Below are positions 1-63,780 of a DNA stretch of 63,780 bases, one piece after another. Position 1 is the stretch's first letter; each line of letters begins with the position of its first letter. Under the pieces are notes generated by a model that saw nothing but the letters and a program-made list of their open reading frames with translations, did not search any database and was not told where the DNA came from. The stretch comes from Ignavibacteriota bacterium (GTDB lineage: Bacteria > Bacteroidota > Ignavibacteria > UBA10030 > BY39). The stretch covers positions 1-63,780 of the forward strand of contig QOQV01000014.1 of assembly GCA_003327435.1 (NCBI GenBank), given 5' to 3'. The position numbers and the translations under genes are program-made.

Positions 1-119
1 AAGAAAAACAATACAAACAATGTTTTTTTTCATTAGAATCTCATTTGTTTTGACTTTACTTCCTCTAAATATATATCAAAGAACTATTTACAGCTATTTC
101 AGCCACACTTTTTGACTAT

Positions 120-705
120 TATACCCAGAATGACAAGGGTGATTGTCATGTTGAGCGTTAGCGAAATATCTGACAATATTCAGTCAGATTCTTCACTCGT
201 CCGTCTACCGACGGACTCGTTAAGAATGACAAGGGTGATTGTCATCCTGATCCGCCTCTGGCGGAGAAGGATCTGACAACACGGCCATTGTCATGTTGAG
301 CGAAGCGAAACATCTGTCATTAACTCCTGAGCGTTAGCGAAACATCTGGCAGTGCTTCAATCAGATTCTTCGTTCGTCTGTCATTCGACGGACTCACACA
401 GGAAGAAGACTGTAATTGTCATGCTGAGCGTAGCGAAGCATCTGACATATTTGTTGATTTCCTTTGCGCTCTTTGCGATCTTTGCGAGAAAAACAAGAAG
501 CGAATCGGCTTTCCTGTCATGTTGAGCGTTAGCGAAACATCTGTCATTAACTCCTGAGCGAAGCGAAACATCTGACAGTGCTTCAGTCAGATTCTTCGTT
601 CGTCCGTTTACCAACGGACTCTCTCAGAAAGACAGTCGGCAGGTCATGCTGAGCGTTAGCGAAGCATCTGACTAAAACTACTGAGCGTTAGCGAAGCATC
701 TGACT
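120..705. repeat. Dispersed hairpin-repeat block, copy 1
   Basis: About nine copies of a 30-nt motif of the form GTCATGCTGAGCG-TAGCGAAGCATCTGAC are interspersed with a second motif, GATTCTTCG-TCGTCCGT...ACGGAC. Both fold as hairpins. Outer stems of the first motif vary in a compensated way: ATGCT/AGCAT (421-441, 646-667), ATCCT/AGGAT (244-272), ATGTT/AACAT (293-313, 519-540) and ATGTT/AATAT with a G.U pair (148-169). The second motif varies likewise: GTCCGTC/GACGGAC (199-216), GTCTGTC/GACGGAC (376-393), GTCCGTT/AACGGAC (602-619). One copy carries a 15-nt mini-hairpin at 251-265 in its tip. Bases 571-652 recur inverted at 60356-60437 with one mismatch. Confidence 0.85.
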
Positions 706-763
706 TAAACCATTCCCAAACCATTATATGGTTAATACTTACAAATTGTAACTCATTCCTTTT

Positions 764-783
764 TTTTGTATTTTCATACAAAA
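764..783. promoter_or_regulatory. Inverted repeat just upstream of the symporter start
   Basis: TTTTGTAT-TTTC-ATACAAAA is a perfect 8-bp inverted repeat with a 4-nt loop, ending 13 bases before the ATG at 797. No Shine-Dalgarno sequence is visible between it and the start. It could be an operator or an RNA hairpin near the ribosome site; nothing in the sequence decides between these. Confidence 0.4.
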
Positions 784-796
784 TTTCCTAATAAAA

Positions 797-2314
797 ATGC
801 ACTTTTTTAAAAAAATAAAACTGCACCACAAAATTCTCTCAGGCTTGATTTTGGGAGCTGTATTTGGCTTAATCTTCAGCGTGAATAAGTATGAACTCGA
901 AATTACTTCTAAAGGTAAACCATCGGAAGTCGTTAAATATTGGGATTCAATAGAATTTGTTGATCCAGCTTCAAGTGTTGTTGTAAAATCATTTAAAAGT
1001 GAAGACCAGCTCAAAATCTTGAATTACTTCCAGAACCTGAGTAAAGAGCTTAAAGAGAAACTCGTAATCGTTGTGCATACAAAAAAACCTTCAGAAGTCG
1101 GTAAACAAGAAACAAGATATTTTGAAAAAGTGCAGAAAATAGAAAAAGTTAAAACAATACCACTTTATATAAAACCAATCGGAACAATTTTTATCCGACT
1201 CTTAATGTTTATAGCAATTCCACTTGTATTATCTTCTTTGATCGTTGGAGCATCGAGTTTAGGGGATTTAAAAAAGGTTGGAAGAATTGGCTTGAAAATG
1301 CTTTTGTTTTATTGTATCACTATTGCAATTGCAATCACAATCGGCTTATTCCTGACAAATACTATTGAGCCAGGTAAGCGATTGTCGGATGATGCAAAAG
1401 AAAAACTAATGGTTGAATTTGCACCTAATGTTCAAGCGCGAATTCAGGAAACAGTTGAACTGAATGTAATCAATACAATTGTTAACATCGTCCCAACAAA
1501 TCCAATTTATGCCCTTGCAAATTCTGAAATGTTACAGATTGTGTTTTTCGCTTTGATTGTTGGAATAACATTAACAGCAATCAGAAAAGAAAAATCGGAA
1601 CCTGTAATAAAATTTTTTGATGGCTTTAGCGATCTGATGATTAAGATGGTGGATTATATAATGAAGCTTGCACCTTATGGTGTATTTGCTTTGATTGCCG
1701 CCACAATTAGTGAATTCGGTTTTGATATTCTACAAACTCTTTTCTGGTATGCAGCTACGCTTTTAATTGGTTTAATAATTCAGCAGTTTTTCGTGTTGGG
1801 AGCTTTCGTAAAAGTTTTTGCCAGAATGAATCCTTTAAAATTTTTCAGAGGAATTCGTGAAGTAATGTTGATTGCTTTTAGTTCAAGTTCTTCGGCAGCA
1901 ACACTTCCTGTAAATATAGAAAGTTGTGAGTTAAATTTGGGTGTTCCCAAAAACATCACAAGTTTTGTGCTTCCACTTGGCGCAACAATCAATATGAACG
2001 GAACATCTATGTATCAGGCGGTTGCGGCTGTTTTCATAGCACAGGTCTATGGTCTGGAATTGCACATCTCAGAACAATTAATTATTTTACTTACAGCACT
2101 TTTAGCTTCAATTGGTACCGCACCAGTGCCAGGCGTTGGTATTATAATGCTAATAATTGTGCTTAGATCTGTAAATATACCAGAAGAAGGAATTGCCCTA
2201 ATACTTGGCATAGACAGATTTTTAGATATGTGCCGAACGGTTGTAAATGTATCCGGCGATGCTGCAGTAGCAACAATTGTTGCAAAATCTGAAGGTGTTT
2301 TAGAAAAGAGGTGA
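797..2314 (+). CDS. Glutamate/aspartate:cation symporter (SDF family)
   Basis: Secondary transporter of the dicarboxylate/amino acid:cation symporter family in the inner membrane. TM8 shows IDRFLDMCRTVVNVSGD, with D473, D477, R480, N484 and D488 aligning to the substrate- and Na+-binding residues of archaeal GltPh; the Arg favours acidic amino acids over plain dicarboxylates. HP2 (GTAPVPGVG) is present. The TM7 motif reads NMNGT (399-403) where GltPh has NMDGT, so an Asp of a sodium site is Asn. At 505 residues it is about 70-80 longer than usual: a charged segment (about 33-112) lies between TM1 and TM2 and is probably periplasmic. kdsA follows 3 bases later, so the genes may be co-transcribed, although this gene has no obvious role in Kdo synthesis. 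Confidence 0.88.
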   Translation: MHFFKKIKLHHKILSGLILGAVFGLIFSVNKYELEITSKGKPSEVVKYWDSIEFVDPASSVVVKSFKSEDQLKILNYFQNLSKELKEKLVIVVHTKKPSEVGKQETRYFEKVQKIEKVKTIPLYIKPIGTIFIRLLMFIAIPLVLSSLIVGASSLGDLKKVGRIGLKMLLFYCITIAIAITIGLFLTNTIEPGKRLSDDAKEKLMVEFAPNVQARIQETVELNVINTIVNIVPTNPIYALANSEMLQIVFFALIVGITLTAIRKEKSEPVIKFFDGFSDLMIKMVDYIMKLAPYGVFALIAATISEFGFDILQTLFWYAATLLIGLIIQQFFVLGAFVKVFARMNPLKFFRGIREVMLIAFSSSSSAATLPVNIESCELNLGVPKNITSFVLPLGATINMNGTSMYQAVAAVFIAQVYGLELHISEQLIILLTALLASIGTAPVPGVGIIMLIIVLRSVNIPEEGIALILGIDRFLDMCRTVVNVSGDAAVATIVAKSEGVLEKR

Positions 2315-2317
2315 AAA

Positions 2318-3142
2318 ATGATAAAGATTGATGGAATTAAAATTGGTGATTCGAATCGGATTGTGCTTATTGCAGGTCCGTGTGTTGTCGAAAACAGGGA
2401 AATTACATTAAAGACAGCACAAAAAATCAAAAAACTTTCGGAAAAACATTGCATCCCTTTCATCTTTAAATCTTCTTATAAAAAAGCAAATCGTACAAGT
2501 GGCGAATCATTTGCTACTATTGGAATGCAGGAAGCGCTCAAGATTTTATCTGATGTGAAACAGGAGCTTGACCTGCCAATCCTTACTGATGTTCATTCTG
2601 AAAATGAAGTCAAATATGCGGCTGAAATAGCTGATGTTTTACAAATACCAGCTTTTCTATGTCGGCAAACAGAATTGTTACAGGCAGCCGGTAGAACTAT
2701 GAAAGTTATCAACATTAAAAAGGGACAATTTATGGCTCCCGAAGATATGAAACATCAGGCAAAAAAAATAGAAGCGGTTGGTAATAATCAAATAATATTA
2801 ACTGAGAGAGGCACAACGTTTGGTTACAACAATTTAATTGTTGATATGCGCTCACTGGATATTATGAAAAAACTTGGCTATCCTGTAATTTTAGATGTTA
2901 CACATTCAGTTCAACGACCTGGTAGTGGAACTGGAGTAACGCTGGGACAGCCAGAATTCATCTTTCCGATAGCACGAGCTGGTGTAGCAGTTGGAATTGA
3001 CGGAATTTTTATTGAAACACATCCTGACCCTAAAAAAGCACTCAGCGATTCAGCAAGTCAGTTAAAACTTGACCTGTTAGAAAAACTGTTAATTCAGGTA
3101 ATACAGATAGATAATCTTGTAAAGAAAAAACTTAAAATATGA
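2318..3142 (+). CDS. kdsA: 3-deoxy-8-phosphooctulonate synthase
   Basis: Cytosolic Kdo-8-phosphate synthase, which condenses phosphoenolpyruvate with D-arabinose 5-phosphate in the second step of Kdo synthesis. At 274 residues it has the usual length. Family hallmarks are the N-terminal IAGPCVVE, FKSSYKKANR near residue 50, the LTDVH segment, and the C-terminal DVTHSVQRPG and FIETHPDP motifs. It begins 3 bases after the symporter stop and overlaps kdsC by ATGA. The following kdsC and kdsD supply the neighbouring pathway steps, so the assignment is secure. Confidence 0.97.
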   Translation: MIKIDGIKIGDSNRIVLIAGPCVVENREITLKTAQKIKKLSEKHCIPFIFKSSYKKANRTSGESFATIGMQEALKILSDVKQELDLPILTDVHSENEVKYAAEIADVLQIPAFLCRQTELLQAAGRTMKVINIKKGQFMAPEDMKHQAKKIEAVGNNQIILTERGTTFGYNNLIVDMRSLDIMKKLGYPVILDVTHSVQRPGSGTGVTLGQPEFIFPIARAGVAVGIDGIFIETHPDPKKALSDSASQLKLDLLEKLLIQVIQIDNLVKKKLKI

Positions 3143-3642
3143 AACGGAAAAATAATCTTAAAAGTAAACTTAAGAAAATCAAAATGATACTCCTGGATGT
3201 AGATGGTGTTTTAACAGATGGGAAAATTATCCTATCATCAGATGGTGTTGAATATAAAAATTTTCATGCTCACGATGGATATGGAATTTTAAAAGCTAAA
3301 AGAGCAGGAATTATTGTCGGATTGGTTAGTGGTAGAACTTCAGAAGTTGTAAGCAAAAGAGCCGACAGGTTGGGGCTTGATCTCGTTTATCAGGGTAATG
3401 AAGACAAATTATCGGTATTTCAGGAGATTAAAAAGAAATATAATATCTCCGAAGAGGAAACAGCTTTCGTAGGAGATGATGAATTTGATATACCGCTTTT
3501 AAAGTCGGTTGGATTTAGTGCTGCACCTGCAAACGCTATCAACACAGTTAAAAAAGTTGTCGATTATGTTACAAAAGTGGAAGGCGGAAACGGTGCTGCC
3601 CGAGAAGTTATCGATTTAATTTTGAAAGCAAAGAAAAATTAA
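3139..3642 (+). CDS. kdsC: 3-deoxy-D-manno-octulosonate 8-phosphate phosphatase
   Basis: HAD-superfamily C0-type phosphatase that dephosphorylates Kdo-8-P to Kdo. The catalytic motif LDVDGVLTDGK is near residue 20, the GLVSGRTS motif II near residue 58, and the late acidic motif GDDEFDIPLL follows, all typical of the tetrameric KdsC family. Its 167 residues match the family. The start overlaps the kdsA stop (ATGA), indicating translational coupling, and kdsD starts 2 bases after its stop. Confidence 0.95.
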   Translation: MKRKNNLKSKLKKIKMILLDVDGVLTDGKIILSSDGVEYKNFHAHDGYGILKAKRAGIIVGLVSGRTSEVVSKRADRLGLDLVYQGNEDKLSVFQEIKKKYNISEEETAFVGDDEFDIPLLKSVGFSAAPANAINTVKKVVDYVTKVEGGNGAAREVIDLILKAKKN

Positions 3643-3643
3643 T

Positions 3644-4630
3644 ATGGAAAGTAAAAAAATACTTGAAAAAGCCAGAGAAGTAATAAGGATTGAAGCAGAA
3701 GCATTATCGGATCTGCTCAATAAAGTTGATCAAAATTTTGTAAAGGCAGTTGAAACAATTTACAATTCAAGAGGGCGAACAATTGTTACCGGAATGGGAA
3801 AATCCGGTATAATTGCTCGCAAAGTTGTAGCTACTATGAATTCGACTGGAACGCCAGCAATCTTCCTGCATCCATCCGATGCTGTGCACGGTGATCTTGG
3901 GATTGTTAGAAAAGAAGATGTCATAGTAATAATTTCAAAAAGTGGTAACACACAGGAAATTCAACAACTCGTGCCAATGTTTAAAAGAATTGGTGTTCCT
4001 ATAATCGCAATTGTTGGCGACAGAAATTCCAATCTGGCAGAATCTTCCGATATAATTATAGATGTAAGTGTTAAGGAAGAAGCCTGCCCGCTTGACCTTG
4101 CACCAACAGCATCTACAACTGCAGCGCTTGCTATGGGAGATGCCCTTGCAGTTGCTTTACTCGACAAACGAAAATTTACCAAAGAAGATTTCGCTTTTTA
4201 TCACCCCGGTGGAATTTTAGGCAAACATCTCAATTTAAAAGTTGAAGAAATGATGGTTAAAGGCGATGCCATACCTAAGGTCAAACTTACAACTCCACTG
4301 AGAGATGTGATTCTTGAAATTACCTCAAAGAGATTAGGTGCAACCTGTGTTGTGGATGATGAAAATAGGCTTATGGGTATTATCACAGATGGCGACCTGC
4401 GTCGTATGTTACAACGCACTGAAACTTTAAGTAACCTTACTGCAGAACAAATTATGACCAGAAATCCTAAAACCATAAATAAAAATGCTTTGGCTGTTGT
4501 TGCTCTTCAGGAAATGGAATCCTTCAATATTACACAACTGATAGTAATAGACGAATCTAAAGAACCTATCGGGATGATACATCTACATGATCTTGTGAAA
4601 GCAGGTTTAAAAACGGATATTGATGAATGA
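3644..4630 (+). CDS. kdsD: D-arabinose 5-phosphate isomerase
   Basis: KdsD/KpsF-type isomerase converting ribulose 5-phosphate to arabinose 5-phosphate, the first committed step of Kdo synthesis. An N-terminal SIS sugar-isomerase domain (about 40-180) has GMGKSGIIARKV and the Ser-rich SKSGNTQE motif, followed by the ACPLDLAPTASTTAALAMGDALA signature. Two CBS domains occupy about 205-325. Its 328 residues match E. coli KdsD. It sits inside the kds-lpt operon and overlaps lptC by ATGA. Confidence 0.95.
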   Translation: MESKKILEKAREVIRIEAEALSDLLNKVDQNFVKAVETIYNSRGRTIVTGMGKSGIIARKVVATMNSTGTPAIFLHPSDAVHGDLGIVRKEDVIVIISKSGNTQEIQQLVPMFKRIGVPIIAIVGDRNSNLAESSDIIIDVSVKEEACPLDLAPTASTTAALAMGDALAVALLDKRKFTKEDFAFYHPGGILGKHLNLKVEEMMVKGDAIPKVKLTTPLRDVILEITSKRLGATCVVDDENRLMGIITDGDLRRMLQRTETLSNLTAEQIMTRNPKTINKNALAVVALQEMESFNITQLIVIDESKEPIGMIHLHDLVKAGLKTDIDE

Positions 4631-5172
4631 AAAAATCTTTTGCTTTATTTTTATTATTGCTAAACTTTTCGCTGTTTACAAACTCCTGTAAAGAGAAAAT
4701 TAAACCCTCTATAATTAATGCTAAAATTGAGGGTGTTTATCCAACTCAGGAGAGCTGGGACTCGCGTATTACATTCACACGCGAGGGTAAACTCTTAGCC
4801 ATTCTTGAAGTAAAACATCTCTTAATTTATGAGGATCGTAAGGAAACACTTCTCGAAGACGGCATAAAAGTCGATTTTTATGACGAGCAACAAAAACATA
4901 CCACAACTTTGATAGCCAGACGAGGTACTGTGAACGATATGACAAAAGATTTAGCAGCTTATGGAAATGTAATTGTAACTTCTGAAGATGGTACAACTTT
5001 AAAAACCGAGAAACTCTTCTGGAAAAATAATACCCAAAAGATCGAAACAGATGCATATGTAGAAATTGATTCTCCAAAAGAAAAAATTAGGGGAACTGGT
5101 CTGGTTTCAGATCAAAATTTAAAAAATTATAAGATAATCAATGTAACCGGACAAACTACCAAAGTTGATTAA
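4627..5172 (+). CDS. lptC: LPS export ABC transporter periplasmic protein LptC
   Basis: Small bitopic or lipid-anchored protein that passes LPS from the LptBFG transporter to LptA. The N-terminus is hydrophobic and ends in LFTNSCKEK, which fits a lipoprotein cleavage site before Cys21. The remainder shows the beta-jellyroll pattern of LptC/OstA proteins (ITFTREGKLLAILEVKHL, LEDGIKVDFYDEQ, GTVNDMTKDLAAYGNVIV). At 181 residues it is of normal size. It overlaps kdsD and the following OstA gene (TAATG), in an operon that also holds lptB. Confidence 0.9.
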   Translation: MKKSFALFLLLLNFSLFTNSCKEKIKPSIINAKIEGVYPTQESWDSRITFTREGKLLAILEVKHLLIYEDRKETLLEDGIKVDFYDEQQKHTTTLIARRGTVNDMTKDLAAYGNVIVTSEDGTTLKTEKLFWKNNTQKIETDAYVEIDSPKEKIRGTGLVSDQNLKNYKIINVTGQTTKVD

Positions 5173-6455
5173 TGCCAATTAAGTTCAAAAAAATTATATT
5201 TTACTTTTTTTCTTTAGCACAATTGAGCTTCTCACAAAATGAATCTAATATTGTAATACTTCATCATGCTGATAGCCTTGTTGGCAAAGTATTAAATGGT
5301 GAAGAAGTTAGAGAGTTGATTGGAAATGTTCAATTCTCACAGGGAAATGTAATGGTAAGTTGCGATAAAGCAGTACAATTTCTGAAGTCAAATCTTGTAA
5401 CTCTTGAAGGTAATATAAAAATCCAGGACGATACCCTAACATTTTTTGGTACAAAAGGAACTTACAATAGTAATGATAAAACTGCTGAAGCGTATAATGG
5501 TGTATATATCGAAGAGGGATTAAGGAAACTATATGCTGATTATGGAAAATATTATATTTCAGAAAAAAGAGTATATTTTAAAGGAAGAGTGTTGATGCAG
5601 GATACAAGTTCAAGTTTGTTTTGCGATGAACTTACATATCTGCGCAATGAAAAACATACAATTGCTAGAAAAAATGTTGTCCTATCTGATTTGAAAAGTA
5701 ATATAAAAACATATAGCGATTTTTTTGAGAACAAAAATAAGTATAGTTATATTACAGGCAATCCAGCAGTAGTACAGATTGATACTGCTGATGATGGAAA
5801 TATAGATACATTAATAATATTGAGCAATGAAATTCAAGCATATCAGGATACGATAGAGCGCTTTGAGGCACTTGGAAGTGTAAAAATGAGAAGAGGTAGT
5901 GTTTTTGCAGAATGTGGTGAAACAATTTACTTCACTGACACTGATAGCATCGTTATGAAAAAAAATCCATATGTATGGTATGAAGATACTCAAATCAGTG
6001 GAGACACGATCTATGTCAAATTACAGGAAAGAAAACTAAAAAATATTTATGTTAAAGGTAAATCTGTAGCCATTTCTTTAAGCGATTCAAATTATCGGAA
6101 TCGTTTTGATCAGATGCAGGGTGAAACAATGCTCATAAATTTTATAAATGGAGAAATTAATAATATAATTGTTAATACAACAGCAAAGAGCTTGTATTAT
6201 CTATACGAAGAAAACAAATCAGAAAAGGATACAACACAAATAACCATAAGTCCCAATGGCTTGAATATAACCACCGGGGATCAAATTGTAATAGTATTTA
6301 AAGAAAAGAAAGTTGAAAGTATTAAAGTAAGTGGTGGTGTTGAAGGTAAATATTATCCTGAAAATATGGTTAAAGGTAAGGAAGAAAGTTATAATTTAGA
6401 TGGTTTTAACTGGCGTAATGATAAACCGGAAGTTACGTTTAATATCAAAAAATAA
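5172..6455 (+). CDS. lptA: LptA/OstA-like LPS transport protein
   Basis: Secreted OstA-domain protein, probably the periplasmic LPS bridge. The N-terminal signal peptide ends near LAQLSFSQ. The body is repetitive beta-strand, with OstA_N-like stretches (LIGNVQFSQGNVMVSCDKAV, LEGNIKIQDDTLTFFGTKG) recurring to about residue 300. At 427 residues it is more than twice the length of E. coli LptA, resembling the long OstA-like proteins of Bacteroidota-type genomes. No lptD, lptF or lptG lies in the window. It lies between lptC and lptB in the same operon. Confidence 0.85.
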   Translation: MPIKFKKIIFYFFSLAQLSFSQNESNIVILHHADSLVGKVLNGEEVRELIGNVQFSQGNVMVSCDKAVQFLKSNLVTLEGNIKIQDDTLTFFGTKGTYNSNDKTAEAYNGVYIEEGLRKLYADYGKYYISEKRVYFKGRVLMQDTSSSLFCDELTYLRNEKHTIARKNVVLSDLKSNIKTYSDFFENKNKYSYITGNPAVVQIDTADDGNIDTLIILSNEIQAYQDTIERFEALGSVKMRRGSVFAECGETIYFTDTDSIVMKKNPYVWYEDTQISGDTIYVKLQERKLKNIYVKGKSVAISLSDSNYRNRFDQMQGETMLINFINGEINNIIVNTTAKSLYYLYEENKSEKDTTQITISPNGLNITTGDQIVIVFKEKKVESIKVSGGVEGKYYPENMVKGKEESYNLDGFNWRNDKPEVTFNIKK

Positions 6456-6468
6456 TTTTAAGTGATTT

Positions 6469-7221
6469 ATGGATGAAAATATTCAAAACAACAACACTCT
6501 TTATTCCGTTAGCCTGTACAAAAGATATAAAAAAAGATATGTTGTAAAGAATGTCAGTATAGAAGTTAAGCAGGGCGAGGTTGTAGGACTTCTTGGACCA
6601 AATGGTGCTGGAAAAACTACAACATTTTATATGATAGTGGGTATGATTAAACCAACAGATGGAAAAGTTTATCTCGATGGAATTGAGATTACAAAAATGG
6701 CTATGTACAAAAGAGCCCAGATGGGAATTGGTTACTTGCCGCAGGAAGCTTCTATCTTCAGAAAATTATCTGTTTATGAAAATATTATGTCGGTTTTGCA
6801 AATGATGAAAATAACACAGAAGGAAAGAGAAGAAAGATGCAACGGCTTGCTTGAAGATTTTGGATTAACACATGTTACAAAAAGTAAAGGATACATGCTC
6901 TCTGGTGGTGAACGCCGAAGAGTTGAAATTGCCAGAGCACTTGCAACAAATCCGAAGTTTATTCTTTTAGATGAACCGTTCGCCGGAATTGACCCGATTG
7001 CTGTCGAAGATATAATGAAAATTGTTCATAACCTTAAAAATCGAAACATAGGTGTTCTTGTTACGGATCATAATGTTCATGAAACTCTCTCTATTACAGA
7101 CCGCTCTTATCTGCTTTTCGAAGGCGAGATATTAAAATCTGGTACCGCTGAATTTTTAGCTAACGATGAAGAGGCAAGAAGATTGTATCTTGGTGAAAAG
7201 TTTAAATTAGATAGATATTAA
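6469..7221 (+). CDS. lptB: LPS export ABC transporter ATP-binding protein
   Basis: ATPase of the LptBFG complex that extracts LPS from the inner membrane. Walker A is GPNGAGKTT (about 45), the signature reads [16 protein letters not shown], Walker B is [15 protein letters not shown], and the switch His lies in VTDHNVHE. The [15 protein letters not shown]-loop segment is diagnostic of LptB. The 250 residues match the family. It follows lptA by 13 bases; the next gene starts 5 bases after its stop. Confidence 0.96.
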
Positions 7222-7226
7222 ATAAA

Positions 7227-9548
7227 GTGCAAAGATTATTAATCATCATAATTCTTACTATCTGTGTTTATAAGGAATTATACAATCAGCAATTCTTCTT
7301 ATTAAGTGGTAATATTCAAGATCAGGAAACAAATCAAGCAATACCTGCTGTTAATATTCGAGTTCAAAATACCACAAGGGGTACAATTACCAATAGTGAA
7401 GGTTTTTATCAGTTATCTTTACCCGAGGGCAGGTATAAAATTATTTATAGCCATGTTGGTTATAAATCTGATTCAATTGAAATAAGTCTAACGAATAATT
7501 TGGTTAAAAACCTGGTATTAAGTCCAGTGCAGATTCAAATGCCAGAAATTTTGGTTTTAGCTGAAGATCCTGCAGTGGAGATTATCAGGAGGGCTATTGC
7601 TAATAAACATTTGTGGATGGAAAAATTAAAAAGTTACAAATTTGAAGCATTTACACGACAGGTTATTTATAGTGATACAACAATTGCGGGCATCTCAGAA
7701 GCTTACACAGATGGATACTGGCGCAGGGGTGATACGCTTAGAGAAGTTGTTAAACAAAAACGCCAGACGCTAAACATACCGGCTGCAGGTAATTTAGCTG
7801 CTGTTCGACAGTTAGCAAATTTCAGTGAAGACATTGTTCGACTTTTTGGATATTCCTTCATCGGTCCTACAGCAAAAAATGCGCTCGATAATTATGATTA
7901 CAAACTTTTGAGAACTTTTACAAGAGAAGGATACGATGTTTATGAAATTTCGATACATCCTAAATTTAAAATCAAACCGCTTTTTTATGGGAAAATCCTA
8001 ATTGCAGATTATTCTTATGCTCTCGTTGGTGTTGATGTTTATCCAAACGAGTCGTTTAATATTCCATTTGTAAGAGATTTAGAGCTTAATTATCGGCAGC
8101 AGTTCTCTTTGTATGATGAAGATTTCTGGTTACCAACGGATATTAGAATTAAAGGTGCATTTAAAATTAATTTTGCTGGAATGTCGTTCCCAAAATTTAC
8201 ATTTGAGCAAACCTCCGTTGTTTATGATTATAAAATTAATGTTGAGCTTCCTGATACTATTTTTCAGAAACCCAGAGTAAGCGTGGATTCCAGCTCAAAT
8301 GTATATGATTCCCTCTACTGGAAACAAAACGAATATTTACCATTAACCTCTACCGAGCAGGCAGCTTATGATTCTCTTGATAGCACAAGAACATTTGGTG
8401 TGCTTTTCCGTCCCGGTGGTGCTACCGTTGTACTTTTTGGAGATACAAGCGGAGTTTTTAAAATTTTGAATTATATAGATTTCCGTTTCAATCGTGTTGA
8501 GGGGTTTTTTCTTGGAGGGAAATATGAAAACGATTCCCTGACTCAAACAATTTCACTCTCAGCAAAACTCGGGTATGGTTTTTCGGATAATTTAGCAAAA
8601 GGTAATGTATCGATAAGAAAATTTTTCTGGAAAAGCAGAAAAGTTGGTGTAGGATTGAATATTTACCGAAAATTTGAAAATGTACCGGATGGCAACTTTT
8701 ATGATCCTTTCACGATATCACTTAGTTCGTTGATCGGTAAGAATGATTATCGTGATTATTTTCTGTCATCTGGGTGGAGTGGTGAAGTATTATTAAATCC
8801 AGTTAAAAAATTAAATGCTACTCTCTTATTTATAAGTGAATGGCATCGCTCTTTGAATGTAAATACAGATTTCTCCTTCGTTTCGTTGGGAAATAAATTT
8901 CGTGATAATCCTGAAATTCAGGATGGTAAATATCGCTCAATTAGTTTTTATCTCAGGTATGGAGACGAACCTATTCCATTTAATCTTATTTCTCAGGATG
9001 AATTTCGATTTAATATAGAACATTCAAATCCTGATCTCCTTAACAGTGATTATAAATTTACAAAGATACATTTTGGACTAATCTATAATTTGAAAACATT
9101 TTTGCTGAATCATCTTTTTCCCCCAACTTTGAAGTTAGGAATTTTTGGTGGTATTTCATCTGGACATTTACCACCACAAAAAAGTTTTACACTTGATTCA
9201 CGACTTAGCAGTTTTGCGCCTTTTGGTGTTTTAAAAACAGCTGGTGTCAAAGAATATGTTGGTGATAAGTTCATTTCTATAAATCTCGAACACAATTTTA
9301 GGAGTATACCTTTTCTTGCATTAGGGATTCCTTTTTTATATAAGCGAAATACAGAACTGATAATCTTTGCCTCCGCTGCAAGGATGTGGGCAACACAAAC
9401 CGATATAACCAATGGCTGGTATTATGAAGCTGGATTGGGAATAGGAAAAATTTTAGATATACTTCGGTTTGATTTTTCTTATAGAATACCAAATAATTCA
9501 AGAAATGGTAAAATATTTTTCACCGTTAGTACGAGTAGCTTATTTTAA
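7227..9548 (+). CDS. DUF5686 outer-membrane protein with carboxypeptidase-like domain
   Basis: Predicted outer-membrane protein of unknown role. It has an N-terminal signal sequence, a CarboxypepD-regulatory-like beta-sandwich at about 25-105 (LSGNIQDQETNQAIPAVNI), then the DUF5686 region, and a C-terminal half rich in alternating aromatic strands that ends in SLF, as beta-barrels often do. The start is GTG, 5 bases after the lptB stop; no ATG is nearby. Being last in the kds-lpt run suggests co-expression with envelope biogenesis, but no function is demonstrated for this family as far as I know. Confidence 0.82.
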   Translation: MQRLLIIIILTICVYKELYNQQFFLLSGNIQDQETNQAIPAVNIRVQNTTRGTITNSEGFYQLSLPEGRYKIIYSHVGYKSDSIEISLTNNLVKNLVLSPVQIQMPEILVLAEDPAVEIIRRAIANKHLWMEKLKSYKFEAFTRQVIYSDTTIAGISEAYTDGYWRRGDTLREVVKQKRQTLNIPAAGNLAAVRQLANFSEDIVRLFGYSFIGPTAKNALDNYDYKLLRTFTREGYDVYEISIHPKFKIKPLFYGKILIADYSYALVGVDVYPNESFNIPFVRDLELNYRQQFSLYDEDFWLPTDIRIKGAFKINFAGMSFPKFTFEQTSVVYDYKINVELPDTIFQKPRVSVDSSSNVYDSLYWKQNEYLPLTSTEQAAYDSLDSTRTFGVLFRPGGATVVLFGDTSGVFKILNYIDFRFNRVEGFFLGGKYENDSLTQTISLSAKLGYGFSDNLAKGNVSIRKFFWKSRKVGVGLNIYRKFENVPDGNFYDPFTISLSSLIGKNDYRDYFLSSGWSGEVLLNPVKKLNATLLFISEWHRSLNVNTDFSFVSLGNKFRDNPEIQDGKYRSISFYLRYGDEPIPFNLISQDEFRFNIEHSNPDLLNSDYKFTKIHFGLIYNLKTFLLNHLFPPTLKLGIFGGISSGHLPPQKSFTLDSRLSSFAPFGVLKTAGVKEYVGDKFISINLEHNFRSIPFLALGIPFLYKRNTELIIFASAARMWATQTDITNGWYYEAGLGIGKILDILRFDFSYRIPNNSRNGKIFFTVSTSSLF

Positions 9549-9792
9549 AATAATCTTATATCTGTAATTGCTTAGGTTAGTTTCTCCCAATAAAGTTAAT
9601 ATATATAAGTGTTAAAAGAAATTTTGCAAATTGGGGAAAAAGTTAATTAGGATTTGTATCAGGTGTTAAGTATTAGTATATCTGATAGAATTGCTCTTAA
9701 TTTCAACAAAATTTTCGTTTTTACCATAAATTGTTATATTTTAGTGTTTTAATAGTTTGATTTCTTATTGAAATTTTAGAAAGGGAAAGAAT

Positions 9793-11157
9793 ATGGAAAT
9801 AGTTCTACTTATAATTATTGCATTGATATTAATTGTAAATCTCGTCATATTATTAAAGATGTACAGGATATTTAACTTAGGTTTTTTCGAAGAGTTGCGG
9901 AGTTCGATAAGTAATTTAAGTAGCGGATTTTCTAATTTTGAAAAAACTATAAAGGACGAATTTCAGAGAAATCGTGAAGAGTTTAACAGAAATTCCAGAG
10001 AATCGCGGGAAGAATTATTGAGTTCCTTTAAACATTTTGGTGATACAGTATCAGGTCGTATGACGGAAATTGCGAATTTGCAGAAAAATCAACTTGATAC
10101 ATTTTCAAATCAGTTAACCACACTAACACGCACGAATGAGGATAAAATTGAGCGGATGACGCAGAGTAATGAACAAAAAATGGAAAAAATGCGTGAAACT
10201 CTCGAAGCAAAACTTAAAGCAATTCAGGAAGATAATTCACAACAGTTAGAGAAAATGCGCCAAACCGTGGATGAAAAACTTCACAAAACACTCGAGCAGA
10301 GATTGGGTGAATCGTTTAAATTGGTTAGTGAGAGATTGGAACTTGTTCATAAGGGATTGGGCGAAATGCAAACACTTGCAACGGGTGTTGGTGACTTGAA
10401 AAAAGTATTGGCAAATGTAAAAACTCGCGGTATACTTGGAGAAATTCAACTCGGAAACATACTTGAACAAATTCTTTCACCAGAACAGTATGCCCGTGAT
10501 GTTGTTACTAAACAGGGCAGTCGCGAGAGAGTTGAATACGCAATCAAACTTCCAGGCAGGGATGATACCGGTCAGATAGTTTACCTGCCAATAGATTCAA
10601 AATTTCCTATGGAGAATTATGAAAATCTTTTAAACGCGTATGAGACTGCTAACCCGACATTAATTGAAGAAGCTGCAAAGTTACTCGAAGCGAATATAAA
10701 AAAATCTGCAAAAGATATTAAAGAGAAATATATTGATCCTCCAAATACAACAGATTTCGGAATACTGTTTCTCCCAATTGAAGGTTTATATGCTGAAGTT
10801 GTGAAAAGAACAAGCTTACTGGAAATTTTGCACAGGGAATTTAAAATTGTAATAACAGGACCTACTACCCTTGCAGCAATACTAAATAGTTTACAGATGG
10901 GATTCAAAACTCTTGCAATCGAAAAACGTTCAAGTGAGGTCTGGAAAATTTTAGGTGCAGTAAAAACAGAATTTGAAAAATTTGGTGATGTTCTAAAAAA
11001 AGCTCAGGAAAAAATAAATCAGGCAAGTCAGGATATTGATACGCTGGTTGGTGTTCGAACACGACAGATACAGAAGAAGTTAAAAGATATCCAGGAACTC
11101 CCTGCTCAGGAAATTATTGAGTTACCAGATACAACATCAGAAGCTGAAGATGAATAA
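9793..11157 (+). CDS. rmuC: RmuC family DNA recombination protein
   Basis: RmuC proteins limit inversions at short inverted repeats and have a nuclease-like fold. An N-terminal membrane anchor (about 3-22) is followed by a long coiled coil (about 30-190) and then the RmuC core (about 200-400) with LANVKTRGILGEIQLGNILEQIL, YLPIDSKFPMENYE and FLPIEGLYAEV. Its 454 residues are typical. It is monocistronic: 244 bases of AT-rich leader precede it with AAAGGGAAAGA at the ribosome site, and it meets terC tail to tail with a 1-base gap and no visible terminator. A protein restraining inverted-repeat recombination is noteworthy in a hairpin-rich genome. Confidence 0.93.
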   Translation: MEIVLLIIIALILIVNLVILLKMYRIFNLGFFEELRSSISNLSSGFSNFEKTIKDEFQRNREEFNRNSRESREELLSSFKHFGDTVSGRMTEIANLQKNQLDTFSNQLTTLTRTNEDKIERMTQSNEQKMEKMRETLEAKLKAIQEDNSQQLEKMRQTVDEKLHKTLEQRLGESFKLVSERLELVHKGLGEMQTLATGVGDLKKVLANVKTRGILGEIQLGNILEQILSPEQYARDVVTKQGSRERVEYAIKLPGRDDTGQIVYLPIDSKFPMENYENLLNAYETANPTLIEEAAKLLEANIKKSAKDIKEKYIDPPNTTDFGILFLPIEGLYAEVVKRTSLLEILHREFKIVITGPTTLAAILNSLQMGFKTLAIEKRSSEVWKILGAVKTEFEKFGDVLKKAQEKINQASQDIDTLVGVRTRQIQKKLKDIQELPAQEIIELPDTTSEAEDE

Positions 11158-11158
11158 T

Positions 11159-12079
11159 TTATTTTTTCTCAAGTGGTAAAGATGCTATAAGCGCAGTAAG
11201 CAATATTAAAAAAATAACAAGCAAAGAATATTGTGTTGGTATTTTATAAAAATCTGCAATGAGCATCTTGATTCCTATAAATCCTAAAACAAAAGCTAAT
11301 CCGGTTTGTAGATATTTTAGTCTTATCATTAAACCTGCAATTAGAAAATAGAGTGCTCTAAGTCCAAGAATCGCAAAAATATTGGAAGTGTAAATAATAA
11401 AAACATCGTGTGTAATACCGAATATTGCTGGGATTGAATCAATTGCAAATACGATATCGGTGCTTTCTATTACAAGCAAGACAAGAAACAAAGGTGTGGC
11501 AAATAATTTACCATTTATACGAACAAAAAACCTTTCGCCTTCAACATTTTGAGTAATAGGGAATATTTTTTTTGCAATTTTGAGTATAATATTTTTTTCT
11601 GGGTGAACCTGTTCGTCCTGTTTTATTGCTAATTTTATAGCTGTAAGAACCAGGAAAGCCCCAAATACATACATAATCCAGTGAAAGGTTGCGATTAACG
11701 CAGCACCAGCTGCGATGAATAACAATCGAAAGATAATTGCTCCAAGAATTCCCCAGAAAAGAATTTTATGTTGATATTCTTTTTTAACTCCGAAGTATGA
11801 AAAGATTACAATGAAAACAAATATATTATCTACAGATAAAGATTTTTCTACAATGTAACCTGTTAAAAATTCAAGTGCTTTTTGGTGTGATTGGAAAACC
11901 CATATACCAGCATTAAATATAAGTGCAAGTACTATCCAGAAAATACTCCAGAGTAGAGCTTCTTTGAATGATGGGAAATGTGCAGTACGCTGAAATATCC
12001 TCATATCAAGAATGAGCATTCCAATTACGAAGATGGTAAAAATAATTCCAGCTATTAGTTCTGTAAATGTAAGTTCCAT
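11159..12079 (-). CDS. TerC family integral membrane protein
   Basis: TerC/Alx-type protein with about nine membrane segments, a family linked to metal ion (Mn2+) export and tellurite resistance. Conserved acidic motifs in the membrane are visible: EKSLSVDNIFVF near residue 85 and LVVIESTDIVFAIDSIPAIF near residue 205. The 306-residue length is normal. It is the last gene of the larB-cbs-terC minus-strand run, 1 base after the CBS stop. The substrate cannot be read from sequence. Confidence 0.88.
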   Translation of the reverse strand: MELTFTELIAGIIFTIFVIGMLILDMRIFQRTAHFPSFKEALLWSIFWIVLALIFNAGIWVFQSHQKALEFLTGYIVEKSLSVDNIFVFIVIFSYFGVKKEYQHKILFWGILGAIIFRLLFIAAGAALIATFHWIMYVFGAFLVLTAIKLAIKQDEQVHPEKNIILKIAKKIFPITQNVEGERFFVRINGKLFATPLFLVLLVIESTDIVFAIDSIPAIFGITHDVFIIYTSNIFAILGLRALYFLIAGLMIRLKYLQTGLAFVLGFIGIKMLIADFYKIPTQYSLLVIFLILLTALIASLPLEKK

Positions 12080-12080
12080 T

Positions 12081-13448
12081 TTATTTTGTTATGAATTCTA
12101 TTATATCGTATCTTGTTATAATTCCAATAATTTTTTTCTTTTCTTCTACAAGTATGGCAGAAGTTTTTTTAGTTAATAACTCAATGGCACGCTCAATTGG
12201 TGAGTCGATTCCAATTATTGGAAATGTAGGCTTCATTACACTCGAAACATTTTTTGCAATAAGAGTTGAATTTTCTAACACTGCAGCCATTAGTTCGCTA
12301 TCTTCTATACTACCAACGGGTTTATTCTGTTCAAATACCGGTATCTGGGAAATGTCGTGTGCTTTAAACAAATCCAATGCATGTTGTACAGTATCGTTAA
12401 TATCAATGCTAATCAATTCCGGCAGTTTTTTGGATTTAGATTGAAGTACATAACGGATTGTTACCTTTTCTGGTATGAAGAATCCATTTTCCCTCATCCA
12501 GTTTTCGTTATAAATTTTACTTAAATATCTTTCACCCGAATCAGGTAGGAGGGCTACTATTAAGTTTTCTACCGAAAGATTTTGTGCTAATTTTAAGGCG
12601 GCAGATACAACTGCACCGGATGAACCGCCAGCAAATATTCCTTCTTCTGTTGTCAATTTTCTTGCAGTCAGAAATGCATCTTTATCGGTTACCTCCATTA
12701 TTTCATCAATGTATTCAATGTGTAATGTTCCCGGTATCCAATCAGCACCTATGCTTTCCAGTTTGTAAGGGAAAAAATTTTGTGTAACCTTTTTGGTTAT
12801 GAAAAATTCTCTCAGTATAGAACCTTTTGGATCTACACCAATTATTTTTATTTCTGGGTTTTGTTCTTTTAGGAATTTCCCAATGCCACTAATAGTTCCA
12901 CCTGTTCCTATTCCAGCAATAAAGTGAGTTATTTTTCCTTGAGTTTGTTCCCAGATTTCAGGACCGGTTGTTTTATAATGAGTTTCAAAATTTTTGGGAT
13001 TAAAGAATTGGTTAGCCAGTATAGAATTAGGTGTTTCGCGTACAATTCTTTTTGCAACTTCTGTATAACTTTCTGGAGAATCGTGAGGAACAGCATCTGG
13101 GGTAATTATGACATCGGCTCCATAAGCTCTTAGTAATTGAACTTTCTCAATACTAATTTTATCAGGAACTACAAATATACATTTATAACCTTTCACTGCA
13201 GCTACAAGAGCAATGGAAATTCCAGTATTACCAGTTGTCGCTTCGATGATTGTGCCTCCAGGTCTCAATCTTCCGTCTCGTTCAGCATCTTCAATTATCT
13301 CAAGTGCAATTCTATCTTTTACAGAGCCCGATGGATTGAAATATTCAAGTTTTGCGAAAATTTCTGGCGCTAAATTTTTCGTAAGTTTAAGTAGTTTAAC
13401 GAGTGGTGTGTTTCCGATTGCTTGTAATATATTTTCTTTTTGCTGCAT
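12081..13448 (-). CDS. Cystathionine beta-synthase
   Basis: PLP enzyme of the cysteine synthase/CBS family, acting in transsulfuration (serine plus homocysteine to cystathionine) or a related reaction. IGNTPLVKL is at residues 11-19, the PLP Lys is K44 in SGSVKDR, the substrate loop is EATTGNTGIS and the phosphate loop GIGTGGTISG. Two C-terminal CBS domains (about 325-455) favour cystathionine beta-synthase over cysteine synthase. No N-terminal haem domain is present. It lies 6 bases after larB and 1 base before terC. Confidence 0.88.
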   Translation of the reverse strand: MQQKENILQAIGNTPLVKLLKLTKNLAPEIFAKLEYFNPSGSVKDRIALEIIEDAERDGRLRPGGTIIEATTGNTGISIALVAAVKGYKCIFVVPDKISIEKVQLLRAYGADVIITPDAVPHDSPESYTEVAKRIVRETPNSILANQFFNPKNFETHYKTTGPEIWEQTQGKITHFIAGIGTGGTISGIGKFLKEQNPEIKIIGVDPKGSILREFFITKKVTQNFFPYKLESIGADWIPGTLHIEYIDEIMEVTDKDAFLTARKLTTEEGIFAGGSSGAVVSAALKLAQNLSVENLIVALLPDSGERYLSKIYNENWMRENGFFIPEKVTIRYVLQSKSKKLPELISIDINDTVQHALDLFKAHDISQIPVFEQNKPVGSIEDSELMAAVLENSTLIAKNVSSVMKPTFPIIGIDSPIERAIELLTKKTSAILVEEKKKIIGIITRYDIIEFITK

Positions 13449-13454
13449 AGATTG

Positions 13455-14201
13455 TTACCTATTCATCAAGCTTGCTGCAAATCCAGCACCGAAGCCATTA
13501 TCAATGTTTACTACTGTTACACCAGATGCACAGGTATTTAACATTCCAAGCAAAGCTGCAACACCACCAAAGCTTGCACCATAACCACCTGAAGTTGGTA
13601 CTGCAATTACAGGTACATCAACCAATCCCCCAACAACACTTGGCAGTGCTCCTTCCATTCCTGCAACGACTATTATTACATTTGCTTTCAATATTTTTTC
13701 AAAATTGAAAAATAATCTATGTATACCTGCCACACCTACATCATATAATTTATCTACAGGATTCCTAAGCATTTCAGCAGTAATTGCTGCTTCTTCTGCA
13801 ACTGGAATATCTATTGTTCCAGCTGTAATAACAAGAATTGGTTTTTTCCCCGCTTTTGGTTTTTCTGGTTTATTGGCGTAAATAACTCTTGCGGTTTTGT
13901 GGTAATAAACATTTCTAAATTTTTTCTTTAAAGCTTTAAAATGTACTTCATCAGCTCTTGTTGCAAGCAGTGGTTCATTTCGTTCTAAGATTTTTTTGGC
14001 AATGTCCCTAACTTGAATAGGTGTTTTCCCTTGGCAGAAAATTACTTCTGGAAATCCCTTCCTGAGTTTTCTATGGTGGTCAACTACGGTAAATTCAAGA
14101 TTTTCCGGTTGCAGGAGTAGGAGTTTTTCAAATAATTTCTTTTCTGAAATTTTACCAGCTTTAAATTGGTTTAATAATTTTTTAAGTTCTTCTTTAAACA
14201 T
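13455..14201 (-). CDS. larB: Nickel pincer cofactor biosynthesis protein LarB
   Basis: Carboxylase/hydrolase that makes pyridinium-3,5-biscarboxylic acid mononucleotide from nicotinic acid adenine dinucleotide for the nickel-pincer cofactor of lactate racemase and relatives. The C-terminal half (about 115-248) is PurE-like, with VAGMEGALPSVVGGLVDVPVIAVPTS and the glycine-rich GYGASFGG. Its 248 residues are the usual size. larC, larE and a larA-type enzyme are absent from the window, so it is separated from its pathway partners and sits with a sulfur-amino-acid gene. Confidence 0.92.
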   Translation of the reverse strand: MFKEELKKLLNQFKAGKISEKKLFEKLLLLQPENLEFTVVDHHRKLRKGFPEVIFCQGKTPIQVRDIAKKILERNEPLLATRADEVHFKALKKKFRNVYYHKTARVIYANKPEKPKAGKKPILVITAGTIDIPVAEEAAITAEMLRNPVDKLYDVGVAGIHRLFFNFEKILKANVIIVVAGMEGALPSVVGGLVDVPVIAVPTSGGYGASFGGVAALLGMLNTCASGVTVVNIDNGFGAGFAASLMNR

Positions 14202-14339
14202 TCTGGTGTTAATATAGTTTAAATAAATATTTTTTACAAAATGTACAGTTAGATATAAAACAGAATACTTAAATAATTGAATATTTGATTATCATAAAAA
14301 TTCTTATTATTTTGAATATGTTTTAATTTAAAAATTTAG
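14202..14339. promoter_or_regulatory. Divergent intergenic region larB/lysS
   Basis: 138 bases of about 80% AT separate two divergently transcribed genes, so promoters in both directions are expected here. I could not pick a pair of hexamers with good spacing on either strand. There is no strong Shine-Dalgarno before the lysS TTG start. Confidence 0.4.
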
Positions 14340-15878
14340 TTGAAGTTGAATCAAGAACAAAAAGAAAATCAAGAAAAAGAATTATATCAGCAAGAATTAA
14401 ACGATTTGATGCTGCGGCGTAGAGAAGAGCTACGCGAACTTATCGAACGCGGTATAAATCCTTATCCTTATGAGTTTGAGCGGAACGATTATTCAAAAGA
14501 TATAATTGAAAATTTTAAAGAAGATGCTCCTCGGTGGAATGTTTCGGTTGCGGGTAGAATTATGTCAATCCGCCGCATGGGCAAAGCATCTTTCTGTCAT
14601 ATCCAGGATGCAAAGGGCAAAATCCAGATATACCTTAAGAAAGATGATTTAGGGGAAATTTACGACTCTTTTAAATTGATGGATATCGGTGATATAATTG
14701 GTGTAAAGGGATATGTTTTTAAAACCAAAACAGGTGAAGTTTCTGTACACGCTGAAAAGCTTGTACTTTTATCAAAATCCCTCAGACCGTTACCGATTGT
14801 AAAAGAAAAAGTTGATGAACAGGGGAACAAAATTGTTTATGATCCATTCTCCGATAAGGAATTACGATATCGTCAACGGTATGTTGATTTAATTGTAAAT
14901 CCTTCGGTAAGAGAAGTTTTTATAAAGAGAACTAAAATAATAAATGCAATAAGAGAATATTTTAACGAGCGTGGTTATCTTGAAGTTGAAACACCGATAC
15001 TTCAACCAATTTATGGTGGGGCTTTCGCTCGACCTTTCATCACGCATCATAACGCTCTCGATATAGATTTATATTTGAGAATTGCTAACGAACTTTACCT
15101 GAAACGTTTGATAGTTGGTGGCTTTGATGGTGTTTATGAGTTTTCAAAAGATTTCCGCAATGAAGGTATGGATAAAACCCACAATCCAGAATTTACAATG
15201 CTCGAACTTTATGTTGCATATAAGGATTATATCTGGATGATGGAATTGGTTGAGCAAATGATAAGTTATGTGGCTCTAAAAGTAAATGGTTCAACAAAGA
15301 TTCAGGTTGGCGCAAACGAAATTGAGCTTGCCCCACCCTGGAAAAGAATTTCAATGTACGACGCAATAAAGGAATACACTGGTTATGATATATCGAACTA
15401 TCAAGAGAAGGAATTACAGGAACTTGTAAAGAAATTGCATCTTGAAGTAAGTCCAAATCTTGGAAAAGGCAAGTTGATTGATGAAATATTTAGTGAAATT
15501 GTCGAACCAAATCTAATTCAACCTACATTTATAATGGATTATCCGATTGAGATGTCACCCCTTGCAAAAAAACATAGAAGTAAACCAGGACTTGTTGAAC
15601 GGTTTGAAGTAATTGTGAATGGTAGTGAGCTATGTAACGCATTTTCGGAGTTAAACGATCCGCTTGATCAGCGAGCAAGGTTCGAAGAACAGGCAAAATT
15701 GAGAGCACAGGGGGATGAAGAAGCAAATGTGCTCGATGAAGATTTTTTGCGTGCACTTGAGTATGGTATGCCACCCACGGCTGGTTTGGGTATTGGAATT
15801 GATCGGTTAACTATGCTTTTAACCAATCAAGATTCAATCAGAGATGTTATATTTTTCCCTCAAATGAAACCGGAGTAA
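14340..15878 (+). CDS. lysS: Lysine--tRNA ligase (class II)
   Basis: Charges tRNA-Lys. An N-terminal OB-fold anticodon-binding domain (about 65-175) is followed by the class II catalytic core: motif 1 near [22 protein letters not shown], motif 2 [19 protein letters not shown] and motif 3 [12 protein letters not shown] near the end. The usual length is about 500; this is 512. The first codon is TTG; an internal ATG 24 codons in (LMLRRREEL) is an alternative, but the residues before it fit the charged N-terminal helix of the family. Confidence 0.96.
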
Positions 15879-15884
15879 AGAAGT

Positions 15885-18401
15885 ATGAGAATTTTTACAT
15901 TTATATTTTTAACGATCGTTTTTGTATCAACCGCTTTAAGTGGAATTTATGGAGTTTTAGAAGGTTATGTGAAAGATAAAGAAACCGGAGAAGCCCTAAT
16001 TGGTGTAAATGTAATACTTGTTGGAACTAGTATGGGCACAGTTACAGATGCCAGCGGATATTATCAAATTTCTAATGTTAAAGCCGGTACATATGATATA
16101 CAATTTTCGATTATTGGTTATAAAACTACAGTACAGAAAGGTGTGACAGTTGCACCGGATCTTCGCACAAAAATAAATGTTGCACTTACACCTACAGATA
16201 TTCAATTGAACGAAATAGAAATTATTGCTGAACGCCCATTGATACAGAGAGATGTTACAGCAACTACTTATAGCGTTGGAAGTATACGACTTGAAAGATT
16301 GCCGGTCACATCTGTGCAGGAAGTGTTGGGTCTTCAACCAGGTGTTACACTTGACGGACATGTAAGGGGTGGAAAGACAACAGAAGTTGTTTACTTGGTT
16401 GATGGATTACCAATACAGGATGTAATTGGTGGTGGTGCTGGAGCAGAACTTCCTAAAAGTGCTATAACGGAAATGACAATACAAACAGGTGGTTTCGATG
16501 CAGAATACGGTAACGCACTCTCTGGTATTGTTAATATTATCACCAAAACAAGTACTGATAAGCATAGATTTTTAACCAGAATTGATAAAGATAATTGGTT
16601 AGGTGGTAAACAGGTGAGCAAACAAACAGATATTGAACTATCGGCAAGTGGTCCGATTAATTCATCGCTTGGATATTTTACTGCCTTTAATTTATATCTT
16701 ACAGATACACGCTGGTGGCAGGATTTTCAATACTTCTTCAACTATCCGATTCAACGAGAACTATCCAATTTTACAAAATTTGATTATAATTTTGGAAATG
16801 GTAAAAGGTTAAGTTTATCCGGACTTTTTTCTTTTAAGCGATGGAGAGATTATGAGTTTAGCTGGCGATTTAATCTGGATGGGTTACCACCACGCTCGAG
16901 AGATGCTTTCCGAATTACATCTGCATGGAATCACTCGATATCTGAAAAAACATTTTATAATGTAACAATGAGTTTCTATAACTTGAACCAAAAGATTAAT
17001 GAAGGACCAAAAAACAAGATTGATACAACAATTTATCAGTATGATTTCTATCTGCAATATATAATAGATGGCAACAGAGCCTGGTGGGTCGATTCCAGAC
17101 AGAATATTTATACCTTGAAAGCCGATATTACCAGTCAAATTATGAAAAGTCATCTATTGAAAGCTGGGTTTGAATTCAACCAATATTTTATTTTCTCTGA
17201 TATCTTGAAATATGAACCAAGAAAAACTTATTTTGGTAAACCAATTCCTGGTGAACCTCAATTAAATTTTACTTCAAACTATAAATACTACCCAAGAAGT
17301 GGAAGTGCATACATTCAGGACAAATTTGATGAAGAGGGCCTGACTCTGAATTTAGGTGGTAGGTTTGATTTTTTGGATCCAGCAGCCGAAAGACCAGCCA
17401 TAGAATATATTCCTATTGGCGAAGACGAGTTTTTACAACAGGTAACTGGCTATGTTAAATCTAAATTTAAATATTCAATCAGTCCCAGAATAGGTATCTC
17501 TGCACCGATAGATGTTAATGGATATATATTTATAAATTATGGTGAATATTTCCAATTTCCACTGTTTGATTACCTGTATGCTGGATTAAATAATGTTACA
17601 CTTGCAAAGGGTGCAAAAGCATTAATTGGCAACCCTGATTTACTTCCCGAGAAAACCAAAGCCTGGGAAATAAGTGTAAAATATATTTTTGCCCAAAATT
17701 TCGTTGCGAGTGTAACTTACTTTAACAAAACAACTACAAACCAAATAGATACAAAAACACTCGTTCCTACAAATAGCCGAATTGCTGGAGATTATGGTTT
17801 TGCTGAGTATGTAAACAATCCATATGGCGAATCAAATGGGTTTGAATTTACTCTTTCGAGAGAACATGGTGCTTGGGTTAACGGCTCAATATCCTATACT
17901 TTTATGATTGCTCAGGGATTAAGTGAATATGCTGATCAAAGTTTGAATTATGCTCAATGGGGTTTTGCACTTTATCCCAAACCATTTTATTTAAGCTGGG
18001 ATCAAAGACACACAATTAAAGGAAACATTGAGTTAAGTACACCTGATGAAACAAACATCAATATTTTATTTCAATACAATACACCACGACCATATACATA
18101 TTATCCCACTTCAGATGGATTTAATCCACCTGTTTCTGAAAGAGGTATAATTTTACCATTTATACCAAATAATGCACGTATGAAAGATTATCTGAATATA
18201 GATTTTAAAGCTTCAAAAAAATTCATTTTCAATTTTTTAAAAAATGTTACATTTTACTTATATGCTGACATAAGAAATGTTTTAAATACTAAAAATGTCA
18301 GATGGATGGATTCCAATGGCCGCATTGGTGGAGAGCTTGGAGATCCATCAGCTTATTACAATCCTCGTCGTACAAGAGTTGGACTTCGTGCCGAATTTTA
18401 A
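15885..18401 (+). CDS. TonB-dependent receptor with carboxypeptidase-like domain
   Basis: Outer-membrane active transporter. A signal peptide (about 1-19) precedes a CarboxypepD-reg-like domain (about 22-110), then the plug (about 125-225, with VYLVDGLPIQDVIGGG and GFDAEYGNALSGIVNIITK) and a 22-strand-type barrel ending in the aromatic RAEF. At 838 residues it is a mid-size receptor. No SusD gene follows; instead two related small lipoproteins lie immediately downstream (8- and then minus-4-base spacings). The substrate is unknown. It starts 6 bases after lysS. Confidence 0.9.
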   Translation: MRIFTFIFLTIVFVSTALSGIYGVLEGYVKDKETGEALIGVNVILVGTSMGTVTDASGYYQISNVKAGTYDIQFSIIGYKTTVQKGVTVAPDLRTKINVALTPTDIQLNEIEIIAERPLIQRDVTATTYSVGSIRLERLPVTSVQEVLGLQPGVTLDGHVRGGKTTEVVYLVDGLPIQDVIGGGAGAELPKSAITEMTIQTGGFDAEYGNALSGIVNIITKTSTDKHRFLTRIDKDNWLGGKQVSKQTDIELSASGPINSSLGYFTAFNLYLTDTRWWQDFQYFFNYPIQRELSNFTKFDYNFGNGKRLSLSGLFSFKRWRDYEFSWRFNLDGLPPRSRDAFRITSAWNHSISEKTFYNVTMSFYNLNQKINEGPKNKIDTTIYQYDFYLQYIIDGNRAWWVDSRQNIYTLKADITSQIMKSHLLKAGFEFNQYFIFSDILKYEPRKTYFGKPIPGEPQLNFTSNYKYYPRSGSAYIQDKFDEEGLTLNLGGRFDFLDPAAERPAIEYIPIGEDEFLQQVTGYVKSKFKYSISPRIGISAPIDVNGYIFINYGEYFQFPLFDYLYAGLNNVTLAKGAKALIGNPDLLPEKTKAWEISVKYIFAQNFVASVTYFNKTTTNQIDTKTLVPTNSRIAGDYGFAEYVNNPYGESNGFEFTLSREHGAWVNGSISYTFMIAQGLSEYADQSLNYAQWGFALYPKPFYLSWDQRHTIKGNIELSTPDETNINILFQYNTPRPYTYYPTSDGFNPPVSERGIILPFIPNNARMKDYLNIDFKASKKFIFNFLKNVTFYLYADIRNVLNTKNVRWMDSNGRIGGELGDPSAYYNPRRTRVGLRAEF

Positions 18402-18408
18402 AGATATA

Positions 18409-19026
18409 ATGATGAAATATTTAAAATTCATAAGTTTTTTATTTCTATTTGTTATTGGTTGCAATGAAGCTTTACCTCCATACATTAATCCTCCGCAACC
18501 TTTTAGTGCTATAATGTATCACTATCCACCTTATAAGGTTATCGACACATTATTGATATTTGAGGATCACTATTATGAACCTCCCCGAATCAGCTATCTT
18601 GACAGTACAATTCTTTTCCGCATAGGTGCGGTACATCAATATGAAGAAGTTCTTCAAGATGAAGCTAATATAAGTGGGTATTTAGAAATTTATGATGTTG
18701 CACAACCAGAAAGAATTGCTAGGGTACAGATTGATAACCGAAATGCACAAAGTCCATATATATCAAATGGTATTATTACTTTAGCTAAAGGAGATACATT
18801 CTGGTTATCTGTGAGTTGGAATGGTAAATTCCCGAATAAAGTGTTTCCAGTTGATGGAAAAAGGTACAGAGAACTTCCAGGTACGGGAGGTAGCCTTGCT
18901 GATTATGAAATAATTACATTCAAAGCAAAATCCTATATACAACTATTCAGAAAAGTTGGAGGAGTATTTACTAATGAATCAGAATTTAAGGTTGTATTTC
19001 GTGCAATAATGAGGTGGCCACCATGA
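18409..19026 (+). CDS. Lipoprotein, first of a related pair
   Basis: I do not recognise a named family. The start is one of two adjacent ATGs at 18409/18412, just after the receptor stop; upstream in-frame extensions would run into the receptor gene. A hydrophobic N-terminus ends in FVIGCNEALPPY, a clear lipoprotein box. The mature part of about 185 residues is beta-rich. It shares a layout with the next protein: an LP-Y motif after the Cys, a GY-x-I segment in the middle, and a C-terminal K-Y-L-x-K-G-x-x-N-E-x-V pattern ending in WPP. Likely a surface or periplasmic partner of the receptor, by position only. Confidence 0.75.
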   Translation: MMKYLKFISFLFLFVIGCNEALPPYINPPQPFSAIMYHYPPYKVIDTLLIFEDHYYEPPRISYLDSTILFRIGAVHQYEEVLQDEANISGYLEIYDVAQPERIARVQIDNRNAQSPYISNGIITLAKGDTFWLSVSWNGKFPNKVFPVDGKRYRELPGTGGSLADYEIITFKAKSYIQLFRKVGGVFTNESEFKVVFRAIMRWPP

Positions 19027-19643
19027 TGAAAAAAGTAATGACTTTACTTTTATTTTTGGGGTTATCAGTATTTTTTTACTCTTGTGAAGAATCTTTACCA
19101 GAATATAAAGCACCTGAAAATGTCTTAACATCAAGTATTATAGTACCTGCTGATCAATCAAATTATAATTTGCAGATAACTGAGCTATATTCAACATATC
19201 CTCCAAGAGTGATATTTAGTGGTACAAGCACTTTAATGGTTAGATTAAGAGTAAAAAACATTTATGATGATGTAATTGAAGATTCAGCTTTTGTGGGGGG
19301 ATATGTGAAAATACAGGATTTAAACGATGAAGATAATTTTGTAATACAAAATATTAAGTATGCTGATATTAAACCTTTTCCGGGTAAGTTAGGAGAAATC
19401 ATTAGAATCAGACCCAATGAACAATTCGATATAGATGTAGAATGTAAATATGTAAATGAAAATGGATTACACTTATGGAGGAATAAGGAATTTGTTGAAA
19501 GTCCACCAGGGCAATATAGTTACTCACCTATTCCTCTAAAAATAAAAGCGTATCTAAGGTTATATAAAAAATTGGGAATGATTGTCTCAAACGAAATAGT
19601 TATCAATCTATCAGTGAAAGCTTCTGTTTACTGGCCTGGATGA
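19023..19643 (+). CDS. Lipoprotein, second of a related pair
   Basis: Start chosen at the ATG overlapping the previous stop (ATGA, 19023), which gives a clean lipoprotein signal with FFYSCEESLPEY at the cleavage site. The mature part of about 185 residues has no recognised domain. Similarities to the preceding protein (CEESLPEYKAPE versus CNEALPPYINPP; VGGYVKIQDL versus ISGYLEIYDV; AYLRLYKKLGMIVSNE versus SYIQLFRKVGGVFTNE; ending WPG versus WPP) indicate an old tandem duplication. It probably works with the TonB receptor. Confidence 0.75.
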   Translation: MMKKVMTLLLFLGLSVFFYSCEESLPEYKAPENVLTSSIIVPADQSNYNLQITELYSTYPPRVIFSGTSTLMVRLRVKNIYDDVIEDSAFVGGYVKIQDLNDEDNFVIQNIKYADIKPFPGKLGEIIRIRPNEQFDIDVECKYVNENGLHLWRNKEFVESPPGQYSYSPIPLKIKAYLRLYKKLGMIVSNEIVINLSVKASVYWPG

Positions 19644-19647
19644 TAAA

Positions 19648-21696
19648 ATGAAATTAAATCTTATCTTCACCGTTCATAATCACCAACCGATTGGAAATTT
19701 TGATTTTGTTTTTGAAGAAGTTTATCAAAAATCTTATCTTCCTTTTATTGAAGTTCTGGAAAAATTTCCTGATGTAAAAATAACTCAACATTATACCGGC
19801 ATCTTACTTGAGTGGCTTCAAAAAGCTCATCCTGAATTTATTGAAAGAATCAAAAAATTAGTTGAAAATGGTCAAATAGAATTACTTGGTGGTGCTTATT
19901 ACGAAGCAATCCTCTCAATTATTCCTCCAGATGATCGAATACTCCAGCTTAAAAAACTTTCTGAGTTTATTGAAAAATTATTTAATTTTAAACCTCAGGG
20001 TATGTGGCTTGCTGAAAGAGTCTGGGAGCAACAAATTGTAAAAGAAATAACCCAGGCAGATTTAAAATTTCTACCTATCGACGAAGCCCACTTTTTCTAT
20101 TCCGGTTTTAAAGAAAATGAACTTTTTGGTTATTATATCACAGAAGAGCAGGGATTCCCACTTTATATCTTCCCTGGTAGTAAAAAACTTAGATACACAA
20201 TACCATTTGCTACAGTGGATGAAAATATAGAATGGCTCAAATCGCTAAGGAGTGAAGAAGGCAATCTCGTCGTTTTTGCCGATGATGGTGAAAAGTTTGG
20301 TTCCTGGCCTGGAACTTTTGAGCATGTTTTTAAAAACAAATGGCTTGAAACTTTTTTTTCAAAACTATTGGAAAACAAAGAATGGCTCGAAACAATACAT
20401 TTTTCGGATGCAATAAAAAAATTTAAACCTAAAGGAATCGCATATCTACCAACAGCTTCTTATCCAGAAATGTTAAAGTGGGTTTTAAAGCCGGATGTAT
20501 CCGAAGAATTTGATAATTTTGAAAGTAAAATCCTGAATTCCGAGCTGGCTCAATATTCGTCTTTCGTTCGTTCTGGTTACTGGAGAAATTTTTTTGCTAA
20601 ATATCCAGAAGCTAACTGGATACATAAAAGAATGTTAAGAGTTTCAAAAAAGGTAAACGAAAGCATTTCATCTCAAAAAGAAACTGCTCAGAATTATTTG
20701 CTTGCAGCTCAATGTAACGATGCGTACTGGCATGGAGTGTTTGGTGGACTTTATCTGCCAAATCTCAGATTTCCGATTTATCAAAATCTTATAAAAGCTG
20801 AATCAATACTCCAAAACACACAACTATACCAGATTTTAGATTTTGATTGCGATGGGAAAAATGAAATTATTGTGGAGAACCAATTCTATAATCTGTACAT
20901 TAAACCAGATAAAGGTGGAGCAATTTATGAAATGGATTATAAACCAGTCGGGATTAATTTTCTTGATATAATTAATCGTAAAGAAGAAACTTCTCATAAA
21001 AAATTGTTGAAGAAAATTAAATCTAATCTGGCTACTCCTGATGAGATTGAACTTTCAAAATCTCTGATTTATGATTTATATCAACATGGTAGTTTAATTG
21101 ATCATTTTTTTGAGCAAAGTACAAATCCTGACAATATTTATAATGCTTCTCAAAAAGAACTGGGGAATTTTCTTAATGAAGAATATGACTATAAAGTTAA
21201 TTTAAAAGAAAATCTAATTTTAATTCAACTTTGTAAGGAAGGTTTTATTGATAATAAGAAAATTAAACTTACAAAGACAATTGTAACCTCTAATGACTCC
21301 TCAACTCTGATGTTTAAGTATAAATTTGAAAACTTGCAAAACACTGCTGTCAATTTAAAATTTGGAGTTGAATTTGTGTTTAATTTACTCGCAGGTGATT
21401 CACCAGATCGTTATTATTTAGCTGATGGAGTGAATATTAACGACCATAGGTTGGTAAGTATTGGTGTCTTGCAAAATATTCGAAAACTGAGCATTGTGGA
21501 TGAGTGGTTAAAATTAAGGATTGATATTGAGGCTGAGAATGCATTTGAGTTCTGGCGCTTACCAATTGAGACGATTTCAATTTCAGAATCGGGTTATGAA
21601 AAATTGTATCAGGGTTCTATTGTAATACCTATATGGGACATAACTTTAAAAGATAAATGGGAAACAACCATTTTACAAAAGATCAAAACAATTTAA
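19648..21696 (+). CDS. Glycoside hydrolase family 57 (4-alpha-glucanotransferase/amylase type)
   Basis: GH57 enzyme acting on alpha-1,4-glucans. The N-terminal catalytic barrel starts at LIFTVHNHQPIGN; the nucleophile is E123 in GMWLAERVWE and the general acid Asp lies in VVFADDGEKFGSWP (about 208-221), both matching the Thermococcus 4-alpha-glucanotransferase. DUF1925/1926-like C-terminal beta domains fill about 300-682. There is no signal peptide, so it is cytosolic, fitting glycogen or maltodextrin turnover rather than digestion outside the cell. It starts 4 bases after the lipoprotein gene. Confidence 0.9.
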   Translation: MKLNLIFTVHNHQPIGNFDFVFEEVYQKSYLPFIEVLEKFPDVKITQHYTGILLEWLQKAHPEFIERIKKLVENGQIELLGGAYYEAILSIIPPDDRILQLKKLSEFIEKLFNFKPQGMWLAERVWEQQIVKEITQADLKFLPIDEAHFFYSGFKENELFGYYITEEQGFPLYIFPGSKKLRYTIPFATVDENIEWLKSLRSEEGNLVVFADDGEKFGSWPGTFEHVFKNKWLETFFSKLLENKEWLETIHFSDAIKKFKPKGIAYLPTASYPEMLKWVLKPDVSEEFDNFESKILNSELAQYSSFVRSGYWRNFFAKYPEANWIHKRMLRVSKKVNESISSQKETAQNYLLAAQCNDAYWHGVFGGLYLPNLRFPIYQNLIKAESILQNTQLYQILDFDCDGKNEIIVENQFYNLYIKPDKGGAIYEMDYKPVGINFLDIINRKEETSHKKLLKKIKSNLATPDEIELSKSLIYDLYQHGSLIDHFFEQSTNPDNIYNASQKELGNFLNEEYDYKVNLKENLILIQLCKEGFIDNKKIKLTKTIVTSNDSSTLMFKYKFENLQNTAVNLKFGVEFVFNLLAGDSPDRYYLADGVNINDHRLVSIGVLQNIRKLSIVDEWLKLRIDIEAENAFEFWRLPIETISISESGYEKLYQGSIVIPIWDITLKDKWETTILQKIKTI

Positions 21697-22430
21697 ATAT
21701 TAATAAGAAAATTAGTGTAATAATTCCTGCATATCAGGAGGAAAAATTAATTATTAATATTTTAAAACAATTTGATGATAACCTAAAAGCTAAATTTCTC
21801 ATTGAACTAATTGTTAGTGATGGTGGATCCACTGACGAAACTGTACAAATAGCAAAAAAGTATGCTGATACTGTTATCGAAAATAGCTCTAAACTCAAAC
21901 AAAATATTTCAATTGGTAGAAACATCGGTGCTGCAAATGCTAAAGGGGATATTTTAATTTTTTTGAATGCTGATACGATGGTTCCAAATATTGAAAACTT
22001 TTTGAGTGAAATAAGTAGAGAAATGATAAATAAAGAAATAGTGGGCATAACCTGCCCTGTTTATGTTTATCCGCATGAAGAAACTATAAAAGATAAAATA
22101 TTTCACTTTATTCTGAACATTTATTTTTATACTCTAAATTTAGTTGGTCTTGGTATGGGAAGAGGTGAATGCCAGGTGGTTCGAAGAGAATCTTTCATTA
22201 AAATCGGTGGATATAACGAAAATATTGCTGCTGGTGAGGATTTTGAAATGTTCAAAAGATTACGCAGATTAGGTAAAATAAAATTTTTATGGAAGCATCG
22301 TGTTTATGAATCACCACGCAGATACAGAAAATACGGTTACATAAGAGTAATCATCACTTGGTTATTAAATGCTATCTCAGTTTTAATATTTAAGAAATCA
22401 CTCCAGAATGAATGGAAACCAATAAGATAA
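21657..22430 (+). CDS. Glycosyltransferase family 2
   Basis: GT-A-fold transferase. VIIPAYQEEKLI opens the nucleotide-binding domain (about residue 20), IVSDGGSTDET follows, and the DXD-like metal site is LNADTMV near residue 105. GGYNENIAAGEDFEMFKRLR holds the acceptor-side ED motif. Hydrophobic stretches near 150-165 and 225-240 suggest membrane association. The first ATG overlaps the GH57 gene by 40 bases; no later ATG, GTG or TTG precedes the core. Donor and acceptor are unknown. Confidence 0.85.
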   Translation: MGNNHFTKDQNNLNINKKISVIIPAYQEEKLIINILKQFDDNLKAKFLIELIVSDGGSTDETVQIAKKYADTVIENSSKLKQNISIGRNIGAANAKGDILIFLNADTMVPNIENFLSEISREMINKEIVGITCPVYVYPHEETIKDKIFHFILNIYFYTLNLVGLGMGRGECQVVRRESFIKIGGYNENIAAGEDFEMFKRLRRLGKIKFLWKHRVYESPRRYRKYGYIRVIITWLLNAISVLIFKKSLQNEWKPIR

Positions 22431-22495
22431 AATTTGATTTTAATAACTTTTTTAAATATACTAAAAGTGTGTTAACAAATGTAAAAGGATTTTTT

Positions 22496-24106
22496 ATGAT
22501 TAAGCGTTTTTCAATAGGAACAGTAATAATTTTGATGATATTAGCCATTTTTTTAGGATTTCAACTAAATTCGGTTATCTCAGGCGATAATATCTATATT
22601 CAATTTAATAAATTTAAAGATGTTCTTAGTTTAACAGAGAAGTATTATGTAGATGAAGTTAATACTAAAGACCTGGTGGAAGGTGCTATTACTGGTTTAC
22701 TTTCGAAACTTGATCCTCATTCAGTTTATATACCAGCTTCACAACTACAGCGTGTTGAAGAAGAATTTAAAGGTAGCTTTGAAGGAATAGGCATCGAGTT
22801 CGATGTATTGAATGATACGTTGCTTGTGGTATCACCAATAGTTGGTGGACCGAGTGAAGCACTTGGTATATTGGCAGGAGATAAAATTGTAAAAATCAAT
22901 GATACCTCAGCAATAGGAATAAAACGCGAGGATGTACCTAAAAAACTCAGGGGTCCGAAAGGAACAAAAGTTAAGGTAACAATACTTAGAGCTGGGATTA
23001 AAGAGCCACTTGAATTTGAAATTATTCGAGATAAAATTCCGCTTTATAGCGTAGATGTCGCATATATGGTTGATGATGAAATTGGATATGTAAGTGTCAA
23101 TAGATTTTCTGCTACAACGAGAGATGAGTTTGTAGAAGCCCTCAGGAAATTAAAAGCAAGTGGTATGAAAAAATTAATACTTGATTTGCGTAATAATCCA
23201 GGTGGCTTCCTTGAGCAAGCTTACCATATGGCGGATTTATTGCTACCTGCTGGCAAGAAAATTGTCTATACAAAGGCACGCAGGCCAGAATTTAATGAAG
23301 AGTACATTTCGAGAGGTTTCACTGAATTTCAGGATATTCCGCTTATAGTTTTAATTAACCACGGTTCAGCTTCAGCAAGTGAAATTGTCTCAGGTGCGAT
23401 TCAAGACTGGGATAGAGGCCTCATTGTTGGAGAGACATCCTTCGGTAAAGGACTTGTTCAAAGACAATTTGAACTTCCTGATAGTTCAGCATTTCGATTA
23501 ACAATAGCTCGGTATTATACACCTTCAGGTAGATTAATTCAGAAACCATTTGGTAAAGATTTATCAGAGTACAGGAAAAGAGTAGAGGATTTTGATGAAG
23601 AAGAAATCGAAAATATAGACCATAAAATCGAAGGAGATACAACCAGACCTAAATATTACACAGCAAAAGGTAGAACTGTTTATGGAGGAGGTGGAATAAC
23701 TCCGGATTATATTGTTAAATCAGATAAGTTAACCAATTATGTAGCTCAACTTCGCGCAAAAGCTGTGTTCCTGGAATTTGCTAAAAATTTCTTTGACAGG
23801 GAAGGCGTTAGTTTCCGAGACTATTATGGTAAAGATATTAAAAAATTCTTAAAAGAATTTAACATTACTGAAAATATGGTTCAGGAAATAATTGAAATTG
23901 GTAAGAAAAAAGGTATAGAATTTAACCAGGATGAATATACAAAAGATTTGAGATACATAAAAGCATATGCAAAAGCTCAAATTGGTAGAAACATTTTCGG
24001 GAACGAAGGTGCATATTCAGTTATACAACAGGAAGATGAACAATTTAAAAAAGCCATCACACTTTTCCCTGAAGCTGCAAAAATCGCCAACTTAAGTGTT
24101 AAATAA
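22496..24106 (+). CDS. C-terminal processing peptidase (S41)
   Basis: Periplasmic CtpA-type serine protease. It has one N-terminal membrane or signal segment, a PDZ domain (about 85-165 of this start) and the S41 catalytic core. The catalytic Ser is in NHGSASASEIVSGAIQD and the Lys in GETSFGKGLVQ. The start is taken at 22496, where AAAGGA lies 7 bases upstream and the signal sequence begins directly; an in-frame ATG at 22412 would add 28 charged residues and overlap the previous gene by 19 bases. A charged C-terminal region of about 200 residues follows the core. Confidence 0.88.
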   Translation: MIKRFSIGTVIILMILAIFLGFQLNSVISGDNIYIQFNKFKDVLSLTEKYYVDEVNTKDLVEGAITGLLSKLDPHSVYIPASQLQRVEEEFKGSFEGIGIEFDVLNDTLLVVSPIVGGPSEALGILAGDKIVKINDTSAIGIKREDVPKKLRGPKGTKVKVTILRAGIKEPLEFEIIRDKIPLYSVDVAYMVDDEIGYVSVNRFSATTRDEFVEALRKLKASGMKKLILDLRNNPGGFLEQAYHMADLLLPAGKKIVYTKARRPEFNEEYISRGFTEFQDIPLIVLINHGSASASEIVSGAIQDWDRGLIVGETSFGKGLVQRQFELPDSSAFRLTIARYYTPSGRLIQKPFGKDLSEYRKRVEDFDEEEIENIDHKIEGDTTRPKYYTAKGRTVYGGGGITPDYIVKSDKLTNYVAQLRAKAVFLEFAKNFFDREGVSFRDYYGKDIKKFLKEFNITENMVQEIIEIGKKKGIEFNQDEYTKDLRYIKAYAKAQIGRNIFGNEGAYSVIQQEDEQFKKAITLFPEAAKIANLSVK

Positions 24107-24124
24107 TGTGAATATCTTTATCGT

Positions 24125-24952
24125 ATGAAACAGTTACTTTTATGCAGCATTCTTATATTTACTTTGAACTGCCATTCTGATACACTTTTGAGAGATAAGA
24201 AAAATAATTTTATAAACACAAAGCCAGAAAATGTTGAGTTTGAAGTTGGTGAAGAGTTAGTTTATAATGTAAGCTATCTTTTCTTAAATCTTGGGGAAAT
24301 AAAAATAAAAGTAATTGATAAAATTGTAGAACCAGATAGAACTGTTTATAAGACAATAGCATACATAGATAGTTATAGGGGAATACCATTTGTAAGCTTA
24401 CATGAAGTATATGAAAGTATCTTTGACCAGAAATTATATTCGTATTGGTTCAGAGAGCTTATTAAATCTGGTTCGAACATAGATTTTATCACATTCAATT
24501 ATGATTATCCCAATAAAAGAGTTATTTTTGAAAGTGGAGATTTTTTAAAAAATATCGTTAAGGAAAAAGACACTCTTCAGATAGATACATTATCTCAGGA
24601 TGGTTTGTCTCTTTTCTTTTTAGCAAGAGCTTATTTATTTTCGAATGATACTATTATAGCACCGACTATTATGATAGGTAAAAAAGGTAGTGCAGTGATT
24701 AATTTTTATGGGCAGCGAAAAAGCGTAAAGATTAAATCCATTGACTATCCTGTTGATGTGGTCGAGTTTAGTGGTAACGCAAATTTTGTTGGTGTATATG
24801 GCTTTACAGGTGGGTTTGAAGGATGGTTCAGCAACGATGAAGCAAGAGTTCCAATTATGGCAAAATTGAAAGTTCTTATTGGCAAGGTCAAAGTTGAATT
24901 GACACAATGGAAGAAAAAAAATTGGATTCCTCCAAGATATAAGGAAAATTAA
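24125..24952 (+). CDS. DUF3108 domain protein
   Basis: Secreted protein of the DUF3108 family, whose role is not established. The N-terminus MKQLLLCSILIFTLNCHSD is a signal peptide, perhaps of lipoprotein type (Cys16, with an unusual Asn before it). The core starts at FEVGEELVYNVSYLFLNLGEIKI, typical of the family, and is beta-rich to the end; the tail (KVKVELTQWKKKNWIPPRYKEN) is basic. It starts 18 bases after ctpA and 3 bases before the next gene. Confidence 0.8.
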   Translation: MKQLLLCSILIFTLNCHSDTLLRDKKNNFINTKPENVEFEVGEELVYNVSYLFLNLGEIKIKVIDKIVEPDRTVYKTIAYIDSYRGIPFVSLHEVYESIFDQKLYSYWFRELIKSGSNIDFITFNYDYPNKRVIFESGDFLKNIVKEKDTLQIDTLSQDGLSLFFLARAYLFSNDTIIAPTIMIGKKGSAVINFYGQRKSVKIKSIDYPVDVVEFSGNANFVGVYGFTGGFEGWFSNDEARVPIMAKLKVLIGKVKVELTQWKKKNWIPPRYKEN

Positions 24953-24955
24953 CAT

Positions 24956-25462
24956 ATGATTCATGATTACCAGAATAAATCTCCCAAATTAAATTCCCCT
25001 GCATTTATTGCACAAAGTGCTGAGATAATTGGAGATGTGATAATCGAAAAAGATGCAAGTGTTTGGTATAATACAACTTTAAGAGGAGATATAAATCAGA
25101 TTTATATTGGCAGGACAACAAATATTCAGGATAATGCGGTAGTACATGTGACTGAGCAAAATCCAACAATAATCGATGAAGGAGTAACAGTTGGACACAG
25201 TGCAATTGTTCATGCTTGCAAAGTAGGCAAATACTCACTAATTGGAATGGGAGCCTGTATTCTTGATGGTTCTGTTATCGGTGAATATGTTCTAATTGCA
25301 GCTGGCTCAGTCGTACTTCCCAATTCTAATATACCAGATGGAGTTCTTGTAGCTGGAATACCAGGTAAAATAATACGCCAGTTAAAAGATGAAGAAAAGC
25401 TTATGCTCGAAAAATCTGCAAGTGATTATTTGGTATATGCAAAAAGTCATTTTAAAAAATAA
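24956..25462 (+). CDS. Gamma carbonic anhydrase family protein
   Basis: Left-handed beta-helix protein of the YrdA/CaiE gamma-carbonic anhydrase type, with hexapeptide repeats from about residue 15 to 140. Candidate zinc ligands are the three His in VVHVTE and GHSAIVHAC. Its 168 residues match the family. Many members are annotated by fold only, so carbonic anhydrase activity is an inference. It follows the DUF3108 gene by 3 bases. Confidence 0.88.
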   Translation: MIHDYQNKSPKLNSPAFIAQSAEIIGDVIIEKDASVWYNTTLRGDINQIYIGRTTNIQDNAVVHVTEQNPTIIDEGVTVGHSAIVHACKVGKYSLIGMGACILDGSVIGEYVLIAAGSVVLPNSNIPDGVLVAGIPGKIIRQLKDEEKLMLEKSASDYLVYAKSHFKK

Positions 25463-25471
25463 GGATGATTT

Positions 25472-26368
25472 ATGAAACTTAAATTCTGGGGTACAAGAGG
25501 TTCAATCCCCACACCTGGAAAAGATACAGTTAAATACGGTGGTAATACTCCATGTGTTGAATTAAGATTGGATAATAATGATTTAATAATTTTAGATGCA
25601 GGAACAGGAATCAGAAATTTAGGGGAAAAACTTATTGAGATAGGTGATTCGATTAATGCATATATTTTAATATCTCATCCACACTGGGATCATATTCAGG
25701 GATTTCCTTTCTTTAAACCCGCATTTATTTCGGGTAATCAATTGACAATTGTTTCATATGAATCAGAAAACCTCACAATTTCTAAGATGATCGCAGATCA
25801 GATGAATAAAATATATTTTCCAATATTACTGAATGAGCTAAAAGCAACAATACATTTTAAACCGGTAGTTGAGGAAAAATTCAAAGTATTTGATGCAGAG
25901 ATCGAAACTATATTTTTAAATCATCCAGCATATGCTCTCGGATATAAGATTAAACAGAATGGAAGTATAATAGTATATATCAGTGATAATGAACCATTTG
26001 ATAGATATATTGCTCAAACTATAAAAAATGTTGAAGCGCATATAATAGAAAAATTTCTTGCATCCAGTGGAGATCCTAACCAGCGTTTGTTTGATTTTGT
26101 AAGAGGAGCTGATATATTGATTTATGATACAACTTATACACCTGAGGAATACATTGATCGTGTTGGTTGGGGTCATTCACATTATCTTTTCACACTTCAG
26201 ATGGCATACGAGGGAGAGGTAAAAAATTTAATATTATTCCATTATGATCCGTCCCATTCGGATGAAAAAATCGATGAAATCTATAAAAAATGTGTAAAAG
26301 AAATAAAAATGAGAAAATATAAATTTGAATGTACCGCTGCATATGAAGGTCTAGAAATTAATCTGTAA
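25472..26368 (+). CDS. MBL fold metallo-hydrolase
   Basis: Metallo-beta-lactamase-fold hydrolase. The start MKLKFWGTRGSIPTPG, then KYGGNTPCVELR, matches a group of cytosolic MBL proteins that include phosphodiesterase-like enzymes. The metal motif is SHPHWDHIQG (about 70-79), with further His/Asp ligands at LNHPAYALGY, YDTTYTPEEY and GWGHSHY. There is no signal peptide. The 298-residue length fits. The substrate is unknown. It ends the run; the cold-shock leader begins 10 bases later. Confidence 0.85.
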   Translation: MKLKFWGTRGSIPTPGKDTVKYGGNTPCVELRLDNNDLIILDAGTGIRNLGEKLIEIGDSINAYILISHPHWDHIQGFPFFKPAFISGNQLTIVSYESENLTISKMIADQMNKIYFPILLNELKATIHFKPVVEEKFKVFDAEIETIFLNHPAYALGYKIKQNGSIIVYISDNEPFDRYIAQTIKNVEAHIIEKFLASSGDPNQRLFDFVRGADILIYDTTYTPEEYIDRVGWGHSHYLFTLQMAYEGEVKNLILFHYDPSHSDEKIDEIYKKCVKEIKMRKYKFECTAAYEGLEINL

Positions 26369-26377
26369 AATCAAAAT

Positions 26378-26406
26378 TTGACATTGAATTTTTACGGATG
26401 TATATT
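26378..26406 (+). promoter_or_regulatory. Promoter of the cold-shock gene
   Basis: TTGACA (26378-26383) and TATATT (26401-26406) are separated by 17 bases, a good sigma-70-type pair. A start near 26413 would give a leader of about 195 nt before the cold-shock start codon. Confidence 0.65.
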
Positions 26407-26504
26407 ATAATATCATTTGACCTGTTATTTTAAATCAAGCATGAGTGAATTTAGTTAAGGCTACGAATGCTCAAAGGGATGAAGAATTTAAAATTATATT
26501 AATA

Positions 26505-26573
26505 CTCTCAGGTATTAGTTGTCGCTGTAACCGATTTTAAATAACAACAGCCTGAGAGCTTTTGGTTACAGCG
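26505..26573 (+). promoter_or_regulatory. Putative pseudoknot in the cold-shock mRNA leader
   Basis: Two interleaved complementary pairs lie here: CTCTCAGG (26505-26512) with CCTGAGAG (26551-26558), and CGCTGTAACC (26523-26532) with GGTTACAGCG (26564-26573). Their order A-B-A'-B' means they form an H-type pseudoknot or two mutually exclusive hairpins. Loops are 10, 18 and 5 nt. The element ends 21 nt before the GAGGAGG ribosome site, so it is placed to act on translation. E. coli cspA leaders are known temperature-responsive structures; homology to them is not claimed. Confidence 0.6.
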
Positions 26574-26607
26574 TTTATATAGTAATTTGTTTTTGAGGAG
26601 GTTTGTA

Positions 26608-26814
26608 ATGCCAAAAGGCAAAGTTAAATGGTTTGATGTCAAAAAAGGCTATGGGTTCGTCCAGTGGAAGAACGGACAGGATGTTTTCATCCATTATTCT
26701 GAGATTCAAACAAAAGCTAAATTCAAAAAACTGGATCAGGGTGATGTGGTAGAGTTTGAACTTATTGAAGGTAACAAAGGATTACAAGCCAAAAATGTTG
26801 TAGTTGTGAAGTAA
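26608..26814 (+). CDS. Cold-shock domain protein
   Basis: Single-domain CspA-type nucleic acid-binding protein of 68 residues. KGKVKWFDVKKGYGFVQW contains the RNP1-like GYGFVQW and DVFIHYSEI is RNP2. The start is ATG 26608, which has a strong GAGGAGG (26595-26601) 6 bases upstream; a further in-frame ATG at 26587 would put this site inside the gene. It is monocistronic, with its own promoter, a long structured leader and a terminator. Confidence 0.94.
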   Translation: MPKGKVKWFDVKKGYGFVQWKNGQDVFIHYSEIQTKAKFKKLDQGDVVEFELIEGNKGLQAKNVVVVK

Positions 26815-26839
26815 ATTTCTTATTATATTAGTAAAAATT

Positions 26840-26878
26840 CCCCGAGGATGCTCAAAAGAGCAATCTTACGGGGTTTTT
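26840..26878 (+). terminator. Intrinsic terminator after the cold-shock gene
   Basis: CCCCG (26840-26844) pairs with CGGGG (26869-26873). An inner TGCTC-AAAA-GAGCA hairpin (26849-26862) and a partly paired middle give a long stem with one bulge, followed by TTTTT. Confidence 0.85.
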
Positions 26879-26901
26879 ATTACTAAAATTTAGGAATTAC
26901 A

Positions 26902-27363
26902 ATGAAATACAAAAATATTAAGTATAGTAAATTTAACCAAAGAAGTTTAGCTAAGATCGGAAAAGTGCTTAATGCTAAACCTAAAAAAATTGGAAATTAC
27001 TTCAGGTATGAAATAGTAAATAAACTTGATAAGCGTAAATTAGCCCTCGAAATTTACCCGCAAATAAAAATTGGGAATAAAAAGGGGAATATGGTAACTG
27101 TTTATGCTCTGAATTCATTAATGCAATTACACTTTTGCAGTGGCTTTATAATAAGTGAAGAATTATGTGAAGTGACTTTTATTGGCGAGATCAATGGTAA
27201 ATTAAGTGGTTTGATAGTAGAAAAAGAAGCCGGTTGCTCGTTGTTCGCTAATGTGGATAAATATATTTTATCTGGTGATTTTACAAAATTAAATCCTGAG
27301 GTTATGATATCTTCAATTGCGCTCTCCCTGGCAGAGAGCTTAATACAAAGCAAAAATAAATGA
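26902..27363 (+). CDS. Hypothetical protein upstream of ybeY
   Basis: A 153-residue protein I cannot assign. It has a very basic N-terminus (about 1-55), no signal peptide, and a central region with hydrophobic strands (NMVTVYALNSLMQLHFCSGFIISEELCEVTFIG) followed by LSGLIVEKEAGCSLFANVDK. AGGA lies 7 bases before the ATG. Its stop overlaps the ybeY start (ATGA), so it is likely co-translated with ribosome-maturation genes. Codon use looks like its neighbours. Confidence 0.6.
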   Translation: MKYKNIKYSKFNQRSLAKIGKVLNAKPKKIGNYFRYEIVNKLDKRKLALEIYPQIKIGNKKGNMVTVYALNSLMQLHFCSGFIISEELCEVTFIGEINGKLSGLIVEKEAGCSLFANVDKYILSGDFTKLNPEVMISSIALSLAESLIQSKNK

Positions 27364-27794
27364 TTTCTGTCTTTAACAATACAAAAGAATATAGAATTGT
27401 TAAGAAAGAAACTATCTCTCTTGTTAAAAATGTTTTAAAAGCTGAGAAGGTAAAAAAAGCTAATATAAATATCATTTTTGATAATGACGAATTTATGTTA
27501 TATCTTAATAAAAATTATTTGAAACATAACTGGATTACAGATGTGATAAGTTTCCAATTCGGTGAAAAAAATAAGATTGATGGTGAAGTATATATAGGTT
27601 TGCAACAAGCAGAAAGACAAGCTCAAACCTACAATGTCGAATTTAGCGAAGAAGTCTCACGACTTGTTATTCATGGAGTTCTGCATTTGATTGGTTATGA
27701 CGATAACAAAATTGGAGACAGGAAATTAATGCGTTCCAAGGAAAATCTATATCTCAAAAAATTTGAAAAAATAAATGCAAGAAAGAATAGTTGA
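27360..27794 (+). CDS. ybeY: rRNA maturation endoribonuclease YbeY
   Basis: Metal-dependent RNase of the UPF0054 family acting in 16S rRNA 3' processing and ribosome quality control. The zinc motif HGVLHLIGYDD (about residue 103) carries two of the three His; the family's third His is replaced by a trailing Asp-rich segment, DDNKIGD, so the H-x3-H-x5-H pattern appears incomplete (HGVLHLIGYDDN). NWITDVISFQFGE is the other conserved motif. The 144-residue length is normal. It overlaps both neighbours. Confidence 0.9.
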   Translation: MISVFNNTKEYRIVKKETISLVKNVLKAEKVKKANINIIFDNDEFMLYLNKNYLKHNWITDVISFQFGEKNKIDGEVYIGLQQAERQAQTYNVEFSEEVSRLVIHGVLHLIGYDDNKIGDRKLMRSKENLYLKKFEKINARKNS

Positions 27795-28221
27795 AATAAT
27801 AGTTTTTATTTTGAGCGAGATTAAATTTAATAATAAAGAACTTAAAGATGTGAATTTAAGTGCTCTTGAAAAGATGGGCTTTTCAAAATCTGAACTTAAT
27901 GCAGCTTTTAGTTGGTTATCTGATAGGTTGTATCTGCTTGAGAAGTATAAGGAAAATAAAGCAAGTCAAAAAACTTTTAGAATATTACATGATATTGAAA
28001 AATACATTTTTTCTCCACAAGCTTATGGTTATTTGCTTCAATTAAAAGAATTGGATATAATTGATGAAGTTGATATGGAATATATAATAGACATTTTGAT
28101 GCGTACATCTCAATCTGTTGATATATCTGAAATTAATTCTCTTATTGCATCAATTGTTTTGCAACGAGCGGGTAACTACTTCGGTAATTTGAATTCATAC
28201 GAAAACGAATCTGTAAATTAA
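27775..28221 (+). CDS. DUF494/Smg family protein
   Basis: A 148-residue protein of the Smg/DUF494 type: MQERIVEIIVFILSEI at the start, then LSALEKMGFSKSELNAAFSWLSDRL, a conserved pattern, and a helical C-terminus with YLLQLKELDIID. Its function is unknown; in many bacteria smg lies beside topA, and topA follows here by 11 bases. It overlaps the end of ybeY by 20 bases. Confidence 0.85.
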   Translation: MQERIVEIIVFILSEIKFNNKELKDVNLSALEKMGFSKSELNAAFSWLSDRLYLLEKYKENKASQKTFRILHDIEKYIFSPQAYGYLLQLKELDIIDEVDMEYIIDILMRTSQSVDISEINSLIASIVLQRAGNYFGNLNSYENESVN

Positions 28222-28232
28222 ATAGATAACTT

Positions 28233-30494
28233 ATGGCACAATCACTTGTTATAGTAGAATCTCCATCCAAGTCCAAAACCGTAAAAAAATATTTGGGAAA
28301 AGATTATATAGTTGAAGCTTCGGTAGGGCATATTAAAAACCTGCCTAAAAGTAAACTTGGTGTAGATTTAAAAAATGGTTACAAACCGGAATTTGTGTTG
28401 ATTAAAGGTAAGGAAGAAGTTTTAAAAAAACTGTGCGAATTAAGTGCGAAAGCTGAAAAAGTATTTATTGCTACCGATCCGGATCGTGAGGGTGAGGCAA
28501 TTGCTTATGATATTGCACAGGAAATAGAAAAAAAGAATCCTAAAATATTTAGGGTGCTTTTTCACGAAATTACAGAATCTGGAATTAGGGAAGCCATGAA
28601 AAACCCACAGATAATTAATCAAAACCTTGTGGATTCCCAAAGAGCTCGAAGGGTAATGGATAGAATAGTGGGATATAAGATAAGTCCTTTTCTGTGGAAA
28701 ACTGTTTATCATGGCTTATCAGCAGGTAGAGTTCAATCCGTTGCACTACGCTTAATCTGTGAACGGGAAGAAGAAATTCAGAATTTTGTTCCGGAAGAAT
28801 ACTGGTCAATTACTGGAGAATTTCAGGCAAAAACTGATGAACCATTCCTTGCCAAATTGATTTCACGGGCAGGGGAAGAAATAAAAATCCCTGATGAGAA
28901 CACTGCAAATACTATAGTTGAGGAACTAAAAAAACAAAATTACAAAGTAAAATCTGTATCCAAGAAAGTCGTCAAGCGCAATCCTCCAGCTCCATTTATT
29001 ACAAGTACGCTTCAACAGGAAGCTGCTAATAGATTGGGTTTCTCTGCGAAAAAAACAATGCAACTTGCTCAGGAATTGTATGAAGGAGTCGAAATCGGAG
29101 AAGACGGAATGGTTGGACTTATAACTTATATGCGTACCGATTCAACAAGATTGAGTGCTGATGCTGTAGAAGTTGTTAGAGAATATATCTTTAATAATTA
29201 TGGGAAAGAATATTTACCAAAAGAACCACGTGAGTATAAAAAAGGTAAAGCATCACAGGACGCTCATGAAGCAATCCGGCCAACAACTATAAAATACGAA
29301 CCAAAGTATATCAAGAAATTCTTACATAGTAAGGACTTGTTCCGTTTATATGAATTAATATGGAACCGATTTGTTGCATGCCAGATGACTTCTGCTGAAT
29401 TTGATCAGCTTACAGTTGAAATAATAGGTGGTGATTATTTATTCAGAGCAACTGGTACTACGCCCAAGTTTAGGGGCTTTTTACAAATTTATGATGATAT
29501 AAAGGAAGATGAGCAAACACAAAATGGAGCTGAAGAACCAATTTCAAAAATTCCACAAAATCTGAAAGTCGATGAACCTTTAACTTTAATCAATCTTTTA
29601 CCAAAGCAACATTTTACAAAACCACCTGCCAGATATACTGAGAGTAGCCTTGTGAAAGATCTGGAAGCGTATGGAATTGGAAGGCCAAGCACTTACGCCC
29701 AAATAGTAAGTACGATTATTGATCGTAAATATGTCGAACAAAAAGATAAAAAATTGTATGCACTACCACTTGGAATGGATGTTAACCGGTTACTTGTTCA
29801 AAACTTTCCTGAAATATTCAATATAAAATTTACAGCCAAAATGGAAGAAGAGCTTGATACGATTGCATCAGGTAAAAGAACTTTTCTAAAGGTAATGGAT
29901 GATTTTTACAAACCATTTAGTCAGGCGCTGGAGAAAGTTATAAAACAAACAAAAGAAATAAAGAAATCAATGCAGGAAACTACTGAAGAGTTGTGTGAAT
30001 TGTGTGGCAAACCTATGGTGATTAAATGGGGCAGAAATGGTAGGTTCAAAGCCTGTAGTGGTTATCCTGATTGTAAGAACACAAAACCACTAGATGAAGA
30101 TGTTAAAAAACATGAACATCTAAATGGCATTAAATGCGAAAAATGCGGTGGTGAGATGATAGTCAAATCAAGTAAGTATGGTACTTTCTTAGGTTGCTCT
30201 AACTATCCAAAGTGTAATAATACCAAACCGATTTCAATGGAGATGAAATGTCCGAAATGTAAAGATGGAAATTTAGTCGAACGTAAAACCAAACGAAATA
30301 AAATTTTCTATGGATGTTCAAAGTATCCTGATTGTGATTTTGCATCATGGGATAAACCCATAGATAGGAAATGTGATGTTTGTGGTGCAGATTATTTAGT
30401 AGAAAAATATAACCAGAAGCTCGGTAAATATCTACAGTGTCCCAAATGTAAAGCTAAGATTGAGATTATATCAGAAGAAATAGCTGCAAGTTAA
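28233..30494 (+). CDS. topA: DNA topoisomerase I
   Basis: Type IA topoisomerase that relaxes negative supercoils. The TOPRIM domain shows LVIVESPSKSKT and ATDPDREGEAIA (81-92). The catalytic Tyr is Y299 in GLITYMRTDSTR. Four zinc-ribbon units fill the C-terminus from about residue 590 (for example CELCGKPM...CSGYPDC and CEKCGGEM...CSNYPKC); the last, CDVCGADY...CPKC, lacks the Tyr-Pro motif. At 753 residues it is normal for this side of the tree. Confidence 0.97.
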   Translation: MAQSLVIVESPSKSKTVKKYLGKDYIVEASVGHIKNLPKSKLGVDLKNGYKPEFVLIKGKEEVLKKLCELSAKAEKVFIATDPDREGEAIAYDIAQEIEKKNPKIFRVLFHEITESGIREAMKNPQIINQNLVDSQRARRVMDRIVGYKISPFLWKTVYHGLSAGRVQSVALRLICEREEEIQNFVPEEYWSITGEFQAKTDEPFLAKLISRAGEEIKIPDENTANTIVEELKKQNYKVKSVSKKVVKRNPPAPFITSTLQQEAANRLGFSAKKTMQLAQELYEGVEIGEDGMVGLITYMRTDSTRLSADAVEVVREYIFNNYGKEYLPKEPREYKKGKASQDAHEAIRPTTIKYEPKYIKKFLHSKDLFRLYELIWNRFVACQMTSAEFDQLTVEIIGGDYLFRATGTTPKFRGFLQIYDDIKEDEQTQNGAEEPISKIPQNLKVDEPLTLINLLPKQHFTKPPARYTESSLVKDLEAYGIGRPSTYAQIVSTIIDRKYVEQKDKKLYALPLGMDVNRLLVQNFPEIFNIKFTAKMEEELDTIASGKRTFLKVMDDFYKPFSQALEKVIKQTKEIKKSMQETTEELCELCGKPMVIKWGRNGRFKACSGYPDCKNTKPLDEDVKKHEHLNGIKCEKCGGEMIVKSSKYGTFLGCSNYPKCNNTKPISMEMKCPKCKDGNLVERKTKRNKIFYGCSKYPDCDFASWDKPIDRKCDVCGADYLVEKYNQKLGKYLQCPKCKAKIEIISEEIAAS

Positions 30495-30497
30495 TAT

Positions 30498-31400
30498 ATG
30501 AAGAATTATATCCAAAAATTTTTGGAGTATCTGGAAAAAGAGCGTAAATATTCCAACCACACAATAAAATCGTATGAAGATGATCTGAATCAACTATATG
30601 TATTTTTATCAAAGCACTTCTCTGGTGTAATAGATTTAAATAAAATTGATAATGTTACTATACGGCTATTTTTAGGTGAATTTGTTGAATCAGGTTTAAC
30701 AAAAAAAAGTATAGCCAGAAAGTTATCATCATTGAAATCATTTTTTAGATATTTGACAAAAGAAAAAATATTAGTCTCTAATCCAGCACTCAACATTGCT
30801 ACACCAAAAGTACCCAAAAAACTACCAACTTTTTTAGATGAAAATTCAATAGATAAAATGATGGATTTGCCTGATCAATCTACAATTTTTGGTTTACGCG
30901 ATAAAGCTATTCTTGAGTTATTATACAGTACAGGAATCCGACTACAGGAACTGATTTCTCTTAATTTAAATCATATAAATTGGAAAAACTCTACTATAAA
31001 AGTTTTAGGAAAAGGAAATAAGGTAAGGATAGTGCCATTTGGGTCAAAGGCAAAAGAAGCAATGGAACGATATGTTTCAAGAAGAGAAGAATTGTATTCA
31101 AAACTTACAGGCTCTGATGCTAAAAATGCTTTTTTTCTTTCTAATAAGGGACTTAGATTGTACCCGAAGGGAGTTTACAATATAGTTAGTTATTATATTG
31201 AGAAAGTTTCTGACATCGAAAGAAAAAGCCCCCACATCATCAGACATACTTTTGCGACACATTTACTAAATAGAGGTGCTGATTTAAAGGCAGTTAAAGA
31301 GTTGCTCGGTCACGAGAATTTATCAACAACACAAATTTATACGCATTTAACTATCGATCATTTAAAAAAAATCTATAATCAAGCTCATCCAAAATCATAA
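30498..31400 (+). CDS. Tyrosine recombinase XerC/XerD
   Basis: Site-specific recombinase, probably for chromosome dimer resolution. An N-terminal SAM-like DNA-binding domain (about 1-95) precedes the catalytic domain with all expected residues: Arg in STGIRLQEL (about 147), Lys in LGKGNKVRIVPF, HIIRHTFATHLL, the second His in LLGHENLSTTQIYTH, and the nucleophile Tyr in the same segment. At 300 residues it fits Xer proteins better than phage integrases. It lies 3 bases after topA in a housekeeping operon. XerC and XerD cannot be told apart here. Confidence 0.92.
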   Translation: MKNYIQKFLEYLEKERKYSNHTIKSYEDDLNQLYVFLSKHFSGVIDLNKIDNVTIRLFLGEFVESGLTKKSIARKLSSLKSFFRYLTKEKILVSNPALNIATPKVPKKLPTFLDENSIDKMMDLPDQSTIFGLRDKAILELLYSTGIRLQELISLNLNHINWKNSTIKVLGKGNKVRIVPFGSKAKEAMERYVSRREELYSKLTGSDAKNAFFLSNKGLRLYPKGVYNIVSYYIEKVSDIERKSPHIIRHTFATHLLNRGADLKAVKELLGHENLSTTQIYTHLTIDHLKKIYNQAHPKS

Positions 31401-31417
31401 AAAGAAAGGAAAAAAAT

Positions 31418-31750
31418 ATGGACATTCACATTACAGCAAGGCAAATCAAATTACATCCTAAAATAAAAGAGCATGCAATTACTGAATTAAACAAATTAAA
31501 TCACTATTTTAATGGAATCTTAAGATGCAATGTTGTATTACGGCAGGAAGGTACTAGCGAACAATCCAAAATTGTTGATGTTAGTTTACATCTCTATGGT
31601 CACGATATAGTAGCAACCGAGAAATCAGATAATTTTTATAAATCAATTGATAATGCTATTATTAAATTGGAAAAACAATTGACCAAGATCAAATCAAAGT
31701 TACAAACAAAAGATAAGAAAAGAGTAAGGGCAGTAAAAGGAAAATTATAA
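31418..31750 (+). CDS. hpf: Ribosome hibernation-promoting factor (short form)
   Basis: A 110-residue HPF/YfiA-type protein: MDIHITARQIKLHPKIKEHA, then an alpha-beta fold with VDVSLHLYGHDIVATEKSDNFYKSIDNAI, and a basic tail ending KRVRAVKGKL. It lacks the long-form dimerisation domain. AAAGGA lies upstream. hprK begins 1 base after its stop. In proteobacteria hpf is also next to phosphotransfer genes (rpoN-hpf-ptsN), a loose parallel. Confidence 0.92.
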   Translation: MDIHITARQIKLHPKIKEHAITELNKLNHYFNGILRCNVVLRQEGTSEQSKIVDVSLHLYGHDIVATEKSDNFYKSIDNAIIKLEKQLTKIKSKLQTKDKKRVRAVKGKL

Positions 31751-31751
31751 T

Positions 31752-32762
31752 ATGGAATTAAAATGTAAGGAAATTACCAAACAGAGTATAACAGTTGGTT
31801 TTCTTTACGAGACCAACAAGGAAAGGTTATCACTAACCTTATTAAATGGGCAAGTGGGTTTCACTCGTGAAATTACTGATAAAAATTTTCACCGTCCTGG
31901 TTTAGCTCTGGCTGGATATGTTGAACTCTTTACTTTTAATCGTGTGCAGATTTTTGGTAACACGGAGATAAAATATCTAAACCACTTACCTCTTGAAGAA
32001 AGAATTAAGTCCTTCAAAAGGTTACTTGAGTTTGAAATTCCATGTATAATTGTTACAAATAATAATACATTAAATCCTGAGTTGCTGGAGTTGGCATCAC
32101 AAAAAAATATTGCAGTGATGCAAACTTCATTTGAAACAACTAAGTTGGTGTACTTCCTAAGCGATTTTCTGGATGATCAGTTTTCAGTGCAAACTGTTGT
32201 GCATGGATCTTTTGTAGATGTGTATGGAATTGGTGTTCTTTTAATTGGTAGGTCTGGAATTGGTAAAAGTGAAATTGCACTTGATCTGGTTGAAAGAGGC
32301 CATAGATTGGTTGCAGACGATGTTGTTATGATAACAAGAAAAGGTGAAGGTATATTGATTGGCTCAGGTACAGATATCGTTAAACATTTTATGGAAATTA
32401 GAGGCCTTGGTTTGATTGATGTTAGAGCCATGTTTGGAATTCGAGCCATAAGATTTCAAAAAAGAGTCGAAGTTGTGATTGAATTGACCGATTGGAACCC
32501 AAACGAAGAATATACAAGAACTGGCCTGGATAATGAGGGAATAAAAATTTTAGGTGTAGAATTGTTACATGTAAAATTACCAATCTTCCCGGGTAAGAAT
32601 GTAACTGTTATATGTGAAGTAATAGCTTTAAATTATTTACTGAAACATTATGGTTACGATGCTGCAAAGGAGTTTGCAAAACGTCTTGAATCAATAATTG
32701 ACCAAAAAAAGCAGCAAATTGGTGATCGGGCAATTGATTATTTTGAGCATGATTTTGAGTGA
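31752..32762 (+). CDS. hprK: HPr kinase/phosphorylase
   Basis: Bifunctional Ser kinase/phosphorylase of HPr proteins. The C-terminal half has the P-loop GRSGIGKSE (about 170), HRLVADDVV and the signature LMEIRGLGLIDVRAMFG-type segment (here FMEIRGLGLIDVRAMFG). The N-terminal domain (about 1-130) is of DRTGG type. The 336-residue length is somewhat above the typical 310. No ptsH, ptsI or other PTS gene is in the window, so its partner must be elsewhere. Confidence 0.93.
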   Translation: MELKCKEITKQSITVGFLYETNKERLSLTLLNGQVGFTREITDKNFHRPGLALAGYVELFTFNRVQIFGNTEIKYLNHLPLEERIKSFKRLLEFEIPCIIVTNNNTLNPELLELASQKNIAVMQTSFETTKLVYFLSDFLDDQFSVQTVVHGSFVDVYGIGVLLIGRSGIGKSEIALDLVERGHRLVADDVVMITRKGEGILIGSGTDIVKHFMEIRGLGLIDVRAMFGIRAIRFQKRVEVVIELTDWNPNEEYTRTGLDNEGIKILGVELLHVKLPIFPGKNVTVICEVIALNYLLKHYGYDAAKEFAKRLESIIDQKKQQIGDRAIDYFEHDFE

Positions 32763-32787
32763 AAATTTTAAAATTTTCGTTTAACTC

Positions 32788-32816
32788 TTGACAAATGCCT
32801 ATTTTTTTATTATAAT
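32788..32816 (+). promoter_or_regulatory. Consensus sigma-70-type promoter for the M23 peptidase gene
   Basis: TTGACA (32788-32793) and TATAAT (32811-32816) with exactly 17 bases between. Both hexamers are perfect. A start near 32823 leaves a leader of about 60 nt before the ATG at 32883. This indicates a housekeeping sigma factor with E. coli-like preference rather than the Bacteroides -33/-7 type. Confidence 0.85.
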
Positions 32817-32882
32817 TAACAAAAAACTGCTTAAAAATCGCATAAAAAAGCCATTTTTAAGCTTATTTTAAAGAATTTTTAT

Positions 32883-33851
32883 ATGATATTTAAGAAAAGA
32901 AAATATTTTTATCTATCCGAGACAGATCTTCAATATAAGGAAGTCAGGTACTTCGGGTTAAAGACCTTGGCAACTATTTTGCTAAGCGTTGTATTTATAT
33001 TAGGTTTAATTATTTCTGGAAATTATCTAATCTACGACTTCCTTAACCTCGGATATGATCGAATTGAAAAAATATTGAACGAAAATAAGGAATTGCGTAC
33101 TCAGATTGCAACACTAACAGATAAATTTAAACAGCTTAAATCTGATGTTGAAGCTTTAAATGCACAGGGTGATCAATTTAGGATGCTCGTGGATCTTCCT
33201 CGTCTGAGTAAAGATGAGCTTCAACTTGGTGTTGGAGGTAATATTTTGAATTTTGATGCTAATAAAATTCTTTATTCCGGCAGTTCAATACTGGACAGTA
33301 TAAATTTAATGATTGATCAGTTAAGTCGTGAAGTAAACTTACAGAAAGAAAGTTATAATAGCGTTCTAAATAAATATAATTATAATCAGAAACTTTTTGC
33401 TTCCATCCCTGCGTTAAAACCGATGGATGGTTATTATTCTCCTCATGGTTTCGGAAAAAGAATACATCCAGTTTTAGGTGTTTATCGAGTTCATGAAGGT
33501 CTCGATATTATAAACGATGTTGGTACTCCAGTGTATGCTACTGGTGATGGAGAAGTAGAATTTGCCGGACCGAGTGGTGGAAGTTATGGAATAGTGGTGA
33601 TTATCAATCACGGTTTTGGTTATCAAACACTTTATGCTCATTTATCAAAAGTATTAGTTCGACCTGGTACCAAGGTTAAGCGTGGTACGATGATCGCTAA
33701 AAGTGGTAAGACAGGTTTAGTCAGTGGTCCTCATCTGCACTACGAAGTAATATATAATGGAGTGAAAAAGAATCCTATTGATTATTTCTTCGATGATTTT
33801 GCTATCAATCAGTATCTAAAAAATTATTCAAACAAAAACCAGAATAACTAA
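32883..33851 (+). CDS. M23 family metallopeptidase
   Basis: Cell-wall endopeptidase of the LytM/peptidase M23 type, anchored in the inner membrane. One TM segment (about 30-55) is followed by a coiled coil (about 60-105) and the catalytic domain (about 185-300). Zinc ligands and catalytic residues are intact: H in HPVLG region, HEGLD (about 204-208) and HLHYE (about 283). It is therefore likely active rather than a degenerate divisome activator. It has its own consensus promoter. Confidence 0.9.
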   Translation: MIFKKRKYFYLSETDLQYKEVRYFGLKTLATILLSVVFILGLIISGNYLIYDFLNLGYDRIEKILNENKELRTQIATLTDKFKQLKSDVEALNAQGDQFRMLVDLPRLSKDELQLGVGGNILNFDANKILYSGSSILDSINLMIDQLSREVNLQKESYNSVLNKYNYNQKLFASIPALKPMDGYYSPHGFGKRIHPVLGVYRVHEGLDIINDVGTPVYATGDGEVEFAGPSGGSYGIVVIINHGFGYQTLYAHLSKVLVRPGTKVKRGTMIAKSGKTGLVSGPHLHYEVIYNGVKKNPIDYFFDDFAINQYLKNYSNKNQNN

Positions 33852-33869
33852 AAGAAAGGAGTGAAAGTT

Positions 33870-34094
33870 ATGATCTGGACGATGGAATTGGCTTCGTACT
33901 TGGATGATGCACCTTGGCCAGCAACTAAAGAAGAATTAATCGATTACGCTAATCGGATAGGTGCACCCATTGAGGTGATTGAAAATCTGCAGGAATTAGA
34001 AGATTCAGATGAACCATACGAGAGTATGGAAGATATCTGGATTGACTATCCTTCAGATCAGGACTTTTTCTTCGAAGATGAAAATGAATACTAG
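33870..34094 (+). CDS. Small acidic DUF2795 protein
   Basis: A 74-residue protein beginning MIWTMELASYLDDAPWPATKEELIDYANRIGAP, the DUF2795 pattern, with a very acidic tail. The start is ATG 33870, which has AGGAG 8 bases upstream; the in-frame GTG at 33861 lies on top of that site. Its function is unknown. It follows the M23 gene by 18 bases and is followed by a terminator. Confidence 0.82.
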   Translation: MIWTMELASYLDDAPWPATKEELIDYANRIGAPIEVIENLQELEDSDEPYESMEDIWIDYPSDQDFFFEDENEY

Positions 34095-34132
34095 TGCACT
34101 CAATTAATATATCTCTGATTTTTTAAGCATTG

Positions 34133-34166
34133 AACCCATCTGGCTTAACAACGGATGGGTTTTTTT
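34133..34166 (+). terminator. Intrinsic terminator
   Basis: AACCCATC (34133-34140) pairs with GATGGGTT (34154-34161), 13-nt loop, followed by a run of T. It closes the M23-DUF2795 transcript. Confidence 0.85.
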
Positions 34167-34182
34167 GTAATTTAATTAACTT

Positions 34183-36288
34183 ATGAAATTTATATACATA
34201 TCATCAATAACTATCTGGATATTTTTCCTTTTTTTCTGTGAATTTTTATCCGCTCAGGTGCAGTTACCAGATCGGCTCCTGGAAATAAATAAAATCAATA
34301 TTTCTGGAAATAGATTCTTTGATGATGCTCAAATATTAGAATCATTTGCCACTAAAGAAACTCCAGGTGCAATTTCAAAATTCCTTTATAATTTATTTGG
34401 AGATAAATTTGGTAAACCAAATGAGTATTTTTATGAAGATATTTTCATATCTGATCTTGAAAGATTAAAACAACTTTATTCTGATAACGGATTTTTTGAT
34501 GTAAATATTATATCAGATTTTCACATTTCAAAGGATACAACAAAACTGGATATTTATCTGAACATTATTGAGAGTAACAGAGCAACAATAGATACCGTAA
34601 TCTATGCTGGTTTAGAAAATTGTAAAGACATAAGTGTGCAGGAAATCTCAGCTAAATCATTAATTAAAAAAGGATCATATTACCAAAAGAGTCTGGTAAA
34701 CGAAGAAGCAAATAGGGTTATCGATTTGATTTCAAATAAAGGTTATCCTTTTATAACTATTATTACAGATAGTTCACGAGCCGAAAGATATTATTCAACA
34801 AATACATTCAAAATAAAATATTTTTTTAATCCTGGACAGAAATATAAATTTGGTGATGTTACAATCTTGGTTGAACCGCAGAGACCTGATATCGTTCCAA
34901 GTATTATAGAAAAATATCTAGAATTTCGTAAGGGGGAAATAGTTAGTAAAAGTAAGATTATTACTTCCGAAAAAAATTTGAATCGTCTTGGTTTATTTGA
35001 GTCAGCCAGAATTGATATAAAGGAAAATTTTTACTACGATTCAACAGGTGTTATGCCGGTAATAATAAATCTCAGACCTAAAAATAGACACGAATTGGCT
35101 CCTGAAATTATCTTCTCTGATGAGGACAACACCTTTAACTTTGGCGTTGGATTGGGATACACAAATAGAAACTTTCTGGGAAACGCTCGTAACTTCACTT
35201 CCCGAATTCGCTTGAATACTCAGTCAATAATGGATTGGAATTTCAAAAGAGTGTTCAGCTCGACTGGGCTCAACGATGAAACTGTACAGGGTATTGCGGA
35301 ACTGAATCTGCAAATCATTCAACCGTATTTCTTTACAAAATCTTTAAACGGGTCATGGACACTATCGCTTTTAGCTGATAAGAAAAATTTTTATTTAGTA
35401 ACTTTAATAAGAAACAAGATTGGATTGGTGAATCAATTCGCTACATATACAACTGGATATTTTGAATGGACACTTGAAAGATCAAATGTTAACTGGCTTG
35501 AAGATACAATTAAAACAGGATTGAGTCTTTTGAGATTACGGCAGGAGCAACAACCACAGTTTAACTCGATATTTAGTTTTACACTCCAAAGAGATAAAAC
35601 AAACGATATATTTTCACCAACGGAAGGTTTCTTTCATGCTGCTTCCATAGAAGAATCAGGCCTTATGCAGAGTGTGTTTAAAAATCTTCAGCCAACAATT
35701 CCTTACACGCAGTTTTATAAAATTACTCTATTCGGAAGATGGTATAAGGATTTAACTAAAAGGAAATTCAATATTTTTGCTCTAAAATTGAAAGCTGGCT
35801 ATCAGGATAAATATGGTGAAAGCAAACTCAATCCTGATAAATCGATTCCATTATCACGTCGTTTTTTTGCTGGTGGAAGTGGCAGTATAAGAGCCTGGAA
35901 AACACGAACACTTGGAGCAATTCCACAACATGAAATCCAATTAGGTGGAAATTTTATTTTTGAAGGTAATGTAGAGTTAAGAGTAAATCATCTAAGGGGT
36001 TTCGGAAAATTGTGGTTTTTGAACCTGGAAAATTTTTGGACAGTGTACTTTTTTGACTTTGGTAATGTTTGGAATAGTTTAAGTGATGTCAAGTTTACTG
36101 ATATCGCATTAGCTTCAGGTTTGGGAATAAGATATGATACCTTCGTTGGTCCAATTAGATTGGATTTTGCTTTCAGGATTTATGATCCTATGGAGGTTTA
36201 TGGAAAGAGATGGATTACAGATAAAAAATTTTTTAAAGAAACATTGTATAACGGGGTTTTAAATTTTGGAATCGGTCATGCGTTTTAG
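34183..36288 (+). CDS. BamA/TamA family outer-membrane protein
   Basis: Omp85-family protein. A signal peptide (about 1-24, ending LSAQ) precedes POTRA-like repeats (about 30-310, e.g. EINKINISGNRFFDDAQILESF) and a D15 barrel (about 325-701). The conserved SRRFFAGGSGSIRAW matches the loop-6 VRGF/Y region, here reading SIRAW. It ends in GIGHAF with a terminal Phe. At 701 residues, with about three or four POTRAs, it is shorter than typical BamA and may be a TamA-like paralogue. holB follows directly. Confidence 0.87.
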   Translation: MKFIYISSITIWIFFLFFCEFLSAQVQLPDRLLEINKINISGNRFFDDAQILESFATKETPGAISKFLYNLFGDKFGKPNEYFYEDIFISDLERLKQLYSDNGFFDVNIISDFHISKDTTKLDIYLNIIESNRATIDTVIYAGLENCKDISVQEISAKSLIKKGSYYQKSLVNEEANRVIDLISNKGYPFITIITDSSRAERYYSTNTFKIKYFFNPGQKYKFGDVTILVEPQRPDIVPSIIEKYLEFRKGEIVSKSKIITSEKNLNRLGLFESARIDIKENFYYDSTGVMPVIINLRPKNRHELAPEIIFSDEDNTFNFGVGLGYTNRNFLGNARNFTSRIRLNTQSIMDWNFKRVFSSTGLNDETVQGIAELNLQIIQPYFFTKSLNGSWTLSLLADKKNFYLVTLIRNKIGLVNQFATYTTGYFEWTLERSNVNWLEDTIKTGLSLLRLRQEQQPQFNSIFSFTLQRDKTNDIFSPTEGFFHAASIEESGLMQSVFKNLQPTIPYTQFYKITLFGRWYKDLTKRKFNIFALKLKAGYQDKYGESKLNPDKSIPLSRRFFAGGSGSIRAWKTRTLGAIPQHEIQLGGNFIFEGNVELRVNHLRGFGKLWFLNLENFWTVYFFDFGNVWNSLSDVKFTDIALASGLGIRYDTFVGPIRLDFAFRIYDPMEVYGKRWITDKKFFKETLYNGVLNFGIGHAF

Positions 36289-36297
36289 GTGGAAACT

Positions 36298-37413
36298 ATG
36301 AGCTGGGATGTATTAATTGGTCAAAATAGAGTTAAAGAATTAATAAAGAAACAGTTGGAAAACAAACGGATACCGCATGCTCTTTTGTTTTACGGTCCAG
36401 AGGGTACTGGAATGGATGTTGCAGCTATACACTTGGCTAAAATATTAAATTGTAGAAACTCGAATTACGATTCGTGTGATGTTTGTGAAGATTGTAAGAA
36501 ATTAAATTCTCTTCAACATCCTAATATTCAGCTGATATTTCCACTACCAGTTGGTAAGAATGAGCAATCAGATGATTCGCCATATGATAAATTGTCGGAT
36601 AGTGAAATAAAAAATGTGATGAGTGAGATTGAAAAGAAATCCCGTAATCCGTATCATAAAATAAATATTGATAGAGCTAATTTTATTAAAATTACAAGCA
36701 TCAGGGAAATAAGAAAAAAAACATCTTTGAGTATGTTCAGTGAAGGTAAAAAAGTTGTTATTATTTTTGATGCTGATAAGATGACCGAACAGGCAGCTAA
36801 CGCATTATTAAAAACTCTGGAAGAACCAGTTGGAGATACAATAATTATTCTTACCACTTCGAATAAAGATGCTTTATTACCAACAATTATTTCTCGTTGC
36901 CAGTCTATCAGGTTTGATGAACTGACATCAGATGAGATAAGCGAAGCACTACAGAAAAATGAAAATGTTGATTTACAACAGAGCAAAATAATTGCTCGTC
37001 TTGCAAATGGCAGCTATTCCAAAGCCCTGGAACTGATAAATTCTGATTTAAACGAGAAGAGAGATGAAGTCATTAATTTCATTGCTTTAATTCTTACAAA
37101 TAATTCCCTGAAAATTGCCCAGGAGATAGAAAGAATATCGAAGGATTACGACAAAGATACGATAGAGCAGATGTTATTATTAATGAAAATGTGGTTCAGA
37201 GATGCCTTGATTTTAAAAGAAGGTGCTCAGGAAATCATCAATCTAGATCAAGTAAATCGCATTGAAAAGTTTATAAATCTCTATAAAAATATCAGCTTCA
37301 ATGAAATATTTGAATTATTAGATGCATCTCTTTCACTTCTCAGAAAAAATGTATATATTCATTTGATTATTTTCTCTTTAGTTATTAATTTAAAGAGAAA
37401 AATTTTACCTTAA
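36298..37413 (+). CDS. holB: DNA polymerase III delta' subunit
   Basis: Clamp-loader AAA+ subunit. It opens with SWDVLIGQNRVKELIKKQL and ALLFYGPEGTGMDVAA, a P-loop in which the usual GKT is degenerate (GTGMDV), as expected for delta'. A zinc-binding module CRNSNYDSCDVCEDCKKL follows, and FDADKMTEQAANALLKTLEEP and SRCQSIRF (SRC motif) are typical. The start is ATG 36298 with AGGTGG 5 bases upstream; GTG 36289 is in frame but lies in that site. ricT follows by 9 bases. Confidence 0.9.
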   Translation: MSWDVLIGQNRVKELIKKQLENKRIPHALLFYGPEGTGMDVAAIHLAKILNCRNSNYDSCDVCEDCKKLNSLQHPNIQLIFPLPVGKNEQSDDSPYDKLSDSEIKNVMSEIEKKSRNPYHKINIDRANFIKITSIREIRKKTSLSMFSEGKKVVIIFDADKMTEQAANALLKTLEEPVGDTIIILTTSNKDALLPTIISRCQSIRFDELTSDEISEALQKNENVDLQQSKIIARLANGSYSKALELINSDLNEKRDEVINFIALILTNNSLKIAQEIERISKDYDKDTIEQMLLLMKMWFRDALILKEGAQEIINLDQVNRIEKFINLYKNISFNEIFELLDASLSLLRKNVYIHLIIFSLVINLKRKILP

Positions 37414-37422
37414 CCTTATTGA

Positions 37423-38274
37423 ATGCAGAAAATGAACGAAAATAAAGAAAATCTTGAGAATAGTGAACAAGAAAGTGATAAACAATTGGCAAACAATAAT
37501 GGATGTTTATACTATGATTTACACCATGGATTTGCCCTGAAAGGTACAAGTGAACTTGAAAATATAGATCCTAATATAAACCTGGCACTGGTAAGGTTTA
37601 AAGCAAATAGATATAATTTCTATTGTGTTCAACCTGGCATAGAAATAAAAATTGATGACTATGTAATTGTTGAGGCAGAGCGCGGAATTGACCTTGGACA
37701 GGTAGCTGCTACAGGTGAACTTGCATTTATAAAATTACAGGTTCGGAAATCGGCATGTGGGGAATTAAAAAAAATAATAAGATTAGCAACTCAGGAGGAA
37801 ATTGAAAAATTAAAGGAGAATCGACAAAAAGAGGACATCGCGTACAACCTTGCACTTGAAAAAATAGCAAAGCATAACTTACCTATGAAATTAGTAGATG
37901 TTGAATATCAACTTGATGTTAGTCGAATAACATTTTATTATACAGCTGATCACAGGATAGATTTTCGTGAACTTGTAAAAGATTTAGCACATGTGTATCA
38001 TACTAGGATTGAAATGCGTCAGATTGGTGTGAGAGATGAAACGAAAAGGATAGGTGGAATCGGTGTGTGTGGGAGGGAACTCTGTTGTACAACCTGGCTA
38101 AATAATTTTGAAAAAGTATCTGCTCAGCACATTGTTTTACAGGGTTTGGCAAATAATCCTTTAAAGCTTGCCGGGCAATGTAGCAGGTTAAAATGTTGCC
38201 TTACCTTTGAAATTAATAATTACCTGAACAGTGAAATAAAGGATACGGATTTTAACATTGAAAAAACAGTATAA
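37423..38274 (+). CDS. ricT: PSP1 domain protein (RicT/YaaT family)
   Basis: PSP1-domain protein related to Bacillus RicT, an Fe-S protein in the RNase Y complex. The conserved Cys-rich motif is present twice: GIGVCGRELCCTTWL (about 210) and CSRLKCCLTFE (about 248). The N-terminal 30 residues are acidic and Gln-rich. Being between holB and metG matches the arrangement in several other phyla. The metG start lies inside its end. Confidence 0.87.
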   Translation: MQKMNENKENLENSEQESDKQLANNNGCLYYDLHHGFALKGTSELENIDPNINLALVRFKANRYNFYCVQPGIEIKIDDYVIVEAERGIDLGQVAATGELAFIKLQVRKSACGELKKIIRLATQEEIEKLKENRQKEDIAYNLALEKIAKHNLPMKLVDVEYQLDVSRITFYYTADHRIDFRELVKDLAHVYHTRIEMRQIGVRDETKRIGGIGVCGRELCCTTWLNNFEKVSAQHIVLQGLANNPLKLAGQCSRLKCCLTFEINNYLNSEIKDTDFNIEKTV

Positions 38275-40312
38275 GAGAATTTTAATTACCGCTGCATTGC
38301 CATATGCAAATGGTAAAATTCATTTAGGCCATCTTGCAGGTGCTTATTTACCTGCAGATATTTATGCCAGATATCAGAGAGCAAAAAAAAGAGAAGTAGT
38401 TTTCATTTGCGGTTCGGATGAACACGGTGTACCAATTACCATCACTGCTGAGAACGAAAAAACCACACCACAAAAAGTTGTCGATAGATATCATGAATTA
38501 AATAAAAGGACCTTCGAAAAATTTGGGATGAGCTTTGATAATTATTCGAGAACATCTTTACCGCTTCATCATCAGACTGCCCAAGAATTTTTCTTAAAGA
38601 TGTATAATGCAGGTATACTGATAGAAAAAAAAGAAAAACAATTATATGATGAAAAAGTAAAAATGTTTCTTCCTGATAGATATGTTGAAGGTACTTGTCC
38701 AAAATGTGGTGCTGAAGATGCTCGTGGTGACCAATGTGAAAAGTGTGGTACTTATTTAAGTCCAAATGAGCTCATCAATCCCAGAAGCAAAATAACAGGC
38801 GAAACTCCTATCGTAAAAGAAACATCGCACTGGTATTTTCCTTTGGGGAAATATCAAAAACGCTTGCAAGATTATATTAAGGAGAAGAATGAAGAAGACG
38901 GATGGCGCGAGAATGTATTAAAATATTGCCAGACCTGGTTTAATGAGGGATTGCAGGATAGAGCAGTTACACGAGACTTACAATGGGGTGTTCCTGTTCC
39001 CATTAAAGGATATGAAAATAAAGTGCTTTATGTCTGGTTTGAAGCAGTATTGGGTTATATTTCCAGTACGAAAGAATGGTCAATTAAACAAAATCATCAG
39101 AAATGGAGAGATTTCTGGCTGAGTGAAGATACGAAATATGTAGCTTTTATTGGTAAAGATAATGTAGTGTTCCATTGTATAGTTTTTCCAGCAATGTTGA
39201 TGGCTTGGAATGATAACAGCGAAGATAAATATGTTTTACCTACAAATGTTCCCGCAAATGAATTTCTTAACCTTGAAGGTCAAAAATTTTCAAAGAGTAG
39301 AGGTTGGGGGCTATATGTTGATGAATTTTTAGAAAAATATCCTGCCGATTCATTAAGGTATGCTCTAACCCTAAATTTACCAGAAATGAGAGATTCTGAT
39401 TTTTATTGGAGCGATTTTCAAGCTCGCCATAATAATGAATTAGCAAATACTTTAGGTAATTTTGTTAACAGAACCCTGACTTTTGTATACAAAAACTATA
39501 CTGGGAAAATCCCAACCCCCGGAACCTTTTCAGATTTGGATCAGAATTTTATAAATGACTTGAATTTAGCCCCAGATAAAATAGGTAATTTGATTGATAA
39601 TTATCGATTTCGTGAAGCAGCTGTTGAAATGATGAATTTAGCGCGCTCAGCTAATAAATACTTTAATGATGCTGAACCCTGGAAAACCTTAAAAGAATCT
39701 CCTGAAAAGTGTAATACAACAATTTACCTTTGCTTAAATGCTGTTAAAGCGTTAGCAATATTGTTTGAACCTGTTCTACCATTTACTACTAAAAAAATTA
39801 AAACAATGCTAAATATGACCGATGAATATTATTGGAATAATGCATCTGAACTAAATCTGAAACCAGGTGAACCGATTGGAAAAATTGAAATTCTTTTTAA
39901 TAAAATAGAGATTATAAATATGGAAAGTGAAACATCTCAAGAAAAATCAGATAGTTCTAAACCTGCTCAAGAGGCAAATAAAAAGCCAACTATCACTATT
40001 GAAGATTTTAAAAAACTGGATTTGAAAGTAGCTAAAGTTATTGAATGTGAAAAGGTAACAAAATCTGAAAAATTGCTCAAGTTGAAGGTTAAAGTTGGAG
40101 ACGAAATTCGACAATTGGTAGCTGGAATTGCTCAACATTATCAACCTCAAGACCTGCTTGGTAAAAATATTATTGTCGTGGCAAATCTACAGAAAGCTAC
40201 AATTATGGGGGTTGAATCACACGGTATGATGTTAGCAGCTTCAGATCAAAATGGTAATTTGGTGTATATAACAACATCCACAGATATTGAAGACGGGTCA
40301 ATTGTAAAATAG
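38258..40312 (+). CDS. metG: Methionine--tRNA ligase
   Basis: Class I synthetase. The HIGH-like motif is ANGKIHLGHLAG, the KMSKS motif is KFSKSRG, and one zinc knuckle of four Cys lies at CPKCGAEDARGDQCEKCG (about 148-165). A C-terminal tRNA-binding OB domain (about 580-684) of the EMAP-II/Trbp111 type is fused. At 684 residues it matches the long form. The start is TTG, overlapping ricT by 17 bases; the first residues before ILITAALPYANG leave no room for another start. Confidence 0.96.
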   Translation: MKKQYKRILITAALPYANGKIHLGHLAGAYLPADIYARYQRAKKREVVFICGSDEHGVPITITAENEKTTPQKVVDRYHELNKRTFEKFGMSFDNYSRTSLPLHHQTAQEFFLKMYNAGILIEKKEKQLYDEKVKMFLPDRYVEGTCPKCGAEDARGDQCEKCGTYLSPNELINPRSKITGETPIVKETSHWYFPLGKYQKRLQDYIKEKNEEDGWRENVLKYCQTWFNEGLQDRAVTRDLQWGVPVPIKGYENKVLYVWFEAVLGYISSTKEWSIKQNHQKWRDFWLSEDTKYVAFIGKDNVVFHCIVFPAMLMAWNDNSEDKYVLPTNVPANEFLNLEGQKFSKSRGWGLYVDEFLEKYPADSLRYALTLNLPEMRDSDFYWSDFQARHNNELANTLGNFVNRTLTFVYKNYTGKIPTPGTFSDLDQNFINDLNLAPDKIGNLIDNYRFREAAVEMMNLARSANKYFNDAEPWKTLKESPEKCNTTIYLCLNAVKALAILFEPVLPFTTKKIKTMLNMTDEYYWNNASELNLKPGEPIGKIEILFNKIEIINMESETSQEKSDSSKPAQEANKKPTITIEDFKKLDLKVAKVIECEKVTKSEKLLKLKVKVGDEIRQLVAGIAQHYQPQDLLGKNIIVVANLQKATIMGVESHGMMLAASDQNGNLVYITTSTDIEDGSIVK

Positions 40313-40329
40313 TTTTAGACTAAATATAT

Positions 40330-40809
40330 ATGTTCACAATGTCTGCTGTAGAAATAATCCAAACAATTTTAGCTCCTGCAATAATGATCTCAAGTTGCGG
40401 ATTAATATTGCTGGGTTTACAAAATCGTTATTCGAATATTGTCACCCGGATAAGATCATTAAATGATGAACGCCGTCGATTGCAGAAAAAAATAACTTTT
40501 AATCAGGATATGGAATACTCAGAAAGTATTCGATTTCATAGTATAAGGCAACAAATTTACGAGCTTTCGGATCGAGCACTTCTCATAAGAAATGCTATTT
40601 TTTTTGAAATTCTTGCAGTTCTTTTTTTTGTACTGGCTTGTTTGTTGATAGGAATATATTTTGTTTTTGAAAATCCAATTACCCAAATTCTACCACTGAT
40701 TTCTTTTTTATTGGGCATGATTTCAGTATTTACAGGATTAATATTTTTTGGAATTGAAATTCTTAGAGCATATAAAGTTGTACAACTCGAAATTATTGCG
40801 GAGGAGTAA
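40330..40809 (+). CDS. DUF2721 family membrane protein
   Basis: A 159-residue protein with three hydrophobic segments (about 8-28, 92-117, 123-145) and the conserved cytoplasmic stretch NRYSNIVTRIRSLNDERR. This is the DUF2721 layout. Function unknown. It begins 17 bases after metG and its stop overlaps the next ATG by one base. Confidence 0.8.
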   Translation: MFTMSAVEIIQTILAPAIMISSCGLILLGLQNRYSNIVTRIRSLNDERRRLQKKITFNQDMEYSESIRFHSIRQQIYELSDRALLIRNAIFFEILAVLFFVLACLLIGIYFVFENPITQILPLISFLLGMISVFTGLIFFGIEILRAYKVVQLEIIAEE

Positions 40810-41990
40810 TGATTAGATTTTTATATTCCTTATTGCTTCTTTTTACAGTTGTTAATGTAGTGATATCACAAAATAAAATCTTAGAAGTCCGGTATGGAGC
40901 TAACCTTCAGGATATGATAAATCAAGCTATGGATGGTGATACGATTTTAATTTATGAAGGTGATTATAAAGCAATTCCACAAACTTTTATAGAATATGAA
41001 TGTGGTAATTGCGGTGAACCTTTAACTGAGGTAACGGCGACATATGGTTTTATTGTTCAGGGAAAATCTCTGACAATAAAAGGTACTAATCCTTTTAAGA
41101 CGAGAATAATTACAAATGCAGGTTATGGATTATTAATTTTAAACAGCCCAAATTCCACTATAACAAATTTAACTGTGACTGGGGGGAAACGTGATCGTGA
41201 TCCAAATGCTACTGACGGTGGCATAGTGGTAAAAAACAGTGTAGTCACAATTAGAAATGTAAATATTAAAGATAATGATCACACATTGCCTGATATAGTA
41301 GTTGGTATTTGTGGCATTGTTGGTAGAGAAAATTCTGAGTTGGTAATCGATAAATGTGTGATAAGAAATAATAGCTGGGATGGTGTAGCACTTTATAGAG
41401 GAAGCAAAGCAATTATAAGAGAAAATATAATTGAACAGGGAAGAGGTGTTGGAATAGGTATTACTTGGGATGCAAAAGCGGTAGTTTATAATAACAGTGT
41501 TTCTTACTACTGGAAAGGGATTGGTACATTCGGTAATTCCTATGCGGATGTTTATAACAATTTGATATTTGAAAATTTGGGTTGGGGAATTGTGATCACT
41601 GGAGCTTCATTTATGGAATTACGGAATAATATTGTAGATAAAAACGGTAATTGTGGTGTTGCACTATGGGATAGCTCGGCAAAAGGGATAATCTATAACA
41701 ATATAATAACAAATAATGGTTGGCGCGATGAATGGGTATGTCCGCAAGTAGGTTTCTGGATGAATGGTTCAATTCAAAATCTGGAATTTCATCATAATAA
41801 TTTAGCGAACAATATTATGGGTGATTATCGAAATATAAGTGATTTAACAGGTAGAGATGGTAATGTATCTATTGATCCACAATTTGATAAGAATTATAAG
41901 CTACCTGATAACTCGCCTCTGTCAAATTCTGGATATTCATCCGGAAAGTCTGTAATTATAAGAAAGAACCCAATCGGAAGAAAAGAATAA
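40809..41990 (+). CDS. Right-handed parallel beta-helix protein
   Basis: Secreted protein with a signal peptide (about 1-20, ending VVISQ) and a parallel beta-helix of the NosD/pectate-lyase-like fold, seen as repeated short strands ending in Asn or Gly (SELVIDKCVIRNNSWDGV, YNNIITNNGW) over about 30-360. CGNCGEP near residue 66 holds two Cys. No catalytic residues are recognisable, so enzyme or adhesin cannot be decided. Terminated at 42088-42120. Confidence 0.82.
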   Translation: MIRFLYSLLLLFTVVNVVISQNKILEVRYGANLQDMINQAMDGDTILIYEGDYKAIPQTFIEYECGNCGEPLTEVTATYGFIVQGKSLTIKGTNPFKTRIITNAGYGLLILNSPNSTITNLTVTGGKRDRDPNATDGGIVVKNSVVTIRNVNIKDNDHTLPDIVVGICGIVGRENSELVIDKCVIRNNSWDGVALYRGSKAIIRENIIEQGRGVGIGITWDAKAVVYNNSVSYYWKGIGTFGNSYADVYNNLIFENLGWGIVITGASFMELRNNIVDKNGNCGVALWDSSAKGIIYNNIITNNGWRDEWVCPQVGFWMNGSIQNLEFHHNNLANNIMGDYRNISDLTGRDGNVSIDPQFDKNYKLPDNSPLSNSGYSSGKSVIIRKNPIGRKE

Positions 41991-43101
41991 TATTTCAAGT
42001 TTTCTGTATGATAAGAGTCTGGAAATTTATCATCTTATAAAGATAGAATTCTTGAGTTTAGATAGATAATAAAAGAATAAAAATATGAAGGGTAATCAAT
42101 TGTATTGATTGCCCTTTTTAATTGTTACTGTGTGATTCTCAGCCAGAGGCTGATGCGCCACTGGTGCAGAACCTGCGAGCATTAATTGAAAGAAGACTTC
42201 TTATTAAAGTTGTTTAACAAAAGCCTTGTTGTTAGGAACTTACATTGTAATAAAATGTGAGTGGACGCTGCGGGATTCTCAGCCAGAGGCTGATGCGCCA
42301 CTGGTGCAGAACCTGCGAGCATTAATTGAAACCAGACTTCTTATTAAAGTCGTTTAACAAAAGCCTTGTTGTTAGGAACTTACATTGTAATAAAATGTGA
42401 GTGGACGCTGCGGGATTCTCAGCCAGAGGCTGATGCGCCACTGGCGCAGAACCTGCGAGCATTAATTGAAACCAGGCTTCTTATTAAAGTCATTTAACAA
42501 AAGCCTTGTTGTTAGGAACTTACATTGTAATAAAATATTAGTGGACGCTGCGGGATTCTCAGCCGGAGGCTGATGCGCCATTGGCGCAGAACCTGTGAAC
42601 ATTAATTGAAAGAAGACTTCTTATTAAAGTCGTTTAACAAAAGCCTTGTTGTTAGGAACTTACATTGTAATAAAATATTAGTGGACGCTGCGGGATTCTC
42701 AGCCAGAGGCTGATGCGCCACTGGCGCAGAACCTGCGAGCATTAATTGAAAGAAGACTTCTTATTAAAGTTGTTTAACAAAAGCCTTGTTGTTAGGAACT
42801 TACATTGTAATAAAATATTAGTGGACGCTGCGGGATTCTCAGCCGGAGGCTGATGCGCCATTGGCGCAGAACCTGTGAACATTAATTGAAAGAAGACTTC
42901 TTATTAAAGTTGTTTAACAAAAGCCTTGTTGTTAGGAACTTACATTGTAATAAAATATTAGTGGACGCTGCGGGATTCTCAGCCGGAGGCTGATGCGCCA
43001 CTGGCGCAGAACCTGCGAGCATTAATTGAAAGAAGACTTCTTATTAAAGTTGTTTAACAAAAGCCTTGTTGTTAGGAACTTACATTGTAATAAAATGTGA
43101 G
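41991..43101. other. Gene-free region holding a terminator and the 140-bp tandem array
   Basis: No coding region is visible. About 100 AT-rich bases and a terminator follow the beta-helix gene; the rest is the seven-unit array that abuts tRNA-Val. Confidence 0.85.
42088..42120 (+). terminator. Intrinsic terminator after the beta-helix gene
   Basis: AAGGGTAATCAA (42088-42099) pairs with TTGATTGCCCTT (42105-42116) over 12 positions with one G.U, 5-nt loop, followed by T. Confidence 0.88.
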
Positions 43102-43113
43102 TGGACGCTGCGG
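42134..43113. repeat. Seven-unit 140-bp tandem array derived from the tRNA-Val 3' end
   Basis: Seven head-to-tail units of exactly 140 bp start at 42134, 42274, 42414, 42554, 42694, 42834 and 42974, differing at only a few positions. Each junction reads GTGGACGCTGCGG-GATTC and then GAACCTGCGA, which is the 3' part of the tRNA-Val gene seen from the plus strand (43101-43127). In every unit a 30-bp insert splits GATTC from GAACC. The insert is two abutting hairpins, TCAGCC-AGA-GGCTGA and TGCGCC-ACT-GGCGCA. Loops vary (AGA or GGA; ACT or ATT); units 1 and 2 carry GGTGCA in the second arm. Other inverted repeats per unit are TTACATTGTAA and AACAA-AAGCC-TTGTT. No ORF or clear promoter is seen. Confidence 0.95.
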
Positions 43114-43176
43114 GATTCGAACCTGCGACCTCCGCCTTGTAAGGGCGGCGCTCTGAACCAACTGAGCTAAGCGTCC
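43102..43176 (-). tRNA. tRNA-Val (TAC)
   Basis: A complete cloverleaf of 75 nt on the minus strand: acceptor GGACGCT/AGCGTCC with discriminator A, D arm GCTC/GAGC, anticodon stem CCGCC/GGCGG with loop CTTACAA (anticodon TAC), T loop TTCGAAT. The T stem GCAGG/CCCGC has an A-C mismatch in the middle (51-63). CCA is not encoded. The 3' end lies at the array boundary and is the source of the repeat. Confidence 0.95.
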
Positions 43177-43185
43177 AAATATCTG

Positions 43186-43257
<72 letters not shown>

Positions 43258-43303
43258 AATAGGCAGAGTAATACTTTCCTAATATAAAGAAAAAATGACT
43301 TAT

Positions 43304-43501
43304 TTACAATTTATTTTGTTCTTGAGGTATTATCCACCAGGAAATTAAGTAAAAGATTATTAATGGCACAATGCCTGTAATTAACATTAGTAAAATGTAT
43401 AAAAGTCGAACTATGGTTGGATCGATACTCAATAATTCAGCTATGCCGCCACATATACCAGCAATTTTTCTCTCTTTTTTGGAGCGATAAATTTTTTTCA
43501 T
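43304..43501 (-). CDS. PspC domain protein
   Basis: A 65-residue phage-shock-protein C type membrane protein: KKIYRSKKERKIAGICGGIAELLSIDPTIVRLLYILLML carries the conserved ICGGIAE and DPT(I/L)VRL motifs, then a hydrophobic segment and a short tail. AAAGGAAAA precedes the ATG. It is divergent from groESL and upstream of the two tRNA genes on the same strand. Confidence 0.9.
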   Translation of the reverse strand: MKKIYRSKKERKIAGICGGIAELLSIDPTIVRLLYILLMLITGIVPLIIFYLISWWIIPQEQNKL

Positions 43502-43537
43502 AAAAGTTTTCCTTTGATTTTCTTTTAATATAAGAAC

Positions 43538-43566
43538 TTGACTTTTTTAAAAAAAACCTTTATATT
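43538..43566 (+). promoter_or_regulatory. groESL promoter
   Basis: TTGACT (43538-43543) and TATATT (43561-43566) with 17 bases between. The CIRCE operator begins 2 bases after the -10 hexamer, so repressor binding would block initiation. Confidence 0.85.
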
Positions 43567-43567
43567 A

Positions 43568-43594
43568 TTAGCACTCTTTGAAAGAGAGTGCTAA
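43568..43594 (+). promoter_or_regulatory. CIRCE operator (HrcA site)
   Basis: Perfect TTAGCACTC-N9-GAGTGCTAA inverted repeat. It is the known binding site of the HrcA repressor, implying heat-inducible groESL. No hrcA gene is in the window. Confidence 0.97.
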
Positions 43595-43638
43595 AAACCA
43601 TAATTTATTAAAAATCAACAAATTAAGGAGGAAAATAT

Positions 43639-43923
43639 ATGAAAATTAAACCTTTAGCAGATCGATTAGTTATTAAACCTGAAGTTGCTGAAGAAAAGAC
43701 TAAAGGCGGAATCATATTGCCTGATACCGCAAAAGAAAAGCCCGTTATCGGGACCGTTGTAGCTGTTGGTCCGGGCAAAAAAACCGATGACGGCAAAATT
43801 ATACCAATGGAAGTTAAAGTTGGTGATAAAGTTTTATACGGAAAATACTCTGGCACCGAGGTCACTATAGAAGGTGAAGAGTATTTAATTATGCGTGAAA
43901 GTGATTTATTTGCAATTGTCTAA
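43639..43923 (+). CDS. groES: Co-chaperonin GroES
   Basis: A 94-residue Hsp10: [34 protein letters not shown] with the mobile loop KGGIILP, and [15 protein letters not shown]. Forms the lid of GroEL. AAGGAGG lies about 7 bases before the ATG. First gene of the CIRCE-controlled operon. Confidence 0.98.
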
Positions 43924-43933
43924 CAATTAATAA

Positions 43934-45571
<1,638 letters not shown>

Positions 45572-45593
45572 AAAAACACTTAGTATTAAGTTT

Positions 45594-45622
45594 AAGCCCC
45601 ATATATTATGGGGCTTTTTTAT
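45594..45622 (+). terminator. Intrinsic terminator after groEL
   Basis: AGCCCCATA (45595-45603) pairs with TATGGGGCT (45607-45615), 3-nt loop, followed by TTTTTT. Confidence 0.93.
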
Positions 45623-45676
45623 TTATTAAACTTATTGTAAATTGTAAATGTCTAAACTACAGAACAATTTATATTA

Positions 45677-46231
45677 ATGCTCGAAAAATCAGATTTTGAA
45701 TTAATATCGGAATTTAAAAGCGGAAATTCAGAAGCTTTCAACCACCTTGTTCGAAAATATCAAAAGAAAGTTTACTGGATTGCTCGAAAGATGCTCGGTA
45801 ATCATGATGATGCTGATGATGTTGTGCAGGATGTGTTCGTAAAAGTTTATAAAAGCTTAAAAGATTTTCGCAGCGATTCTTCATTTTATACATGGCTATA
45901 TAGAATAACTGTTAATTTTTCAATTTCTTTTATAAGACGCAAAAAATTGTTCGATTTAATCAAATTTGACGAAGCTTTTCCAGCTACTTTGAAAATTAAT
46001 TCAGATGATAATCCGCTTCTAAACCTTGAAAGTAAAGAAATGAGTACATTAATTGAAAAAGCAATTGCAAATTTACCGAATAAACAAAAACAGGTGTTTA
46101 TATTACGATATTATAACGAATTACCCTATGAAGAAATTTCGAAAATTCTAAAAACTTCAGTAGGTGGCTTAAAAGCTAATTATTTCCATGCTTTGAAGAA
46201 TATAAAAAAATATTTGGATAACGAATTATGA
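45677..46231 (+). CDS. ECF RNA polymerase sigma factor
   Basis: Sigma-70 family, extracytoplasmic-function group, 184 residues. Region 2 (about 20-90) contains ADDVVQDVFVKVYKSLKDFR and FYTWLYRITVNFSI; region 4 (about 125-180) contains LPNKQKQVFILRYYNELPYEEISKIL, the helix-turn-helix for the -35 element. It overlaps the anti-sigma gene by ATGA, indicating translational coupling. Confidence 0.95.
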   Translation: MLEKSDFELISEFKSGNSEAFNHLVRKYQKKVYWIARKMLGNHDDADDVVQDVFVKVYKSLKDFRSDSSFYTWLYRITVNFSISFIRRKKLFDLIKFDEAFPATLKINSDDNPLLNLESKEMSTLIEKAIANLPNKQKQVFILRYYNELPYEEISKILKTSVGGLKANYFHALKNIKKYLDNEL

Positions 46232-46818
46232 AATGTAATAAAAAATATCTTATTCCAGATTTTATACAGAATAAATTATCTCCCCTCGATGCAGAAACTC
46301 TAAAAGGGCATATGGAGCAATGTAAAACTTGTACAGATGAATATAAAAATCTTAAAAAAATATTTAACAAACTTGCAGCTGAAAAACACACCGAACCAGA
46401 CGAAATTTACTGGATTAATCTATTACCCAATATCCACAAAAGAATTAATATGGGGAATTTTGATTTTTACATAAAATATGTTCCTCAAATTATAGTTTCT
46501 GCTGCTATCTTATTAATTGTTTCTTTATTGATGATTAAATTATATGATAACTTTGAATATGATCAAAACATTCAGGAAAATGCGGAAATTGTTGCTTTAA
46601 TTGATAGTTCTTATCAGGATCTACTCTATGATTATGGTAGTGATTCAGTTTCTGATAATTATAATAGTTTGGATAAATTTGTCCTTAAAAACATTATATT
46701 GACAAGTAATAATATTGAAGAATTATATAAAGAAGAAATATCAATTTCTGAATTGAAAGAAGAAGAAGTTAATGAATTGTTAACTTATTTAAGCGAAGAA
46801 AAAATTTATAAGAGGTGA
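46228..46818 (+). CDS. Zinc-finger anti-sigma factor
   Basis: A 196-residue single-pass membrane protein. The N-terminal cytosolic domain has the ZAS-like motif H-x3-C-x2-C (HMEQCKTC, about 29-36), and the TM segment is at about 88-108 (IIVSAAILLIVSLLMI). The periplasmic tail of about 85 residues is acidic. By position it sequesters the sigma factor upstream and releases it on an envelope signal. Confidence 0.85.
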   Translation: MKCNKKYLIPDFIQNKLSPLDAETLKGHMEQCKTCTDEYKNLKKIFNKLAAEKHTEPDEIYWINLLPNIHKRINMGNFDFYIKYVPQIIVSAAILLIVSLLMIKLYDNFEYDQNIQENAEIVALIDSSYQDLLYDYGSDSVSDNYNSLDKFVLKNIILTSNNIEELYKEEISISELKEEEVNELLTYLSEEKIYKR

Positions 46819-46821
46819 AAT

Positions 46822-47337
46822 ATGAAAAATTTTAATTTTGTACTAATTGTAATGACTTTATTATCCTATCAATTTACATATTCACAATTCCATGATAGAC
46901 CGTTTGGACCTGCACCAGAGAGAATAGAAAAATATAAAAAACTCAGATTAATTGAAGAATTAAATTTATCCGATGAAGAATCTATTCGCTTTTCCAGATT
47001 ATATAATGCGCATTTGGATAGCCTTAAAGAAATTCATAGAATGCTAGATGAATATCAAAAAAATCTCGCGATTTACCTTGAGAAAAGCGGAATGTTTCAG
47101 GATAAAAGCAAAGAATATCAACAATATCTAAAAGAGATGAGAAAAATTTTAAAAGAATACGAATCTTACCAGAAAAAATATTGGGAGGAAAATAAAGAAT
47201 TTTTAGAAAATTTAAAGCAATTATTGAATGAAGAACAACTTGCAAGATATTATTTATTTGAAAAAAAGTTTAATAAAGAATTGCGAGACGCGCTGGAAAA
47301 AATGCGCGAGGAAATGCCCAGGCGTAGAAAGAGGTAA
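46822..47337 (+). CDS. Periplasmic Spy/CpxP-like helical protein
   Basis: A signal peptide (about 1-21, ending TYSQ) is followed by a charged, almost fully helical protein of about 150 residues. LIEELNLSDEESIRFSRLY and LKQLLNEEQLARYYLFEKKF resemble the paired L-T-x-x-Q-type segments of Spy/CpxP proteins. It is 3 bases after the anti-sigma gene, so it is likely part of an envelope-stress sensing unit. Family assignment is by pattern only. Confidence 0.65.
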   Translation: MKNFNFVLIVMTLLSYQFTYSQFHDRPFGPAPERIEKYKKLRLIEELNLSDEESIRFSRLYNAHLDSLKEIHRMLDEYQKNLAIYLEKSGMFQDKSKEYQQYLKEMRKILKEYESYQKKYWEENKEFLENLKQLLNEEQLARYYLFEKKFNKELRDALEKMREEMPRRRKR

Positions 47338-47339
47338 AT

Positions 47340-48500
47340 ATGAGATCTGTATATCTGGATTATGCTGCAACAACCCCACTTGATCCTGAAGTTTTTGATG
47401 TAATGAAAAAGTATTTTTTAGAGATTTTTGGAAACGCATCCTCAATTCACAAATATGGACAATCTGCAAGAGCTTCACTTGAAGAAAGCAGAATGAAAAT
47501 TGCAAGTTTGATAACAGCGAAACCAGGTGAATTGTTCTTTGTAAGTGGTGGTACTGAGGCAGACAATTTTGCAATTAAGGGTGCTGCTATGCATGCCGCA
47601 AAATCTGGGAAAAATCATATAATTACTTCTGAAATTGAACATCACGCTGTTCTTGATTGCTGTAAATATCTTGAAGAAAAAGGTTTTGAAGTCACTTACT
47701 TAAAGGTTGACAAATCAGGAATATTAAATCCACACCAGGTGGAAGAAGCTATTAAGCCAAATACAGGTCTGATTTCAATAATGTTTGTAAATAATGAACT
47801 CGGCATAATAAATCCAATAAAAGAGATAAGTGAAATAACAAGAAAATATAAAATAATCTTTCATACGGATGCGGTTCAAGCTTTGGGAAAAGTGGAGATC
47901 AATGTTGAAGAGTTAAATGTTGATCTTTTAAGCTTAAGTGCGCATAAAATATATGGACCTAAAGGTATAGGTGCTATTTATATAAAAAGTGGTACCGATT
48001 TAGAAAAATTAATACACGGTGGTGGACAGGAAAGAGGAAAAAGAGCCGGAACTGAAAATGTACCTTTAGCGGTTGGCTTTGCAAAAGCAGCTGAAAATGT
48101 TATTAAAAATTTGACATCTGAAAACCAAAGATTGTCGAATCTAAAATCGTATTTTCAACGAAAAATTTCTGACCTGTTTCCATTTGTATTATTCAACGGA
48201 TCGGATTCTAAATGTGTCCCACATATTTTAAATGTATCTTTTAACAGCTCAAAAATTAATATTGATGGAGAGGCATTATTACTAAATTTAGATCTAGAAG
48301 GTGTTGCAGTCTCAAGTGGGTCTGCCTGCACATCAGGTAGTTTACAACCATCTCATGTAATCCTTGGCATTGGCAGGGATCTGGAAACAGCAAAGGCAAC
48401 AATTCGCTTTTCATTTGGTAAGTATACTAATTCAGATGATCTGGATTATACTCTTGAGGTTTTGCAAAAGGTTGTTAAGCGCATTGGAAAAATCTTATAG
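47340..48500 (+). CDS. Cysteine desulfurase (NifS/IscS family)
   Basis: PLP enzyme that removes sulfur from cysteine for Fe-S clusters and thio-modification. YLDYAATTPLDPEV at the start, GGTEADNFAIKGAA, HHAVLD, the PLP Lys in SLSAHKIYGPKG (about 205), and the active Cys in SSGSACTSGSLQPSHV (about 325) are all present. At 386 residues it belongs to the IscS/NifS group (class I). It starts 2 bases after the Spy-like gene; no iscU lies nearby. Confidence 0.93.
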   Translation: MRSVYLDYAATTPLDPEVFDVMKKYFLEIFGNASSIHKYGQSARASLEESRMKIASLITAKPGELFFVSGGTEADNFAIKGAAMHAAKSGKNHIITSEIEHHAVLDCCKYLEEKGFEVTYLKVDKSGILNPHQVEEAIKPNTGLISIMFVNNELGIINPIKEISEITRKYKIIFHTDAVQALGKVEINVEELNVDLLSLSAHKIYGPKGIGAIYIKSGTDLEKLIHGGGQERGKRAGTENVPLAVGFAKAAENVIKNLTSENQRLSNLKSYFQRKISDLFPFVLFNGSDSKCVPHILNVSFNSSKINIDGEALLLNLDLEGVAVSSGSACTSGSLQPSHVILGIGRDLETAKATIRFSFGKYTNSDDLDYTLEVLQKVVKRIGKIL

Positions 48501-48540
48501 AACATCAACGATAAGTAGTATTAGAATGAAGGGTAATGCT

Positions 48541-49674
48541 TCAAACTTCCAGAAAATATTTTTTTAAATTAAATTCCTTCTCAATATGAATATCCTCTTC
48601 TGAAATCTCCCTTCCGTTACCCTCTACATCTTTTAATGCAACAAATGTACTTAAATCGCCAATTTCCATAAGTACTGGGATATCAGTTGTATGAGTATTT
48701 ACCTGGTATGATATTCCGAGGTCTGCGTCGATTTCAGTTCCATTTTTGTATCGAATTTTTACATTCCTGATTATAAGATCATAAGCTCTATATGTATTGT
48801 AAGGTAATTTTTCGTAAACAGAGATGTCAACATTTTTATAATTTTGATTAGCGATATCATGGAATATTGAAAGTAAACTAACAGCATTTAACTTTCTGAT
48901 TATAGATTTTTCTGGATCATTTATTTCATGACCGGATTCAATTAGTATTGTGCTTGTACCCCAGGATTGCATTTTATCTCCAAATGCTCTTGGTTCATAA
49001 CTCTCGTCATAGCGAGAAATTTTACCTGGAATAAAGTTATTTAAAATATTTACCAGTGAAGCTGCGATTTTTTTTGCTTGAATTCTTACTTCATTATCAC
49101 TTTGATTCTCATCCAACGCAGGAGCAAGTAAAGCAATGCGTGTAATTTGATTTGTATAACCAACAGTGCTTAATTCTTGGTCGTGTAAGTTGAAACCTAT
49201 TTCGGGTTTGAGTTCGGTTTGAACTTGCTTGAGAATTCTTGCTTCCGGTGTTACAAGTTTGAGTGCATCCCGATTGAGGTCTATTAGTTGAGCACTTAAT
49301 CGTTGATGTTTTGCAGCGCCATCTGGATTTAAGATTGGAATGAAAAAAAGTGATATTTTTGATAACAGTTTTTGGACTTCATTTTCTTTAAAAAACTTCG
49401 CAAAAAAGTTGAAAATATCAGCAATTGCCATTGTTGCAGTGGATTCATCTCCATGCATTTGTGACCACAGGAGAATTTTTGTTTTTCCTTCTCCAATTTT
49501 AATAAGGTTGATTTTTCGACCTTCAAACGATTTTCCAATTTCTTTTATCTCAAATATATGTTCGTTATTTTTAAATATATTCTGAACTATTTGGTTAAAG
49601 GTTTCTGGTTGGAATCTTCTGGATTGTAAATCGTGTACAAAGTATTTTTCGTAATTTGTTATTAAGTTTTCCAT
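48541..49674 (-). CDS. M14 family zinc carboxypeptidase
   Basis: A 377-residue M14 metallopeptidase. Zinc ligands are HGDE (about 75) with a later His in FNLHDQE (about 158); catalytic Glu lies in ILIESGHE and the substrate Arg in LNRDAL. There is no signal peptide, so it may be cytosolic. It ends the minus-strand run, one base after the rseP stop. The substrate is unknown; related proteins are generic M14 peptidases. Confidence 0.88.
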   Translation of the reverse strand: MENLITNYEKYFVHDLQSRRFQPETFNQIVQNIFKNNEHIFEIKEIGKSFEGRKINLIKIGEGKTKILLWSQMHGDESTATMAIADIFNFFAKFFKENEVQKLLSKISLFFIPILNPDGAAKHQRLSAQLIDLNRDALKLVTPEARILKQVQTELKPEIGFNLHDQELSTVGYTNQITRIALLAPALDENQSDNEVRIQAKKIAASLVNILNNFIPGKISRYDESYEPRAFGDKMQSWGTSTILIESGHEINDPEKSIIRKLNAVSLLSIFHDIANQNYKNVDISVYEKLPYNTYRAYDLIIRNVKIRYKNGTEIDADLGISYQVNTHTTDIPVLMEIGDLSTFVALKDVEGNGREISEEDIHIEKEFNLKKYFLEV

Positions 49675-49675
49675 A

Positions 49676-50992
49676 TTAAAAATTTACAATGTCGTTGTAA
49701 ATAACATAAGCCATTAAAGCTAACAACATAAAAAATCCTACTTGTTGAATTGCCATTTTTATTTTTACCGGCAGTTCTCTTCTGATTATTAACTCTATAA
49801 ATAAAAATAAAATGTGACCTCCATCGAGTGCAGGAAAAGGAATGATATTGATAATTGCCAAACTGATGCTGAGCAGCCCCATAAATGCCAGGAAACTTAT
49901 CCAACCCATCTCAGCTGATTGAGTAGCCATTTGTGCAATTTTAATTGGTCCACCAAATGATTGCGAAAACTTTGCTTTACCAATTATAATTTGCTTGATT
50001 GAGTAAGCAAATAATTTAGTTGCACCAATTATATTATTAATACCCGCATTTAAAGCTTCGAACACTGAATAACTCACCTGTTTTTTAGGTCCTATATATA
50101 TCGTTCCAAGACCAACTCCAATTCTGCCTTCAGTTGTGACAAGAACTGCACCTTTCAGAGTGTCCTCATTCCGTTTCCAGGTAATATAAAGCTCTTTACC
50201 AGCGTTAGCTTCTATTATGGTTTTGACCTGTGAGGAGTTATTTACTATTTGATTGTTAATTGTTATAAAAATATCTCCAGGTTTAAGTCCAAGATTTTCT
50301 GCAGGTTTACCTGGTTCAACGGCTGTAATTAAAGTTGCAGTACCTTCAGGAAAGATGCCTAAATCTTCTTCGCTGAATGTTTTTATTTCTTTATAAGGAA
50401 TGATTAAACTTAAGGGTTCTCCGTTTCTTTGAATTTTGATTTCGATGTCGTTGCCAACTTTTTCAAGAAAAATTTGGGTACTGATTTCATCCCAGTGAGT
50501 AATGGTTTTATTTCCAACAGTAATAATTTTGTCTCCAGTCCGGATACCGATTTTACTGGCAATACTATTTTCAGTAACATATCCTACTGTGTTGGTTTCT
50601 TTTAAAAATTTTCCCTGAGCTAAATTTATTCCCCAGAATATAACTACAGCTAATAAAACATTCATTAAAACACCTGCAATCATTACAAAGAACTTCGCAA
50701 GAAATGGCTTTGAACGAAATTCCCATGGTTCTGGTGGTTTATTTATAAATTCGGTGTCCATACTCTCATCAATCATACCAGCAATTTTTACATAACCACC
50801 AATGGGAATCCAGGATATACAATAATCAGTATCTCCAATTTTTTTCCCAAAAGCTCTTGGTGGAAATCCTATAGAAAATCTATCGACCCTCATTCCAGTA
50901 AGTTTTGCTGCTAAAAAGTGTCCAAGTTCATGTACTAAAACAAGAATACCAATTGTAATTAAAAAATAGAATATAGTTGCTAAAATGCTCAT
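49676..50992 (-). CDS. rseP: RIP metalloprotease RseP
   Basis: Site-2 protease of the inner membrane. The zinc motif is VHELGHFLAAK near residue 20; two PDZ domains follow (about 120-200 and 205-290), and the second metal site NIIPFPALDGGH is near residue 395. At 438 residues it matches E. coli RseP. It directly follows dxr, a common pairing. It could act on the anti-sigma factor at 46228-46818, which is inference. Confidence 0.95.
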   Translation of the reverse strand: MSILATIFYFLITIGILVLVHELGHFLAAKLTGMRVDRFSIGFPPRAFGKKIGDTDYCISWIPIGGYVKIAGMIDESMDTEFINKPPEPWEFRSKPFLAKFFVMIAGVLMNVLLAVVIFWGINLAQGKFLKETNTVGYVTENSIASKIGIRTGDKIITVGNKTITHWDEISTQIFLEKVGNDIEIKIQRNGEPLSLIIPYKEIKTFSEEDLGIFPEGTATLITAVEPGKPAENLGLKPGDIFITINNQIVNNSSQVKTIIEANAGKELYITWKRNEDTLKGAVLVTTEGRIGVGLGTIYIGPKKQVSYSVFEALNAGINNIIGATKLFAYSIKQIIIGKAKFSQSFGGPIKIAQMATQSAEMGWISFLAFMGLLSISLAIINIIPFPALDGGHILFLFIELIIRRELPVKIKMAIQQVGFFMLLALMAYVIYNDIVNF

Positions 50993-50996
50993 TTGA

Positions 50997-52163
50997 TTAC
51001 CTGATTAGATTATTAATGTTTGATATAACAAAATTTCTTGCCTCTGAATCTGCTTTAATTATCTCTTCCAAGGTAGGTTCAGGAATAATTTTTATAGATT
51101 CCATAGTTTTCTGAATAATTTTTGGAATCATATCGAAAGATATTTTTTGAGAAAGGAAAAGTTCCACTGCAATTTCGTTAGCTGCATTCATAATTGCTGG
51201 TGATGTTCCACCGTTAACTAATGCTTTATATGCAAGAGATAAACATTCAAATTTATCGATGTCTGGTTCAAAGAAAGTCATCTGCTTTAAGTCGTTGAAA
51301 TTCAGCCGCAATGAACTTAATGGGAATCTTTCTGGGTATGAAAGAGCATACTGAATCGGGATTTTCATATCTGGATACCCAAGCTGCGCTTTGATTGAAC
51401 CATCTACAAATTCGACCATAGAATGAATTATTGATTGTGGGTGAATTACGACTTCAATTTTCTCGAGTGGTAAATTAAAAAGATGATGAGCTTCAATAAT
51501 TTCAAGTCCTTTATTCATTAATGTTGCAGAATCAATTGTAATTTTATTACCCATCTTCCAATTTGGGTGTTTAAGGGCTTGAGATATTGTTATTGAAGCA
51601 AAGTTTTCTTTTTCCATTTTCCAGAATGGACCACCTGATGCTGTCAGAATTAACCTTGAAACATTATTTATATCTTCACCAACGAGACATTGAAAAATTG
51701 CACTATGCTCGCTGTCAATAGGAATAATTTCAGCCCTTGAGCTTTTTAGCATTTTAGTGATTATATTTCCTGCAGCTACAAGTGTTTCTTTATTGGCAAG
51801 TGCAATTCTTTTGTTGGATTCTATCGCCTTTATTGTTGGTATTAAACCAATGAATCCAACCAGAGAATTTATTACAATATCTACTTCTACATTGGAAGCG
51901 ATTGTATTTAAACCTTCCTCTCCAATATAGATTTTTACTGTATCACCATAAATCTTATGGATTACATCAGCTGAAGCCTGATCCATCACTGCCACACCGA
52001 TGGGTCGAAATTTTCTTATTTGTTCTACAAGTTTCGGGATACCTTTATTTGCAGAAAGGTATGCGACACGATATTTATCGGGGAAATTAGAAATAACTTC
52101 AAGGCTGTTTTCACCGATTGAGCCAGTAGAACCTAAAATTGTTATGTTTTTTACCTTTTCCAA
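50997..52163 (-). CDS. dxr: 1-deoxy-D-xylulose 5-phosphate reductoisomerase
   Basis: MEP-pathway enzyme that makes MEP from DXP with NADPH. ITILGSTGSIGENSLEVI is the Rossmann start, LANKETLVAAG and PIDSEHSAIFQCL carry the metal ligands, and TASGGPF and the MNKGLEIIEAHHLF segment are typical. At 388 residues it is normal. The start is TTG. A hairpin followed by T lies 16 bases before it on the same strand. Confidence 0.95.
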   Translation of the reverse strand: MEKVKNITILGSTGSIGENSLEVISNFPDKYRVAYLSANKGIPKLVEQIRKFRPIGVAVMDQASADVIHKIYGDTVKIYIGEEGLNTIASNVEVDIVINSLVGFIGLIPTIKAIESNKRIALANKETLVAAGNIITKMLKSSRAEIIPIDSEHSAIFQCLVGEDINNVSRLILTASGGPFWKMEKENFASITISQALKHPNWKMGNKITIDSATLMNKGLEIIEAHHLFNLPLEKIEVVIHPQSIIHSMVEFVDGSIKAQLGYPDMKIPIQYALSYPERFPLSSLRLNFNDLKQMTFFEPDIDKFECLSLAYKALVNGGTSPAIMNAANEIAVELFLSQKISFDMIPKIIQKTMESIKIIPEPTLEEIIKADSEARNFVISNINNLIR

Positions 52164-52170
52164 GTTACTT

Positions 52171-52207
52171 AAAAATATAGCCCCGAAAATTTTTTATAAA
52201 CGGGGCT
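52171..52207 (-). terminator. Hairpin with T run between ada and dxr
   Basis: On the minus strand AGCCCCG (52207-52201) pairs with CGGGGCT (52185-52179), with a 15-nt AT loop, and is followed by ATATTTTT. It may end the hutH-ada transcript or act as a regulatory hairpin 16 bases before the dxr TTG. Confidence 0.7.
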
Positions 52208-52249
52208 GAGTTAAATTAAGAAATTATGGAGTTAAAACCAAACTTGGTT

Positions 52250-53347
52250 CTACCTCTTTTTCAATTTTAAAAGGTTCCGTAACTTTTTAAAACCAGGTTT
52301 GATTTTATTATATATCAAATCGATTCTTTGCTTATAAGGAATAAATGCACTTTTCATCGCATTAATTGAAAGTTTTTCAAGATCATCAAAGCTTAAATTA
52401 AAAGTTTCGTATGCAAGTTTGTACTCTTTTGTCATAGTTGTATCGCTCATTAATCTGTCGTCTGTGTTAATTGTTACCCTGAATCTGTATTTGTAATACA
52501 GGCCAAATGGATGCTCTTCAAGACTTTTTACAGCACCAGTATCAACATTACTCGTCAGGCAGATTTCGAGTGGTATTCTTTTATCAAGTATATATTGTGC
52601 AAGATATCCCATTTTGACAATTTTGTTTGGCTCGTGTTCATCTACGGCAATGTCTTCTATAAGGCGTGTTGCATGACCGATACGATCTGCCCCACACCAT
52701 TGAATTGCCTGCCAGATTGACTCTTTACCAAAAGCTTCTCCAGCGTGAATTGTTATATGAAAATTTTCTCTTTTAATATAATTGAATGCGTCAAGATGTT
52801 TTTTTGGTGGGAAGCCACCTTCTTCACCGGCAAGATCAAAACCTACAACGCCTCTTTCTCTGAAATCAATTGCCAGTTCAGCCATTTCCTGAGAAAGTTT
52901 CATATTACGCATAGCGGAAATTATTAAACCGTACTCAACTCCAAAATCTTTCCTGCCTTTTTCAAGACCACGCAATACTGCATTGACCACTTCTTCCCAA
53001 TGTAGACCATTCTTTGTATGAAATACAGGTGCAAAACGAGTTTCTACATAAACGACACCATCATTATTCATATCTTCCATCATCTCATAGGCAACTCTTT
53101 CAAGGGCTTCCTCAGTTTGCATAACCGCAGTTGTGTGTTCAAATCCTTCGAGATAAAGTGGTAAGCTGCCTCTTCTTGCTCCTCGATGGAACCATTCTGC
53201 AAGTTCACCCGGATCTGAAGTCGGAAGTTTTGTATATTTTTGCTCCTTTGCAAGCTCAATTATAGTTGATGGTCTCAAACCACCATCCAGATGGTCATGC
53301 AATACCACTTTTGGCATAGCACGAATTATCTTCTCAGTTAATTTCAT
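52250..53347 (-). CDS. add: Adenosine deaminase
   Basis: Amidohydrolase-fold enzyme deaminating adenosine or a related nucleoside. Metal ligands are HDHLDGG (about 17-23), HAGE near residue 200, and the catalytic INTDDR near 305; LTSNVDTG is also conserved. At 365 residues it is of usual size. The N-terminal motif reads LHDHLDGGLRP where classical ADA has HVHLDGA, so substrate preference might be altered. It starts 14 bases after the hutH stop. Confidence 0.88.
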   Translation of the reverse strand: MKLTEKIIRAMPKVVLHDHLDGGLRPSTIIELAKEQKYTKLPTSDPGELAEWFHRGARRGSLPLYLEGFEHTTAVMQTEEALERVAYEMMEDMNNDGVVYVETRFAPVFHTKNGLHWEEVVNAVLRGLEKGRKDFGVEYGLIISAMRNMKLSQEMAELAIDFRERGVVGFDLAGEEGGFPPKKHLDAFNYIKRENFHITIHAGEAFGKESIWQAIQWCGADRIGHATRLIEDIAVDEHEPNKIVKMGYLAQYILDKRIPLEICLTSNVDTGAVKSLEEHPFGLYYKYRFRVTINTDDRLMSDTTMTKEYKLAYETFNLSFDDLEKLSINAMKSAFIPYKQRIDLIYNKIKPGFKKLRNLLKLKKR

Positions 53348-53361
53348 AAAGTTTCTTACTG

Positions 53362-54921
53362 TTATTTTAGTTTTCCAATTGCTTTTTCTGTTGCTTTAAG
53401 AACAGAACCATCTACAACTAAGTTCAATGTTTTTTCAATTTCTTCATAGAGAGTTTTGTCGTAGTGAATATGACTAATGTGTTTTCTTAAAAATTTATAG
53501 GCGGCTTCAGTGCCTTTACCAGGTTTCATAATCTTTTTCGTTTTTATATCAAACGAGGAAAAATCTAATGCCTGTGCTGCTGTTAAGAGTTCAATTGCGA
53601 TGACGGTTTGAACATTCTTTAATATTTGCCAGCATTTTTGCGCACTAATTGAACCCATACTGTTATGGTCTTCCTGATTTGCAGAAGTTGGTATAGAATC
53701 AACCGATGCTGGGTGTGCAAGTACTTTATTTTCTGAAACAAGAGCGGCAGTTGTATACTGCGCAATCATTAACCCGGAATTTAAACCTCCTCGTGTTGTC
53801 AGAAATTTTGGTAAACCGCTTAATGAACCATTTAACATACGTTCAATTCTTCTTTCGGCAATATTCGCAAGCTCGGAAATTGCAATTGCTAAAAAGTCGA
53901 GTACGAACGCGATTGGTTGACCATGAAAATTTCCACCCTCAAGATGTACTTTTTCCTTTGCAAATATAATTGGATTATCCGTTACGGAATTAATTTCTGT
54001 TTGAATTATATCATATGCGTAGCGTACAGCATCTCGAGTTGCACCATGTACCTGAGGTATACATCTTAACGAATATGCATCCTGTACTCTTGGATCATTG
54101 AACCTGTGTGATTCTCTTATCTCACTTCCAGATATTAATCTCCTCAGGTTTTCTGCAGATTCCATCTGTCCTTTATGTGGTCTCAGATTGTGAATCCTTT
54201 TATCGAATGCTGTGTCTGTGCCTTTTAATGCTTCAAAACTCATCGCTGCTGAGATATCAGCAATCTTACAAAGTTGAATTGCTTCATAAACAATTAAGGC
54301 AGCATACGCTGTCATCATCTGAGTTCCATTTATAAGAGCAAGTCCTTCCTTTGCCTGAAGTTTAAGTGGGTTTAGCTTTGCTTTTTTAAGTGCAAGCGAT
54401 GCGTCCATTAAGACATCCTGATATAATACCTTACCTTTACCTAAAAAAGATAATGTCATATGTGACAGAGGAATTAAATCTCCACTTGAGCCAACCGAAC
54501 CTTTTGATGGAATGATGGGTGTAATTCCAGAATTAAAAAAGTTTTTAATAAATTCCAGTGTTTCATATCTGATACCTGAATAACCCTTCGACAGCGCATT
54601 CAATCGTAATATTATCATTGCTCTGATAACATCAAGCGGTAGTGGTTCTCCAACACCTGCAGAATGGCTCAGTATTAAATTTTCCTGAAGTTTTTCAATA
54701 TCTGATAAACTGATTTTAATATTACTGAATTCTCCAAATCCTGTTGTAATTCCATAAATTATTTCGCCACTTTTGGTCCATTCATCTACCACCTTTCTTG
54801 AGAGCTTTATTGCTTTAATTGCCGATTTTGAAAAAGAAATAGGAATTTTATTGTAGGATTTTACTGTTTTATAGAGGTCTTCGATTTTTAAACTATACCC
54901 ATCTAATTGTAAATTTTTCAT
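53362..54921 (-). CDS. hutH: Histidine ammonia-lyase
   Basis: MIO-dependent lyase converting histidine to urocanate. YGITTGFG and the Ser-His pair in ENLILSHSAGVG, plus SANQEDHNSMG with Glu in QED, fit HAL rather than phenylalanine or tyrosine lyases. The MIO triad is Ser145-Ser146-Gly147 in GSVGSSGDLIPL, where most members have Ala-Ser-Gly. The cofactor forms from the Ser and Gly so activity is possible. At 519 residues the length is normal. No hutU or hutI is present; ada follows. Confidence 0.9.
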   Translation of the reverse strand: MKNLQLDGYSLKIEDLYKTVKSYNKIPISFSKSAIKAIKLSRKVVDEWTKSGEIIYGITTGFGEFSNIKISLSDIEKLQENLILSHSAGVGEPLPLDVIRAMIILRLNALSKGYSGIRYETLEFIKNFFNSGITPIIPSKGSVGSSGDLIPLSHMTLSFLGKGKVLYQDVLMDASLALKKAKLNPLKLQAKEGLALINGTQMMTAYAALIVYEAIQLCKIADISAAMSFEALKGTDTAFDKRIHNLRPHKGQMESAENLRRLISGSEIRESHRFNDPRVQDAYSLRCIPQVHGATRDAVRYAYDIIQTEINSVTDNPIIFAKEKVHLEGGNFHGQPIAFVLDFLAIAISELANIAERRIERMLNGSLSGLPKFLTTRGGLNSGLMIAQYTTAALVSENKVLAHPASVDSIPTSANQEDHNSMGSISAQKCWQILKNVQTVIAIELLTAAQALDFSSFDIKTKKIMKPGKGTEAAYKFLRKHISHIHYDKTLYEEIEKTLNLVVDGSVLKATEKAIGKLK

Positions 54922-55000
54922 AATCTTTCGTTGCGTAAATTTTTTTTAATTTAAAAATAAAACACGATAAAAGCAACAATTTGTAAAAATTTCAAAATAG

Positions 55001-55027
55001 TTGACTTTTAATATTTTTTTCGATAAT
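55001..55027 (+). promoter_or_regulatory. Candidate promoter of the two-component genes
   Basis: TTGACT (55001-55006) is followed by GATAAT (55022-55027) at 15 bases, or TAATTT (55024-55029) at 17. The spacing with the better -10 is short, so this is tentative. It lies in the divergent gap between hutH and the REC-kinase gene. Confidence 0.4.
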
Positions 55028-55052
55028 TTTAAATAAATTTATAGGAGCAATT

Positions 55053-56147
55053 ATGGCTAAAGAGTATAAAGTACTGATTGTAGACGATGAGGAGCATTTT
55101 AGAATGCTGATTAAAGATTTTCTGCTTGGTGAAAATTTTAATGTAGTTGATGAGGCGGCAAGTGGGAATGAAGCTCTGGATATTTTAATGTTAAATGATT
55201 ATGATATAATTCTTTTGGATATCAGAATGGAGGGTATGGATGGTATTGAAACATTAAAACAGATCCGTAGAATTGCACCCAGTACAGATGTAATTATGGT
55301 TACTGGGTATGCTGATATTCCCAGTGCTGTTGAGTGTATCAAATATGGTGCAAGGGAATTCTTAGAAAAACCGTTACGAATGGAAACATTGATTGAGAAA
55401 ATAAATAGAATTTTAAAATCTCGCGAAGAAGAGAAACATTTAAGGGAAATTCAAGTAGATTTTCCAACTCTTGTGATGTATAAATTGCAGCTACCACTTA
55501 GTACTGCCAAGTCTGCAATAACGTTGTTAAACAAAGGGCTTGAGAACATAGTTACAGAAAAGCAAAAAGAGTTGTTAGAACATATAGATCAGACATTATG
55601 GAAAATAGATGCAACGATAAATGATCTTGTGGATTTGGCAAAGTTTGAGAGTGGTAATGCACAACTGGAAAAATTACCAGTAAATATGGATGAACTTGTA
55701 CCAGCGATTTGTGCTAAAAGAGAAAGTGAACTCGGAAGTAAGAATATAAATCTTTCCTTTTTGATAGATAAAAAAGTTCCAACTATCGAAGCTGACCCTG
55801 AAAAATTAGAAAAGGTAATTTTAAACATCTTGGATAATGCTATCAAATACTCGAGTCCGAATAGCACTATCAAAGTAACCACCACGACAATCCATAAGGA
55901 GGTCGAAGGCAACTTGGTACCTTACATAGAGGTTTCAATTTCGGATACTGGTGTTGGCATATCTCCAGATGTTTTACCTTATATTTTTAACAAAATAAAA
56001 CCAGATTATTCTGATAAAGAGAAGTCAACAGGTTTGGGACTGGCTTTGTGTAAGCTAATTGTTGAAGCACATAATGGATTCATTACTGCAGAATCCCAGA
56101 TTGGGCAGGGTACAACAATAAGGTTTGCATTACCGGTAAATGCGTAA
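55053..56147 (+). CDS. REC-histidine kinase-like protein lacking the phosphoacceptor His
   Basis: A soluble 364-residue protein: receiver domain (about 5-120, phosphoacceptor D56, K106), a HisKA-like helical hairpin (about 135-200), and a HATPase domain (about 245-364). The H box reads VMYKLQLPL (141-149) where kinases have VSHELRTPL, so Tyr143 replaces the His. The ATPase motifs are intact: N box NILDNAIKY, G1 ISDTGVGIS, G2 STGLGLALCKL. No membrane or sensor domain. GGAG lies upstream. The NtrC-type gene follows by 29 bases. Confidence 0.88.
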   Translation: MAKEYKVLIVDDEEHFRMLIKDFLLGENFNVVDEAASGNEALDILMLNDYDIILLDIRMEGMDGIETLKQIRRIAPSTDVIMVTGYADIPSAVECIKYGAREFLEKPLRMETLIEKINRILKSREEEKHLREIQVDFPTLVMYKLQLPLSTAKSAITLLNKGLENIVTEKQKELLEHIDQTLWKIDATINDLVDLAKFESGNAQLEKLPVNMDELVPAICAKRESELGSKNINLSFLIDKKVPTIEADPEKLEKVILNILDNAIKYSSPNSTIKVTTTTIHKEVEGNLVPYIEVSISDTGVGISPDVLPYIFNKIKPDYSDKEKSTGLGLALCKLIVEAHNGFITAESQIGQGTTIRFALPVNA

Positions 56148-56176
56148 ATGAATATTTAAAACGGAGTAAGTAAAAG

Positions 56177-57544
56177 ATGGAAAAAATTAAAATACCCATT
56201 CTTATAGCTGATGATGAAGAAGAATTTCGTTATATGTTAAAAATGTATCTTGAGTCATTGGGATATGATGTTTCTACAGTGTCAGATGGTGTGCAGGCAA
56301 TAAATGTTGTTCAGGAGAAAGCTTTTGATTTAGCTTTGCTTGATATCAAAATGCCAAAAGTTGATGGTATTGATGTTTTGAAATTTTTCAAAGAGAACTT
56401 TCCAAACATAGAAGTTATAATGCTAACAGGTGTGGATGATGTAAAAATTGCAGTTGAGTGTATGAAATTAGGAGCTTATGATTATCTTATTAAACCATAT
56501 TCAGGTGATGAACTCGTGAAAATTATAAGGAAAGTGCTTGAAAAGCAAAGGCTGGTAAAAGAATATCAGTTGATAAAGGCTGAACTTCAACGGCTTGCAG
56601 GTGAGTCAGAAATTGTTGGGCAAAGTCAAAAATTTAAAGAAACACTGGATATAGCATTAAAAGTGGCTCCAACGGAATCAACTGTGCTTATACAAGGGCA
56701 CAGCGGTACAGGAAAGGAACTAATCGCAAACTTTATCTACAAAAACAGCAGGCGGGCTGATAAACCATTTGTAGTTCTAAATTGCGCATCGTTGCCTGAT
56801 ACTCTCATAGAGAGCGAGCTCTTTGGACACGAGAAAGGTTCATTTACAGATGCTCACACGATGAAACAGGGTTTGGTTGAACTTGCAGATGGTGGTACAC
56901 TTTTCCTTGATGAAGTTGGAGATATTAGCCCAATTGTGCAACCCAAACTATTGCGTTTCATACAATCCGGAGAATTTCGTAGAGTTGGTGGCAATATTGT
57001 GCTTAAAGCAGATGTAAGAATAATTTCTGCAACCAATAAAAATCTTTTTGATGAAGTGAAGCAGGGAAAATTTAGAGAAGATTTATTATACAGATTAAAT
57101 GTAATTACAATTACTGTTCCACCCTTGAAAGATCGAAAAGATGATATTCCACTTTTAGTTGAATATTTTTTAACAAAAAAAATGCGAACGAGATCTCCAA
57201 AAAAAGTTTCAGAACAAGCAATGGAAATATTAATGCAATACAGCTGGCCAGGTAATATTCGTGAATTAGAAAATGTACTCGAAAGAGCAGCTATACTTGC
57301 AAAGGGGGATACAATACAACCAAGTGATTTATCTTTAGCACCGAATCTAACTCAGAAAGCAATATCATCGTCTGCGGATAATTTAATAGGAAATCGAATA
57401 CCTATTAAAGAGATTGAAAAGTTGCATATTGAAGGTGTTCTGAGAAATCTTAAAGGTAATAAAGTCGAAGCTGCAAAGGTTTTGGGTATAAGCTTGAAAA
57501 CTCTATATACTAAAATACATCAATATCAAATTGAAATTGAATAA
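56177..57544 (+). CDS. Sigma-54-dependent response regulator (NtrC family)
   Basis: Receiver (about 5-120, phosphoacceptor in LLDIKMPKVDG), AAA+ domain (about 145-375) and a Fis-type helix-turn-helix at the C-terminus (GNKVEAAKVLGISLKTLYTKI). Walker A is GHSGTGKE, Walker B FLDEVGD. The sigma-54 contact loop reads GSFTDA instead of GAFTGA, a known variant pattern that keeps the Thr. At 455 residues it is typical. It follows the kinase-like gene, which could control its phosphorylation. Confidence 0.93.
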   Translation: MEKIKIPILIADDEEEFRYMLKMYLESLGYDVSTVSDGVQAINVVQEKAFDLALLDIKMPKVDGIDVLKFFKENFPNIEVIMLTGVDDVKIAVECMKLGAYDYLIKPYSGDELVKIIRKVLEKQRLVKEYQLIKAELQRLAGESEIVGQSQKFKETLDIALKVAPTESTVLIQGHSGTGKELIANFIYKNSRRADKPFVVLNCASLPDTLIESELFGHEKGSFTDAHTMKQGLVELADGGTLFLDEVGDISPIVQPKLLRFIQSGEFRRVGGNIVLKADVRIISATNKNLFDEVKQGKFREDLLYRLNVITITVPPLKDRKDDIPLLVEYFLTKKMRTRSPKKVSEQAMEILMQYSWPGNIRELENVLERAAILAKGDTIQPSDLSLAPNLTQKAISSSADNLIGNRIPIKEIEKLHIEGVLRNLKGNKVEAAKVLGISLKTLYTKIHQYQIEIE

Positions 57545-57565
57545 TAATCAAGAAAGGTAAAACAC

Positions 57566-58033
57566 ATGAAAGGTAACAGAAAACTGATCGAAAAGTTAAA
57601 TCAGTTGCTTTCCGAAGAATTAACTTCAATTAATCAGTATATGGTACATTCAGAAATGTGTAAAAATTGGGGTTATGAAAAATTACACAATCATTTTGAA
57701 AAAAGAGCTATAGATGAAATGAAACATGCTGAAGCTCTAATTGGAAGAATTATTTTCCTCGAAGGAATGCCAATTGTAAACAAACTCTCTCAAATTAAAA
57801 TTGGTAACACGGTACCACAAATGCTTTCAAATGACCTTGCATCTGAAGTTGAAGCTAATAAAATGTATAATGAAGTTATCCTGCTTGCAGGTGAAGTGAA
57901 GGACTTTGCGACTCGAGAAATGTTAGAAAAAATTCTTCTCGACGAGGATAAGCATATAGACACAATTGAAGAACTTCAGGATCAAATTTCACAAATGGGT
58001 ATTGAAGTTTTTCTATCTACACAGGTTAGTTAG
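57566..58033 (+). CDS. bfr: Bacterioferritin
   Basis: A 155-residue ferritin-like four-helix protein storing iron. Ferroxidase ligands are E18, E51 and H54 (AIDEMKHAEAL), with further Glu in LASEVEANKMYNEV and DKHID near 128. M52, the haem ligand in bacterioferritins, is present. It follows the response regulator by 21 bases with AAAGG. Likely cytosolic. Confidence 0.95.
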   Translation: MKGNRKLIEKLNQLLSEELTSINQYMVHSEMCKNWGYEKLHNHFEKRAIDEMKHAEALIGRIIFLEGMPIVNKLSQIKIGNTVPQMLSNDLASEVEANKMYNEVILLAGEVKDFATREMLEKILLDEDKHIDTIEELQDQISQMGIEVFLSTQVS

Positions 58034-58036
58034 GAA

Positions 58037-58735
58037 TTGAAATCTTTAAAACTGCACAGATGGAATATAAGTGTTAAAGAAGCTTTAGATATACAAAATA
58101 AATTATCTAAGTGTGTAATTCAACAGAAACTTGATAAACCTGTTAAGGTTCTTGCTGGTTGTGATGTTGCTTTTGAAAAAAATTCTTATCTTGCTTGTGC
58201 CGGAATAGTTTTAATGAGCTTCCCTGAACTTGATTTAATTGATGAAAAAGTCATTTTCTCAACAATAAAATTTCCATATATTCAAGGGTTTCTTTCATTT
58301 CGAGAAACTCCAGCATTACTGGAAATATTTAAAACAATTAAGGCAAAAATCGATTTAATTTTCGTTGATGGTTATGGCATAGCACATCCCAGAAAATTTG
58401 GAATTGCATCGCATTTAGGTTTGATTCTCGATTTGCCAACCATTGGTTGCGGTAAAACTTATCTAATAGGTGAATATGATGAACCTAAAGTTGATGCTGG
58501 GGATTATTCTTGGTTATTTTATAAAGATGAAATTGTTGGTGCCGTAGTTCGTACAAAAACTAAAGTAAAACCAATCTTTGTATCAGTTGGTCATAAAATT
58601 TGTTTAAATGATGCAATTGAATTTACATTGAAATGTTGTAAAGGATATCGAATTCCTGAACCCATTCGAATGGCGCATATAATTGTTAATCGTAATTTAA
58701 AAGAAAAAAAATTAAAAAGCGTAGCAGGAAAATAA
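58037..58735 (+). CDS. nfi: Endonuclease V
   Basis: Deoxyinosine-specific repair nuclease. The catalytic Asp is in AGCDVAF (near residue 42) and FVDGYGIAHPRKFGIASHLG is the family signature; the N-terminal YIQGFLSFRETP segment also matches. At 232 residues it is normal. The start is TTG, 3 bases after the bfr stop; there is no ATG near, and AGGA overlaps the stop. mgtE follows by 1 base. Confidence 0.9.
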   Translation: MKSLKLHRWNISVKEALDIQNKLSKCVIQQKLDKPVKVLAGCDVAFEKNSYLACAGIVLMSFPELDLIDEKVIFSTIKFPYIQGFLSFRETPALLEIFKTIKAKIDLIFVDGYGIAHPRKFGIASHLGLILDLPTIGCGKTYLIGEYDEPKVDAGDYSWLFYKDEIVGAVVRTKTKVKPIFVSVGHKICLNDAIEFTLKCCKGYRIPEPIRMAHIIVNRNLKEKKLKSVAGK

Positions 58736-58736
58736 A

Positions 58737-60116
58737 ATGCTCGGAAAAACAATTCAACCAGAAATCAGAGAGCTAATTCAGAAAAGAGAGCTCTCAATAT
58801 TAAAAGAGGTATTTGAAGATTGGCATCCTAGCGAACTTGCTGATTTGATCAATGATTTGCCTGAAACCGAGAGAGCGATTGTTTTTAGAATACTACCTAA
58901 AGACAAAGCTGCAGATACTTTTGAATATCTTGATATTGATACTCAAAAGGAATTTTTAAAAGGACTTGCTCAGGAAGAAGTTGCAACGATACTAAACGAG
59001 ATGTCGCCAGACGATCGTACTGCACTCCTTGAGGAATTACCAGGTACGGTTGTTAAACAGTTGATTGAGCTTTTAACTCCTCAGGAAAGAACAATTGCTA
59101 CAACACTATTGGGTTATCCAGAAGATTCGGTTGGTCGACTTATGTCGCCCGACTATATTGCTGTGGAAAAGGACTGGACTGTTCAGCAGGTTTTAAATTA
59201 TATTCGTGAACACGGTAAAGATATAGAATCATTTGATATGATTTATATAGTGGATGAAAAGGGTAGATTGGTAGATGATATTCGTTTAAGAGATATATTA
59301 TTAGCAAATCCTAACCAAAAAATTTTTGAACTTTCAGATGGCTCTTTTATTAGTTTACAGGTTACTGATAAAAAAGAATCGGTTGTTCCAATATTTCGCC
59401 AGTATGATAGAACCGTTTTACCTGTAGTGAATTATGAGGGTTTTCTCCTGGGAATTGTAACAATCGACGATGTTTTAGATGTTATTGAAGAGTCGGATAC
59501 AGAAGATATTCAAAAGTTTGGTGGTGTTGCAGCATTAGAATATCCTTATGTAAAAACACCATTGTTTCAAATGATTAAAAAGAGAGCTGGCTGGTTAGTT
59601 ATTTTATTTATTGGTGAAATGCTAACAGCCACTGCTATGGGGTATTTTGAACATGAAATTGCAAAAGCTGTGGTTCTGGCTTTATTTGTTCCCCTGATAA
59701 TTTCAAGTGGTGGTAACTCCGGTTCACAGGCAGCAACTTTGATTGTTCGTGCCTTAACTCTAGGCGAACTTACAGTGAAAGATTGGTGGAAAGTTATGAG
59801 GAGAGAAATAAAATCTGGATTGGCTTTAGGTTCTATCCTGGGAGCAATCGGATTTTTAAGGATTACAGTTTGGACATTGTTTACAGATATTTATGGTCCT
59901 CATTGGCCATTAATAGCGACGACAATTTTCTTTGCGCTTGTTGGTGTTGTAACCTGGGGAACTTTTGCAGGTTCAATGTTACCAATATTGTTAAAAAAAT
60001 TAGGACTTGACCCAGCAGTATCTTCTGCCCCATTCGTTGCAACGATTGTTGATGTGACCGGAATAGTAATTTATTTCTCCGTAGCATCTATTATCTTGGC
60101 TGGAAGTTTGTTATAG
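58737..60116 (+). CDS. mgtE: Magnesium transporter MgtE
   Basis: Mg2+ channel. An N-terminal domain (about 10-130) of helical repeats (LADLINDLPETERAIVFRILPKDKAADTFEYL) is followed by two CBS domains (about 135-255) that gate by Mg2+ and a C-terminal five-TM domain with GGNSGSQAATLIVRALTLGE. At 459 residues it is typical. Ends the plus-strand run before the second repeat block. Confidence 0.95.
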   Translation: MLGKTIQPEIRELIQKRELSILKEVFEDWHPSELADLINDLPETERAIVFRILPKDKAADTFEYLDIDTQKEFLKGLAQEEVATILNEMSPDDRTALLEELPGTVVKQLIELLTPQERTIATTLLGYPEDSVGRLMSPDYIAVEKDWTVQQVLNYIREHGKDIESFDMIYIVDEKGRLVDDIRLRDILLANPNQKIFELSDGSFISLQVTDKKESVVPIFRQYDRTVLPVVNYEGFLLGIVTIDDVLDVIEESDTEDIQKFGGVAALEYPYVKTPLFQMIKKRAGWLVILFIGEMLTATAMGYFEHEIAKAVVLALFVPLIISSGGNSGSQAATLIVRALTLGELTVKDWWKVMRREIKSGLALGSILGAIGFLRITVWTLFTDIYGPHWPLIATTIFFALVGVVTWGTFAGSMLPILLKKLGLDPAVSSAPFVATIVDVTGIVIYFSVASIILAGSLL

Positions 60117-60189
60117 GTTTAAAATTTTTCAGTTAATAAGATAAGATGCTACTAATATTTTTATTCAGCAGTTTACTCAATTGTCTCGT

Positions 60190-60470
60190 AGTAGCTTCAT
60201 CTTCAAACGGAGAGCGAAGAACCTCACTGAATCATAGTTATATAATTCGCTAACGCTCGTGGTTTATAATCAGAGCCTTTACTTCGTTCAGGATGACAAT
60301 CGCAGTATTGTCAGATGCTTCTCCGCCAGAGGCGGACAGGTCCGCCAGAGGCGGATCAGCATGACCTGCCGACTGTCTTTCTGAGAGAGTCCGTTGGTAA
60401 ACGGACGAACGAAGAATCTGAATGAAGCACTGTCAGAGGTTTCACTGAAGCTCAGCATGACAGGAAACAA
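60190..60470. repeat. Dispersed hairpin-repeat block, copy 2 (inverted)
   Basis: Same repeat families as at 120-705 but on the other strand. Bases 60356-60437 match 571-652 in reverse complement at 81 of 82 positions. One hairpin has outer stem ATGCT/AGCAT (60315-60319 with 60358-60362) and a tip made of two 15-nt mini-hairpins, TCCGCC-AGA-GGCGGA at 60322-60336 and 60341-60355, joined by CAGG. Other copies are more decayed. Confidence 0.85.
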
Positions 60471-60505
60471 AAAGCCGATTCCTTCCAGCAGGAAAGAATC
60501 GGCTT
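60461..60505 (-). terminator. Intrinsic terminator of the protease gene
   Basis: On the minus strand AAGCCGATTC (60505-60496) pairs with GAATCGGCTT (60481-60472) with a partly paired interior, followed by TTGTTT. A truncated half of this stem (CGAATCGGCTTTCCTGTCATG) is also found at 501-520 in repeat block 1. Confidence 0.88.
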
Positions 60506-60529
60506 GAATCGAAAATCGAAAATTGAAAA

Positions 60530-63202
60530 TTACTTCATCAGCAACATCTTCTTCACCGATGTGAAGTTACCCGACTGTAACTTGTAAAAATAAACTCCGC
60601 TTGGTTGTGAACTCGCATCCCAGCTGATGTCGTAATAGCCAGCTTCTCTGTATTCGTTCACAAGTGTGGACAATTCACGACCAAGTACATCATAAACCTT
60701 CAGCGTCACAAAACCCGGCTCCGGTAATGCGTAACTGATTGTGGTTACCGGATTGAATGGGTTGGGTTTATTTTGTGATAGCAAGTACTTATCAGGTGTC
60801 TCTCCTTGCTTCCTATCATTTCTCTCACTCCTTAAATATATCCTGTTACCAAATTTGCTATTGATTACAATTTTATTTTCATTTCCCGATAATTTTTGAT
60901 AATTCACCTTCCCATATCCACCTGATGAATAGCCAAGCGTGTATTCTATATTATTCTCTGGATTTAACTCGTACTCTATCGTAACAGGATAATTCTCCGT
61001 CTGAACACTTATAGTTAAATCAACTTCATCTGCATCGTGAGCTATAAACTCTGCAAACCTGTCACTTACAAATCTTACATCAAAGAATGATTCCTCAGGT
61101 ACTGGTGGGGGAAGTTCAAAATATGTTACATCCACCTGATTATTCTCATCCTCTATACATACATAAAGTGATTGCTCGTTTCCTTCACTGTCTCGTATGA
61201 TAAATCTATCAGACCGAGTTAAAACATCTGTGTGTATTGGATCTTCAGGTGGGACTACATCTCCGCCTCCTTGATTATATAAAAGCAAACAATCACCCGC
61301 TAATTTCACCCAGTATCCATAACCAGGTTCAAGTGTAGTAACCCGAACATAGCCGTTTTTATACGAATAAAATGGTCCAATTATTGAATTTTCCGGATAT
61401 GTACTAATATTGCTCACAGATACTGGTATTGATAGCGTTCCGATCATATTCCAACCAGCTTTTCCGGGAAATGATGCACTCAAAATATGAGCACCTGTAT
61501 AATTCTTTGTCTGAGAGTTTGCAAATCTTACCCAGTATCCCTCTCCTGGTTTAACAGTATTTTTTGCTACATATATACTATTTTCAAATCCATAAACTGG
61601 TGAGGTGGCTGTTGGATAAATTTGACTTGCAAGAGCTGGTTGTATATTAATTGGAATACTTACCAGATTCCAGCTGCTTGTAAGGTTTGTATTGACTGAT
61701 GCATAAATTGGATTATAACGAGCTTTTACAACCGCATTCGGCTGTTTGAATACAACTGCTTTAGTAACGTAACCTTCTTCATTGTACTGAGGTACATCAG
61801 CAAGCTCAGCGCCTGTAGCTTGCCAGCCAGCAAATTCAGAGTATATTGTACCGATAAATTGATTTAAAGGCACTCGAACGGAGTAGTAGGGTGGCGTTAA
61901 GTTTGGAGGTGTTCCGCCTTGGTTCAAGAACATGCCTTTGTATTTGGATTCGAGAGTAGGACGGAAGGCGGATGTTTCCTGTTTGAAAGGTGCATTCATT
62001 CCAAGATTGCGATAGCCGTATGGATGCTCATAAAAACTTGAATCGGTTACATTCACAAGCCATGGGTCTTTGAATTCAATATCTCCTTTCTGATAAAATG
62101 TAGCCCCAATTAATTCGTTAGATATTGTAATATTGTTTGTAGTATAGTCAAGTTTTGAAATAATATTCTTAGATTCATTGTTGATAGTAAATTCATTATG
62201 AATTTTGATAATATTTCCAATATTCCACTTATTAAATTTTTGAGAATAAAATATGTCTTCTGTTGCTCTAAAAATAAATGATTGTCCTATAATGAAATTA
62301 AATTCTCTGGGAACATTATAAGACTTAAATCCATAATTCTGGAAATCAATCTGCTCCCATCGCTTTACATTTCCGACTGATGTTTGATTATCTTTTAACT
62401 TTTGATCAATCTTAACATTAATAATATGTAGTCCATTCAATGCATTCCAAAATTCATTCATTAATGTACTTGGACCACTATTATAACCCCAATCTGGAGC
62501 TTCACCGCAATACCCTTCTGTAATTATACCGATCACAAATTTCATAGGACTGTTAGTATTATTCGATGTACCAACCATTACTATTGGACCACCAGATGTA
62601 CCCTCTGTAGCATCTACTTGACAATAAAGTATATTTCCCTCAATATAATTAATTAATCCTGATGCCGTTTGTTGTGTACAATTTAAAATCCCTGCAGCAA
62701 CACCATAACCAGTTATCGTTATGTTAACATTATTACTTTGAGGGTCAGGAATATCATTTGTAACAAAATAGAAATCATTTTGACTTTCTTTTGGAGTTAG
62801 ACCTGTTACCGAATTTGCATATACATCAAAAATTACCCAATCATCACCGCTGATAATAGATTCATTATCTACCACATATTGGTCTTCAGGACCTGGATGT
62901 CTTATAACCCCATTTAAATATGAATTAGGCACATTAAACTGTATTACATCTACATACATAGCTGAAAGACAGTGTTGTGCTGTAACTAATTTTCCATTAA
63001 ACAAAATCCAGTAAGTTTCTATATCTCCATCAGATTTAAATATTCGCCCAACTGCTTTGAATTGTGTGGGTTGCCTATCATCTGTTTGCCCACAAATACC
63101 GCGCCATGAATAACCTTTTTGGGTATCATTGTAAATTAATTTATGTACTTCAAAGTAAATATTTACATCATTCGGAGAAACATACAATGATATTTCAAAC
63201 AC
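60530..63202 (-). CDS. Trypsin-like serine protease with type IX secretion C-terminal domain
   Basis: 890 residues from a GTG. A chymotrypsin-like domain fills about 40-265: H77 in LVTAQHC, D125 in WVIFDV, S202 in TEGTSGGP. A long middle region has two related tandem stretches (LTSSWNLVSIPINI...GYWVRF and FPGKAGWNMIGTLSIPV...GYWVKL). The last 90 residues (SQNKPNPFNPVTTISYALPE to YKLQSGNFTSVKKMLLMK) are a type A T9SS sorting domain. The true start is almost surely 63544, where an intact signal peptide begins after AGGAGA, but an in-frame TAG at 63464-63466 separates it. The GTG has no ribosome site and yields a protein with no export signal. Confidence 0.8.
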   Translation of the reverse strand: MFEISLYVSPNDVNIYFEVHKLIYNDTQKGYSWRGICGQTDDRQPTQFKAVGRIFKSDGDIETYWILFNGKLVTAQHCLSAMYVDVIQFNVPNSYLNGVIRHPGPEDQYVVDNESIISGDDWVIFDVYANSVTGLTPKESQNDFYFVTNDIPDPQSNNVNITITGYGVAAGILNCTQQTASGLINYIEGNILYCQVDATEGTSGGPIVMVGTSNNTNSPMKFVIGIITEGYCGEAPDWGYNSGPSTLMNEFWNALNGLHIINVKIDQKLKDNQTSVGNVKRWEQIDFQNYGFKSYNVPREFNFIIGQSFIFRATEDIFYSQKFNKWNIGNIIKIHNEFTINNESKNIISKLDYTTNNITISNELIGATFYQKGDIEFKDPWLVNVTDSSFYEHPYGYRNLGMNAPFKQETSAFRPTLESKYKGMFLNQGGTPPNLTPPYYSVRVPLNQFIGTIYSEFAGWQATGAELADVPQYNEEGYVTKAVVFKQPNAVVKARYNPIYASVNTNLTSSWNLVSIPINIQPALASQIYPTATSPVYGFENSIYVAKNTVKPGEGYWVRFANSQTKNYTGAHILSASFPGKAGWNMIGTLSIPVSVSNISTYPENSIIGPFYSYKNGYVRVTTLEPGYGYWVKLAGDCLLLYNQGGGDVVPPEDPIHTDVLTRSDRFIIRDSEGNEQSLYVCIEDENNQVDVTYFELPPPVPEESFFDVRFVSDRFAEFIAHDADEVDLTISVQTENYPVTIEYELNPENNIEYTLGYSSGGYGKVNYQKLSGNENKIVINSKFGNRIYLRSERNDRKQGETPDKYLLSQNKPNPFNPVTTISYALPEPGFVTLKVYDVLGRELSTLVNEYREAGYYDISWDASSQPSGVYFYKLQSGNFTSVKKMLLMK

Positions 63203-63544
63203 ATTACCATTGAAATATGCACTTGTATTCTTCCATTGCGTAATACTTATAGAATTTAACTTTTGTTCACTGTTATCTAAAATTGATCTTATAACTATAA
63301 AGCTCTCATTACCGAGATTTACCTGTCCAAAAAATATCCTGAACCAGTTTGCATTTTCAATATATATTGTTCTTTTGAATACATTCTTAAAATCAATCCT
63401 ATCACCATTATATATTCCAGAATGTAAATAATATGTTTTCTCTTTTAGTGATATTTTATTATCCTATGAAAATACATTAGTTAGGTTTATGATCATTATT
63501 TTTATGACCAATAATAAAATTAAAATATGAATTCTATTTTTCAT
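63203..63544 (-). pseudogene. Upstream coding part of the protease, split by an in-frame TAG
   Basis: ATG 63544 (AGGAGA 9 bases before) starts a hydrophobic signal peptide MKNRIHILILLL... ending NVFS; codon 27 is TAG (63464-63466). The frame then stays open as DNKISLKEKTYYLHSG... and runs into the annotated ORF with no shift. A suppressed or repaired stop would give 1004 residues, with the catalytic triad at about 191, 239 and 316. TAG is used as an ordinary stop elsewhere in the window, for example at 36286, so recoding is unlikely; nonsense mutation or a base error are the simplest explanations. Confidence 0.75.
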
Positions 63545-63659
63545 TGTTCTTTTCTCCTATTTCAAATTTGTTTTTATACATTTTATTTTTATTTTTAATA
63601 TTGTAAACAAAAGGGTAAAACTTTCTAAATGTCCGCTACCTGATTGTTTGCATTTTTAA

Positions 63660-63690
63660 AAGCGGTAGTGGTACAGCACTACCGCTTCTT
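63660..63690 (-). terminator. Strong hairpin, likely terminator upstream of the protease gene
   Basis: AAGCGGTAGTG (63660-63670) pairs with CACTACCGCTT (63677-63687) over 11 bp with a 6-nt loop. T-rich tracts flank both sides, so it could act in either direction; on the minus strand it is followed by TTAAAAA. It lies 116 bases before the protease ATG. Confidence 0.65.
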
Positions 63691-63695
63691 TTATT

Positions 63696-63737
63696 TTACT
63701 CCGTTGGGGATCTAATATTTATATATTTTAAACTCAT
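63696..63737 (-). CDS. Possible 13-residue leader peptide
   Basis: ATG 63737 is preceded by GGAG at 6 bases and encodes MSLKYINIRSPTE before TAA. It ends 9 bases before the strong hairpin at 63660-63687, on the same strand as the protease. It may be a leader peptide, or the ending of something outside the window is being mistaken for one. Very short, so the call is weak. Confidence 0.3.
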   Translation of the reverse strand: MSLKYINIRSPTE

Positions 63738-63780
63738 TTTTTTCTCCACATTCTTAGAATAACTGCTCGTGAGCCAATAT

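Follow-up and report, generated by a model that had tools for sequence, protein, structure and literature searches.

A 30-bp back-to-back hairpin pair, probably mobile, in bacterial genomes and its distinction from the exchangeable tips of REP-like palindromes

RAYT/REP elements and the non-autonomous elements of the IS200/IS605 type have paired hairpins, cause no target duplication and show a heterodimer preference. In Escherichia coli, the tyrT locus has an intact tRNA gene and, behind it, tandem units in which the 3' end of the tRNA is included. The CGTC/TGTC super-family of REPs was reported in Bacteroidetes and Chlorobi among others; according to that study, several loop types coexist in it without a known dedicated transposase, most tails of the CGTC type, though not all, fit CCA, loops of other lengths occur in some species, and REP dimers show a heterodimer preference (PMC3733652). 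Mitochondrial double-hairpin elements (RHE) of fungi and sponges are described as tiny hairpins that stand alone or form tandem doubles (blue15 is the name of a type from sponges); they are found in intergenic regions, rRNA and coding DNA without frameshift, and are patchy between relatives (PMC2800124). Bacterial stem-loop families, some with double hairpins, have also been surveyed with tRNAs masked (PMC2267715). In open-access PMC text, we found no description of bacterial 30-bp double-hairpin elements, nor of a recurrent structure behind many tRNA genes, such as those described here.

The window, i.e. the whole 63,780-nucleotide stretch analysed, is contig 9 of genome G000 (2.63 Mb, 23 contigs), and the whole analysis is based on assemblies. 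An earlier note had grouped its 15-nt hairpins, with 6-bp arms and a 3-nt loop, into one family. That observation covers two different things: single hairpins forming the tips of palindromes, and a 30-bp back-to-back pair.

Single hairpins as tips of REP-like palindromes

Perfect 6-3-6 hairpins of any sequence number 49 in the window, against a mean of 31.65 and a maximum of 42 in 100 runs of a first-order Markov simulation. Those with a GCC/GGC core number 15 (simulated mean 0.02, maximum 1), and there are five back-to-back pairs against none simulated. Across G000, TCCGCCNNNGGCGGA occurs at 34 places and its reversed control at none. The individual hairpins were all located (Table 1), namely TCCGCC-TCT-GGCGGA, the two copies of TCCGCC-AGA-GGCGGA, and the pair TCAGCC-[A/G]GA-GGCTGA plus TGCGCC-A[C/T]T-GGCGCA in all seven units of the 140-bp array. 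The statement that all arms are perfect was slightly wrong, because two of the seven second hairpins of the array (units 1 and 2, ending GGTGCA) carry a mismatch. Three of the 15 GCC/GGC-core hairpins lie outside the array, and all three are palindrome tips.

Table 1. Coordinates of palindrome units, hairpins and tRNA features in the window; for array units, the start is that of the first hairpin.
Feature	Position	Strand
REP-like palindrome unit, plain tip GCGTTAGC	146..171	+
REP-like palindrome unit TCATCCTGA-tip-GAAGGATCT	242..274	+
Single mini-hairpin TCCGCC-TCT-GGCGGA, tip of the 242..274 unit	251..265	+
REP-like unit, tip GCGAAGC	291..315	+
REP-like unit, tip GCGTAGC	419..443	+
REP-like unit, tip GCGTTAGC	517..542	+
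REP-like unit, tip GCGTTAGC; flank nearly identical to that of the 60313-60364 unit	644..669	+
140-bp-unit array; each unit a tRNA-Val 3' end copy with the 30-bp double hairpin in the T loop	42134..43118	-
Double hairpin, array unit 1; one mismatch in second hairpin	42139..42168	.
Double hairpin, array unit 2; one mismatch in second hairpin	42279..42308	.
Double hairpin, array unit 3, between GGGATTC and GAACCTGCG	42419..42448	.
Double hairpin, array unit 4	42559..42588	.
Double hairpin, array unit 5	42699..42728	.
Double hairpin, array unit 6	42839..42868	.
Double hairpin, array unit 7	42979..43008	.
Intact tRNA-Val (TAC); supplies empty site GGTTC-GAATCC	43101..43176	-
REP-like unit; tip of two TCCGCC hairpins, direct orientation, 4-nt spacer (60322-60336, 60341-60355)	60313..60364	-

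The palindromes have the format TCAT-N-YTGA-tip-GAAR-N'-ATCT, in which TCCGCC-NNN-GGCGGA is an exchangeable tip. When the contexts of all 34 TCCGCCNNNGGCGGA places were read, 31 proved to be TGA-tip-GAA palindromes, the others being a lone copy on contig C16, one in a 23S rRNA gene and one in a CRISPR array. The tip-blind pattern TCATNYTGAN{5,35}GAARNATCT gave 118 places (54 + 64) in G000 and none in the control. Among the matches listed, at least one (C8:22892) has no hairpin tip, and 70 non-redundant units were compared; the pair beside their tip is G-C in 30, C-G in 27, T-A in 10 and another in 3. The CGTC type has a stem of 8-9 bp with a 4-5 nt loop, loops of other lengths being reported for some species. 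The tips of these listed units measure 7-8 nt in 40 and 15-34 nt in 30. The long tips comprise 13 single TCCGCC hairpins, seven doubles with CCTG and ten GTCCGTY tips. The sister tips GCGTTAGC and GCGAAGC reported before are indeed present, and ACGAAGT, GCGCCAGC and ACGA-GTCCGTY...-GAGT were found in addition. The GCGAAGC mini-hairpin is known for extra stability, which the DNA energy model, assigning zero stability to GAGCGAAGCGA, did not show.

Different tips sit on near-identical flanks of about 70 nt at window 644-669, window 60313-60364 and on C16. The suggestion that hairpins were inserted or swapped in is accordingly borne out in two separate ways, by exchange of tips in such arrays and by clean gain of the 30-bp pair (see below). 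The single tips would be alternative apical loops of CGTC-type palindromes, swapped between array units by recombination, and tip hairpins may have been duplicated by slippage. The idea of one family with one behaviour found no support: the hairpins at 60313-60364 form a direct 19-nt repeat with a CCTG spacer and not an inverted 30-bp element, and solitary 15-mers outside REPs lack the TY^RA target of the doubles, both sides matching in 1 of 65, so that the solitary 15-mer was rejected as a mobile unit. The single hairpins in REP-like arrays are a behaviour separate from the 30-bp pair.

The same-genus genome G001 has just two such palindromes. The pattern CTGATCCGCC-NNN-GGCGGAGAAG was found in at least 109 stretches, and 111 matches were read among those listed, some of them 30-bp doubles that fit the pattern by chance. 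The MAGs among these listed matches are named as Chloroflexi, Planctomycetota, Brocadiales, Omnitrophota, Bacteroidota, Patescibacteria-type groups, Ignavibacteria and others. At four loci (L116, L082, L083 and L073), the palindromes are nested, with CTGA...GAAG at several levels, as though some units had gone into the tips of others. In the 23S rRNA gene (L022, 500-514), a variable helix reads TCCGCCAGTGGCGGA and is probably a native helix of similar shape; this copy was not counted as an insertion because the Rfam consensus has the same helix.

As compared with the CGTC/TGTC REP description, the window palindromes are alike in their TGTC-AT start, short stem, coexisting loop types and absence of an adjoining dedicated transposase (PMC3733652). 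Most units read (T)GTCAT..., of which only the preceding G or TG is an independent observation of the tag, because TCAT and ATCT lay in the search pattern. They differ in that their tips reach 15, 26 and 34 nt and are hairpins themselves, and in their tail, which is CTGA (units end ATCTGA) and not an unpaired tail fitting CCA. No repeat-flanked RAYT gene was found: the two Y1_Tnp genes of G000 (L033 and L034, both 1501-1845) are flanked by a different palindrome family (GCTCC...GGAGC, GTCCCGTAGGGAC). GTAG REPs mobilised by RAYT do not correspond either, the units having no GTAG at the hairpin foot and no flanking RAYT. We class the window palindromes as REP-like and most likely of the CGTC type, their exchangeable tips being unusually large, and the single-hairpin palindromes as such look like a known kind, i.e. 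CGTC-type REPs with variable loops.

Format and distribution of the 30-bp double hairpin

The element consists of two inverted, non-identical 15-mers TNNGCC-NNA-GGCN'N'A, back to back. Its general pattern TNNGCCNNNGGCNNATNNGCCNNNGGCNNA occurs at seven places in G000 (five in the window array, one in a CRISPR repeat and one at the start of contig 19) and at 60 forward places in 10 of 18 other genomes, with no hit for the reversed controls; none was found in the sister genomes G001 and G260. In viral contigs, 41 stretches match, many by chance with unpaired arms, and 14 non-redundant elements pass the arm and loop filter. Phage records contained no relative of two element-bearing viral contigs, and a search with the 30-mer gave only matches of 18 nt in phages and none in plasmids. 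Copies with more than one arm mismatch, a non-canonical loop pair, a duplicate 10+10 flank key or a position too near a contig end were dropped before the counts.

In 57 elements from patterns leaving NN free, 98.5% of the arm cells are paired. Double-change cells number 67 against 21.7 after shuffling (none of 500 shuffles reached 67), and the covariation score is 0.277 against 0.063 in shuffled sets. Four arm pairs of this set vary on both sides, G-U pairs are few and slid controls collapse. A occupies position 9, and T position 22, in at least 90% of sequences; on either strand the first hairpin therefore reads 5'-TNNGCC-NNA-GGCN'N'A, and the element amounts to one directional hairpin present in two inverted copies. 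The loops ACT and ATT of the second hairpins in the window array violate this NNA/TNN rule. The two hairpins were identical in none of 65 elements against 3.5 expected, and the loops in 2 against 10.4, a set from which loci of the biased CTGATCCGCC-NNN-GGCGGAGAAG-type search had been left out. It is as if a perfect 30-bp palindrome were avoided. DNA folding of three examples gave two separate hairpins of -11.3 to -13.1 kcal/mol.

An autonomous long version flanked by the same hairpins was sought among 67 rows of loci, part of them from patterns fixing one or more flanks; there was none, and the five candidates were pairs of neighbouring array units. In two genomes (L118, and L372, the ortholog of the L276 element), the first hairpin is enlarged to TCAGCCAAAGATCGCGAAGGACTCCTTTGGAGCTGA-like forms, so that a longer hairpin takes the place of its tip. 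Other paired hairpins, CGAGATTCCATCTCG-cgcg-CGATTTGGAAAATCG, lie 4 nt apart in a Bacteroidetes MAG (L143, 5928 and 6140).

Insertion sites and tRNA 3'-end arrays

The element is found in a CRISPR repeat, upstream of genes or between them, in frame in a deoC-like gene and in copies of tRNA T loops. The target is TY^RA. In 55 non-tRNA elements from pattern-only searches, position -2 is T in 41 and position -1 a pyrimidine (C or T) in 43; on the other side, position +1 is a purine (A or G) in 49 and position +2 is A in 43. Both sides read TY..RA in 25 against 1.16 expected, and neither side in 8. The claim rests on this set because the 97-row flank table also contained loci found with patterns in which one flank or both had been preset. 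At the insertion point, the flanking stem score was 7.32 against 7.48 at shifted positions in 68 non-tRNA doubles, and 12.04 against 8.02 in 26 T-arm-like cases. The statement that all these hairpins occupy the tips of larger stems hence applies to the REP-like palindromes and tRNA T loops and fails for the 68 non-tRNA doubles, for which hairpin-tip targeting as a general rule was rejected.

At several loci the element appears as a clean gain of 30 bp at TY^RA, without target duplication or loss. In a CRISPR repeat on contig 2 of G000, TGCGCCAGAGGCGCA-TCCGCCTCCGGCGGA stands between GTCTC and AATTCCACTATGG (GTCTC^AATTCC), and 18 uninterrupted exact repeats are present on the same contig. The repeat of this array (L026, 1-1001) is GTCTCAATTCCACTATGGTCCGATTCAAAC, and the interrupted one comes after an overlong spacer. 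At G040 C35:88984, 10 of 11 sister hits align through CTCCTGTTT^GAATC (CTCCTGTTT^GAATCAATTT or a close variant) without insert, and the remaining hit ends before the junction. In G201 C200, the 30 bp are an in-frame part of an open frame whose product we take to resemble deoxyribose-phosphate aldolase (deoC-like); both sister species have the frame without them (MNRQELIAKIIDDVL-SAVGGSASGG-KE...). The site of G201 C154 is empty in G461 (TATTCTC^AAGGGAAATGAACG) and holds a diverged element in G536. The earlier note had set clean gain against gradual mutation in related strains, and for the 30-bp pair these loci speak for clean gain.

Other comparisons gave mixed pictures. The C286 element of G201 is absent from two sisters, with some junction change; that of C67 is identical in G536 and rearranged in G461; that of C264 occurs in G461 with an enlarged first hairpin, and the G536 locus was aligned in part. 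At L256, two of ten sister hits (L320, and L314 with one nucleotide different) align well over the junction; L324 and L327 extend just to it, and the other six do not cross it. Some copies are inherited and not new, since the elements of L230, L240 and L276 are common to a sister species.

The element also recurs in partial tRNA 3' copies that lie behind intact tRNAs, where it separates the T-loop positions C56 and R57 (C56^R57). All seven T-arm loci examined first showed an intact tRNA (Val, Gly, Ser, Pro) and then a 3' copy with the element between the T-loop C and R; the junction is GGTTC^RAATCC, or GGTTC^GATTCC in L228, whose element itself has mismatches. The T-arm-plus-element pattern GGTTCTNNGCCN{3,33}GGCNNARAATCC was present in 22 of 391 genomes of the class, with no control hit. 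Of 36 non-redundant T-arm elements checked for a matching intact tRNA, 16 matched at 24/26 nt or more and 13 at 17-23, and seven had no tRNA in the stretch. Such trailer arrays follow tRNAs for Val, Ser, Thr, Ala, Pro and others. Their periods lie between 74 and about 140 bp, some spacings being wider (up to about 320 bp), and the hairpins may differ between adjacent units that contain the same tRNA copy. At the window-array locus of G001, about 110 bp separate the alignable gene end from tRNA-Val, and there is no array. T-arm elements make up 13 of 54 pattern-only whole-genome elements, a share that would far exceed what the 4-nt target alone would give. At gathering thresholds, Rfam gave no family but tRNA in the window and seven array or element loci.

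Possible origin of the pair and its nearest analogues

The 30-bp pair is carried by many bacteria and cleanly inserted into genes, spacers and copied tRNA ends. Its format, covariation, clean gain, target and T-loop recurrence, as documented above, are best explained if the pair is a mobile double-hairpin element and the single hairpins of the window a separate palindrome-tip behaviour, a reading that the sequence comparisons make probable. The folded strand would form two stable C-NNA-G triloop hairpins meeting end to end, i.e. a nicked dumbbell. It could be joined into single-stranded DNA at an exposed TY^RA, e.g. the loop of a folded T arm, and the 30-nt insert would then be copied by replication. 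Insertions in intact tRNAs may be lethal and be kept only where the tRNA 3' end is duplicated. A purely structure-guided single-strand target is weakened because the non-tRNA targets are not hairpin loops. A more specific version, which we put forward tentatively because its truth is rather doubtful, would make this DNA the smallest mobile element known in bacteria. It would spread from phylum to phylum in the folded double-hairpin state, and a dedicated machinery for single-strand DNA or for hairpin capping would join it at TY^RA. The T loops of tRNAs would be a natural hot spot, and the hairpin modules would vary freely because only the structure and the GCC/GGC core would be read.

Four other origins were weighed. 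The pair could be the scar of a blunt double-strand break at TY^RA, with one 15-nt hairpin adaptor added to each 3' end before joining. Of the rivals we rank this first, since it gives the most direct account of the inverted pair: it would explain inverted, non-identical hairpins, separate arms, the absence of duplication, a symmetric target, and the presence of doubles and not singles at that target. It has, however, no known adaptor source or enzyme, and arm pairs do not assort at random (mutual information of 0.436, compared with 0.149, in a partly pattern-biased set), so that we regard it as unlikely. Mobilisation of minimal REP dimers in trans by a Y1 transposase of the RAYT or IS200 type would fit the two hairpins, the lack of target duplication, the heterodimer preference described for REP dimers (PMC3733652), and the two Y1_Tnp genes of G000. 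Yet element-rich G173 (11 copies, 99% complete) and G281 (7 copies, 97%) have no Y1_Tnp match, which contradicts it for PF01797. Moreover, among 18 comparison genomes in which elements are absent or were not seen, 16 have Y1_Tnp (G028 and G063 have none; the match in G060 is below the family cut-off); six of the 18 were searched with the 30-bp pattern, and the rest are empty for other patterns including T-arm-plus-element. With the target symmetric and the palindromes beside the G000 genes of another family, this origin appears quite unlikely.

Array units do exchange hairpins, and the direct CCTG doubles look like slippage, as would be expected if pairs arose in place by replication template switching or slippage and were homogenised in arrays without any mobile element. 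Yet the same 30-bp format is found at single-copy sites that are unrelated to each other and for which relatives have the exact empty site, and the core is fixed in distant genomes, which makes such an origin very improbable for the pair. It is just as hard to believe that the hairpins are functional RNA structures (for processing, termination or as decoys) under selection, chiefly behind tRNAs. The recurring trailer arrays behind so many tRNAs are in line with it, but 41 of the 54 pattern-only whole-genome copies lie outside T arms, one copy is inside a coding frame, the few G-U pairs are at varying positions, and Rfam recognised nothing but tRNA.

Should the pair indeed be mobile, bacteria would have a mitochondria-like class of ultra-small inserts able to get into reading frames, the repeats of CRISPR arrays and copies of tRNAs, and the way in which double-hairpin elements move, a long-open question, could be tested in culturable hosts. 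Like RAYT/REP and IS200/IS605 non-autonomous elements, it has paired hairpins, no target duplication and a preference for heterodimers; it differs from them in its symmetric target and in having no Y1 gene in two element-rich genomes. The arrays share with the tyrT repeats of E. coli an intact tRNA followed by tandem units including its 3' end, and differ in having a 30-bp double hairpin in each T-loop copy. The nearest analogue is the mitochondrial double-hairpin element, likewise a short double hairpin gained at sites empty in relatives. The bacterial pair differs in its strict 15+15 inverted format, GCC-NNA-GGC core, TY^RA target and tRNA T-loop copies, and it is not filed as a member because it is found in bacterial genomes and contigs. 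The pair would thus resemble a mitochondrial double-hairpin element in behaviour.

Follow-up and report, generated by a model that had tools for sequence, protein, structure and literature searches.

A tandem array of hairpin-split tRNA-Val fragments in an Ignavibacteriota genome, probably derived from small GIY-YIG elements found at tRNA genes

Results

A seven-unit array of split tRNA-Val fragments lies 3′ of a tRNA pair

The window analysed here is a 63,780-nucleotide stretch of an Ignavibacteriota bacterium (contig QOQV01000014.1). On its minus strand lie tRNA-Gly(CCC) (43185–43257), the upstream member of a tRNA pair, and an intact tRNA-Val(TAC) (43101–43176), both identified by ARAGORN and Rfam RF00005; in the sequence of the latter the T loop, TTCGAAT, is unbroken. 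The T stem of this tRNA-Val is GCAGG/CCCGC with an A-C mismatch, and the same stem was seen at three other loci of the order (L155, L156 and L159). Immediately 3′ of the pair, downstream in the sense of transcription, Tandem Repeats Finder delimited a tandem array at 42134–43118 with a period of 140, 7.0 copies, 96% matches and 0% indels. An earlier note on this DNA had proposed seven units built from the 3′ end of tRNA-Val; the array is real and its unit length of 140 exact, but the array runs to 43118 rather than 43113.

Read in the tRNA sense, all seven units contain TTC, TGCRCCARTGGCGCA, TCAGCCTCYGGCTGA and GAA in succession. The T loop is thus split precisely at TTC|GAA by exactly 30 bp consisting of two 15-bp perfect or near-perfect hairpins, and both the break point and the insert length agree with what the note had read. 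Each unit begins with GAATCCCGCAGCGTCCACT, corresponding to the 3′ half of the tRNA-Val T arm and the acceptor strand, continues through an A+T-rich spacer of ~80 bp into CTCGCAGGTTC, the 5′ half of the T arm, and closes with TGCGCCAGTGGCGCA and TCAGCCTCYGGCTGA, the two 15-bp hairpins, each of which has a 6-bp stem and a 3-nt loop.

All units lie on the minus strand. The tRNA-proximal unit 1 (42979–43118, hairpin pair at its end, 42979–43008) starts within the intact tRNA gene, whose own end supplies its GAATCCC. It is followed by unit 2 (42839–42978, hairpin pair 42839–42868), unit 3 (42699–42838, pair 42699–42728), unit 4 (42559–42698, pair 42559–42588) and unit 5 (42419–42558, pair 42419–42448), then by unit 6 (42279–42418, pair 42279–42308) and the distal unit 7 (42139–42278, pair 42139–42168), the last two each with one A.C stem mismatch in the tRNA sense. 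A full tRNA 3′ end is present in six split copies, as had been claimed for every unit; the most distal copy keeps only GAATC (42134–42138, minus strand) before unrelated flanking sequence begins (compare the empty site L155 below). Just distal of the array is a terminator-like palindrome, GGGTAATC...GATTGCCC (42087–42117). Elsewhere in the window, a 32-bp tandem repeat, CTGAGCGTTAGCGAAGCATCTGACTAAAACTA, occurs in two copies at 649–710 and is, as far as seen, unrelated to the array.

The earlier note would have given up its reading had the unit turned up in many places away from tRNA genes and lacking a break in the T loop. This was not the case: the 140-bp unit occurs at a single place in its own genome, apart from its hairpin part, which also stands at the start of contig C19. 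The copy number was taken from a short-read draft of 23 contigs, in which the genome's own tRNA-Ser element (see below) is broken at contig ends, and an array assembled in error has to be considered on these grounds. We give this almost no credence, as the units are not identical (12 of 140 columns vary) and analogous arrays exist in unrelated assemblies (L099, L113 and L145); any doubt is therefore confined to the number of copies.

The array differs between congeners and appears to have grown by blocks

Units 2 and 4, counted from the tRNA, share three private changes (the T100/A103/A118 haplotype), further changes are common to units 6 and 7 and to units 5 and 6, and a comparable tRNA-Pro array in L113 likewise has a two-unit periodicity. 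Given this periodicity and the shared haplotypes, growth by recombination of unit blocks fits better than seven independent insertions. Between the repeated events and the amplification that had been suggested, the data thus favour amplification, through blocks of several units, over seven separate insertions.

In the congener G397 (L155), the tRNA pair, the terminator-like hairpin and the downstream gene are all present and the array is absent, which makes this an empty tRNA-Val site; the hairpin, which matches the palindrome of the window, stands a few bases after tRNA-Val. The array was therefore either gained here or lost in G397, at tRNA-Val. Counting other genera, in which full or internally deleted tRNA-Val elements occur, presence and absence can be compared at one homologous site.

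Lying directly 3′ of the tRNA pair and sharing its strand, with a terminator-like palindrome beyond it, the array would also suit a non-coding RNA, read through from the tRNA operon and processed to 140-nt pieces in the manner of rtT in E. coli tyrT, whose anatomy it resembles; the unit also folds better than its shuffles (z −2.9). Nevertheless, there is no Rfam match at E 1, rtT (RF00391) included, and the array is absent from G397. The T stems of split copies moreover decay like those of pseudogenes, 37 one-sided changes having broken a pair and 25 having kept it, next to 15 two-sided changes that kept it; no clear excess of compensatory changes was found in these stems, and the hairpin stems lack a strand bias between G.U and A.C (4 G.U and 3 A.C by hand count). 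Taken together, we consider an RNA of this kind improbable.

Double hairpins mark split tRNA copies in distant bacteria

We searched for the double hairpin with a generic pattern that fixed only TTC, the GCC/GGC cores and GAA, leaving two positions per side free. It matched in 7 of 395 genomes of the phylum and a reversed control pattern gave zero matches, so the pattern is commoner than chance. Across 84,980 species genomes of the GTDB collection, double hairpins were recovered in 77 stretches, mostly from Ignavibacteria and other FCB (Bacteroidota), candidate-phyla bacteria and Omnitrophota, with a few others, and mainly within partial copies of a neighbouring tRNA. Despite the free positions, both 6-bp stems were perfect at 87 of 93 sites. 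Three matches in Streptomyces, with imperfect stems, were rejected as chance; setting them aside left 90 sites, 75 of which have a T-arm context.

A same-strand tRNA lies within 500 bp of 63 of 80 distinct split-T-arm sites, as compared to 11% of random positions, and the split copy mostly repeats the 3′ end of the adjoining tRNA. The search in relatives that the earlier note had recommended thus returned analogous units beside other tRNA genes. No match to the hairpin pattern was found in IMG/VR, leaving a viral vehicle without support there. A separate set of double hairpins, in candidate-phyla and Ignavibacteria genomes, sits in a non-tRNA context (L085, L086, L110, L124, L129, L133, L135–L137 and L151), mostly with TCCGCC in both stems.

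A GIY-YIG nuclease gene accompanies the split copies and tracks the tRNA isotype

Within 400 bp of 31 of the 75 T-arm sites (41%, versus 7% of random positions) there is an open reading frame for a GIY-YIG protein, and at the non-T-arm sites there is none (0 of 15). Where such frames accompany split sites they lie on the tRNA strand without exception (35 of 35). All 17 proteins compared match Pfam PF01541, the first with 64 bits at a gathering cut-off of 22.6, and across these 17 sequences Y5, Y16 and R26 are invariant and E62 nearly so, which constitutes the Tyr, Arg and Glu core. A single-sequence AlphaFold model (mean pLDDT 80) has as its nearest fold the UPF0213 protein 1zg2, and as its second the catalytic domain of I-TevI. 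At two loci (L149 and L152) the GIY-YIG frame extends into the next gene, tRNA-Gln.

The association also holds when approached from the nuclease. An unbiased search of 60 genomes of the order with the nuclease alignment detected the gene in 49. Among the 30 best loci, which were fetched, all 26 with adequate flanks have a same-strand tRNA within ~400 bp, and over all nuclease loci the figure is 49 of 55; the isotypes represented are Ser, Leu, Pro, Val, Arg, Ala, Asp and Cys. Double hairpins adjoin 16 of 30 of these nuclease loci (reversed control, 0), and at several GIY-YIG/tRNA loci no hairpin pair was detectable. The nuclease tree follows the tRNA isotype, requiring 14 isotype changes versus at least 22 in 200 shuffles, or 9 versus at least 14 once the candidate-phyla rows are removed, with many of its forks weak because the protein is short.

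Full elements join an intact tRNA, a nuclease gene and a displaced tRNA copy

Full elements consist, in this order, of an intact tRNA, a GIY-YIG gene of ~80–90 codons whose start is a few bases away from that tRNA or which lies close by, and a displaced partial copy of the same tRNA with a hairpin-split T loop. The tRNA-Val(TAC) locus L202 comprises the intact tRNA, 4 bp, the GIY-YIG gene and a copy of tRNA-Val that starts at the D stem; in this copy a long hairpin stands in place of the anticodon arm and the double hairpin splits the T loop. In L156 the element at tRNA-Val(TAC) is internally deleted: its nuclease frame is shortened, and the hairpins of its split copy are of 11 bp. In L161 a GIY-YIG gene adjoins a tRNA-Val that contains an assembly gap. 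In the displaced tRNA-Val copies of L202, L122 and L161 alike, a long hairpin, TCCCGTCTC...GAGACGGGA or one like it, takes the place of the anticodon arm.

Mirror-image elements occupy the other side of the tRNA, where a 5′ partial copy is split in the D or anticodon loop. Upstream of tRNA-Ser in L191, the 5′ copy is split in the D loop (GTGGTT|GAATTGG), both flanks matching the intact tRNA with no loss and no duplication; in L193, also upstream of tRNA-Ser, the 5′ copy is split in the anticodon loop as well (GGTCTC|GAAAACC). Split copy and nuclease gene together form one tandemly repeated unit in L087 and L078. The genome of the window (G000) has such components at two contig ends: at the end of C11 (L050:672–868) a GIY-YIG frame follows tRNA-Ser(GGA) after two bases, and at the start of C19 (L009:1–150) a hairpin pair precedes GAATCCCACCCTTTCCGC, an ATG and a decayed GIY-YIG frame. 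GAATCCCACCCTTTCCGC is the tRNA-Ser 3′ end, as found in the C11 tRNA-Ser(GGA). The two contig ends are probably the two sides of one repeated tRNA-Ser/GIY-YIG element broken by the assembly.

Elements driven by tyrosine integrases typically cross over in the T loop and duplicate the tRNA 3′ end, and the empty site in G397 would be expected of an integrative element, relic or minimal, with its att site in the T loop of the tRNA, as the earlier note had envisaged. No integrase-like frame was noticed near the array, however, when the open reading frames from 36 to 50 kb were inspected by eye, and the gene that recurs beside such arrays encodes a GIY-YIG protein. Hairpins furthermore split D loops, anticodon loops and a CRISPR repeat in addition to T loops. 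As far as can be seen no integrase is involved, and we regard this explanation as very improbable; that part of the note's proposal which saw a relic of an element using the T-loop site is accepted as right.

No GIY-YIG remnant was detected inside the 140-bp unit (best HMM E 0.26), so the argument that it descends from an element with a nuclease gene is based on common anatomy and on what relatives carry at this tRNA. Since the nuclease gene is absent from the locus, anything acting on the array of the window would act in trans. On balance, we think it probable that the array derives from small mobile GIY-YIG elements that target tRNA genes, in a form that has no ORF and has been amplified in tandem.

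The hairpin pair also behaves as a module of its own

The 30-bp pair also occurs as a separate module at non-tRNA sites, a point absent from the earlier note. When searched for without the TTC/GAA flanks, it was present in 25 of 60 genomes, with up to 23 copies, and at 58 of 71 sampled sites there was neither a tRNA nor a nuclease nearby, so that a separate mechanism may move the pair. The flanks of these sites favour T at −2, a pyrimidine at −1, a purine at +1 and A at +2 (YTC/YTT|RA), a preference that makes the TTC|GAA of a T loop a near-ideal insertion site.

On contig C2 of the window's own genome (944–973; L285:945–974; also L214), the pair interrupts a CRISPR repeat (GTCTCAATTCCACTATGGTCCGATTCAAAC) as GTCTC[30 bp]AATTCC, between repeats that are intact, and there is no target duplication. 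The pair therefore inserts as a discrete unit without duplicating its target, and its insertions into D or anticodon loops of tRNA-Ser copies are likewise exact and free of duplication. Interrupted and uninterrupted copies can be compared both at this repeat and in the tRNA-Ser D loops, where the pair works like a mobile double-hairpin element. An earlier CRISPR repeat, near L285:445, contains hairpin remnants at the same point together with another insert, and at L083:2500–2560 hairpins are nested in the loop of another hairpin, as if a pair had inserted into a pair.

Such independence raises the alternative that the arrangement at tRNAs is coincidental: a dispersed hairpin would have entered the TTC|GAA of a spare tRNA 3′ fragment, ordinary replication slippage or unequal crossing-over would have multiplied it, and the GIY-YIG gene would be merely another tenant of the tRNA neighbourhood. 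The dispersal of the pair, a target preference that T loops match and a two-unit periodicity typical of recombination are all compatible with this. By contrast, coincidence accounts poorly for the enrichment of the nuclease at T-arm sites, always on the tRNA strand and never at non-T-arm sites, for the single repeated unit formed by split copy and nuclease gene in L087 and L078, and for the recurrence of interrupted tRNA copies across many lineages and tRNAs. We judge it unlikely, while granting it some real weight.

Discussion

Assuming descent of the array from nuclease-bearing elements, we infer the following sequence of events. The nuclease would cut an intact tRNA gene in a loop or close to one. 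Repair would install a copy of the element while always preserving one intact tRNA and displacing the old fragment, which would amount to homing. The 30-bp pair is itself an insertion unit, entering NTY|RAN sites with no duplication of the target, and as a double hairpin it would mark the displaced tRNA copy: a fragment split in this way would be protected, being no longer cuttable, and could not re-form a whole tRNA gene. Repeated cutting, with recombination between the tRNA-derived direct repeats, may then have produced the seven-unit array. The main weakness of this scheme, alongside the missing nuclease remnant, is that the retained intact tRNA has the same T loop that is proposed as the cut site; no resistance-type T-loop change was found in the element-bearing tRNAs.

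More broadly, and tentatively, these loci may represent integrase-free parasites of tRNA genes: isotype-specific GIY-YIG elements that duplicate a portion of a tRNA gene, leave one tRNA whole and close off the displaced copy with a 30-bp double-hairpin insertion in its D, anticodon or T loop. In this view, nuclease and dispersed hairpins would make up a single mobility system, some forms of it autonomous and others lacking the gene, in Bacteroidota and candidate-phyla bacteria. The element family is widespread in environmental bacteria and apparently undescribed, and no description of the tRNA/GIY-YIG/split-hairpin arrangement was found in open-licence PMC full texts. There is a realistic chance that, tRNA-linked free-standing GIY-YIG nucleases and mobile double hairpins being already known, their combination constitutes a new kind of element.

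Tandem non-coding units, each with a short copy of the 3′ end of the preceding tRNA, are known as the rtT repeats of the E. coli tyrT operon (Rfam RF00391). To our knowledge, rtT has neither a hairpin-split T loop nor a linked nuclease, and unlike rtT the array of the window has no match to RF00391. The source for rtT is Bosl and Kersten (1991), as cited in PMC2965389.

An experimental parallel is SegB, a free-standing homing endonuclease of T-even phages that is widely linked to tRNAs of many isotypes (PMC13096335). In phage T6 this GIY-YIG protein drives tandem amplification of a tRNA segment via homologous recombination (PMC13096335). As with SegB, the GIY-YIG gene described here is co-located with tRNA genes of many isotypes and may be connected with tandem amplification of a tRNA segment; unlike that phage gene, it is found with chromosomal tRNAs, falls into subfamilies that track the isotype, and is accompanied by a 30-bp double hairpin in displaced fragments.

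The hairpins themselves recall the double-hairpin or repetitive hairpin elements of Allomyces and sponge mitochondria (PMC2800124), which are also very short, dispersed insertions without flanking duplication. Those elements, however, are mitochondrial, and the likeness drawn here is one of form. We know of no mitochondrial double hairpin that lies in a tRNA loop with a GIY-YIG gene.

In fold, the predicted protein appears closest to the prokaryotic Slx1-like or UPF0213 GIY-YIG proteins, which have a minimal single-domain structure and gave the best structural match; 1zg2 has been placed among bacterial Slx1 relatives (PMC1564403). UPF0213 proteins are treated as repair-type, whereas the genes here are multicopy, tRNA-linked and often decayed. 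REP/BIME sequences likewise pair GC-rich hairpins with a nuclease gene, RAYT, which encodes an HUH (Y1) nuclease. The present system differs in that the partner is a GIY-YIG protein and the hairpins interrupt tRNA copies.

tRNA genes are classic landing sites of integrase-driven elements. Here, in bacterial groups far apart from each other, they appear to be used by a different and much smaller system with a nuclease of ~85 residues. If confirmed, this system would explain why these genomes contain a set of short GIY-YIG genes and of GC-rich palindromes, provide a chromosomal counterpart to the SegB type of tRNA amplification, and serve as a small model in which to test how a selfish nuclease lives within essential genes.
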